From Prolixibacteraceae bacterium (GTDB taxonomy: Bacteria; Bacteroidota; Bacteroidia; Bacteroidales; Prolixibacteraceae): a stretch of 39,640 bases of DNA. The DNA lies in the NCBI GenBank assembly GCA_027858715.1, contig JAQICD010000161.1, positions 1-39,640 of the forward strand, in the 5' to 3' direction. This document shows positions 1 through 39,640 of the stretch, in pieces (position 1 is the first letter of the stretch; every line of letters starts with the position of its first letter). Made by a program: the position numbers and the translations under genes. The notes under the pieces are model-generated. The model was given only the letters and a program-made list of their open reading frames with translations, was not told where the DNA came from and ran no database searches.

Positions 1-1485
1 ACAAAAAAATCGGATCGGGGGTACATTGGGAAAAATACCCGTATCATTAATACCGGTGAAATAAAAAACGTACACATTGGCAATCATGTTTTAATTGAAG
101 GATCAAGGCTAATTGAAGACGGGTCGATAATAAGCAACGAAATGGCACCTGTTGAAATTGGCAATGATGTGATTATTGAAAAATTCATCATTCAATCGGG
201 AAGCAGTATAAAAGAAGGCGTTATCATAGACAAGTGCTACGTTGGACAGGGCTGTGAGCTTGGTAAAAATTACTCAGCCGAAAATTCAGTTTTCTTTTCG
301 AACTGCCAGGGGTTTCATGGTGAAGCTTGTTCAATATTTGCAGGTCCCTACACTGTAACACATCATAAATCCACTTTACTCATTGCCGGTATGTTTTCAT
401 TCTTAAATGCCGGGTCAGGTTCAAACCAGAGCAATCACATGTATAAACTCGGCCCCATCCATCAGGGAATTGTTGAAAGAGGCTCAAAAACAACCAGTGA
501 TTCATACCTGTTGTGGCCGGCCAAAATTGGCCCGTTCACCTTAATTATGGGGCGACATTATAAAAATTCCGATACCTCGGATTTGCCTTTTTCATATCTT
601 ATTGAAAATAAAGACAAATCGTGGCTAGCCCCGGCTGTTAACCTTAAAAGTGTTGGAACAATCAGGGATGCCATGAAATGGCCAAAAAGAGACAAACGTA
701 CCGATCCTGATTTACTGGACTGTATTAATTACAACTTATTGAGCCCATACACTATTCAAAAAATGCTTAACGCTATTGCGATTCTTGAAAACCTGCGAAA
801 AGTATCAGGAGAATCGTCTAACGAATATGTATATAACAACACTTCAATTTCATCATCAGCCTTAAAAAGAGGAATTTATTTATACAACATTGGAATTGAC
901 AAATTTTTAGGAAACTCCGTAATTACCCGCTTGAACGGATACGAATTGAAATCTCCTGCAGACCTTGTAAAAGCATTAAAACCCGATTGTGAAACCGGAA
1001 CTGGAGTTTGGGTTGATATAGCAGGCTTATTATGTCCTAAGTCGGAAATAGACAGAATACTCGACGATGTAGAAGATGGAACAGTAAACAATTTGCAAGA
1101 TATTGAGAATCTGTTTAAATCACTTCATGCTTCATATTATGATATTGAGTGGTGTTGGTCAGCTCAATTGCTTGAAAAAAGGCTGAAAAAATCAATTGTA
1201 AATATTACTCCCGAAGATATAATTTCCCTGGTAAAGCGCTGGAGAGAAAGTGTTGTTGATTTGGATAACATGCTTTATAATGATGCAAAAAAGGAATTTC
1301 AACTTAGTGCCATGACCGGCTTTGGTGTTGATGGTGATGCCCAGACCCGCAGAGAAGACTTTGAAATGGTAAGAGGAAACTTCGAAACCAACAGTTTTGT
1401 GCAAGAAATTAAATCGCACATTGAGCGTAAATCTAATCTTGGCGACCGTGTAATAAAACAAATTCAAAAATGCCTTAAGAAATAA
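1..1485 (+). CDS. DUF4954 family protein, 5'-truncated by window edge
   Basis: The reading frame is open from base 1 (no stop upstream of the first ATG at 142), so 494 residues of a longer protein are visible and the true start lies outside. The N-terminal part shows hexapeptide-like repeats of small and beta-branched residues (for example IGNDVIIEKFII, GVIIDKCYVGQG) typical of a left-handed beta-helix. This is followed by the conserved DUF4954 block with HHKSTLLIAG, NAGSGSNQSNHMYKLGP and GRHYKNSDTS. The C-terminal ~250 residues are helical and charged. DUF4954 is common in Bacteroidota and spirochaetes. The helix resembles nucleotidyl- or acyltransferase beta-helices, but no biochemical role is established that I know of. 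The gene ends 5 bp from the stop of the convergent spmAB gene. Family call is firm; function unknown. Confidence 0.85.
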   Translation, partial: TKKSDRGYIGKNTRIINTGEIKNVHIGNHVLIEGSRLIEDGSIISNEMAPVEIGNDVIIEKFIIQSGSSIKEGVIIDKCYVGQGCELGKNYSAENSVFFSNCQGFHGEACSIFAGPYTVTHHKSTLLIAGMFSFLNAGSGSNQSNHMYKLGPIHQGIVERGSKTTSDSYLLWPAKIGPFTLIMGRHYKNSDTSDLPFSYLIENKDKSWLAPAVNLKSVGTIRDAMKWPKRDKRTDPDLLDCINYNLLSPYTIQKMLNAIAILENLRKVSGESSNEYVYNNTSISSSALKRGIYLYNIGIDKFLGNSVITRLNGYELKSPADLVKALKPDCETGTGVWVDIAGLLCPKSEIDRILDDVEDGTVNNLQDIENLFKSLHASYYDIEWCWSAQLLEKRLKKSIVNITPEDIISLVKRWRESVVDLDNMLYNDAKKEFQLSAMTGFGVDGDAQTRREDFEMVRGNFETNSFVQEIKSHIERKSNLGDRVIKQIQKCLKK

Positions 1486-1490
1486 TATTA

Positions 1491-2723
1491 CTAGTAGTAA
1501 AACAGATAGCCAATAAAAATGGCAGTAATAATACCTACAAAGTCGGCTATCAAACCACAAGTTACAGCATGACGTGTGTTTTTTATGCCAACGGCACCAA
1601 AATAAACAGCTAAAACATAAAAAGTGGTATCGGTAGAGCCTTGAAAGGTTGATGCCAGACGACCTACAAACGAATCGGCGCCATGTGTATTCATGGCGTC
1701 TATCATCATTCCACGCGCTCCACTTCCGCTCAATGGTTTCATAAATGCGGTTGGCAATGCTTCTACAAAATCGGCATTCAGCCCAGCAGAACGAACACTC
1801 CATTCAATAGCTCTAATAATGTAATCCATTGCTCCCGAGGCTCTGAAAACGCCAATTGCCACCAATATGGCAATTAAATAAGGTATGATTTTAACTGCGG
1901 TTTTGAAGCCGTCTTTTGCTCCATCGATAAAAGCTTCGTACACATTTACTTTTTTTCTGAAAGCCAACAAAATAAAGCCAACAATTACACTGAAGAGTAT
2001 AAAACTGCTCGCCACATTTGATATAACCTGTATTTGATCCTGATTAAGTGTTGAAAAATACCAGATGATGCCAATTATAATAGCTGTCATTCCTCCAAGC
2101 CAACTCAAAACAACGCGGTTCAGTAAATTGATGCGTTGATAAAATGCAACAGCAATCAACCCGGCAAGTGTTGAAAAAAAGGTTGTAATAAGCAATGGAA
2201 TGAAAACATCGGTAGGGTTAACTGCACCTAGTTGAGCACGATATACCATTATTGAAATTGGAATAAGCGTTAAGCCCGAGGTGTTCAGCACCAAAAACAT
2301 AATCTGTGCATTCGAGGCCGTGTCTTTCTTCGGATTAGATGCTTGCATCTCGCGCATCGCTTCAAGTCCCATCGGGGTAGCTGCATTGTCCAAATTGAGC
2401 ATATTGGCTGCAATATTCATTGTTATTGCGCCATAAGCCGGATGATTTTTACCCAGTTCGGGGAAAATTTTTTGAAAAAAAGGACCAATTATACGCGATA
2501 ATATATTTACAATTCCCCCCTTCTCTCCTATCTTCATGATACCCATCCATAACGTAAGTACACCTGTTAATCCCAACGATATTTCAAAACCTGTTTTTGC
2601 CATTTCGAAAGTGGAATTAACAATTTCTGAAAATACAGTAACATCCTGAAAAAAAACAAGTTTTACCAGGGCAACGATAAAAGCTATCAGAAAAAAGAAT
2701 ATAAATATGTAGTTTAAAGCCAT
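1491..2723 (-). CDS. SpmA-SpmB fusion, nucleoside-recognition (Gate) domain membrane protein
   Basis: A 410-residue integral membrane protein with about eight to ten hydrophobic segments. It carries two tandem nucleoside-recognition (Gate) halves. The first half has the SpmA-type signature around residues 55-140 (LWMGIMKIGEKGG, HPAYGAITMNIAANMLNLDNAATP). The second half is SpmB-like (FRASGAMDYI, ALPTAFMKPLSGSGARGMM, GSTDTTFYVLAVYFG). In Bacillus these are two separate genes of about 190 and 175 residues needed for spore maturation. In Bacteroidota a single fused protein is usual, in organisms that do not sporulate. The substrate is not known, and a transport or gating role is inferred only from the fold. 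Start ATG at 2723 with a candidate -7 element at 2760-2767. Confidence 0.85.
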   Translation of the reverse strand: MALNYIFIFFFLIAFIVALVKLVFFQDVTVFSEIVNSTFEMAKTGFEISLGLTGVLTLWMGIMKIGEKGGIVNILSRIIGPFFQKIFPELGKNHPAYGAITMNIAANMLNLDNAATPMGLEAMREMQASNPKKDTASNAQIMFLVLNTSGLTLIPISIMVYRAQLGAVNPTDVFIPLLITTFFSTLAGLIAVAFYQRINLLNRVVLSWLGGMTAIIIGIIWYFSTLNQDQIQVISNVASSFILFSVIVGFILLAFRKKVNVYEAFIDGAKDGFKTAVKIIPYLIAILVAIGVFRASGAMDYIIRAIEWSVRSAGLNADFVEALPTAFMKPLSGSGARGMMIDAMNTHGADSFVGRLASTFQGSTDTTFYVLAVYFGAVGIKNTRHAVTCGLIADFVGIITAIFIGYLFYY

Positions 2724-2759
2724 ATCCTGCTATTGAGCATTTTTTTTTATGAATGGTTT

Positions 2760-2767
2760 CAAAACTA
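2760..2767 (-). promoter_or_regulatory. candidate -7 element for the spmAB gene
   Basis: Read on the minus strand this is TAGTTTTG, a full match to the Bacteroidota -7 consensus TAnnTTTG, 36 bases before the ATG. A TTG on the same strand lies 23 bp further upstream, slightly longer than the usual 19-21. The region is AT-rich, so a chance match is possible. Confidence 0.4.
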
Positions 2768-2801
2768 AGAAAAATACTGTTTTAATGCAGCAATACAAGC
2801 A

Positions 2802-2809
2802 TATATTTG
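2802..2809 (+). promoter_or_regulatory. candidate -7 element for the barrel protein gene
   Basis: TATATTTG matches TAnnTTTG and lies 53 bases before the ATG at 2863. It is divergent to the candidate at 2760-2767, so one 139-bp spacer would serve both genes. No clear -33 TTTG was seen at the usual distance. Confidence 0.4.
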
Positions 2810-2862
2810 ATGTTTATTTTAATTTTACAAATTCGAAAAAACAATAAAAAAAAGAAATTACT

Positions 2863-3609
2863 ATGAAGAATAGAACAAGCTTAATAATAATTTTGATTTT
2901 TACTTTTTTGTCTGTTTCTACAAAAGCCAGCGAGCGTTTTCATGCAAGTATGTCGTTTGGTGCAGGGTTTTCATCAGGTATTTTCAAACAAATATCACCG
3001 CTTGCAGATGATGCTGGTTATGCGAAAAGCGGTTTCACCATGAATGTTGATGGCGATTATTATTTGCATAACCGAATCGCGGTTTCAGCTCGTCTGCATT
3101 TTGGACAGGCAGCTATTGATAAGATTCCAGCATTTAACTGGCTCAAAACCAAAACATCTGAATATTCACCCCTAAGTGATTCGGTACGAACGAAAATCGG
3201 TTATTGGCAATGGACTTCACCTATGTTGGGTATCAAAGCCAACTATCCGCTGATATTAAACAAGCTGTATCTCGAAGGTGGCATTTACAGCGGATTAAGC
3301 ATTACTTCAAATCCACAGCACTATCTCCGCATTATCGACAAGGAAAATCAAAAAGAAGTGATTTCCGAAACCACTGCAGGAAAGCAATACAGCATTCCGT
3401 TAATGGTTGATGGTGGTTTACGAATGAAGTTGAATAGCAGCATTCATTTAAAATTGTATGGTTCATTTTATCAATCAAATAGCAATTATGAACACATTAT
3501 TTATTCAAATTCTCAAAATTCAGATAATATCCAACATATTGGAGAATTTGATATAGCAAAAAAAATTACGACCATAAACGTTTACGCAGGTATTATATAT
3601 GTTTTATAG
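2863..3609 (+). CDS. outer-membrane beta-barrel-type protein of unknown function
   Basis: A 248-residue protein that starts with a clear signal peptide (charged MKNR, a hydrophobic stretch to about residue 19, likely cleavage after STKA). The mature part alternates polar and hydrophobic residues with many aromatic positions and ends in VYAGIIYVL, as in small 8- to 10-stranded outer-membrane barrels (OmpA/porin-like beta-barrel superfamily). No enzyme motif is visible. It stands alone between two minus-strand genes. The A-rich leader just before the ATG is typical of Bacteroidota, which rely little on Shine-Dalgarno pairing. Barrel assignment is inferred from strand pattern and signal peptide; specific function unknown. 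Confidence 0.65.
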   Translation: MKNRTSLIIILIFTFLSVSTKASERFHASMSFGAGFSSGIFKQISPLADDAGYAKSGFTMNVDGDYYLHNRIAVSARLHFGQAAIDKIPAFNWLKTKTSEYSPLSDSVRTKIGYWQWTSPMLGIKANYPLILNKLYLEGGIYSGLSITSNPQHYLRIIDKENQKEVISETTAGKQYSIPLMVDGGLRMKLNSSIHLKLYGSFYQSNSNYEHIIYSNSQNSDNIQHIGEFDIAKKITTINVYAGIIYVL

Positions 3610-3641
3610 ATTTCAAAAACATTTCAGGTTGACAATTCAAA

Positions 3642-4427
3642 TTATTCTAAAAGTTCAAATTTATCGGCATCTCTTAGCGTATTAAAACTTTGCCTAAAAG
3701 CATTAAGTTTCTCTTTGTTAATGGTTTTTATGAAGAAACCTTCATCACTTTCAGCATTTAAAATTGGTTTGCCCTTGAAATTAATCACCATCGAATCGCC
3801 AGTGTAGTCTATTGGAGTTTCGTCGTTACCAATGCGGTTAACAGCAGCCACATAGCATTGATTTTCGATGGCGCGCGCTTTTGTTAGTGTTTTCCAAATC
3901 TTACGACGTTTAGCTGGCCAGTTGGCAATATTTATCATCAGGTCGTAGCCTTGGGTATTTCGGCTCCATACCGGGAAACGCAGGTCATAACATATTTGTG
4001 GTAAAATTTTCCATCCCCGATACGAAATTACTGGAAGTGATTTCCCATGTGTATAATTTTTGGTTTCTTTTTCGATAGTAAATAAATGACGCTTGTCGTA
4101 GGTAACAATTTCACCATCAGGATATACCCATACAAAACGATTATAGTAACAATTGTTCTCACTAACAATCAAACTTCCACAAATAGCAAAATCACGTTCG
4201 CTGGCTATCTGCTTCATCCATTCAACAGTTGAGCCACTCATGGTTTCGGCTACAAGTGAGGCATTCATTGTAAAACCAGTTGTAAAAACCTCGGGCATGA
4301 TAACCACATCAACTCCATCGGGCATCTCGGCTATGAGATTCGTAAGTACAAATCGGTTCGATTCAGCGTCTTCCCAAGCAGTGTCGGGTTGAACCAAAGC
4401 CAGTTTCAATTTGTTTTTTGTTTTCAT
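3642..4427 (-). CDS. nitrilase-family omega-amidase (YafV/Nit2-like)
   Basis: A 261-residue carbon-nitrogen hydrolase. The catalytic triad of the nitrilase superfamily is complete: Glu46 in MPEVFTTGF, Lys112 in YDKRHLF and Cys146 in PQICYDLRFP. The FTTGFTM and DLRFPVW contexts match YafV/omega-amidases, which hydrolyse 2-oxoglutaramate or 2-oxosuccinamate, products of glutamine or asparagine transamination, in the cytoplasm. I chose the ATG at 4427 (MKTKNKLKLALVQPD) because it begins directly before the first beta strand and lies 13 bp after the upstream stop. A start at 4478 would add 17 unrelated residues and overlap the upstream gene. Last gene of the five-gene minus-strand cluster. Substrate is inferred from family resemblance. 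Confidence 0.85.
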   Translation of the reverse strand: MKTKNKLKLALVQPDTAWEDAESNRFVLTNLIAEMPDGVDVVIMPEVFTTGFTMNASLVAETMSGSTVEWMKQIASERDFAICGSLIVSENNCYYNRFVWVYPDGEIVTYDKRHLFTIEKETKNYTHGKSLPVISYRGWKILPQICYDLRFPVWSRNTQGYDLMINIANWPAKRRKIWKTLTKARAIENQCYVAAVNRIGNDETPIDYTGDSMVINFKGKPILNAESDEGFFIKTINKEKLNAFRQSFNTLRDADKFELLE

Positions 4428-4440
4428 TGTATGTGAGTTT

Positions 4441-5100
4441 TTATTTAATTTGAATCTTGATATTTTCGGCTGCAGCAAAATCTTTCAAATATTTAACTGA
4501 CTGGTTCAAGTATGTTTGTAAAGTATCATAACTTCCAAATCCGAAATAAACCATCAAAAAATGTTTTGTTTTTTCAGTTACGCATGTTCGATCTGAATCG
4601 CTTGTAGGACTGCCAAAAGCTCCTTTAAAGTCGCGTAGTACAGGAAGAAATTCAATGTTGAGTTCTCCTCTTCCAATTGCACAGTAAGGCTCATTTTTTT
4701 TACCAATACCCAGTTCAACAGGTTCTACAATATTATCAACATCGTATCCTCCTATTGAAAATCCTGAGGTAACAGAAGCAAGATTTACCAAATCGACCAC
4801 ATTATTGATTTGGTACAGCTCGATTCCTTTTACAACCCGTCGTATTAAAGCTTCGGCCGATAAACGATAGCGCGCAGGGTCTTTCCCCAATGCTTTATAG
4901 GCTCTTCGGGATGAACGAATAGCCGCTATTTTTGATATATCTTCAATCTGGATTTCATTCTGAATCGATTGACATTGCTGTCTTATTTCATTCCATAGAT
5001 TTTCGTTGAATTTTTCAACATTTACATCACATTCAATGCACCCCAGTTTTATGTCGAGCCATTTGTTGAAAAATTCCTGCTCTATTTGAATGTCAATCAT
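4441..5100 (-). CDS. stand-alone B3/B4 domain protein (PheRS-beta editing-domain family)
   Basis: A 219-residue protein matching the B3/B4 domain of phenylalanyl-tRNA synthetase beta subunits. Visible are the RSSRRAYKALGKDPARYRLSAEAL block, the VDLVNLASVTSGFSIGGYDVD block and the GELNIEFLPVLRDFKGAFGSPTSDSDRTC region. In PheRS this domain hydrolyses mischarged Tyr-tRNA(Phe). Free-standing copies are widespread, often annotated only as B3/4 domain proteins, and their substrates are mostly untested. The start is the ATG at 5100 (MIDIQIEQ); the frame also offers a TTG two codons earlier. It lies 35 bp after the aminopeptidase gene and 13 bp before the omega-amidase, so probably co-transcribed. 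A tRNA or amino-acid quality-control role is inference. Confidence 0.82.
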   Translation of the reverse strand: MIDIQIEQEFFNKWLDIKLGCIECDVNVEKFNENLWNEIRQQCQSIQNEIQIEDISKIAAIRSSRRAYKALGKDPARYRLSAEALIRRVVKGIELYQINNVVDLVNLASVTSGFSIGGYDVDNIVEPVELGIGKKNEPYCAIGRGELNIEFLPVLRDFKGAFGSPTSDSDRTCVTEKTKHFLMVYFGFGSYDTLQTYLNQSVKYLKDFAAAENIKIQIK

Positions 5101-5135
5101 ATACAAGTCTAAATATATAAAAATTTTAACAAATC

Positions 5136-6911
5136 CTAAAGAGGCATTGTAAGCCGTTTAAGCAACTGCAACTGCGCCGGATTGGTAAACGAGCTCAGAG
5201 TACTTAAAACGTCCTTATGGTACTCGTTAATCCAGTTAATTTCTTCACCGGTTAGTAATGTGGTATCAACAAGGCGTGTGTCTATCGGAAATTTAGTGAG
5301 TGTTTCGAATTTATAAAAACGGCCAAATTCATTCTCTATGTCTTCAACTACGTGAATCATATTTTCGGTTCGAATACCATATTCGCCTGTTCTATAAATT
5401 CCAGGTTCGTTCGAAAGAATATGTCCGGGTTTTAACGGTTGGTTGTTAAAATCGGGTCGAATGCTTTGAGGCCCTTCGTGAACATTCATAAATGCACCAA
5501 CACCATGTCCTGTTCCGTGACCGTAATTTTTATTATCGTTCCATAAAGCGGCACGTGCCAGTATATCAAGGTGACAACCAATTGTTCCTTTTGGGAACTT
5601 TATGCGAGTTAGATTTATCATCCCCTTAAGCACTTGTGTAAAGTCACGCTTCATTTTGTAAGTTACCGGTCCCAGCGATATGGTTCGGGTAATGTCGGTT
5701 GTACCGTATTGATATTGTCCGCCTGAATCGAAAAGCAAAATTCCCTCTGGATTCAATTCGTTGGCTATTTCGTCGGTTACCCTAAAATGCACTATAGCAC
5801 CATGGTCGAGATATCCCACAATTGGGAAAAAGCTTGTGCCAACATAGCCCCTTTGTTTAGCCCTGAATGCTTCGAGTTTCATCGCCACATCGTACTCGGT
5901 TATGGTTTCTTTGCCAAGTTTTTCTTCAAGCCAAAGCTGGAAGTCAAGTAAAGCAAGGCCATCTGCAATTTGAGCTTTTTTCATTCCGGCGAGTTCAGCA
6001 TCATTTTTTCGCGACTTAAACAACGAAGCAGACGATAACTGGCGAACAATTTGATTTTCTGATTCCAGAATATTTTTGATGTGAAAATTGGTTCGATCAG
6101 GGTCGATCACCACTGCTTGGCCTCTAATTGACTGCAATTCGCCATAAAACGATTTGTAAGGAAGTAACTCAATGCCATCTTTTTCGAGTTCTGAAAGAGC
6201 GTAAGTTTCAAATTTTGATTTATCAATAAAAAGTTTCGCCCCTTTTTCAGTAATAAGGGCAAACGAAAGTACCACCGGGTTACATTCTACATCGGCACCA
6301 CGAATATTGAACGTCCATCCAATATCGTCGAGTGCAGTCAGTACCATTAAATCAGCATCTGCTTTTTTCATTTCAGAATGTAGCAGTTCGATTTTTTGAG
6401 TACGCGAAATGCCAGCCCATTCAAGTGTATGTAAAAATGCTTTACTTGCCGGCAATGGTGGTCGGTTGCTCCATATTTCATCCAGCAAGTCGATATCAGA
6501 ATTTATCAGAATATTCTTTTTTAGAAATTTTGATTCAAAAGCTTCGGCTTCGGCAAGAGAGTAACAGGAACCATCGAACCCCACAGTATCACCCTGATCT
6601 AATTCGGTAGTAATCCATTGTTCAAGTGTTAATGCCTCGGACTCGCGTGCTTTCATCATAGCAATGCCGGTATTTTTTAATTGTTCTTTGGCTTGCAGAA
6701 AATAACGCGAATCGGTCCACAAAGCTGCTTTATCGAGAGTAACAGCCATCCACCCATAAGAGCCGGTAAAACCCGATGCGAATTGTCGCGACTGCCATCG
6801 CGCAGGCACGTATTCGCTCATATGCGGATCAGAACCATTTACAAGATAAGCCTGTATGTTGCTTGCTCTCATTCTGCTACGGAGCAATTTAATTTTTTCC
6901 TGAATAGTCAT
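5136..6911 (-). CDS. Xaa-Pro aminopeptidase (M24B, three-domain type)
   Basis: A 591-residue cytoplasmic metallopeptidase that removes the N-terminal residue before proline. It has two creatinase-like N-terminal domains (about 1-300) and a pita-bread catalytic domain (about 305-591), as in eukaryotic aminopeptidase P1. The five metal ligands are present: Asp395 and Asp406 in LLFDSGGQYQYGTTDITRTI, His469 in GHGTGHGVG, Glu502 in NEPGIY and Glu516 in RTENM. No signal peptide. Length and ligand spacing are those of the long APP form common in Bacteroidota, not the ~440-residue PepP. It follows the NUDIX gene by 58 bp and precedes the B3/B4 gene by 35 bp. Proline-peptide turnover fits a general nutrient-recycling cluster. 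Confidence 0.93.
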   Translation of the reverse strand: MTIQEKIKLLRSRMRASNIQAYLVNGSDPHMSEYVPARWQSRQFASGFTGSYGWMAVTLDKAALWTDSRYFLQAKEQLKNTGIAMMKARESEALTLEQWITTELDQGDTVGFDGSCYSLAEAEAFESKFLKKNILINSDIDLLDEIWSNRPPLPASKAFLHTLEWAGISRTQKIELLHSEMKKADADLMVLTALDDIGWTFNIRGADVECNPVVLSFALITEKGAKLFIDKSKFETYALSELEKDGIELLPYKSFYGELQSIRGQAVVIDPDRTNFHIKNILESENQIVRQLSSASLFKSRKNDAELAGMKKAQIADGLALLDFQLWLEEKLGKETITEYDVAMKLEAFRAKQRGYVGTSFFPIVGYLDHGAIVHFRVTDEIANELNPEGILLFDSGGQYQYGTTDITRTISLGPVTYKMKRDFTQVLKGMINLTRIKFPKGTIGCHLDILARAALWNDNKNYGHGTGHGVGAFMNVHEGPQSIRPDFNNQPLKPGHILSNEPGIYRTGEYGIRTENMIHVVEDIENEFGRFYKFETLTKFPIDTRLVDTTLLTGEEINWINEYHKDVLSTLSSFTNPAQLQLLKRLTMPL

Positions 6912-6969
6912 CTATTTATGTTTTTAACCCCGGGTAAAAAGAAAAATGGTGTACAAAATATTATCAACT

Positions 6970-7509
6970 TTAAAAATTCGTCGGGTCTTTTGTGTTTTGT
7001 AATCTTCTTACAATGTTCTGAACCGATAAAAAGGGCAATTGTTTAACATCAATTGATGAAACTTCAACAAATTCAAAATCCATTACATCGTCTAGATGTT
7101 TAATCGCAGAAAAATCGTCAATACTACATAGAAAAACCAAATCAATGGTGTTTACAATTGTTCCTGAATACAGATATTCGTTTGGAAAACTTGCCCAGTA
7201 TTTTATTTTATATGGTTCGAGGTTAAGTTCTTCTTTAACTTCGCGCAATATTGCCTCCTCGGCACTTTCACCGGGGTCAATAAACCCACCCGGGAAATCG
7301 AGAGCTCCAAAATGTGGTTCTATGCCTCTGCGTACCATTAATAGTTTACCAGTTTTTTCAAAAATAATAGCCGTAACTGCTGCCGACGAATTTAAGAAGA
7401 AATGAAAACCACAGCTATGACATTTGAAAGCCTTGTCTGTAAAATCAAAAATACCACCGGCGGCACAACGCGGACAGTATTTAAAATGATTCGAAGGACT
7501 TGTTGTCAT
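6970..7509 (-). CDS. NUDIX hydrolase with N-terminal zinc ribbon
   Basis: A 179-residue protein. Residues 12-33 form a Cys4 zinc ribbon (Cys12-x2-Cys15 and Cys30-x2-Cys33). The NUDIX domain follows, with the full catalytic box GGFIDPGESAEEAILREVKE then EL, whose Glu residues bind the divalent metal. The family hydrolyses nucleoside diphosphates linked to another group. The ribbon recalls NudC-type NADH pyrophosphatases, but the NudC SQPWPFPxS array after the box is not seen here, so a specific NAD substrate should not be assumed. It starts 5 bp after the preceding gene's stop, indicating co-transcription. Confidence 0.85.
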   Translation of the reverse strand: MTTSPSNHFKYCPRCAAGGIFDFTDKAFKCHSCGFHFFLNSSAAVTAIIFEKTGKLLMVRRGIEPHFGALDFPGGFIDPGESAEEAILREVKEELNLEPYKIKYWASFPNEYLYSGTIVNTIDLVFLCSIDDFSAIKHLDDVMDFEFVEVSSIDVKQLPFLSVQNIVRRLQNTKDPTNF

Positions 7510-7514
7510 TATAT

Positions 7515-8045
7515 CTATTTTTTTTGTCCTTTGAAATAATCTTCTTTATCGGCAAAAAGTACATTGAAAGTTGTGAGGCTGCCATAAGACCGGGTTATAT
7601 ATTGCTGTAAATTTATGCGGTCTTCATCATCGAGTTTAGGATGACTGTTAATGTTTTGCTCCAGAACACGCAATCGATCGCGAAGCATTACTATTTTATG
7701 AAAAAAACTCTCCATTGTAAATTCTTTTGCTTGTAAATCGGGGTTTACAGGTTTCATTACAAAAGTTCCACCTTTCCATTTATCTGCAATTTTAACGGTA
7801 TGTGTAATTCCCTGATATTTATCCATAACAAAGGTTATTGCCTCTTCTATTTCGGATAACGACAAGCCAGTATGAGGTTCATCATCAGGTTTTTCCAAGA
7901 TTCTTAAATCTGGATTGTATTTGGTCAATTCAACTTTACCACCATGTTCGAAATAAATTTCATACATCGTTAAATGTGATTTGCTCACCAATCCTTCTCC
8001 ATACGAAGGATGTGATACTCTTGTTCCTACTGCTAATTCTTCCAT
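7515..8045 (-). CDS. conserved Bacteroidota protein with SH3-like N-terminus, function unknown
   Basis: A 176-residue soluble protein without signal peptide. The first ~50 residues (GTRVSHPSYGEGLVSKSHLTMYEIYF) resemble the small SH3-like/Tudor-like barrel found at the end of UvrD-type helicases, where a V-x-H-x-x-(F/Y)-G-x-G motif is typical. The middle has a short strand segment ending in GGTFVMKPVNP. The C-terminal ~80 residues are helical and charged (FFHKIVMLRDRLRVLEQNIN). I recognise it as a conserved family in this phylum with no assigned role. First gene of the minus-strand cluster; the 176-bp spacer to the divergent CLC gene holds no perfect -7 match in this direction. Confidence 0.6.
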   Translation of the reverse strand: MEELAVGTRVSHPSYGEGLVSKSHLTMYEIYFEHGGKVELTKYNPDLRILEKPDDEPHTGLSLSEIEEAITFVMDKYQGITHTVKIADKWKGGTFVMKPVNPDLQAKEFTMESFFHKIVMLRDRLRVLEQNINSHPKLDDEDRINLQQYITRSYGSLTTFNVLFADKEDYFKGQKK

Positions 8046-8179
8046 AGTTTAATCAGTTAATAATTCATTCTTCAATATTAACAATTGAAAAGTATTCCTG
8101 AAAGAATTATTCAAAATTTAACAGACAGACAAAAAATAAAGAATCGGTACTAAATGCTTCTAAAATGTATAAATAAAGC

Positions 8180-8187
8180 TACTTTTG
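8180..8187 (+). promoter_or_regulatory. candidate -7 element for the CLC gene
   Basis: TACTTTTG is a full TAnnTTTG match, 34 bases before the GTG at 8222. No clear TTTG is present at the -33 distance, so only the -7 part is supported. Confidence 0.4.
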
Positions 8188-8221
8188 TAGGTGATTCCAA
8201 AACTTTTACAAATATTTTGAA

Positions 8222-10000
8222 GTGAGATACAATATAAACAATTCTCTGAGGCGTTTTAATATCTGGCGGGTACGAAATATTCCCGAACATACATTTATTC
8301 TTATTATAAGTGCCATGGTTGGAGCAGTTAGCGGACTTGCAGCTGTTTTACTCAAAAATCTAATTCATTTTTCTATTAATTTGCTAAATCATAATTTTCT
8401 GGGGAGAGGAACTTATTTGTATCTTTTTTTCCCGATTATCGGCATTACACTAGCTTGGTTATTCGTAAAATATGTAGTCAAAGACAATATTAGTCATGGA
8501 GTTACACGAGTGCTTTATTCTATTTCAAAAAGAAACAGTATAATAAAAAAACACAATACGTGGACTTCGATGCTGGCCAGTACCATTACCATAAGTTTTG
8601 GAGGTTCTGTAGGAGCTGAGGCTCCGGTTGTTCTTACCGGCTCGGCAATTGGCTCGAACCTTGCGCGTATATTTAAGCTTAACTACCGACAAATTACACT
8701 AATGGTTGGTTGCGGTGCGGCAGGTGCCATCGCCGGAATTTTTAAAGCACCACTTACAGGATTGCTTTTTACCCTCGAAGTACTTATGCTTGATTTAACG
8801 ATGGCATCGCTAATACCGTTGATGATATCGGCTGTAACCGCTACTACGGTTGCCTATTTATTTATGGGCGACAGCGTATTATTAACCTTTAAATTAGCGC
8901 AAACCTTTTCTATTGAAAACATTGGATTTTACATTATACTAGGTATTTTCTGTGGTTTAGTATCATTTTATTTTACGCGAGCAACCTTATATATTGAGAA
9001 ATATTTTAAAAAGATAAAAAGGCAGTTGTTAAGAATTTTAATTGGTGGTGGTTTATTAACCCTTTTAATATTTATGTTTCCATCTTTATGGGGAGAAGGA
9101 TACAACCATATAAGCACAATTCTTCACGGCGAAGGAGGTAAAGTTTTTCATAATTCGATTTTTGCTTTTGCACAGCCAGAAACCATACCTTTTATTCTGC
9201 TTTTATTTGCCATTTTGATTTTTAAAGTTGTAGCTATGGCTGCAACAAACGGGGCTGGTGGTGTTGGTGGTATTTTTGCACCTACCTTAGTGGTTGGTAG
9301 TTTTGCCGGTTTTTTCCTGGTACATACTTTAAATATGTTTTCGTCGGTGAATTTACCTGAAAGCAACTTTGCACTGGCCGGAATGTCGGGCGTTATGGCT
9401 GGAGTTATGCATGCACCAATGACCGCCATTTTCCTTATTGCAGAAATAACAGGCGGCTACGACCTAATACTTCCACTAATTTTAGTATCAACTATTTCGT
9501 ACATTACTATAATGATTTTTGAGCCACATTCGATTTATACCAAACGACTGGCCGAAAGAGGCGAACTTCTCACCCATCATAAAGACAAGAATGTTTTGGT
9601 AATGCTTGATACTGAGAAGCTTATTGAAACTGGATTTATTAAACTTAAAGACAATGAGACGCTTCGCGATTTTGTACGTAAAGTGCCACTTTCGAAAAGA
9701 AACATATTTCCGGTACTGGACGAGGAACAAAAACTTGTTGGAGTAGTCCTGATGGAGAATGTGCGGCCAATTATTTTCAACCGTGCACTATACGACAGTA
9801 CTTACATTTCCGATTTAATGATTTCGCCTCCGGCCATTGTTGATATGAATGAAAATATGGATTCTGTAATGAAAAAATTTCAGAAGACCAAGGCCTGGAA
9901 TTTACCAGTGACCGAAAATGGTAAGTATCGGGGTTTCTTATCTAAATCGAAAATATTCAACGAATACCGAGATATTCTTATTCATTTTTCGGATGATTAG
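8222..10000 (+). CDS. CLC-family chloride channel/antiporter with C-terminal CBS pair
   Basis: A 592-residue membrane protein. Residues 20-440 form the CLC transport domain, with Ser91 in the GSGIP-equivalent loop (NISHGV), the gating Glu133 in GGSVGAEAP, the GGIFAP motif at about 349-354, and Tyr439 in EPHSIYTKR, matching the chloride-coordinating Ser107, Glu148 and Tyr445 of E. coli CLC-ec1. The position equivalent to the internal proton glutamate Glu203 is Val187 (LFTLEVL), as in vertebrate CLC channels. Residues ~455-590 carry two CBS motifs (KLVGVVLMENV, KYRGFLSKSK), a regulatory nucleotide-binding module. The frame has a stop at 8192 and no ATG before residue 32, which would remove the first helix region, so the GTG at 8222 is the best start. 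Monocistronic. Confidence 0.9.
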   Translation: MRYNINNSLRRFNIWRVRNIPEHTFILIISAMVGAVSGLAAVLLKNLIHFSINLLNHNFLGRGTYLYLFFPIIGITLAWLFVKYVVKDNISHGVTRVLYSISKRNSIIKKHNTWTSMLASTITISFGGSVGAEAPVVLTGSAIGSNLARIFKLNYRQITLMVGCGAAGAIAGIFKAPLTGLLFTLEVLMLDLTMASLIPLMISAVTATTVAYLFMGDSVLLTFKLAQTFSIENIGFYIILGIFCGLVSFYFTRATLYIEKYFKKIKRQLLRILIGGGLLTLLIFMFPSLWGEGYNHISTILHGEGGKVFHNSIFAFAQPETIPFILLLFAILIFKVVAMAATNGAGGVGGIFAPTLVVGSFAGFFLVHTLNMFSSVNLPESNFALAGMSGVMAGVMHAPMTAIFLIAEITGGYDLILPLILVSTISYITIMIFEPHSIYTKRLAERGELLTHHKDKNVLVMLDTEKLIETGFIKLKDNETLRDFVRKVPLSKRNIFPVLDEEQKLVGVVLMENVRPIIFNRALYDSTYISDLMISPPAIVDMNENMDSVMKKFQKTKAWNLPVTENGKYRGFLSKSKIFNEYRDILIHFSDD

Positions 10001-10061
10001 TCTGGTTTATTTCAAAAAAAAACAGGTGAATAGATGAAACCTATATTTCATTATTGAGCAG

Positions 10062-11396
10062 CTAATTAACAGGAAATGTATTTACATCATCAATTATCGG
10101 TAATGAAGATAAACTTTCGGGGCTATAATAATTGAACAGGTTTTGGTTAGGCCAGTCATTATTTACTTTTCTGATGATACGGTTCATAACACGCTTCACT
10201 TCATGATAGAAACCAGGCCCCTGCCAATTGCTTTTATTGCTTAAAAACACCCAGCTAATACCATCTGACTGACGAACAACCATTGCCACTGTACCGGCAA
10301 AACTTCCTGTTCGTACCCAATTATCAAGGTTGGTGCTTTTCCATCCCAAAGGTCTGTCTCTATTTCTAACCATTTCTTCGATGCTTTCTGCAGATAAACA
10401 ATCGGCAACCACGCTTCCTCCATCTATTAGCGTAACTAATTTTGCCAGTTCGGGTGCCGAAGCAACCCAACCGCCTGCCGAACTAAGCAACTCGATATCG
10501 TTTCCCCCATAAGCTTTGGCTACAAGTGCGGTTTCGCCATTGTGTGCTCGTATTTTCAGCGAACCCTCCTGCTCGTAATACCGAACTTCGTTGGGATATT
10601 TCTCTTCATATAAATTACGAGCAAGATACATGTCGCAAATATCATAGGGTAACAAAATATGATAACGTACATAGTCTTCGTACTTCATACCAGTGACCTC
10701 TTCGATCACTTTGCCCAAAAACATGTAACCCATATTTGAATAACTGTACATTGTTCCGGGAGGAAAATGCAATCGACGGCTAAAAACAAATTTCAGGTAA
10801 GTATCTATTGTAGCTGGAGGATTATCGCCAACTCTGCGCGCAATTACAAGTGGATTAAAGGCAGGATCGCCGTATCGTTGAGTCCATCCGGCAGTGTGCT
10901 CAAGCAAGTGTCTTATTGTTATGTTTTTTATTTTTTCATCCCGTATTTCACCATAAAGAGAGTCGTTGAGAATTGCATTTTCGCCAAAGACCTTATCGTT
11001 AAGACGTAATTTTCCATTCTCAACAAGTTTCATTATGGCAACACCTGTTACAAGTTTCGACACACTTGCAAGCCTGAATAGATTCTGGGGAGATGCAAAC
11101 TCACCTTTTTCATAGTCGGCATAGCCATAAGCACGACTAAATACAAGTTCTTCGTCTTTAACAATAGCAACTGAAGCTCCCATAAGTTCCGATCGCTCCA
11201 TAAAACGCTCTATTTGGCGGTTGATATAAGGCGTATATTCAAAATCACTCAATTCGTTAGTTAGCCTTTGGTTTACCGGCCCGATTAGTTCGTTTGACGG
11301 AGAAATATTGGAACTGCTTGTGCTTATCATGTAAATTGGTAAACAACAAACAATAAAAATCAACACCGAATAAAATTTCCAACCCTTTACTTTCAT
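10062..11396 (-). CDS. class C beta-lactamase-like serine hydrolase, membrane-anchored
   Basis: A 444-residue protein of the beta-lactamase/transpeptidase-like (PF00144) family. It starts with a signal anchor or signal peptide (residues 5-25 hydrophobic). Active-site motifs are SxxK (Ser111-Val-Ser-Lys114), YxN (Tyr219-Ser-Asn221) and a C-terminal RTGSFAG in the position of the HTG/KTG triad. Other typical blocks are IRHLLEHTAGW and FPPGTMYSYSN. Members are peptidases or esterases acting on peptidoglycan or small substrates; most are not antibiotic resistance enzymes. Start: the frame offers TTG at 11402, but ATG at 11396 (MKVKGWKF) is better. It lies 23 bp after pyrD and is likely co-transcribed, with no evident functional link. 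Substrate unknown. Confidence 0.82.
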   Translation of the reverse strand: MKVKGWKFYSVLIFIVCCLPIYMISTSSSNISPSNELIGPVNQRLTNELSDFEYTPYINRQIERFMERSELMGASVAIVKDEELVFSRAYGYADYEKGEFASPQNLFRLASVSKLVTGVAIMKLVENGKLRLNDKVFGENAILNDSLYGEIRDEKIKNITIRHLLEHTAGWTQRYGDPAFNPLVIARRVGDNPPATIDTYLKFVFSRRLHFPPGTMYSYSNMGYMFLGKVIEEVTGMKYEDYVRYHILLPYDICDMYLARNLYEEKYPNEVRYYEQEGSLKIRAHNGETALVAKAYGGNDIELLSSAGGWVASAPELAKLVTLIDGGSVVADCLSAESIEEMVRNRDRPLGWKSTNLDNWVRTGSFAGTVAMVVRQSDGISWVFLSNKSNWQGPGFYHEVKRVMNRIIRKVNNDWPNQNLFNYYSPESLSSLPIIDDVNTFPVN

Positions 11397-11419
11397 ACAC
11401 AAATGTAAATTAACGATGA

Positions 11420-12331
11420 TTACAATTGTAAACTACCAATCAACTGATTGATTGACTTAAAGTTATGCCTTTCGCAATAATTGTTTATTCCATCAACAAT
11501 CTTTGTTGTAACCTGGGGGTCAACAAAATTTGTAGTTCCAATTTGCACTGCAGAAGCACCGGCAATCATAAACTCAATAGCATCTGTTGCTGATGCAATC
11601 CCTCCCATTCCGATTACCGGAATTTGAACAGCCTGTGCAACCTGCCAAACCATACGCAAAGCAATAGGCTTTATAGCCGGACCGGATAAACCACCTGTTA
11701 TAGTCGATAAAACAGGTTTACGAGTTTCGGCATTAACAGCCATCCCCAAAAAGGTATTCACCAGCGAAACAGCATTAGCACCCTGGCTTTCGACTCCTTT
11801 TGCAATTTCTGCAATATTTGTAACATTAGGTGATAACTTTACGATTAAGGTTTTATCGTAAACCTTACGAACCTCCTTAGTCACCTGTTCGGCCATCGGG
11901 CAGCTGGTTCCAAACGCCATTCCCCCTTGCTTTACATTAGGACATGAAATATTTAATTCAATAGCTGCAATGTATTCAAGTTCGTTTACACGCTCAGTTA
12001 GTGCAATATATTCTTCTATTGTTGAACCATTTACATTAACAATTATATTTGTATTGTATTCCTTTACTTTTGGATATATGTGTTCACAAAAGTAATCAAT
12101 ACCTTTATTTTGAAGGCCTACTGCATTAAGCATCCCCGAGGGTGTTTCTGCCATTCGCGGATAGTCATTGCCTTCACGATGATATAGCGTGGTACCTTTT
12201 AGTAAAATTCCGCCCAACGAGTTTACATCAATAAAATCGTCGAATTCATACCCGTTTCCGAAAGTTCCGGAAGCTGTCATTACGGGATTTTTCAATACCA
12301 GGTCGTGAATTTTAACTTCTAAATTTGCCAT
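11420..12331 (-). CDS. pyrD: dihydroorotate dehydrogenase B, catalytic subunit
   Basis: A 303-residue FMN enzyme that oxidises dihydroorotate to orotate in pyrimidine synthesis. Class 1 features are visible: an N-terminal [13 protein letters not shown], the FMN-binding NVNGST, and [10 protein letters not shown] with Cys130, the catalytic base of class 1 enzymes (class 2 uses Ser). Also present are KLSPN, the NTFLGM segment and GMGGI near the C-terminus. There is no N-terminal membrane helix. The paired pyrK upstream makes this type 1B, which passes electrons to NAD. The ATG lies 13 bp inside the end of pyrK, indicating translational coupling. Confidence 0.95.
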
Positions 12332-13095
12332 TCTAAATCATTTATATTAAAAACAGGTCCTTCGGTGCACACACACTTATTTCCTTCGGTTGTTTTGGTT
12401 ACACAGCAAAGGCAAACTCCAAAACCGCATGCCATCATATTCTCAAGCGATACTTCACATTCGGTATTCATACGCTTTGCCATGCGAGCTACAGCCTTCA
12501 TCATAGGCTCGGGACCACAGCAATGAATACGGTTAAATGTTTCCTTACCTGAAAAAACCGCATGATCAACAACGAAGCCTTTAGTTCCAAGTGTACCATC
12601 GTCGGTGGTTATATGAACATAACCAAAATCTTTGAATTCATCCAGAAGGATATGGTCTATTTTAGAACGTGCTCCGAGCAGAATATGCACTTCTGCCCCA
12701 TTTTTAACAGATTCTCGTGCCATATGCATCATAGGTGCAATGCCAACGCCACCGCCCACAAGCAGTATTTTTTCATCTTTAGCAGGTATTTTAAAGCCAT
12801 TTCCAAGGGGAAAAACCACATTGAGTGTTTCTCCTTCTTTAATCAGCGAAAGTTGCTTAGTACCTTCGCCTACTACCTTTACCAGTAGCGAAAATGTATT
12901 TGATGACTCGTTGATATCGTGAATAGACAGTGGTCTGCGTAAATATGTATCAGGCGAATTGTCAACTTTCACGTTCACAAATTGCCCTGGATGCATTTCC
13001 GCCACTTGAGTTGCGGCCTTTAATTCTATAAGAAAATTATCGTGGTTTAACTTTCTGTTTCCGGTAACCAAAAGGTCGCTGACTTCTTTTTTCAT
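12319..13095 (-). CDS. pyrK: dihydroorotate dehydrogenase B, electron-transfer subunit
   Basis: A 258-residue iron-sulfur flavoprotein that moves electrons from PyrD-bound FMN to NAD. The FAD site motif is [10 protein letters not shown] (51-60), the NAD-binding loop is GGGVGIAPM (114-122), and the C-terminal 2Fe-2S ligands follow the PyrK pattern Cys223-x4-Cys228-x2-Cys231-x11-Cys243 (CGFGVCLCC then CTEGPVF). Length agrees with known PyrK proteins (about 255-260). It overlaps pyrD by 13 bp. A candidate -7 element lies at 13125-13132, overlapping nothing but the very edge of the XRE gene spacer. Confidence 0.94.
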
Positions 13096-13124
13096 GCGTA
13101 TTGTTAAGACATTTCAATTCGCAG

Positions 13125-13132
13125 CAAAGATA
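13125..13132 (-). promoter_or_regulatory. candidate -7 element for pyrK-pyrD
   Basis: On the minus strand TATCTTTG, a full TAnnTTTG match 30 bases before the pyrK ATG, inside the 43-bp gap after the XRE gene. A matching -33 would fall inside the XRE coding end and is not obvious. Confidence 0.4.
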
Positions 13133-13138
13133 GTAGAA

Positions 13139-13603
13139 TTATTCGGCCGGACGAAAGTCTTCAAAGGTATGGTCTTCATAAAATATCAACACTTTAACTA
13201 CTTTTTTGGGAGGTTTTGTTTCTTTTTGAGACGGATCCGGTTTAGGATTTTCCGTTGAATTGTCCTTAAATACTGGGTTTATGTGTGTTTCTGGTTGCAT
13301 TTCTGATTGGGATGATTTGTTGGTTGCAGTTGTTGAAAACAAATCGCTTTCGGGGACTGGCTTGGGTTCAATTGAGGCTTTGCCAGTATCTTTTTCTTCG
13401 TGCATCGCACCATTCCCGGTTAATAACCATCGTGAATTAAGGTTGGGATAAGATTCAAGTATCTTCTGTATAAACGAAAAACCAGGATTATTTCTCCCGT
13501 TAAGTACATGAGATACACTTGAACGCTGTACGCCAATATTATCGGCAAATTCAGCTGCGCTAACGCCTTCTTTTTCGATAAATTCTACTATTCGGTCTCT
13601 CAT
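13139..13603 (-). CDS. XRE/Cro-family transcriptional regulator
   Basis: A 154-residue protein. Residues 1-60 form a five-helix Cro/C1-type HTH (VSAAEFADNIGVQRSSVSHVLNGRNNP, with the recognition helix around QRSSVSHVLNG), followed by NLNSRWLLTGNGAMHEE, a signature common in Bacteroidota XRE proteins. The remainder is polar and proline-rich (KPVPESD, NPKPDPSQKETKPPKK), ending in a short strand-like VVKVLIFYEDHTFEDF. Such proteins bind DNA as dimers. The 115 bp upstream hold several related boxes (see 13614-13718), suggesting autoregulation. It lies 43 bp upstream of pyrK, but a role in pyrimidine control is not supported by more than proximity. Confidence 0.85.
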   Translation of the reverse strand: MRDRIVEFIEKEGVSAAEFADNIGVQRSSVSHVLNGRNNPGFSFIQKILESYPNLNSRWLLTGNGAMHEEKDTGKASIEPKPVPESDLFSTTATNKSSQSEMQPETHINPVFKDNSTENPKPDPSQKETKPPKKVVKVLIFYEDHTFEDFRPAE

Positions 13604-13613
13604 AAATTCAAGT

Positions 13614-13718
13614 GTTTACATTGTTGAAGATACAGCACTCTTGCAAAACACAAATGTAACGAAAATAATTTACATTTACACCACATATGTCGACTACAAT
13701 ATAGTCACAATTGTAAAC
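13614..13718. promoter_or_regulatory. cluster of related boxes, putative operator of the XRE gene
   Basis: Four similar half-site-like sequences lie in the first ~115 bp before the XRE ATG. GTTTACATTG is at 13614-13623 (+); GTTACATTTGTGT on the minus strand is at 13660-13648; ATTTACATTTACA is at 13668-13680 (+); and GTTTACAATTGTG on the minus strand is at 13718-13706. The outermost two form a long inverted pair. The second contains TACATTTG (13658-13651), a full match to the -7 element, so a bound repressor there would block the promoter. A short inverted repeat GACTA-5-TAGTC is at 13692-13706. Autorepression is inferred from arrangement and family habit. Confidence 0.45.
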
Positions 13719-14174
13719 AGGCATTTTGTAATAAAAACAGGTTAAACGCTGGTATTGTTGCCATTACAAAATACACTTAAGTCAAACAAATACTTTAGAT
13801 GAAAATATTTAATGATCTGGATATGAAGCTTATAGACATTATCATAACTAATTACAGTAGTAAACAGACGCTATTTGTTACAGATGAATATATTTAGTTA
13901 GACTATTCATTTAGATAAAATGTTGTATAAAGCTGATATACAATGTTATAATGTGTTATTTTATTATTTGTTATTACCTTGCGGCATAGAATTGTGATAA
14001 AAGGTTTTTTAAAGCCATTTGTAATTTAGTGCTGTGATATATTTGTAAATTTAGGCGCAATATCGCTAGTTTACTTTTGTAATCACCCTGGTCTCCTTCC
14101 TCCTATTTACAAATGTTGCTAGTTTTCAAAAGTGAGTCTTATAAAATCAATTCATTGGTTGAAATAAAATGAAA

Positions 14175-14207
14175 AGTTTATTTTCGATAAGTCCACGAAA
14201 ATAAACT
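14175..14207. repeat. perfect 12-bp inverted repeat, 9-nt loop
   Basis: AGTTTATTTTCG at 14175-14186 and its exact complement CGAAAATAAACT at 14196-14207 flank a 9-base loop. Read on the minus strand the second arm is followed by TTTTCATTTTATTT, so it could act as a weak intrinsic terminator for leftward transcripts. Read rightward there is no T-run. The stem is AT-rich. Confidence 0.7.
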
Positions 14208-14352
14208 CCATCCCTATTTTACGAGAATTGAGAATTTGCGTGCAGTCGTCCGAATGAATTAAAATATTAAAATCTCGACGCGTTAAGAAATAACGTTTAA
14301 AAACAATTTTTTAGAATTATTGTTAGATGAATTTACACAGAAGCGAATTGAA

Positions 14353-14928
14353 ATGGATAAAATTGAAATAAGCAATAAAATCAGAAACAGATATAGTCCA
14401 AGAGCATATACTAAGCAAACCTTAACCGAAGAGCAGATATTAAAGCTTTTTGAAGCTGCACGCTGGGCATCATCAGCATTTAACGGTCAACCTTGGCGTT
14501 TTATATACGCCACACGAGAAATGACCGACAGCTGGGATAAATTATTCGACAGTTTAATTGATTTCAATAAACAATGGGTAATAAATGCTCCACTACTGGT
14601 GGCCGGACTTGCGAAAACATTTGATGAGAACAAAAATGCTCCCATTCGGAACGCCGGCTATCAGCTTGGTTTAGCAGTAGGTAATATTGTAATCCAGGCT
14701 GGAGAAATGGGTTTGCATATGCGGCAAATGACTGGCTTTAATGCCGACAAATTGCGCGAAAACTTTTCTATACACGGGAATATTGAGCCTGTTGTAATGT
14801 TTGCTGTTGGCTACGAAGGAAATCAGGATGGCTTTGATGAGCGAACTAAAGTTCCAACTGGTGATAAGCGTATTCGCAAACCTCTTAGCGAAATTATTTA
14901 CAATGGCGACTGGCAAAAAATTCTATAA
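14353..14928 (+). CDS. nitroreductase-family FMN oxidoreductase
   Basis: A 191-residue protein. The FMN phosphate-binding start (NRYSPRAYTKQTLTEEQI) and the RWASSAFNGQPWRFIYA block are typical of the nitroreductase superfamily. The C-terminal GYEGNQD and DKRIRKPLSEII also fit. Members reduce nitro compounds, quinones or flavins with NAD(P)H, and some act as dehalogenases or flavin destructases; substrate cannot be told from sequence. The frame extends to a TTG at 14320, but ATG at 14353 (MDKIEISNKIRN) starts at the usual distance before the RYSPRAY motif and has a purine-rich AGAAG just upstream. It ends 2 bp from the stop of the convergent large gene. Confidence 0.85.
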   Translation: MDKIEISNKIRNRYSPRAYTKQTLTEEQILKLFEAARWASSAFNGQPWRFIYATREMTDSWDKLFDSLIDFNKQWVINAPLLVAGLAKTFDENKNAPIRNAGYQLGLAVGNIVIQAGEMGLHMRQMTGFNADKLRENFSIHGNIEPVVMFAVGYEGNQDGFDERTKVPTGDKRIRKPLSEIIYNGDWQKIL

Positions 14929-14930
14929 GT

Positions 14931-17846
14931 TCAAAAAGTAAACGAAATATTAAAAAGAAAATCAGTTTTATAAGGATTTGTTTGCTCATTAAACAAATAG
15001 GTAGAACGAAATCCAATTTCTAATGGAGCAATAAAACGCAGCACATGCAGGTCGGATGTTAGCTCAACACCAGTCGATTGCATTTGACCGCTGTACACAT
15101 AATTGGTCTGGCCATCGGTTGAAGTACCTGAATATTCTGCCATGTCGAAAAACAGCTTAGCCTTAAACCTTTTAAAGTACAACCAACGCCCAAGGTTTAT
15201 ATCGGGATACCAAAGTGGCAACTGATAATCGAAAGCAATGGTTGCAAGCTCGTTATTGAGCACCGATTGATATCCGCGAGGATAACGGATCCTATCACTG
15301 AAAATATATCGTCCATTTTGCTTTGTTTGGTAGCCAGTGTAAACCGACAGACCATGATTGGGTAAAAATCCGGGCAAATAAAGCCAACCCGAAGCCGAAA
15401 TTAACGACCCAAAATCGACAGCTCCAGGTAATGATTTCTGGTAAGTGATGTCGGCAATTACACCAAAGTTGGGTAACAAGTCCTGTTGCGATGATTTCAG
15501 AATGTGATATGCATAAACCCCAACATCTAAGGCATGGTATAAACCTTTCGGGTAATTATCCGGCTGGTTCTTTATGTTTGCAATATTATTGAGCCAGTAA
15601 TTCAGGCGAGGACGCAGCAAACGATAATATCTGCCCTTACTGAAATTTATGGGTATGTACATTTGTGCCGACATGCCAGTATGATTCCAGTTAAAGTATT
15701 GTTTTATCGTATCGGTTCTTACCACTTGTTCCGAGTTGTTTAAATATTGGTTAATCTGCCAGTAAGACGATTCGCGTGCACCGTTAGTGATTTCGAGATT
15801 AAAAACAGGATACCACCCCATGTATTTAAAATTCATAAAGAATTCACCTTCTTTGGTATCGGGTTTATAGCGATATCCACCAGCAAACTCCGCAGTACTC
15901 AGCATATTCTGACTGAAAAATGAAACTCCCGGATTAACAGTATAACCGTATGGGTCGATAGCCATAGGTGCCCAGCTGTGTATATTAATCAGATTCCGGA
16001 CAGACTCGTATTTTTCAGGTCTATAATCGTTTGTCGTTTCTGTGTTAAATTGTAAAACGCCGTTTTCCTGACTTGAAAGTGCCTGTGCAATTGGAAAATA
16101 ATTTTTAATTTTATCGATATTTGCCGGAGTAAATTCCAGTGAATCAACCGATACACTCCCCGGCTTAAATCCATTGGCTGTATAAAAACTGAAAGTCAGT
16201 TCGTTATTCCGAAACGATGGTGCATCGATACCAAAACGGGTATTTATCACCTTAAAAAATTGTTTCGTTTTCAAATTAACAGCGAATAAATTATCGTTTT
16301 CATTTTCGGCACAAATAAAAAACAACGTGTCGTTATGCACAACAGGATCCGAAAGTTCATTCCCACAATAAGGCAAAATGTATCGAAATTTATCATCGTC
16401 GGGCAAAAATTCAGCAATGGCTTTTTGATTGTTTTCCAGTAAAACCAAAAACAATGAAAAGCCATCATCAGCCCATGAAGGATTCATGGGATACGAACTG
16501 TCGGGAGCTTCGGTACGTTTAATTATTTCGCCGGTTTCGGTATCAATAAAAACGATATAAAAACGATATAAGTTATCGGCTTCAACTGCTGCAATTGTTT
16601 TATAATCGGGCGAAATAACGGGGGCAAACATTTTTGAATCAAACTTAAATTCCATAAGTTTTTTGCTTTCAATGTTGAATATTCGCATTAACGATTTGTC
16701 GGCGTGCTCCCAGCGCTTGTCGGGCAGATGTTCGGTCCATACAATATATTTACCGCGTACCGATGCAGATGATTTAAAAATTGCACCGGGGGTAAATAGT
16801 ACTTTCTCTTGTTCATTTTTATTAAACGATACAAACCGAGGCACATCTTTTAACGATGTACGATAAGCTACATATGTTGAATCGTTGATTTTGCTCACAT
16901 AGCGATAATTAACATATGCACTTGAACTACTGATAATTGTATCAAACCGACTTGCATTTGTTTCCAAATTAGCTTGTTCCCAGCGTGTTTCAAGAGTTGA
17001 AAATACTGCGTTATACAATTGTACTTTATTCATGTCGGTTTCAGCTTTCAACCCTTTGTCGAATGCTGTAAACGATAAAGGTTTTTGAGCAACAGTGGAT
17101 AAAACATTGTTCCACAAATCTTTTCCGTATTCTACCCTCGATTGTCCAACCATAAAATAACCCAGTTGATAATAATTTGGCACATGATGTTTGTAGGAAC
17201 CGAGATAAGCTTTATCGTATGAGTACCTGCCTTTTTCTACTATTAATGCTTTCATTTCTCGGTGAAAGCCAGGAAACCGACCACGACCACTTGTGCTTAA
17301 CGCAGTTTCGGTTGATACAGCATCGCCCTCGATAAACCAGAATGGCAGATAAGCTGCGGTTAGCAGTGCCGCTGCATGTTCGCCAAATAACCACCGTAAT
17401 AATTTAGGCATCTCCGATTCAAGCTTGTTTAGCTGCACCATATGTCGGTACTCGTGTATGGCCAGTTGCTCAAGCCAGTCTTGTGCATATATTTCCTGAT
17501 GTGGTGTGGTGTACATTTCGATGCGGCTTGGTGCCCAACCCAGAAAGGCATTCGATTTAACTGTTTCGGTATGTAGAATTACGGAAACCTTTTTCGGCTT
17601 TTGATTTAACGAAATGCCTGTAAACTTATACGACTGGCTTAACAAATCAGCAACTTCAAGCGCCTTATCTTCAAAATCTTCGGGGTAAATAACTTCAAAA
17701 TTATCCGTTTCAATTTTTTTCCATGTAATCCCACGGCGCTCCTGCCCATTGTTGAAATATTGTGTCCTTCCAACAAGCGTTACGAACAAAAACACAACGA
17801 GCAAAACAAGTCGGCTCGGAGTATTCATTTTGGGTAATTCAATCAT
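14931..17846 (-). CDS. exported HExxH peptidase-like / beta-propeller / outer-membrane barrel protein
   Basis: About 971 residues. An N-terminal signal sequence (RLVLLVVFLFVTLVG) precedes a peptidase-MA-like domain with the zinc motif HEYRH (His131, Glu132, His135 counted from the ATG at 17846) and a downstream WFIEGDA (Glu173) in the place of the third ligand of gluzincins. The middle (about 280-620) shows repeated strand blocks with WTEHLP, SPDYKTIAAVE and PSWADDGFSLFLVL, like TolB/PD40 propeller blades. The last ~340 residues are amphipathic strands ending in FLFNISFTF, with a C-terminal Phe as in outer-membrane barrels. Start: ATG 17846 or 17828 (MNTPSRL) are both possible; upstream residues in frame are not signal-like. 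Catalytic activity is inferred from the metal motif. Confidence 0.75.
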   Translation of the reverse strand: MIELPKMNTPSRLVLLVVFLFVTLVGRTQYFNNGQERRGITWKKIETDNFEVIYPEDFEDKALEVADLLSQSYKFTGISLNQKPKKVSVILHTETVKSNAFLGWAPSRIEMYTTPHQEIYAQDWLEQLAIHEYRHMVQLNKLESEMPKLLRWLFGEHAAALLTAAYLPFWFIEGDAVSTETALSTSGRGRFPGFHREMKALIVEKGRYSYDKAYLGSYKHHVPNYYQLGYFMVGQSRVEYGKDLWNNVLSTVAQKPLSFTAFDKGLKAETDMNKVQLYNAVFSTLETRWEQANLETNASRFDTIISSSSAYVNYRYVSKINDSTYVAYRTSLKDVPRFVSFNKNEQEKVLFTPGAIFKSSASVRGKYIVWTEHLPDKRWEHADKSLMRIFNIESKKLMEFKFDSKMFAPVISPDYKTIAAVEADNLYRFYIVFIDTETGEIIKRTEAPDSSYPMNPSWADDGFSLFLVLLENNQKAIAEFLPDDDKFRYILPYCGNELSDPVVHNDTLFFICAENENDNLFAVNLKTKQFFKVINTRFGIDAPSFRNNELTFSFYTANGFKPGSVSVDSLEFTPANIDKIKNYFPIAQALSSQENGVLQFNTETTNDYRPEKYESVRNLINIHSWAPMAIDPYGYTVNPGVSFFSQNMLSTAEFAGGYRYKPDTKEGEFFMNFKYMGWYPVFNLEITNGARESSYWQINQYLNNSEQVVRTDTIKQYFNWNHTGMSAQMYIPINFSKGRYYRLLRPRLNYWLNNIANIKNQPDNYPKGLYHALDVGVYAYHILKSSQQDLLPNFGVIADITYQKSLPGAVDFGSLISASGWLYLPGFLPNHGLSVYTGYQTKQNGRYIFSDRIRYPRGYQSVLNNELATIAFDYQLPLWYPDINLGRWLYFKRFKAKLFFDMAEYSGTSTDGQTNYVYSGQMQSTGVELTSDLHVLRFIAPLEIGFRSTYLFNEQTNPYKTDFLFNISFTF

Positions 17847-17949
17847 TATTTTTTCTAATTTGAGATAAATATTTGCGAAATATACAAATTGAAGCAAACA
17901 TGATGCCGATTATACCATAAATGTTTCTCCATAATTGCCGTGCATTTTC

Positions 17950-17957
17950 TATATTTG
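17950..17957 (+). promoter_or_regulatory. candidate -7 element for the WbpB-like/WbpA operon
   Basis: TATATTTG, a full TAnnTTTG match 44 bases before the ATG at 18002. A clear -33 is not seen at 19-21 bp. Confidence 0.45.
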
Positions 17958-18001
17958 TTGCTTGTATCAGAGCAAAGCCCTATATTTTAAAAACATAAAC
18001 T

Positions 18002-18835
18002 ATGAACACATTTGCCTTAATAGGAGTAGCCGGATATGTTGCTCCAAAACATCTCGACACAATAAAATTTATTGGTGGCAAACTTGTTGCTACAGTTGAC
18101 CCAAACGACAACGTAGAACTGCTTGACGAATTTTTTCCTGAAAGTGAATATTTCAAGAATTTAGCGCAATTTGAACAATATCTTGCGTCGAACAATGTGG
18201 ATTTTGTGTGCATATGCTCGCCCACTCATCTTCATTTTGAGCATATTCAACTTGCTCTAAAAAACAATTGCAATGCGATATGCGAAAGCCCGATGGTACT
18301 TTCAGTAAATGAATTAAATGAAATAAAAAAGCTTGAACAGCAGACCGGGAAAAAAGTATATAATTTACTACAGCTCAGATACCATCCTGCGATGAAGCAA
18401 TTAAAAGAAAGTGCGGCTGATAATGAAGAATCGGAAATTGAGCTGAAATACCATACTTATCGAGGCAAATGGTTTAACAAAAGCTGGAAAGGCGACAAGA
18501 GCAAATCGGGCGGAGTGCTGACGTCTCTGGGTTATCATTTCTTCGACTTATTGATTGAAGTATTTGGCAAGCCAGTAAATTTTTCGGTTTCAGAATTGAC
18601 AGAACATACAGCAACCGGCTTATTACAACTTGAAAAGGCTAAAATAACCTTCGATTTACGCAACCATGTATTACCCGATGCAGAAATAAAGCGTGAATTG
18701 AAGGTGTGCAATACCAAAATTGATTTACAGCAAACCGGCAAAGATGAATTTAGAAAATGTTACTTAGATATACTTAAAAATAAAGGATTTACAACAAGTA
18801 TAATAACACCTGTTATAGAATTATTAAACCATTAA
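18002..18835 (+). CDS. Gfo/Idh/MocA oxidoreductase, WbpB-like (UDP-GlcNAcA 3-dehydrogenase type)
   Basis: A 277-residue NAD-dependent dehydrogenase. Its start (NTFALIGVAGYVAPKHLDTIK) and the blocks VDFVCICSPTHLHFEHI, YNLLQLRYHPAMKQLK, RGKWFNKSWKGD and SLGYHFFDLL closely follow Pseudomonas WbpB, which oxidises C3 of UDP-GlcNAc-uronate on the way to UDP-ManNAc(3NAc)A. The nucleotide-sugar dehydrogenase of the same pathway follows 9 bp downstream. His179 in YHFFD is kept. Unusually, the conserved CEKP motif reads CESP (Ser96), losing the lysine normally near nicotinamide and substrate. It is about 40 residues shorter than WbpB, mostly by loss in the second half. Activity may therefore be altered; pathway placement is by similarity and context. 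Confidence 0.8.
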   Translation: MNTFALIGVAGYVAPKHLDTIKFIGGKLVATVDPNDNVELLDEFFPESEYFKNLAQFEQYLASNNVDFVCICSPTHLHFEHIQLALKNNCNAICESPMVLSVNELNEIKKLEQQTGKKVYNLLQLRYHPAMKQLKESAADNEESEIELKYHTYRGKWFNKSWKGDKSKSGGVLTSLGYHFFDLLIEVFGKPVNFSVSELTEHTATGLLQLEKAKITFDLRNHVLPDAEIKRELKVCNTKIDLQQTGKDEFRKCYLDILKNKGFTTSIITPVIELLNH

Positions 18836-18844
18836 TCAGCGCAA

Positions 18845-20155
18845 ATGAACAATACTGACAATATATTAGCAAAAGTTAAAGATAACAAAGAAATAGTAGG
18901 CATAATTGGCCTAGGATACGTTGGCCTTCCGCTGGCTGTTAGCTTTGCCGAGTCTGGAGTTACAGTTATCGGTTTCGACAAAAATCAGGATAAAGTTGAT
19001 AAAATAAACCATGGCACCAATTATATCGAAGACATACGCGATGCTGTTTTGCGCGATGTTGTTGACAAAATAAAGCTTAGTGCAACCACCGATTTTTCAC
19101 GTATTAACGAGTGCGATGCACTGCTAATTTGTGTGCCTACTCCACTCGATGTTTTCAAGAAACCAGATATGAGTTACATTGAAAGTGCCTGTACCGAAAT
19201 TGGTAAACACATGAAAGCCGGCACTTTTATCAGTCTCGAAAGTACTACCTATCCTACTACTACCGAATCGTTTATGCTGCCCATAATTGAAAAAGAAAGC
19301 GCTTTAAAACACGGGGATGACTTTTGGCTGGCTTACAGCCCCGAACGTGTTGACCCCGGCAATAAAAACTTTCACACGCGCAATACACCCAAGGTACTGG
19401 GCGCGATGACTCCCGACGGACTAAAAATCGGGGAAGCTATTTACACCAAAGCCATTGATTCGATACATCCGGTAAGCTCACCACGTATTGCCGAGATGGT
19501 AAAAATTTTGGAAAACACTTACCGGCTTGTAAACATTAGTTTAATAAACGAACTAGCACTTCTTGCGGGTAAAATGGACATCAATATTTGGGAAGTAATT
19601 GATGCAGCCAAAACCAAACCTTTTGGTTTTCAGGCTTTTTATCCCGGACCTGGCATTGGAGGGCATTGCATTCCGCTAGATCCGTTTTATCTCGAACACA
19701 TTGCCAAAAAATACAGTTTCGACCTGAGTTTGATTCATACTGCGGGGCATATTAACATGCGAATGCCGCATTACATGTACATAAAAATATCAACAGCTTT
19801 GAACCGCCATAAAAAAGCGGTTAACGGAAGCAAAATATTTTTTCTTGGAGTTGCTTACAAACCAAATATCAACGACTATCGTGAGTCGCCCGCTCTTGAT
19901 ATTATGGATACTATTATTCATAAAGGTGGTAATGTCAGTTACAACGACCCTCATATTTCAAAAGTAAAAACCAACGAAGGCAACCAGTTTCAATCGGTTG
20001 AACTCAATGAGATGACACTAAAAGAGGCCGATTGCGTTGTGCTTACAACAAACCACGATGCATTCGACGTGGATTTTATCACAAAGCATGCCGGCTTGAT
20101 TGTTGATATGCGAAATATGATAAAAGAAGGAAACGATAATGTCTATAAATTATAA
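18845..20155 (+). CDS. nucleotide-sugar dehydrogenase, WbpA/UDP-GlcNAc 6-dehydrogenase type
   Basis: A 436-residue enzyme of the UDP-glucose/GDP-mannose dehydrogenase family. It performs a two-step NAD-dependent oxidation of the sugar C6 alcohol to a carboxylate. The Rossmann motif GLGYVGLPLA (22-31), the central LLICVPTPLD and YSPERVDPGN blocks, and the catalytic Cys275 in GGHCIPLDP are intact. The C-terminal UDP-binding domain (FFLGVAYKPNINDYRESPALDI) is present. GNKNFHTRNTPKV is typical of the WbpA/WecC-like branch. With the WbpB-like gene 9 bp upstream, UDP-GlcNAc is the likeliest substrate. No aminotransferase (WbpE) or acetyltransferase (WbpD) is found nearby in the window. Confidence 0.9.
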   Translation: MNNTDNILAKVKDNKEIVGIIGLGYVGLPLAVSFAESGVTVIGFDKNQDKVDKINHGTNYIEDIRDAVLRDVVDKIKLSATTDFSRINECDALLICVPTPLDVFKKPDMSYIESACTEIGKHMKAGTFISLESTTYPTTTESFMLPIIEKESALKHGDDFWLAYSPERVDPGNKNFHTRNTPKVLGAMTPDGLKIGEAIYTKAIDSIHPVSSPRIAEMVKILENTYRLVNISLINELALLAGKMDINIWEVIDAAKTKPFGFQAFYPGPGIGGHCIPLDPFYLEHIAKKYSFDLSLIHTAGHINMRMPHYMYIKISTALNRHKKAVNGSKIFFLGVAYKPNINDYRESPALDIMDTIIHKGGNVSYNDPHISKVKTNEGNQFQSVELNEMTLKEADCVVLTTNHDAFDVDFITKHAGLIVDMRNMIKEGNDNVYKL

Positions 20156-20167
20156 ATATCGAACAAC

Positions 20168-21205
20168 ATGAAACAGAACATTAAAATAATGATGTTTATT
20201 GTTGCCTATGTTTTGGTCGCACTTAACGGAAATAGTCAGCCGGTAAAAAAAATTTATTACGGTTGGTCCTTAAGCGATGTATCGAAGCTGGAAATTGAAA
20301 ATAAATTTGGCACCATTTATTTTCATGAAACAACTACCGATTCTGTAACCATCGAAGCTACTTTTGATATCGATAATTTATCGAAAAATAATGCTGAATA
20401 CCTGGCCAATCAAGTAATCTTCGACATAAAGAAAAGCGGGCAAATTGTTTTTTCTAAAACAAGCTTTACTGATAATTTTAAAACAAGTCAGGATTTTGAA
20501 ATTATTTTCACCATACGAATACCCAAAAATTTGGAGCTGAAAATAAACAACAGTTATGGAGATGTGTACTTGCCAGATATTACAAAGAATGCTACAATTA
20601 ACATTGAATATGGCAATTTACAGGCTGGCAACATCAACACAGGCAGTGATTACACGAATATTTCAGTAAAATACGGCAAGATATCGTTTAATAACGCGCA
20701 AAAACTTGAAGCACAAATACATTACGGAGAATTGACTTGCACAAAAATTGACGATGCAATTATCGAATCTCAGTATTCTATTGTCAAAATAGATACAACT
20801 AACAAAATTACTATAAGTTCGAATTTTGATGACATCAACATTCGGCAGACTAATAATCTTGAAATAACTTCGAACTACAGCCGTTTTGCAATTGAAAAAA
20901 TTGTTGAGTCGTTGCAAATAAAAATGAAACATGGTAATTTCATAGCAAATGCTGTATCTGAATCATTTAAAGATATAAAAATAGAAAACATTTATGGCGA
21001 TATGTATTTACAAATGCCCGCCGGAATTTCCTATTTCATTGATAGTGAAACATATTACAGCGATTTAAAATTTCCTGACGGAATAATTATCAATCAGAAT
21101 ATCACCAAAGATTTCATAAGAGCAAAAACCAAAATCGGTAACGATGAGACCCAGTCAAGAGTTCAGATAAAATCGAGATTTGGAAGTGTTCATCTCACAA
21201 AATAA
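20168..21205 (+). CDS. secreted DUF4097-like repeat protein, probable beta-solenoid
   Basis: A 345-residue protein with a signal peptide (cleavage near NGNSQ-P, residue 24). From about residue 120 the chain repeats a short motif: an aromatic (or His), often Gly, then alternating residues, at 130, 148, 169, 186, 203, 220, 237, 255, 276, 297 and 338, with earlier related copies (F47). Examples are NSYGDVYL, IEYGNLQA, VKYGKISF, IHYGELTC and NIYGDMYL. Spacing of 17-21 residues is what a beta-solenoid coil needs. This fits the DUF4097/adhesin-head family seen as secreted proteins in Bacteroidota. No enzyme motif. It begins 12 bp after the nucleotide-sugar dehydrogenase and 8 bp before the thioredoxin-like gene. 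Fold is inferred; function unknown. Confidence 0.7.
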   Translation: MKQNIKIMMFIVAYVLVALNGNSQPVKKIYYGWSLSDVSKLEIENKFGTIYFHETTTDSVTIEATFDIDNLSKNNAEYLANQVIFDIKKSGQIVFSKTSFTDNFKTSQDFEIIFTIRIPKNLELKINNSYGDVYLPDITKNATINIEYGNLQAGNINTGSDYTNISVKYGKISFNNAQKLEAQIHYGELTCTKIDDAIIESQYSIVKIDTTNKITISSNFDDINIRQTNNLEITSNYSRFAIEKIVESLQIKMKHGNFIANAVSESFKDIKIENIYGDMYLQMPAGISYFIDSETYYSDLKFPDGIIINQNITKDFIRAKTKIGNDETQSRVQIKSRFGSVHLTK

Positions 21206-21213
21206 TTATCAAT

Positions 21214-22620
21214 ATGAAGCATATTTTAATAAGCATCATTCTTGTTTTTACATTAAGCATTTTGAAAGGGAATGCCAGCACTATTGAGTTGAGATGGAAA
21301 GGAATGAACGACTCGACCATTTATCTGGCGCATTATTTCGACACTAATATTTATGTAAACGACACAATTACATTGAACAGCCGGGGCGAAGGTGTTTTTA
21401 AGTCTGATTCGCTGTATGATGAAGGATTGTACCTTATCTATCAATCGGCAAACAATTATTTCGATTTTTTGATAGGTGAAAACCAGAACATTAAAATAGA
21501 GGCCACTTACCCTGTTTCCATCGTCGAAATTCATATTGAAGGCGCTGAAGTAAGCAGCAAATTTGCTCAATATCAGAAACTAATAAAAGAAAAATCGGAG
21601 CAAAAGAGAATACTTTCGGAAACATTAAAAAGCAGCAACAGCAATGCCGAACGCGAAGAAGTCCAAAGCACTATTCAAAGCCTTGATGAAGAGATAAAAA
21701 CTTTTATGGCTAGCGAAATAGCCAACAATGCAAACAATATGTATGGTGTTTTTCTGAAAGCAGCCAACAGTATAGTTCCACCAGAACCCGATGTTGATAA
21801 AAGCCATCCGAAGTTCGATTCAATAGCATGGTTTCAACGGTACAATTACAACCGTGACCATTATTTAGACGGTATTGATTTTTCAGATGAGCGAATACTT
21901 AAAACACCTCTTTTGCATTCAAAATTAAACACTTACTTCAATCAAATTCTGATTCAGACTCCCGATTCCATTATTCCGCAAATGAAAAACGTTCTCCATA
22001 AAGCTGAACAAACCCCTAAAATGTATCGTTATGTGTCGCAATTTTTGCTGAATAACAGTACACAATCAAAAATTATGGGAATGGATGCCGTATTTGTTGC
22101 CATTGCCGATGAAGTATATTTAAGCGGAAAAGCTTTTTGGGCAGAACAGGAAACACTGAAAAAAATTGCCGAAGAAGCATACCTGGCACGTCCAAACCTC
22201 ATTGGTAATAACGCTCCCGAGCTTGTTATGGAAGATCTCAACGGCGAATACAAAAGTCTGCACGAAATACAGGCAGATTATACTATACTAGTATTTTACG
22301 AATACGACTGCGGACATTGTAAAAGAGATATTCCCAATTTATACAACGATGTATTTTTGAAATATATTGATAAAAATATTGAGGTATTTGCCGTTATGAT
22401 GAACGACGACAAGAAAAAATGGTCTGAATTCGTTGATGAAAAAGAAATAACGGGCTGGTACAACGTTTGGGATCCCGATCATAGCACCAAATTCAGATAC
22501 AAATACAATGTAAAAATGACACCCTTGATTTATTTGCTGGATAAAGACAAAAAAATTGTTGCCAAGAAAATCGACAGGGAGAATTTGATAAGGTTAATTG
22601 ATTCGTTGCTCAAAGAATAA
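21214..22620 (+). CDS. periplasmic thioredoxin-fold protein with DUF4369/DUF5106-like domains
   Basis: A 468-residue exported protein (signal peptide to about residue 21, GNAS). Residues ~23-115 resemble the DUF4369 beta-sandwich of Bacteroidota TlpA-like proteins. Residues 120-170 are charged and helical. About 175-325 correspond to a DUF5106-like helical region. The C-terminal ~140 residues are a TlpA/AhpC-type thioredoxin fold with Cys366-Gly-His-Cys369 (YDCGHCKRDIPNL) and the cis-Pro segment KMTPLIYLL. It probably reduces or exchanges disulfides in the periplasm. Last gene of the four-gene operon, 8 bp after the solenoid protein. Confidence 0.83.
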   Translation: MKHILISIILVFTLSILKGNASTIELRWKGMNDSTIYLAHYFDTNIYVNDTITLNSRGEGVFKSDSLYDEGLYLIYQSANNYFDFLIGENQNIKIEATYPVSIVEIHIEGAEVSSKFAQYQKLIKEKSEQKRILSETLKSSNSNAEREEVQSTIQSLDEEIKTFMASEIANNANNMYGVFLKAANSIVPPEPDVDKSHPKFDSIAWFQRYNYNRDHYLDGIDFSDERILKTPLLHSKLNTYFNQILIQTPDSIIPQMKNVLHKAEQTPKMYRYVSQFLLNNSTQSKIMGMDAVFVAIADEVYLSGKAFWAEQETLKKIAEEAYLARPNLIGNNAPELVMEDLNGEYKSLHEIQADYTILVFYEYDCGHCKRDIPNLYNDVFLKYIDKNIEVFAVMMNDDKKKWSEFVDEKEITGWYNVWDPDHSTKFRYKYNVKMTPLIYLLDKDKKIVAKKIDRENLIRLIDSLLKE

Positions 22621-22700
22621 CGTTCGTTTATCAAAATAAATTACAAATGCTTGCAGGATAAATAAATATTGTTTTTTTTTATGGAAAATTGTGGGACCTA

Positions 22701-24518
22701 ATGAACAGTATTTCTAATATTAACTACTTGCCGATTCCAATTATTATTGTCGATCTGCAATCAAATAAAGCAACGTCGAACCTTGCATTTAACGAAGCAT
22801 ATGGCTTTACAGTAACAAATATCGAAACTCTTAATGGTCGGTTGGCGCAACAAATTTCACCCAGTATATCAGACAAAAATAACGGATACAATACCATAAA
22901 GAAACAAAACAATGAGTCGGTTTCGATCCTGATTGCTTCAAATGTTACCGACGATCAAAAAGCCATTATTTCAATACAAACTGTTGAGCCCGATTTTAAA
23001 TTCTTTTTCAAAAACAAAAGCTGTGTAAAACTTTTCTCAAACTTACCCTTAGGAATAATAATTAAACATTTAGAATCCGACGAAACTTTGTTAGTTTCCG
23101 ATTATCTGATAACGAAAATTGAATACAGTTTCGAAGAAATTGCTAAAAATCCCTGGCGTGTATTCACATATAAAGAAGACATTGCCATGCAGGAATCATT
23201 GATGAATGATAAGTTAAAAAATGGACTAAATGCAGTGTTTTTTGAAAAAAGAGTTATATCTAAATCAGGCCGGATTTATTGGTTTTCTGAATACATTAGA
23301 ACATTTGAACATCAGAACGAACACTATCAGATAATTGTTATGCGTGATGTATCAAATGAAAAGGAAATTGAAACTGAATTACAACGAGCCAAGCAGCTTG
23401 TTGAAGATGCCGAACGTTTAAAATCGGCTTTCCTCGATAATATGCCGCACGAAATAAGAACTCCCCTGCATGCCATTACCGGTTTTACAAGTTTACTGGC
23501 CGACCCCGATTTATCGAACGAAGAACGCATTGAATATGTAAAGTTTATTCAGGACAGCAGTAACGATATTTTGAACCTGATGGACAATATCATTGAAATA
23601 GCCAAGCTCGAAACAAACCAGATAAAACCCAAACGCGAAAAATGCTATGTAAACAGTATAATAGACAAAGTGTACAGCGATATCATTTCAAAACAAAATA
23701 TACTAGAAAAGGGGCATCTAACAGTAAATACAATTAAAGAGAATCCCGACCCAATGTTTACTGTTGTATCCGATCCCGAACGAATTCATCAGATACTGTC
23801 TCATCTGCTGAATAATGCACTAAAATTTACTGAAAACGGAGGTGTTGAATGTGGATATAGAATATTGAACAACAGCCATATTGAATTTTTCGTAAAAGAT
23901 ACGGGAATTGGAATTGCACCCGAAGAAAGCAAGATTATATTTAAGAAATTTGGCAAATCTGGCAATATTAACACTAATAAAAACAGGGGAAGTGGTCTGG
24001 GCTTAACCTTATCGAAAAAATTAGTTGAACTGCTAAACGGCGAAATTTCTTTTGAATCGGCAAAAGGCAAAGGCAGTAATTTTACTTTTAGGATTCCGAT
24101 AGAAAACGAGCAAAAAATCACAATAAGCAGACCATCAGTAAGCGGCGATATCGACTGGAAATCGAAAACCATAATGATAGTAGAAGATACCGACTCAAAC
24201 TACTTTTTCATTGAAGCTTTTCTTGAGCGTACACATGCGAGCTTATTATGGGCGCACAACGGCGTTGAAGCTGTTGTGATGTTTAAAGAGAATAAGGTTG
24301 ATCTTGTACTGATGGATATAATGATGCCTGAAATGGATGGATATGAAGCAACCCGTCAGATCAGAGCCATAAACCAATCGATTCCGGTAATTGCACAAAC
24401 AGCGCTGGCATTGCCCGACGATGAAGATAAATGCTACCAATCGGGCTGTAATTATGTGCTTGTGAAGCCAATCAGTAGCGAAGATTTAATTGCAACGATC
24501 AAACGATTTTTACAGTAG
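22701..24518 (+). CDS. hybrid histidine kinase (PAS, HisKA, HATPase, receiver), soluble
   Basis: A 605-residue sensor kinase. A short PAS-like region at the start and a second PAS/PAC (about 95-220, KNPWRVFTYKED, SKSGRIYWFSEYIRTFE) precede a coiled linker. The HisKA box has phosphoacceptor His250 in NMPHEIRTPLHA, where the usual Ser before His is Pro. The ATPase part shows HQILSHLLNNALKFTENGG (N box), DTGIGIAPEE (G1) and GSGLGLTLSKKL (G2). A C-terminal receiver has Asp539 in LVLMDIMMPEMDG and the conserved Lys in VKPIS. No transmembrane helix is seen, so it senses an internal cue or partner. The TTG at 22689 is in frame, but the ATG at 22701 is preferred (GGGA upstream). No output regulator is adjacent. 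Confidence 0.9.
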   Translation: MNSISNINYLPIPIIIVDLQSNKATSNLAFNEAYGFTVTNIETLNGRLAQQISPSISDKNNGYNTIKKQNNESVSILIASNVTDDQKAIISIQTVEPDFKFFFKNKSCVKLFSNLPLGIIIKHLESDETLLVSDYLITKIEYSFEEIAKNPWRVFTYKEDIAMQESLMNDKLKNGLNAVFFEKRVISKSGRIYWFSEYIRTFEHQNEHYQIIVMRDVSNEKEIETELQRAKQLVEDAERLKSAFLDNMPHEIRTPLHAITGFTSLLADPDLSNEERIEYVKFIQDSSNDILNLMDNIIEIAKLETNQIKPKREKCYVNSIIDKVYSDIISKQNILEKGHLTVNTIKENPDPMFTVVSDPERIHQILSHLLNNALKFTENGGVECGYRILNNSHIEFFVKDTGIGIAPEESKIIFKKFGKSGNINTNKNRGSGLGLTLSKKLVELLNGEISFESAKGKGSNFTFRIPIENEQKITISRPSVSGDIDWKSKTIMIVEDTDSNYFFIEAFLERTHASLLWAHNGVEAVVMFKENKVDLVLMDIMMPEMDGYEATRQIRAINQSIPVIAQTALALPDDEDKCYQSGCNYVLVKPISSEDLIATIKRFLQ

Positions 24519-24893
24519 TTATTCATTAAAAAGAGCGACCAGTGCGCCAAAGTAATCGTTATCCCAACCTTCAGCAATATTTTCATAAGCTTCGTCAGGA
24601 ATATTTTCGTGTGTCAATTCAACACTGACACCCTTTTTATCAGGATGCAATTTAATGGTAACTTTCGATTCAATATTGTCGAAAAACCAAACTTGACAAA
24701 GAAGCTTGTTAGGCTCAAATTGTATATTTTTGCCCACGATGGAACCATCCCACATCGAAAACACAGAGTTTTCTTTGGTTTCGAACACAGCTTTTTCACC
24801 GGTCCATATTTCAATCATAACCCTGTTTGTAAGTGCATTATACACATCTTCGGGCGATGCACTCAGCTTGTAGTATTTGTGAATATCTTTCAT
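24519..24893 (-). CDS. SRPBCC/AHSA1-like (START fold) protein
   Basis: A 124-residue protein of the activator-of-Hsp90-ATPase-homologue-like SRPBCC family. It opens with the fold's typical KYYKLSASPEDVYNALTNRVMIEIWTG, and later has the VTIKLHPDKKGVSVELTHENIPDE strands and a closing helix EGWDNDYFGALVALF. The fold binds hydrophobic ligands; bacterial members are mostly uncharacterised. The start at ATG 24893 sits one base after the stop of the DUF3078 gene (TAA-G-ATG), strongly suggesting translational coupling. The longer in-frame start at 24917 would overlap that gene. Its stop directly abuts the stop of the histidine kinase. Confidence 0.8.
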   Translation of the reverse strand: MKDIHKYYKLSASPEDVYNALTNRVMIEIWTGEKAVFETKENSVFSMWDGSIVGKNIQFEPNKLLCQVWFFDNIESKVTIKLHPDKKGVSVELTHENIPDEAYENIAEGWDNDYFGALVALFNE

Positions 24894-24894
24894 C

Positions 24895-26838
24895 TTAAAA
24901 ATTATAAACTGCCCCAATGGTCAAAAACTGCTTAACCTGAAGGCGGGTTCCTCTTTGTTCCACACCATCAGCATCTTCCCATTTCGACTCAACTCCTTTA
25001 TCATAAATAAAGTGAAAGTTTATTTGAGTAGTAACAAACTGGTTAACCTCAAAATCGATTGATGTTTCAGTATCAAAATCGGGAATTTTGATAAACTGCC
25101 ACTCCCCATCTTTGCTCCCCAAATTTAAGAATACACTGTTTTTGGTTCGGATATTTATGTTTTCGTATATTTTTTTCGAATAATTCAACCGACCGGTTAT
25201 ACCCATTCGGCTTTTTCGGGTTTTACCCTCATCGATACCATAACGAGTTTCATTAACGCGCGGATTGGTGACAAAAGTAGTTTTTAACGATAAAGGTGAA
25301 AGAAATATCGATAAATCTTTATTCGGTTTAAAGTCGAAACCTCCCGAGAATGTAAGATAGGCAGGCGAAAGCAAAGCCGATTTGTAAACTTCGGGATCAT
25401 TATTGTCACCATCTCTGATTAACTGAGTTTTAAAGTTTGCTTCGCCCGAATAATACCATTCTTTAAAAGCTGAAAAACCAAAACGGGAGTTAATTTCAAA
25501 ATTATCGGAGTTTTTATTGAATGGCTCATCTTCATCTTCACCAAAAGAATATATGAATCCCAGCTTTGCATCGAGGCTGTTTTCCCACTTTAGCTTGTTT
25601 TTTGAATAATTTGCCGAATAAGTAAGGCTCGATAAACTGTTCATCGACGACTTACCCCCTTTCGACCAGTATTCGTTGATAAATGTTTCTGTTATTCCGG
25701 TATATACTTTCCCCCGGGTTGACCATGGAATTAATACCGGAGTTCGATTTTTTACTTCTTTCAGTCCCTGATCGACCGCAACAATGGTTTGAATCTTTTC
25801 AACATCCATTCGCTGACGTTGTGTTAGGCGAGACAAGTTAACCGTTTCGTCAACCAAGATACGAATGCTGTGTTTATTGAGATTCTCGATTCGAATTCCG
25901 ATAGAATCGTTTTGCCTGTTTTTCAGCCATATCCACTCGAACCAAATTTCATCGTTTTGCATCCTGAGGATGGTCGAATCGTTGCGAAGATTATAAACGG
26001 ATAGTTCGTACGGTATGCGGTTTGCATAAGTTACCAACGATTTCACAATTTTTTCATACTGCTCGTTGGCAAGTTTTGTCTGAGTAGTGTTGTAACGGGT
26101 TAATGCTTTTTCGTTATCCCGGTTTATCGACTCGGTATATTGCTGTTGTAACGAGTCAATTATGCTTTGACGATAGTTAGTACGAAAATGCAATGAAACA
26201 GAATCTCTGTATGAGTCAATAATCGAATCGTTGTAGGCTCTTCTTTTTCCCTCGAGAAAGGCGGCAACAATACTGTCGGCTTCTTTAGCTCTTCGGGAAC
26301 TGTGACTCGATTCTGCCACCATAAGAATTAAAGAATCGGGTATTTCAACAATCGATTCAGTAATCAATCTTTCGGTTTCAGACATCGATACAATAGGTAA
26401 TTCAGAATAGCCACCCAGGTATTCATCTTCGGGTATCATTATCGATTCAAGAATCATATCATTAATCACCTCCTGCTCAATGGCGTTGAGCTGCCTTGCC
26501 ACTTCCAGTGAATCGACATAACCGGGTACTGCATTTTTATCTGAGATATCGTTAATATTGCGAACAATAAACTTATCGGTACTATCGCCAAAATCAATCA
26601 GATTATTAATAAGCGAATCAGCCGGAGAATTTTCTATATACTGAACCAACTCAATCAATTGGTGATACGATTCGGCATCAACAGGTTTCCATTCGTCTGA
26701 AAACAAGTAAGATTTAATGGTTTCCAGTTGGGATTTGATAGTATCCGAAACCTGACGTTCGTTTACCGATTTACCATTCGAAACAACACTAATTAACAAT
26801 AAAAGAATGAGCGTCAAACTTTTGTACATATTCATCAT
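24895..26838 (-). CDS. DUF3078 domain protein, exported, probable outer-membrane barrel end
   Basis: A 647-residue protein with a signal peptide (LTLILLLLISVVSNGK). Residues 30-350 are acidic, helix-prone and unusually rich in DSI/DSL tripeptides (SIVAAFLEGKRRAYNDSIID, YRDSVSL, INRDNEKAL). From about residue 375 the DUF3078 signature appears: NEYWSKGGKSSMNSLSSL, KLKWENSLDAKLGF, and a run of amphipathic strands to the end (FLTIGAVYNF), consistent with an outer-membrane barrel. DUF3078 has no assigned function. It lies 37 bp after the CYTH gene and is coupled to the SRPBCC gene. Start codons ATG at 26838 and 26835 are adjacent and cannot be told apart. Confidence 0.82.
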   Translation of the reverse strand: MMNMYKSLTLILLLLISVVSNGKSVNERQVSDTIKSQLETIKSYLFSDEWKPVDAESYHQLIELVQYIENSPADSLINNLIDFGDSTDKFIVRNINDISDKNAVPGYVDSLEVARQLNAIEQEVINDMILESIMIPEDEYLGGYSELPIVSMSETERLITESIVEIPDSLILMVAESSHSSRRAKEADSIVAAFLEGKRRAYNDSIIDSYRDSVSLHFRTNYRQSIIDSLQQQYTESINRDNEKALTRYNTTQTKLANEQYEKIVKSLVTYANRIPYELSVYNLRNDSTILRMQNDEIWFEWIWLKNRQNDSIGIRIENLNKHSIRILVDETVNLSRLTQRQRMDVEKIQTIVAVDQGLKEVKNRTPVLIPWSTRGKVYTGITETFINEYWSKGGKSSMNSLSSLTYSANYSKNKLKWENSLDAKLGFIYSFGEDEDEPFNKNSDNFEINSRFGFSAFKEWYYSGEANFKTQLIRDGDNNDPEVYKSALLSPAYLTFSGGFDFKPNKDLSIFLSPLSLKTTFVTNPRVNETRYGIDEGKTRKSRMGITGRLNYSKKIYENINIRTKNSVFLNLGSKDGEWQFIKIPDFDTETSIDFEVNQFVTTQINFHFIYDKGVESKWEDADGVEQRGTRLQVKQFLTIGAVYNF

Positions 26839-26875
26839 TATACTATTTGTTCTGAAAAACTAAAAAACTAAAAAT

Positions 26876-27340
26876 TTATTGCCAATCGCTGTATGGATTT
26901 TGTGCCAGGTTGAAGTTAAAGTAACGCGGGTCGTCGCTTACTTCGTCAAGTATCCAGATTGGTTTTTCAAAAGATTCGTTTTCTTCGGTAAGTTCGATTT
27001 CGGCAACTACAAGACCATCATTTTCGTTTTCGAAAACATCAATTTCCCATTTTTTACCATGTACATATTCGATATGCCTTTTCTTTACTACCCTGTATCC
27101 CTGGGCCATTTTCATCATTTGGCGGGCATCGCTAAGCGGTATGGAGTATTCGAACTCGTCGCGAGTAATGCCCAGCAGGTTGCCTTTTATAGTAATAAAA
27201 GCACTTTCGCCAGCAATGCGCACACGCACCACATTGCCATTACTGTATGACAGGTATGCCTGTTCCATTGGAATTATTTCCCCACTACAGCTCCACATTT
27301 TATTATTAACCAGAAATTTACGTTCTATCTCTTTTGCCAT
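26876..27340 (-). CDS. CYTH domain protein (inorganic tri/polyphosphate-binding fold)
   Basis: A 154-residue protein of the CYTH (CyaB/thiamine triphosphatase) superfamily. The N-terminal signature EIERKFLV (ExExK) is at residues 4-11. The tunnel's Arg and Lys residues follow in VVRVRIAGESAFITIKG, YRVVKKRHIEYV and WEIDVFEN, with VVAEIELTEE supplying acidic metal ligands. Bacterial proteins of this length usually hydrolyse tripolyphosphate; some make cAMP. Cytoplasmic. First gene of the CYTH-DUF3078-SRPBCC cluster, with a two-part promoter match just upstream. Confidence 0.88.
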   Translation of the reverse strand: MAKEIERKFLVNNKMWSCSGEIIPMEQAYLSYSNGNVVRVRIAGESAFITIKGNLLGITRDEFEYSIPLSDARQMMKMAQGYRVVKKRHIEYVHGKKWEIDVFENENDGLVVAEIELTEENESFEKPIWILDEVSDDPRYFNFNLAQNPYSDWQ

Positions 27341-27369
27341 TGTTGAAACTTAATACTGCCTAATACTTG

Positions 27370-27402
27370 CAAAATTATCGGATGGTTTGCACAACCGCAA
27401 AA
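27370..27402 (-). promoter_or_regulatory. promoter of the CYTH cluster (-33 and -7)
   Basis: On the minus strand TTTTTTG ends at 27398, followed by 20 bases and then TAATTTTG (27377-27370), a full match to the Bacteroidota consensus in both elements and spacing. The -7 ends 29 bases before the ATG at 27340. This is the best promoter match in the window. Confidence 0.6.
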
Positions 27403-27465
27403 AAGATGCCTAATAAATAGGTTTTGGTGAAAAAATACAATATTCAGGTAATAAATTGAATTTTG

Positions 27466-28860
27466 TTAAGAATGGTACTCTTTTACATTAAAAGAGCGGG
27501 TAATCATTTTTCGGGCTTCGTCGTACGACGAAACTACTCCGTCGGCCACAGCCTGAATCATCAAATTTCCTATGGCTGCTCCTTCGACTGGACCTGCCAC
27601 CACATTTTTCCCGGTATAATTTGCAGTAAGCGCACATAGCATAGCCGACTTTGACCCGCCACCGGTAATATGCACTGTTGAGAAAGGTTGTCCGCGAAGG
27701 GTTTCCAAATCGTTCAATGTTTTCTTGAACGAAGTGGCCAGACTCTCGTATGCACAGCGATAATATTCAGCTGGAGATGACAATCCAGATTCTATTTTAT
27801 CAGCCAAATGCGCATCAAACGCTTCCTTCATGTTTTTAGGATTGAAAAAAGCAGGATCGTCGGGGTTCACTAACACTTTAGATGGTGTAGCCTGTTGAGC
27901 CATTTCGTCAATTTCGGAATATGAATGAATGCTACCAAAGGCCACTCTCAGTTGCTGTATAAGCCAGAGTCCCATTATATTTTTCAACGGGCGAAAACGA
28001 CCGTCTGCAGCAAGTTCATTGGTTATACCCATATCGTAAGCCTCTCGGCTCAACAACGGTTTATCCGACAACATACCTGCAATGCACCAGGTGCCGGTTG
28101 CTATAAATGCAAAGTTTTCATCGGTATAAGGTATGGCAGCTACCGCACATGCAGTATCATGTCCGGCTACAGTAACAACATTTGCAGAATAAGCACAACA
28201 ATTTTGTAGTTCGCCAAGATTAGTGCCGGGCATAACCGGCGTTCCGTTCAATTTATTTTCGATGCCCAAATAACCTGTAATTTGCGTGTCCCATGTACGC
28301 GATTCAACATTCAACATTTGTGTTGTGCCCGAAAGTGTTAGTTCATTGGCTCGTTTTCCCGAAAAATAATAGTTGATATAATCGGCTGTGAAAAGAATGG
28401 AATGACAAGCCTTTAATACCGGTTTGTTTTTAATACTCAAAAATTGATACAACGAGTTAAAAATATTGTAATTGATGCCTGTTTTAACAAAAGTTTCGTA
28501 ACCATCAAGCACCTGGCTGTTCCACATTTCGTCCATACCACTTGTTCGCTTATCGCGATAAGCAACAGGATTTTCCATTGGTTTTCCAGCTGTATTGAGC
28601 AATACAAAATCGACTCCCCACGAATCGGTGCCGATACTAACTATCGGCACCTTCGATTCGCGAAAAGCTTTAACTAACAATGATTTTATGCCGTTGGTTA
28701 TCCGCTGTAAGTTCCAACGGTCGTGACCATCAATCGTTTCAATAGTATTATCGAAACGGCCAATTTCATTAATCACCAACCTATCAGAAAATATTCCCTG
28801 AACAACACGGATACTTCCGGCGCCCATATCAATAGCAAGGTACGATGTGGGTTTTTTCAT
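27466..28860 (-). CDS. FGGY-family sugar kinase (rhamnulokinase/L-fuculokinase-like)
   Basis: A 464-residue cytoplasmic kinase that phosphorylates a ketose. The N-terminal phosphate loop (LAIDMGAGSIRVVQG) and SIGTDSWGVDFVLL resemble RhaB. The central FIATGTWCIAG segment and C-terminal VHITGGGSKSAMLCALTANYTGKN complete the ATP site. The gene starts 6 bp after the isomerase gene, so the pair forms an operon. In Bacteroides the L-fuculose kinase belongs to this RhaB-like branch, so L-fuculose is the likeliest substrate given the neighbour, though L-rhamnulose or D-ribulose cannot be ruled out. Downstream, 125 bp separate it from the CYTH gene. Confidence 0.85.
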   Translation of the reverse strand: MKKPTSYLAIDMGAGSIRVVQGIFSDRLVINEIGRFDNTIETIDGHDRWNLQRITNGIKSLLVKAFRESKVPIVSIGTDSWGVDFVLLNTAGKPMENPVAYRDKRTSGMDEMWNSQVLDGYETFVKTGINYNIFNSLYQFLSIKNKPVLKACHSILFTADYINYYFSGKRANELTLSGTTQMLNVESRTWDTQITGYLGIENKLNGTPVMPGTNLGELQNCCAYSANVVTVAGHDTACAVAAIPYTDENFAFIATGTWCIAGMLSDKPLLSREAYDMGITNELAADGRFRPLKNIMGLWLIQQLRVAFGSIHSYSEIDEMAQQATPSKVLVNPDDPAFFNPKNMKEAFDAHLADKIESGLSSPAEYYRCAYESLATSFKKTLNDLETLRGQPFSTVHITGGGSKSAMLCALTANYTGKNVVAGPVEGAAIGNLMIQAVADGVVSSYDEARKMITRSFNVKEYHS

Positions 28861-28866
28861 ATCATT

Positions 28867-30588
28867 TTACTTTTTAGCTCTTAATTTTTTAGTTTCATAT
28901 TCGCCCCCATTAATTAAATACATTAATGGTTCAGGGCGGTCAACACCTTCGATAAAGGCAGGTCGCTTTTGCCAGGGTGCAACCGATACAACATTGGCCA
29001 AATCCATCCAGTACTGAAGTACGGCAGGCTTAAGCCCCCATGTCATATGGAAATGGTTTGCCGGCGCATATTGCTTATATTCAAGCATTGATGCATATTT
29101 TGGTACAATCCAGCTGTGAGGCCATGTTACATTCGAGCTGTTGGCCACAAAACCGGCGAGTTTTTCAGGAAGGTCAACCGTTTGGGCTTCGTCCCATACC
29201 AGGCTAAACATGCCATTAAGGTGACTATAAGTCAATCGGCTAGCAATACCTTCGATACCTCCTGGCGAAACAAACTCTACGCTGTTTCCGCCGCCAGGGA
29301 AATAACCAGGGTCAGCACCAGGCATTGATACTTTGTTCAAAATTTCTTTTACCGATTGTCCGGGCATTGCCGCCCAGTTCAAACTTGCTGAACCTGAGTT
29401 GTCGCCATCAACAATACCTTTCATAGCCCACAATTCATCACCTTTAACATTAATACCAAGACTTTTGGCTTTAGCAACCAACTCGGCAGGTTCCCACACT
29501 TTACGGAAATCCATAAACAGCGGTGGATTACCACCGGTAAGCCAGGTTTTGAACAACATTGTAAGTGTTCCCTGCATATCTGCCTCGGTACCAAACGGGA
29601 TTACAGGCTTTTCGCCGTCATGATCGAATGTTGAATTGAATAACGATTCGGCCATATCACAAATTGGAAGTGTAATTCCACGATGGTCGCTACCCCACTC
29701 AAGCTGATTCATAAATGCACCTCCAACGGCGTTCAGTTCTTTCAGCAAGTCGCGAATAATCAAATACATCGACAGCGACTGGTTTAGTCTTTCACTACCG
29801 TCGGTTTGCGAAGTATCGATGCTTTTAAGATTAGAGTCCAGCCAGTTGCGTAATGCTTTCAGTTCTTCTTTGTCGTAATCTTTTTTCTGCAACTTGTCTG
29901 ACAAAAGCTTCATGTCGAGACGGCTGATTTCAACACCAAATGTCTCGCGTGTAGCATTGATATGGGACAAGGCTGTTTCCATACCCATTGAATCGTGCCC
30001 GAAACAAACCACCCTGCGGCCTTTTAGTCCAACATAAGTGACGGCAGCATAGGTCCAGTCTGTAACACTTTGCAATGTTTCAGGGCTGATATTTGGCTTC
30101 ATGCCCGTATCGTCCCATGTGCCCACGTTAATATGCGAAATTCGCCCCTGCTGAGCAAAAGCACCATTTACAGCATGAGCAAATACAACCCCAGGTTTCG
30201 GAGCGCTGTTTCCACAAGTGATATTTAAGGGAGTATCTTTGGGAAAATGTGCCATCAGGCTCATTAGCGATAATTGTGGGAAAGCCCAGGTATCGGGTGT
30301 ACAAACGATAATATTTACCCCTTCGCTCTTAAACTGTTTGGCAACCAAATCGGCTTCCGGTTCGCCATCAATTAGTACAGGCGACCAAACAACTTTAGGA
30401 ATTTGCCCGTTGGGCATTTTTACGCTTTGCTGCAAATGATTTGCGATCATTTCAACAATATTAACTGTACGTTGGCGTGCTTCTTCATCGATTCGTGGAT
30501 CGCCTGCTGCACAAACCCCAATAGTTACATCAATACTACGTATGTCTGAATTCGAATTGGTAATTCTTTTAGCTTTGTTCGTTTCCAT
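28867..30588 (-). CDS. fucI: L-fucose isomerase family protein
   Basis: A 573-residue isomerase; E. coli FucI has 591. It converts L-fucose to L-fuculose (the same enzymes often accept D-arabinose) in the cytoplasm, using Mn2+. The E. coli metal ligands Glu337, Asp361 and His528 appear to correspond to Glu335 (PFGTEADMQG), Asp360 (LFMDFRKVWEP) and His512 (APANHFHMTWG). The VVCFGHDSMGMETALSHI and FDHDGEKP blocks also match. The N-terminus TIGVCAAGDPRIDEEARQ is of the Bacteroidota subtype. It is transcribed divergently from an AraC regulator and precedes the FGGY kinase by 6 bp. Exact sugar not proven. Confidence 0.83.
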   Translation of the reverse strand: METNKAKRITNSNSDIRSIDVTIGVCAAGDPRIDEEARQRTVNIVEMIANHLQQSVKMPNGQIPKVVWSPVLIDGEPEADLVAKQFKSEGVNIIVCTPDTWAFPQLSLMSLMAHFPKDTPLNITCGNSAPKPGVVFAHAVNGAFAQQGRISHINVGTWDDTGMKPNISPETLQSVTDWTYAAVTYVGLKGRRVVCFGHDSMGMETALSHINATRETFGVEISRLDMKLLSDKLQKKDYDKEELKALRNWLDSNLKSIDTSQTDGSERLNQSLSMYLIIRDLLKELNAVGGAFMNQLEWGSDHRGITLPICDMAESLFNSTFDHDGEKPVIPFGTEADMQGTLTMLFKTWLTGGNPPLFMDFRKVWEPAELVAKAKSLGINVKGDELWAMKGIVDGDNSGSASLNWAAMPGQSVKEILNKVSMPGADPGYFPGGGNSVEFVSPGGIEGIASRLTYSHLNGMFSLVWDEAQTVDLPEKLAGFVANSSNVTWPHSWIVPKYASMLEYKQYAPANHFHMTWGLKPAVLQYWMDLANVVSVAPWQKRPAFIEGVDRPEPLMYLINGGEYETKKLRAKK

Positions 30589-30634
30589 AATATTCCATAT
30601 TAAGCATTCACTTCTTTTAAAAAATGTATTTCTT

Positions 30635-30642
30635 CAAAATTA
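30635..30642 (-). promoter_or_regulatory. candidate -7 element for the fucI-kinase operon
   Basis: On the minus strand TAATTTTG, a full TAnnTTTG match 47 bases before the ATG. The shared 125-bp spacer also contains ACAAAA-7-TTTTGT at about 30668-30686, a possible but weak operator for the divergent AraC protein. Confidence 0.4.
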
Positions 30643-30713
30643 CAAAACAGAACATTTGCCAGTAGGTACAAAAAACACTATTTTGTGTCGAAAACTAACA
30701 TTAGTATAAAATA

Positions 30714-31607
30714 ATGTGGAAACAAAACAACGACAAAAAAGCTGACCCCTCGGGTATCCGGCAGCATTTCATCCCTTTACAGCCAGAAGTGCATTGTTGC
30801 AGGTACTGGAAATTAACCGACTGGGAATATAGCAACATGTCGTTTCCGTTTTGGCGACTTTACTACAACACTATTCCCGGTGCAACGGTTACTTATAACG
30901 AAAAAGAAATTGATTTAAAGGTCGATAACATATTAATTATTGCACCATTCACATCATTTTCGACCCGACTAAGTAAATGTAAAACAGAGGGACTTAGCGG
31001 AAAACGTATAGAAACAGCAAAAGAACTTTACGATTTAGAAAGAACAGGAATGACTGACCATCTATTTATCCATTTCAACCTAGGCTTTCATTACGACCAT
31101 ATTAAGCCCGATTTATATAATTTTAACATCGACAAAGAAACAAAGCAAATCATTGACGACATAAGGATACAAACTATCTGGTCGGTTAACGAATTTGACA
31201 TGGAATTGTCGGCAAAAATTTATGCATTGATTCTAAAATTAACGGGTAATATAAAAGCCGAAAACTGGAAGAGTAAAACCAAAGACCCACGTGTGCTAAA
31301 GATAATAGAGTATATTGATGTAAATTATTCACAAAACCTGACCAATGAATCGCTGTCCGAGATTGTGGCATTAGCACCAAACTCTTTGTTACGTCTGTTC
31401 AAAGGAATTATGGGGCTCACCATTCACAAATACATTTTGCAGATACGCATCAATAAAAGCATTCTGGAGATGCACAACCATGCTTTAAGCATAGACGAAG
31501 TAGCCTTTAAAAGCGGCTTTAACGACCGCCATCATTTTTCGAAAGTTTTTAAACAAGTAACAGGATTACCCCCTGGCGAATACCGCAAAAATAAGTTTTA
31601 CAGATAG
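30714..31607 (+). CDS. AraC-family transcriptional regulator of the fucose-type locus
   Basis: A 297-residue regulator. The N-terminal ~180 residues form the sensor part (PEVHCCRYWKLTDWEYSNM, then strand-rich sequence including NILIIAPFTSFSTRL), as seen in cupin-type AraC proteins. The C-terminal double HTH covers about 200-295, with LTNESLSEIVALAPNSLLRLFKG and the strongly conserved IDEVAFKSGFNDRHHFSKVFKQVTGLPPGEYR. It lies 125 bp from and divergent to fucI, the usual arrangement for a local sugar-responsive activator. Known Bacteroides FucR is of another family (GntR), so this wiring differs. Its stop is 12 bp from the convergent lepA stop. Confidence 0.88.
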   Translation: MWKQNNDKKADPSGIRQHFIPLQPEVHCCRYWKLTDWEYSNMSFPFWRLYYNTIPGATVTYNEKEIDLKVDNILIIAPFTSFSTRLSKCKTEGLSGKRIETAKELYDLERTGMTDHLFIHFNLGFHYDHIKPDLYNFNIDKETKQIIDDIRIQTIWSVNEFDMELSAKIYALILKLTGNIKAENWKSKTKDPRVLKIIEYIDVNYSQNLTNESLSEIVALAPNSLLRLFKGIMGLTIHKYILQIRINKSILEMHNHALSIDEVAFKSGFNDRHHFSKVFKQVTGLPPGEYRKNKFYR

Positions 31608-31619
31608 TCGAAAAGTAAA

Positions 31620-33407
31620 TTAATCCAGTTTCAACACTGCTAAAAATGCTTTTTGGGGCACTTCAACATTACCTACCTGTTTCATACGTTTCTTACCGGC
31701 TTTCTGTTTTTCGAGCAACTTTCGCTTACGTGTAATATCACCACCATAACATTTAGCGGTAACATCTTTTCGTACAGCTTTTACAGTTTCGCGTGCAATA
31801 ATTTTCGCACCAACAGCAGCTTGAATGGCCACATCGAATTGCTGACGAGGAATAAGCTCTTTCAGTTTTTCGCACATGCGACGACCAAACGATTGGGCAT
31901 TATCGAAGTGAATCAATGATGAAAGCGCATCAACCTGTTCGCCATTAAGCAGAATATCGAGTTTAACCAGCTTTGCCGGTCTTAAATCAGTTAAATGATA
32001 GTCGAACGAAGCATATCCTTTTGAAATACTTTTCAATTTATCGTAAAAGTCAAATACAATTTCGGCCAGAGGCAAATCAAAAGTAAGCTCTACCCTGTCG
32101 GTACTCAGATAGTGTTGATGCTTTAAAATGCCTCTCTTTTCGAGACAGAGATTCATAATAGGCCCGATATAATCGGACTGTGTAATAATTTGTGAATTAA
32201 TATATGGCTCATCGATATAATCGACAGCCATTGAATCGGGCATTCCCGAAGGATTATAGATTGTATATTCTTCGCCTTTTTTAGTATGTACAAGATACTC
32301 AACGTTAGGTACTGTAGTAATTACATTCATATCGAACTCGCGGTCGAGCCTTTCCTGAACAATCTCCATATGGAGAAGCCCAAGGAATCCGCAACGGAAA
32401 CCAAAACCAAGAGCCACCGACGATTCGGGCTGAAAAGTAAGCGAAGCATCGTTAAGTTGCAATTTTTCCATGGCTGTTCGCAAGTCCTCATAATCGTCGC
32501 TATCGATTGGATAAACACCGGCAAAAACCATTGGTTTCACTTCCTGAAATCCGTCAATGCGTACATTACAACCATTTTTTGCATGAGTTACAGTATCTCC
32601 AACTTTAATTTCCTTAGCTGTTTTGATGCCCGAAATAAGGTAACCAACATCACCAGCACGTAATTCTTCGCGAGGTAGCATTCCCATTCGTAGCACACCA
32701 ACTTCGTCAGCATTATACTCTTTTTCGGTAGCAAAAAATCTAATCCTATCTCCTTTACGAATAACACCGTTAACCACCTTAAAATAAGCAATTACACCAC
32801 GAAATGTATTAAAAATAGAATCAAAAATTAAGGCTTGCAATGGGGCTTCAATCTTACCGGTTGGATACGGAACGTGAGTTACAATACGTTCAAGAATACT
32901 TTCAACCCCTTCACCTGTTTTTCCACTGGCTAGGATGATATCATCGCGCTTGCAACCAATTAATTCAATAATCTGATCTTCTACAACCTCGGGCATTGCA
33001 TTTGGCAAGTCCATTTTATTCAAAACCGGAATAATTTCGAGATCATGTTCTATGGCAAGGTACAGGTTAGAAATGGTTTGAGCCTGGATACCCTGTGTTG
33101 CATCAACAATAAGCAAAGCACCTTCGCAGGCAGCTATCGAACGCGAAACTTCGTACGAAAAATCGACGTGCCCCGGGGTATCAATCAAGTTAAAGAAGTA
33201 TTCTTCACCATTAAGTTTATAAACCATTTGTATTGCATGGCTCTTTATGGTAATTCCGCGCTCCTGCTCCAGATCCATACTGTCGAGTATCTGCTCTTTC
33301 ATATCACGCTCACTGATTGTACCGGTGCTCTGTAGCATCCTGTCGGCCAGCGTACTCTTACCATGATCGATGTGGGCTATAATGCAAAAGTTGCGTGTAT
33401 TCTTCAT
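31620..33407 (-). CDS. lepA: elongation factor 4 (LepA)
   Basis: A 595-residue translational GTPase acting on stalled or mistranslocated ribosomes. The G1 loop [13 protein letters not shown] is at residues 8-20, G3 DTPGH and G4 NKMDLP follow. The LepA-specific C-terminal domain ends in [24 protein letters not shown]. Length matches the family. The frame reaches upstream to 33461, but the 18 extra residues are polar and unrelated; ATG 33407 ([17 protein letters not shown]) fits the family start. A candidate promoter lies at 33459-33487. Confidence 0.97.
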
Positions 33408-33458
33408 ATATTTAAAACCTTGATTACGGGGTTGATTTTTAAAGTTATCATTTTTCGG

Positions 33459-33487
33459 CAAAGATAACTGAAAAATTGAATCGCAAA
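33459..33487 (-). promoter_or_regulatory. candidate promoter of lepA
   Basis: On the minus strand CTTTTG (at 33488-33484) is followed after about 17 bases by TATCTTTG (33466-33459), a full -7 match. The spacing is 2 bp shorter than usual. The -7 lies 52 bases before the ATG. Confidence 0.45.
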
Positions 33488-33558
33488 AGTTTCGGAGGCT
33501 GTATGAAGCAAAGCTTATTTTTTTTTAAACTTTGTTATGGTTTTTGATTTTAGCGTTA

Positions 33559-33566
33559 TATTTTTG
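33559..33566 (+). promoter_or_regulatory. candidate -7 element of the yebC gene
   Basis: TATTTTTG, a full TAnnTTTG match ending 26 bases before the ATG at 33593. A TTTG at 33531-33534 is 24 bp upstream, longer than the ideal spacing. Confidence 0.45.
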
Positions 33567-33592
33567 AAGCCTAAATATATCAATAAATAATT

Positions 33593-34300
33593 ATGGGAAG
33601 AGCATTTGAATATCGCAGGGCAGCCAAAGAGAAGCGCTGGGACAAAATGTCGAGAATATTTCCTAAGCTTGGCAAGGCAATAACAGTTGCAGCCAAAGCC
33701 GGTGGCGAAGATCCGGACATGAACCCGACATTGCGCACGGCCATTCAAAACGCCAAAGCACAAAATATGCCCAAAGCCAATATCGATGCGGCTATTAAAC
33801 GTGCATCAGGTAAAGATGCCGAAAACTATACCGAAGAATTATATGAAGGCAAAGGACCTTTCGGTACAATGTTTATGGTTGAATGTATGACCGACAATCA
33901 TACCCGCACCGTGGCTAATATGAAATGGATGTTTAACAAATGGGGGCAAGGTCTGTCACACTCAGGGTCGATGGATTTCATGTTCTCCAGAAAAGCAGTT
34001 ATTGAGTTTCAAAAACCTGACATGGACATTGATGAACTCGAAATGTCGCTTATTGATGCCGGACTTGAAAACCTTGAAGAGAATAACGGAACCATGTACG
34101 CTTATGCCGATTTTACTGATTTCGGTACATTAATCTCAAAATTTGAAGAACTAGGAATTGAAGTTGCCAAGGCAAACTTACAACGCATCCCAACATCAAC
34201 CGTTGAACTTACAGAGGAACAAATGGAAGAAGTTGACAAATTGCTGGACAAAATTGATGATGATGACGATGTGCAGGAGGTTTTTACCAATATTGCTTAA
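33593..34300 (+). CDS. YebC/PmpR/TACO1-family protein
   Basis: A 235-residue cytoplasmic protein. The invariant N-terminus GRAFEYRRAAKEKRWDKMSR, the KAGGEDPDMNPTLRTAI block and MPKANIDAAIKRA are all present, as are the acidic C-terminal DKIDDDDDVQEVFTN. Members were described as transcription regulators (PmpR, YebC); work on TACO1 and bacterial YebC points to a translational role at proline-rich or difficult stretches. Length is normal. A strong intrinsic terminator follows 87 bp after the stop codon, inside the convergent lnt gene. Confidence 0.95.
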   Translation: MGRAFEYRRAAKEKRWDKMSRIFPKLGKAITVAAKAGGEDPDMNPTLRTAIQNAKAQNMPKANIDAAIKRASGKDAENYTEELYEGKGPFGTMFMVECMTDNHTRTVANMKWMFNKWGQGLSHSGSMDFMFSRKAVIEFQKPDMDIDELEMSLIDAGLENLEENNGTMYAYADFTDFGTLISKFEELGIEVAKANLQRIPTSTVELTEEQMEEVDKLLDKIDDDDDVQEVFTNIA

Positions 34301-34305
34301 TGAAG

Positions 34306-35910
34306 TCAAACAATACTATCATTTTTCATTTTAAAACTGGCAACAAAAAGGTTCAAAAGCATTAAAACAAACATAAACAATGATACACGGGCGATAAAAT
34401 CGCCCGTTTTTGCGTAAAAAGTCAGGGTTTTATTTCGATTTAGTGTAGCAGTTTCAACTCCTGAAACCCACCACTGCGTTTTTGTTATAACCTCGCCACG
34501 CTGATTGATAAATCCGCTTATTCCGGTATTTGCAGTCCGGGCAATACTCCGTCTTAACGAAACAGCCTGTAATCGTGCAAAAGAAAAATGTTGAAGATAA
34601 CCTGGCGAATTTTTCCACCAACCATCGTTGGTGATAACAAATAACACCTCGGCACCATTTCTCACAAAACCACTAAGGTAATTACCAAACACCGATTCGT
34701 AACATATTGGCACACCAAAATGAATACCTTCATGTTCAAACACCACCGTGGCTGAATCGGTAGCTAGCGAGCCTGTTGTTCCGCCAAGGTCAATTACCAG
34801 GTTATCTAAAAACCCCAGATAGCGTTCAAACGGAATCTGTTCGACCCCAGCAACCAGTTTCGATTTATGATACATTTCGACAGGCTTGTTCGTTTTCAGC
34901 ATTAATGCCGAATTGTAAGCATCGAAAATCATCGAGCTATCAGCATTGTAGCGCGCTGTGGGTGTGGCATCTTCCATTTGATTGTAATACCTGTAAGTCA
35001 TTGCTCCAGTGATAAAAGCAGCATCTTTATCATTTTCGGTCAAAAACTGTTTAATCATCCGAATCCCCAGCTCATTATCCACCCAGTTTTGATTTACATT
35101 ATGAAGCGCCGTTTCGGGTCCAATATAAAAGTCCACTCCCCGATCGGCTACTGTTGCCGATAAATCAAGCATACGTTTGTATTGTTCGTGAAAAGGCATT
35201 TCGTCAAACTTCTCATTATATGGGTCAATGTTGGGCTGAACAACAGCCACTTTTACCGGTGCTTCATTTTCGTTATAGCTACAAAAACGAGCCAGCGAAT
35301 AAGTAACAGGCACCAAAATCACAATCAACAAAAGCAACACACGTCCTAAAAACGAGCCGCGTACATGGTACAGATAAGATTTTACTAGCTGCCAGATGAA
35401 AAAGTTGCTTATTAGCACCCAAAGGCTGCCACCCATAACACCTGTAAACTCATACCATTGAATCAGCTTCACATCGTTGGCAAAACCATTGCCCAGAGTA
35501 AGCCATGGCCAAGCCATTTCCCAGTTAAAGTGCAAGTATTCGAACGACAACCATGCAGCGATAAGAAAAATTACAGCGAAACCACTATTTTTTGTGCGGT
35601 GAGCGAAGTGAAAAAGCAACCAGACCAACGACATTAGGAACGAATTAGTAACAATAGCAAAAATTGCCCCGGCAGGGGTTGCATGCCATATCCACCATGT
35701 GGTAAAAGCATTCCAAAACAACATTATTCCAAAGGCATAATACCAAAATGTCAGAGACGTAAAAGTGCTTTTATTTCGTGTAAAATAATTTTCGAGAAAA
35801 AAAACAGGCACCAGGGCAAACCAAAGCACAAAACCACTGCCGCCGAGCCAGGGAAGGCTAAGTAACAAGCCCGATAATAATGATAGTAAAATTAAAACCG
35901 AACGCATCAT
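34306..35910 (-). CDS. lnt: apolipoprotein N-acyltransferase
   Basis: A 534-residue inner-membrane enzyme that adds the third acyl chain to lipoproteins. About six hydrophobic segments occupy residues 1-208 (RSVLILLSLLSGLLLSLP, SLWVLISNFFIWQLV, VLLLLIVILVPVTY), then a nitrilase-type domain facing the periplasm. The catalytic triad is Glu266 (YIGPETALH), Lys349 (YHKSKLVAGVEQIPFE) and Cys403 (PICYESVFG). One C-terminal helix follows. The start ATG overlaps the previous gene's TGA (ATGA), so translation is coupled to the metallophosphatase. The 3' end contains a rightward terminator on the opposite strand. Confidence 0.93.
   Translation of the reverse strand: MMRSVLILLSLLSGLLLSLPWLGGSGFVLWFALVPVFFLENYFTRNKSTFTSLTFWYYAFGIMLFWNAFTTWWIWHATPAGAIFAIVTNSFLMSLVWLLFHFAHRTKNSGFAVIFLIAAWLSFEYLHFNWEMAWPWLTLGNGFANDVKLIQWYEFTGVMGGSLWVLISNFFIWQLVKSYLYHVRGSFLGRVLLLLIVILVPVTYSLARFCSYNENEAPVKVAVVQPNIDPYNEKFDEMPFHEQYKRMLDLSATVADRGVDFYIGPETALHNVNQNWVDNELGIRMIKQFLTENDKDAAFITGAMTYRYYNQMEDATPTARYNADSSMIFDAYNSALMLKTNKPVEMYHKSKLVAGVEQIPFERYLGFLDNLVIDLGGTTGSLATDSATVVFEHEGIHFGVPICYESVFGNYLSGFVRNGAEVLFVITNDGWWKNSPGYLQHFSFARLQAVSLRRSIARTANTGISGFINQRGEVITKTQWWVSGVETATLNRNKTLTFYAKTGDFIARVSLFMFVLMLLNLFVASFKMKNDSIV
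34387..34411 (+). terminator. intrinsic terminator of yebC, embedded in lnt
   Basis: A perfect 8-bp stem ACGGGCGA / TCGCCCGT (34387-34394 and 34400-34407) with a 5-base loop TAAAA is followed by TTTTTG. The T-run is only on the rightward strand, so it would end transcripts coming from yebC. The DNA is also coding for lnt residues about 502-508 on the other strand. Leftward reading has no T-run. Confidence 0.85.
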
Positions 35911-36818
35911 CCGCCAATACGTTTATTAGGTGATAGGTCAAGGTGTGTTTTCTTCTTATGCTCAAAAAAGAAATCGAGCTGCCCCAACATCAACGATGCC
36001 CAGCCAACCTGGTTTACAACAACCGGACGTTTGTTTTTATTTGAGAACTCAGCAGGAGAATCGAGGAAAGTATGCGTATGTCCGCCTAATATCAAATCGG
36101 TTTCGTAGGTTTCGCGAGCCAGTATATTATCAGATATTTTTGGTGAATCGTACTGATATCCCAGGTGTGAGAGGCAAATGATGAAGTCGCATTTTTCCTC
36201 GTACCTGAGGTAATCTTCAATTTCGAGCGCAACATCAAGAGGTTCATTGTATTTTGTGTTTCCACATACGCTTTTACCTGCCAACCCTTGCAGTTCAATT
36301 CCCAAACCATACAATCCAATACGAATTCCTTTTCGTTCGATAACAAGATGTTTTTTAATCATCCCATCGATTGGGGTATCGCTAAAATCGTAGTTCGATG
36401 ATATAATAGGAAAGCCGGCATACTGCATTACATTTCGAAAACTTTCAAGGCCACTGTCAAACTCATGATTTCCGATGGTGGTGGCATCGTAGCCCATTTC
36501 GGTCATCAGTTTTAGAACCACTTCGCCTTTAAAAAAATTATAATACGGCGTTCCCTGCGAAAAGTCGCCGCTATCGAGCAACAGCAATTCGGGGTTGTAT
36601 TTACGAAGTTGTTTTACGTAAGCCGAAATGCGGTTCATACCACCTTTTCCGGGATATTTAGGATCGTTATCGGGAAAAGGCTCAAAATGACAATGTAAAT
36701 CATTTGTATGCAAAATTGTTAATCGTGTAACGTTTGTATTTTGTGCCAACGATGGCAAGGCATACAAACCGGCACCCGCTATTAAGGTATTACGTATAAA
36801 TTGTCTTCTATTCAACAT
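35907..36818 (-). CDS. metallophosphoesterase, catalytic half of a 5'-nucleotidase, Tat-type signal
   Basis: A 303-residue exported enzyme. The N-terminus NRRQFIRNTLIAGAGLYALPSLAQ has the twin-arginine pattern RRxFIR. The calcineurin-like motifs follow: HTNDLHCH (Asp40, His42), LLLDSGDFSQGT, TIGNHEFD, CLSHLGY and GGHTHTFL, as in the N-terminal domain of UshA-type 5'-nucleotidases. The nucleotide-binding C-terminal domain is absent here and encoded by the preceding gene, which it overlaps by 11 bp. Start: ATG 36818 (MLNRRQF) is chosen because it puts the twin arginines at the end; the frame extends to 36866 with no signal-like residues. It overlaps lnt by 4 bp. Likely periplasmic nucleotide or phosphate-ester hydrolysis. 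Confidence 0.88.
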   Translation of the reverse strand: MLNRRQFIRNTLIAGAGLYALPSLAQNTNVTRLTILHTNDLHCHFEPFPDNDPKYPGKGGMNRISAYVKQLRKYNPELLLLDSGDFSQGTPYYNFFKGEVVLKLMTEMGYDATTIGNHEFDSGLESFRNVMQYAGFPIISSNYDFSDTPIDGMIKKHLVIERKGIRIGLYGLGIELQGLAGKSVCGNTKYNEPLDVALEIEDYLRYEEKCDFIICLSHLGYQYDSPKISDNILARETYETDLILGGHTHTFLDSPAEFSNKNKRPVVVNQVGWASLMLGQLDFFFEHKKKTHLDLSPNKRIGG

Positions 36819-37572
36819 AGTAAATTCTCCCATCCGTTTTGGCATCAATTGTTTTGCCATTTTCATTCATGGTTGTAAAACCATCAATAATTACATCCCT
36901 TATTTTCAAACCTGTATCAATGCGTTCGGAAGCCCAGGTCAGAACTTTCATCCCGTCGCCACCATTGGCAATATAATCGTTTGTAACCAGCCAGTATTGC
37001 TTGTTCTTATCAACCTTTACGCCCTGCACTTTTATATCAATAGCTTTATCGGCCATCATGCCAAAAGTGATACCGGCAACCCCCTCGCCTTTTCGCGTCG
37101 CAATATAATCGGCAAGACTGATTATCTGTTCGCCTGTTAGCAAAACCATTACCAGTTCATTTTCAAAAGGCATAATTTCGTAGGCATTTCGAATTGTTAT
37201 TTCACCCTTGGGTACAGAAGCCCTGATACCTCCGTGATTAAACAACGCAATTTCAGGTTTAATATTCAAATTATTATCTATAGAATATTGTTTGGCACTC
37301 GATAAAATCAAATCAGTCAAGAAGTTACTAAGCGGACTCTCAGGTCGGTAACTGGCCATTCCGTTATTTGATTTGGCTATAAACTCCGACAATTTCTCTT
37401 CGATTTCGTTTTTGTAAGGTTTAAGTATATCGTCAAAGTTTTGGTCGCTTATAGAGTCGGATACATCGCTGATTGGCAGGTTTTTATAATCGTAAGTAGC
37501 TGTTTGTGTAAGCGTACCGCACGATACAAGCAGAAATGCAGCAATAATGGATATTAACAATCGAATGTTCAT
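36808..37572 (-). CDS. 5'-nucleotidase C-terminal domain lipoprotein
   Basis: A 254-residue protein with a lipoprotein signal (LLISIIAAFLLVSC, lipidated Cys18). The body matches the 5_nucleotid_C domain: SPLSNFLTDLIL, IALFNHGGIRASVPKGEITIRNAYEIMPFENELVMVLLTG, and WLVTNDYIANGGDGM. In UshA this domain binds the substrate base. It is the complementary half to the metallophosphoesterase encoded next, so the two likely act as one enzyme assembled from a membrane-attached and a Tat-exported part. First gene of the cluster with lnt. Two full -7 matches (minus strand, 37630-37623 and 37643-37636) lie upstream of the ATG. Confidence 0.88.
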   Translation of the reverse strand: MNIRLLISIIAAFLLVSCGTLTQTATYDYKNLPISDVSDSISDQNFDDILKPYKNEIEEKLSEFIAKSNNGMASYRPESPLSNFLTDLILSSAKQYSIDNNLNIKPEIALFNHGGIRASVPKGEITIRNAYEIMPFENELVMVLLTGEQIISLADYIATRKGEGVAGITFGMMADKAIDIKVQGVKVDKNKQYWLVTNDYIANGGDGMKVLTWASERIDTGLKIRDVIIDGFTTMNENGKTIDAKTDGRIYYVE

Positions 37573-37657
37573 TTCTTAGTAGTTAATTGTTCTGTAATAG
37601 AATAGATTTTTTCTTATTTTGCCAAAATTAATAGCCAAAAATAAGGTTTATTATAAT

Positions 37658-38722
37658 ATGGATAAAAAACCATTACTCAAAATAGAAAAAAAGTTTACAA
37701 AAATCATACCTGCATTTGTATTTGTAGCTCTTTTCTGTCTTATGTCATCTCTCTCTGTTTATGCACAGGAACATAAAACCCATGTAGCAAAAAGTGGTGA
37801 TGGAATTTACAGTGTTTTACGTGATTACGGCATACCACTTTCGTATATTAATAAATTCAAGAAAATAAACGAAGATGTTTTAGCCGGAGGCAACGAGCTG
37901 CAAATTGGAAAAAAGTACAAGTTGCCTCTTCTTGAACAAAAACAAGCCTTAGCTGAAACAGAAAAATCATCGACTGCATCAAAAATAACTAAACGCTTCC
38001 CTATTTTTGGCCTTGAACATCAGGATGTTGAAATTGTAAGCAACGAGTTAAGTGGTACGGTTTATTATCTGGTTTCGGGACATGGCGGTCCGGATCCCGG
38101 TGCTGTAAGTAAACATAATGGCAAGGAGCTGTGCGAAGACGAATACGCTTATGATATTACATTGCGCCTCGCACGTGAACTGCTTTCGATGGGTGCTGTT
38201 GTTTACATGATTACGCGCGACAATGACGACGGTATTCGTGGCGGATGGTATCTTGCACCCGACAAGGATGAGGTTTGCTATACAAACCTGTATATACCTT
38301 TAAACCAAAATGCAAGGTTACGACAACGAAAAGATGCTGTAAACAAGCTATACAGAAAATACAAAGGCCGATACCAACGTGCACTCATAATACATGTAGA
38401 TTCGCGAAGTACACGGGAAAAAATCGACGTATTCTTTTATTACGATCAACGCAGCAAAGCAGGAAAAAAAACAGCACTAACACTACGCGATACTTTCGAC
38501 GAAAAATACAACCATCATCAACCCGGACGAGGTTATCATGGTTCGGTTACTTCGCGTAACCTTTATATGCTAAAATATACTTACCCGGTAGCTACTTACA
38601 TTGAAATGGGTAATATTAACCATCAGCGCGACCTTAAACGATTTATCATTGAAGGCAACCGTCAGGCCATTGCTAAATGGCTGGCCGAAGGATTAAAAAT
38701 AGATTATGAATCAAACAGATAA
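37658..38722 (+). CDS. N-acetylmuramoyl-L-alanine amidase (Amidase_3) with LysM-like N-terminus
   Basis: A 354-residue exported zinc amidase that cuts peptide stems from peptidoglycan. After a membrane/signal segment (residues 16-36, ending SVYAQ), a LysM-like module covers about 42-90 (THVAKSGDGIYSVLRDYGI, GKKYKLP). The Amidase_3 domain has His142 (VSGHGGPDPGA), Glu160 or Glu162 (KELCEDEYAYD), His246 (LIIHVDSR) and a late Glu (YIEMGNINH). The frame reaches TTG 37619, but ATG 37658 is closer to the signal and follows an AAGG-containing leader. The next gene starts 17 bp inside its end. Confidence 0.85.
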   Translation: MDKKPLLKIEKKFTKIIPAFVFVALFCLMSSLSVYAQEHKTHVAKSGDGIYSVLRDYGIPLSYINKFKKINEDVLAGGNELQIGKKYKLPLLEQKQALAETEKSSTASKITKRFPIFGLEHQDVEIVSNELSGTVYYLVSGHGGPDPGAVSKHNGKELCEDEYAYDITLRLARELLSMGAVVYMITRDNDDGIRGGWYLAPDKDEVCYTNLYIPLNQNARLRQRKDAVNKLYRKYKGRYQRALIIHVDSRSTREKIDVFFYYDQRSKAGKKTALTLRDTFDEKYNHHQPGRGYHGSVTSRNLYMLKYTYPVATYIEMGNINHQRDLKRFIIEGNRQAIAKWLAEGLKIDYESNR

Positions 38723-39116
38723 ACAGACAGATGCTCCCATTATACTTTTCGATGGAGTATGCAATTTATGCAATGCTGCTGTTCAGTTTGTTCTAAAACA
38801 CGAAAAAGAAGAAATAATACGTTTTGCCACCTTACAGAACCCTGAAACAAGCGAGCTTCTAACTCCTTTTCAAAACGTTAAAATATACGATTCGGTTTTA
38901 TTTATTGAAGATGGAAAGCTGCACCAGGAATCGGATGCAGCTTTAACAATTGCCCGTTATTTAAAATTTTACCGTCACCTTTATTTCCTGATGTATCTTC
39001 CCCGCTGGTTTAGAAATCCTGTTTACCGCTTTATAGCCCGCAACCGTTACAAGTGGTTTGGCAAACGCGAACAATGTATGATACCTGACAAAAAGGTTAA
39101 ACATCGGTTTTTATGA
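38706..39116 (+). CDS. DCC-family thiol-disulfide oxidoreductase (DUF393)
   Basis: A 136-residue protein. It has the DCC signature Asp16-Gly-Val-Cys19-Asn-Leu-Cys22 near the N-terminus (LFDGVCNLCNAAVQFVLKHE), the VLFIEDGKLHQESDAAL block and a C-terminal RNRYKWFGKREQCMIP. The family has a thioredoxin-related fold; its substrates are mostly unknown. It overlaps the amidase gene by 17 bp, so the two are co-translated. Its stop is 11 bp from the convergent GH97 gene. Confidence 0.88.
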   Translation: MNQTDKQTDAPIILFDGVCNLCNAAVQFVLKHEKEEIIRFATLQNPETSELLTPFQNVKIYDSVLFIEDGKLHQESDAALTIARYLKFYRHLYFLMYLPRWFRNPVYRFIARNRYKWFGKREQCMIPDKKVKHRFL

Positions 39117-39127
39117 AAACGAATCAA

Positions 39128-39640
39128 CTATTCCGTAAACAACACTGCACCGCCTTCGGGTAAAAGGTTCAATTTTACTTCACCGTTTTTATCTATCTTC
39201 ATTTTCTTTTCTCCGGCTGTTCTGTCTTCTTTATCGAATAACATATTCACTTTTTGATTGGCCAGCATGGGTAAAGAAACAGTAAGTTCCTTAGCCTCCT
39301 TTTCACCATTAACAGCCACCACATACCATTTTTCGCCTTTCCGACGTGCCATTACAACCTCTTTTCCGGGGTGTCCATCAACAAGAACAGTTTCGTCCCA
39401 TGTAGTAGGTACTTCACGAATGAAATCAAGTACGTATCCGGGTTGTTCTTCCAGGTTATTGGGAGTTATACCAAAATACTGTACCGGCGAAAAATACAAG
39501 ACTGCTGTTGCAGCTTCAAAAGCATCGGTTGTACGACGATAATTGCCGTGGTTTTCGGGGTCTCGTGCCAGACGTTTGTTAAAAAACACCGGCGCAAAAT
39601 CCATCGATCCAATTGCGTTTCTGGTAAAAGGTAAAATTGT
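39128..39640 (-). CDS. glycoside hydrolase family 97, C-terminal part, cut by window edge
   Basis: 170 residues are visible and the frame is open to base 39640 (upstream codons read TILPFTRNAIGS), so the start is outside. The LPFTRNAIGSMDFAPV segment and the later TDAFEAATAVLYFSPVQYFG match the end of the GH97 catalytic barrel. The remainder is the C-terminal beta-sandwich (EVVMARRKGEKWYVVAVNG, LLPEGGAVLFTE). GH97 enzymes (for example SusB of Bacteroides) hydrolyse alpha-glucosides or alpha-galactosides, typically in the periplasm within polysaccharide-utilisation loci. Specificity cannot be read without the catalytic part. Confidence 0.85.
   Translation of the reverse strand, partial: TILPFTRNAIGSMDFAPVFFNKRLARDPENHGNYRRTTDAFEAATAVLYFSPVQYFGITPNNLEEQPGYVLDFIREVPTTWDETVLVDGHPGKEVVMARRKGEKWYVVAVNGEKEAKELTVSLPMLANQKVNMLFDKEDRTAGEKKMKIDKNGEVKLNLLPEGGAVLFTE

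Follow-up and report, generated by a model that had tools for sequence, protein, structure and literature searches.

The Omp85 superfamily is defined by its barrel, and POTRA domains are usual among its members (PMC4104836). One of the subfamilies defined by Heinz and Lithgow in 2014 is WD40-Omp85, which carries a TolB-like propeller and whose function is given as unknown in the accessible text of that survey (PMC4104836); a 2024 paper on PlpD, in its accessible part, still lists WD40-like Omp85 proteins as poorly characterised (PMC11116518). The survey also has a 'Metallo' or 'metalloprotease' group, which according to the accessible text rests on PF00149 (PMC4104836), a family that Pfam names Calcineurin-like phosphoesterase, and the survey's main text contains no word that starts with 'peptidase'. 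Proteolysis at the outer membrane is represented in Escherichia coli by BepA, a member of the M48 family (PMC7950410) described as a zinc peptidase that works in the periplasm on a barrel protein of the outer membrane (PMC8423444). Recent structures are reported to set outer-membrane assembly in Bacteroidota apart from the E. coli model, with the presence of BamB there called unclear (PMC12578637). BAM complexes of Bacteroidota were the subject of two studies in 2025; in their accessible parts these show no subunit that combines a peptidase, a propeller and a barrel, and one of them describes BamI, a separate protein with a propeller that belongs to the complex's extracellular part.

The window analysed here is a stretch of 39,640 nucleotides from a Prolixibacteraceae bacterium (contig JAQICD010000161.1), and on its minus strand, where all features described below also lie unless stated otherwise, it holds a gene for a protein of 971 aa (14931..17846, from an ATG, based on the open frame and the AlphaFold2 model; a longer frame from a TTG start, 14931-17897, is likewise open). 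Like WD40-Omp85 proteins as described in the accessible text of PMC4104836, this protein has a TolB-like propeller before an Omp85 barrel and an apparently non-POTRA N-terminus; unlike them, which are given there as propeller plus barrel only, it has a zinc-peptidase-like domain before the propeller. It shares with PlpD, a patatin-Omp85 protein, an enzyme domain that precedes an Omp85 barrel within the same chain (PMC11116518, accessible part), the difference being that PlpD has a patatin-like domain and POTRA where the window protein has the zinc-peptidase-like domain and propeller. TolB and BamB resemble it in their TolB-like propeller and in a likely periplasmic setting, but in the window protein the propeller is fused to a peptidase domain and a barrel. 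The new element is a peptidase-bearing WD40-Omp85 protein that is widespread and, as far as literature searches show, unstudied: searches of the open literature by title and start of abstract found no description of this peptidase domain on an Omp85 barrel.

Domain architecture and the zinc site

An initial annotation had read from this polypeptide a signal sequence, a gluzincin-like zinc site, TolB-like blades and an outer-membrane barrel ending in Phe. When the structure was predicted, all three domains were modelled, and the full-length AlphaFold2 model (input: an 80-sequence alignment, A2) reached a mean pLDDT of 92.2 and a pTM of 0.89, with a helix at residues 11-25, mixed alpha/beta structure to about residue 297, 23 strands over residues 312-566 and 16 long strands over residues 622-967. 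The signal peptide (residues ~1-28, 17763..17846) is seen as a hydrophobic N-terminus in which we read no lipobox Cys, coinciding with the model helix and with a consensus of the relatives that ends AQ at this place. It is followed by the peptidase-like domain (residues 30-297, 16956..17759), the TolB-like propeller (residues 298-576, 16119..16955; 23 model strands, so about six blades) and the Omp85-type 16-stranded barrel (residues 622-967, 14946..15983; from AlphaFold2 models and structure searches). The peptidase-like domain is the best-conserved part, with 26 positions invariant in the 80 sequences of A2, compared with 3 in the propeller and 8 in the barrel, and with a mean share of the commonest residue of 0.592, compared with 0.428 and 0.440. 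We regard it as almost certain that the chain is built in this way, from a signal peptide, a zinc-peptidase-like domain, a TolB-like propeller and an Omp85-type barrel.

Against Pfam, the window protein matches no family at E 10, hence the PF13485 cut-off is not reached, and its sole NCBIfam match is TolB (TIGR02800, residues 405-477, E 0.0057, 15.6 bits where the cut-off is 343). This agrees with the earlier expectation that annotations would reduce the protein to a TolB-like one, and the naming gap, in which Pfam gives no family and NCBIfam a weak TolB only, is correctable. The blades themselves are upheld by the model, in which residues 304-571 take the TolB fold; the top row of the propeller structure search was a modelled TolB (Z 22.7), and the best crystal structure was 2w8b (Z 22.3 over 240 residues at 3.0 A). 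A PDB search with the single window sequence returned just two chains, both unrelated and with E near 1.

Zinc peptidases of clan MA(E), the gluzincins, are defined by HExxH and a third ligand, a Glu in a downstream EGxA helix, with the ligands meeting in the fold. The window protein has HEYRH at residues 131-135 (17442..17456), where H131 and H135 are the presumed zinc ligands and E132 the presumed general base, and EGDA at residues 173-176 (17319..17330), where E173 is the presumed third ligand. On whether these residues lie far apart in the predicted fold, which the initial annotation named as a refutation, the model places HExxH on a helix spanning residues 124-145 and the third-ligand glutamate on another spanning 169-182, and both motifs align with those of a collagenase in the profile match described below. 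The motif pair is beyond chance: it arose in 1 case in 20,000 shuffles of the window protein, and HExxH alone in 327 cases. Both motifs are present in all 59 loci of the first set (L001-L059: the window gene and 58 relatives, all 58 of which carry them, taken from the top-scoring matches), and HExxH is found in 80 of 80 loci kept from a profile scan, in which EGDA is present by construction because these loci were found through an EGDA pattern. Distant relatives likewise keep HExxH and EGxA in 20 of 20 chosen cases, at a spacing of 31 to 60 residues. Across A2, H131, E132, H135 and E173 occur in 80 of 80 sequences (E173 by construction for most), as do R134, Q138, the whole EGDA stretch (173-176), E180, GRGR (187-190), S217, Y226 and G229. 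A separate alignment of 45 hand-chosen peptidase domains (A5), whose members share as little as 15% identity with the window protein, leaves H131, E132, H135, P168, E173, G174, A176, R188, Y226 and G229 invariant; R188 (17283..17285) is thus found in 45 of 45 sequences, and Y226 (17169..17171) coincides with the YxxG stretch of collagenase. A5 does without locus L186, since the frame there starts near the motif.

Searched against the PDB, the A5 profile matched collagenase ColG (7z5u, E 4.4e-5; 4are, E 1e-4; 2y3u, E 1.3e-4) and ColT (4ar8, E 0.13), and the two remaining matches were tyrosine aminotransferases (E 0.08 and 1.5). The ColG match spans profile positions 93-260 of 275, with HExxH, EGxA and YxxG in register, and it is because of this profile match that a peptidase fold is proposed; structure searches with the full-length model gave lists filled by propellers, and Peptidase_M9 was matched in 1 of the 20 distant relatives (best E 0.035). 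The window protein resembles both Peptidase_MA_2 (PF13485) and ColG in having HExxH, EGxA and YxxG in the same order, and differs from them in that its chain continues into a propeller and barrel and in its own signature of HExRH, EGDAV and GRGR. Judged from these sequence features, it probably carries a gluzincin-type zinc site and would bind zinc there, and we predict with considerable confidence that the peptidase is catalytically active.

The Omp85-type barrel

The barrel was modelled a second time from residues 600-971 alone (pLDDT 93.1), and 16 long strands are seen in both models. Since all 50 matches listed by Foldseek (best E 3.6e-6) and all 50 listed by VIA are Omp85 proteins or complexes, among them BAM, TamA, FhaC, CdiB, SAM and TOC, the modelled barrel is of the Omp85 kind. 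The best VIA match is a chain of the Flavobacterium johnsoniae BAM complex (9n2d_A, Z 18.7 over 292 residues at 4.1 A), and the Omp85-like (BamA kind) identity of the barrel, as seen in the models, is a point absent from the initial annotation. That annotation was right that the 16-stranded barrel of the window protein ends in Phe; of the 75 A2 sequences that exceed 920 aa, 20 end in F, 18 in L, 16 in Y, 7 in I and 14 in another residue, and a terminal Phe is thus no rule for the family. The barrel also contains PRGY at residues 856-859 (15270..15281); of the 80 sequences of A2, 77 have the R and 79 the G, and the residue after them is Y in 39, F in 10, I in 10 and M in 7. We take this to be, in name and role, the Omp85 loop-6 RG(F/Y) motif, and in the profile alignment the RG of the window family falls, position by position, on the Omp85 RGY.

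At the level of sequence profiles, the link of the window barrel to Omp85 runs via sister subfamilies, not directly. The window gene has no match to PF01103 at E up to 10, and a direct comparison of the window barrel profile with the Omp85 profile gave a probability of 0.5% (0.6% in another run; reversed control 0.4%). The A2 barrel is linked to that of the 20 distant relatives (A3) at 99.0% (reversed control 0.1%), and A3 to Omp85 at 96.7% (0.2%); by a second route, A2 is linked to the A6 barrel at 49.2% (E 1.7e-4; reversed control 0.3%) and A6 to Omp85 at 99.3% (0.2%). For one locus (L171), no frame was obtained for the Omp85 profile. No POTRA family appears in the Pfam lists shown for the window protein, A3 and nine sister proteins; model residues 30-576 are read as peptidase and propeller, which leaves 45 residues before the barrel. 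The source genome contains three further Omp85 matches, one of which, of 881 aa, is presumably BamA.

Relatives, distribution and genomic setting

In the window's family, a single-sequence search at E 0.001 found the protein in 95 of 100 genomes (its own included), and in the phylum it gave matches in 91 of 296 genomes, many of them matched in parts only; the family is widespread in Bacteroidota. Scanning contigs with the single protein found nothing, and scanning them with a profile gave at least 588 relatives, of which 80 were kept, partly from the same genomes as the first 59 loci (L060 and L004, for example). From these sets we drew A1 (45 of the 59 loci), A2 (from which L133, of 710 aa, was left out) and A4 (without L108 and L120), and A3 was chosen from the single-sequence phylum search. 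Among the 45 members of A1, PD40 was matched in 14 at Pfam E 0.5, with PF13485 and PF01103 absent from the 25 of 39 Pfam families shown, and in NCBIfam the TolB model matched 39 members and HExxH metalloprotease models matched 3 and 2 members. For A3 at Pfam E 0.1, the counts were 18 of 20 for PD40, 11 of 20 for Peptidase_MA_2 and 3 of 20 for Omp85, and A3 aligns with A2 by hhalign over 891 columns at 100%.

The A5 peptidase profile has matches in 41 of 61 phylum genomes, at up to six places per genome. Five or six such places were counted in each of G133, G112, G102, G107 and G129, most of the frames being ~930-1150 aa long, and the superfamily has therefore expanded. Ten sister frames were chosen for a double match to the A5 profile and PF01103, and nine were used, L207 being set aside since the longest frame there ran along the wrong strand. 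All nine, which were picked for their PF01103 match, have HExxH and EGxA, and at Pfam E 1e-5 they exceed the curated cut-offs for PD40 (9/9), Omp85 (9/9) and Peptidase_MA_2 (8/9). They align with both A2 (hhalign probability 99.9, 869 columns) and A3 (100%, 920 columns); thus, the three-part architecture is visible in the sisters, and is conserved but invisible to Pfam in the window protein.

Not every copy has an intact site. HExxH is lost in 2 of 12 N-terminus-bearing frames of the extra loci, and a third has DGDA and lacks Y226, all three coming from one genus (g12), whose genomes contribute as many as four copies each to the loci retrieved. A full-length copy (L195, genome G043) has lost HExxH, E173 and Y226 and kept the barrel RG; a copy split by a stop (L200, G011) has lost HExxH and Y226 and kept EGDA, with KG replacing RG; and the second copy of L196 (G031), the one with DGDA, has kept the barrel RG. 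On the question raised in the initial annotation of whether homologues lack the site residues, the answer is therefore divided, the residues being kept in 80 of 80 sequences of A2 but lost in these few paralogues. The losses mean that the family is not uniformly catalytic and that the scaffold can persist without catalysis; because intact copies are present in the same genomes, the site is nevertheless the rule, accompanied by decayed or repurposed duplicates. The altered copies are possible pseudo-proteases retaining the barrel.

Strict coupling of the family to type IX secretion was considered and rejected. SprA_N (PF14349) is found in 228 of 296 phylum genomes, and one family (f6) has SprA but lacks the peptidase domain, the A5 profile being unmatched in four of its five genomes scanned and giving in the fifth a weak match in a 284-aa frame; two genomes (G101, G368) show the reverse, with a window-type protein present and SprA_N not found. 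Another family (f18) is absent among the SprA-positive rows; its matches to the A3 profile are weak, and the A5 profile is unmatched in 12 of its 13 genomes scanned, the exception being G135 (E 4.2e-16, 1005-aa frame).

The gene was single-copy in its own genome by both whole-protein and peptidase-domain profile searches of an assembly that is 82.3% complete in 279 contigs. Neither neighbour shares its strand: a nitroreductase gene converges on it from one side and a run led by an oxidoreductase diverges from it on the other. A promoter and terminator scan around it showed nothing above chance level. Clustering the flanks of 80 loci and the window, many of them shortened by contig ends, gave dihydroorotate dehydrogenase, its partner subunit and an HTH protein as the top clusters (22, 21 and 20 of 81 loci), all three present in the window too; the remaining clusters each reach at most 17 of 81 loci, and the annotated ones are mostly metabolic or unrelated genes. 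Across these 81 loci there was no constant partner gene and none hinting at a substrate, and a search for plasmid-borne copies found none. Elsewhere in the window, a 647-aa protein (24895-26838, minus) has its Pfam match (DUF3078) limited to residues 386-474 at E 1e-8; an FGGY sugar kinase adjoins an L-fucose isomerase (27466-30588, minus), of which just two N-terminal domains are matched by Pfam at E 1e-8; an apolipoprotein N-acyltransferase gene has a four-base overlap with a calcineurin-like phosphoesterase gene (34306-36866, minus); and a 345-aa frame after a UDP-sugar dehydrogenase (20168-21205, plus) is without a Pfam match at E 0.001.

Proposed function and its alternatives

We read the window protein, at a probability of about 0.55, as a single-chain outer-membrane metallopeptidase that acts on the periplasmic side and probably cuts envelope proteins. 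The signal peptide would take the chain across the inner membrane, and the C-terminal Omp85-type barrel would insert in the outer membrane, the peptidase and propeller remaining in the periplasm just beneath it. H131, H135 and E173 would bind zinc and E132 would activate water, with the TolB-like propeller docking or gating the substrate and the barrel serving as anchor and perhaps making contact with further barrel proteins. With 16 strands placed after the soluble part, the barrel should have both its ends inside, and the soluble part would therefore be periplasmic; from the even strand number and the domain order, with the PlpD precedent in agreement, we consider this orientation likely. 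The likeliest job would be to cleave proteins of the envelope on the inner side of the outer membrane, for instance to process lipoproteins or outer-membrane proteins or to control their quality.

An alternative reading is an assembly or translocation factor like BamA or TamA, in which the barrel would handle clients, the propeller would replace BamB and the peptidase would clear failures. The Omp85 barrel itself, its loop-6 RG motif (kept in nearly all of A2, and in L195 despite the lost peptidase site) and the description of WD40-Omp85 as reminiscent of a BamA-BamB fusion (PMC4104836, accessible text) are consistent with such a factor, yet we think it unlikely, given that no POTRA domain is recognised, that the genome has three other Omp85 matches including the presumed BamA, that the peptidase is better conserved than the barrel and propeller, and that the split copy in L200 has KG rather than RG. 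A bolder form of this reading, also unlikely, is a one-chain Bacteroidota machine for both assembly and quality control, in which a client-engaging Omp85 barrel and a BamB/TolB-like propeller would be joined to a peptidase that destroys or trims failed clients.

We find it improbable that the protein is autotransporter-like, with the peptidase and propeller carried to the cell surface to act on outside proteins by digesting or binding them. Among solved peptidases a collagenase comes nearest, and collagenase is a secreted enzyme. PlpD was formerly read in this way as well, but its enzyme domain has been shown to be periplasmic (both in the accessible part of PMC11116518); in addition, a 16-stranded barrel behind a soluble part would by default place that part inside, and presence in 95 of 100 family genomes would be less expected of a variable surface enzyme than of a protein with a housekeeping role. 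A non-cutting metal- or peptide-binding scaffold, with the propeller as the working part, is suggested by the two g12 copies without HExxH and the altered L196 copy but is very improbable, as H131, E132, H135, E173, R188 and Y226 stand in 80 of 80 sequences of A2 and the altered copies lost several site residues together in genomes that keep intact ones.

For the single-chain metallopeptidase that we prefer, a role in the processing or quality control of outer-membrane proteins in particular is a tentative proposal, made by analogy. The likeness to BepA is one of role only: BepA is not known to be barrel-anchored, and the window protein would be tethered by a barrel of its own. Taken as a whole, the interpretation in the initial annotation is supported, with proteolysis and membrane location standing as predictions. 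An Omp85-type family that joins a propeller and a probable protease in one chain, and that occurs in nearly all genomes of the window's family (95 of 100), may bear on how the outer membrane is assembled in Bacteroidota.
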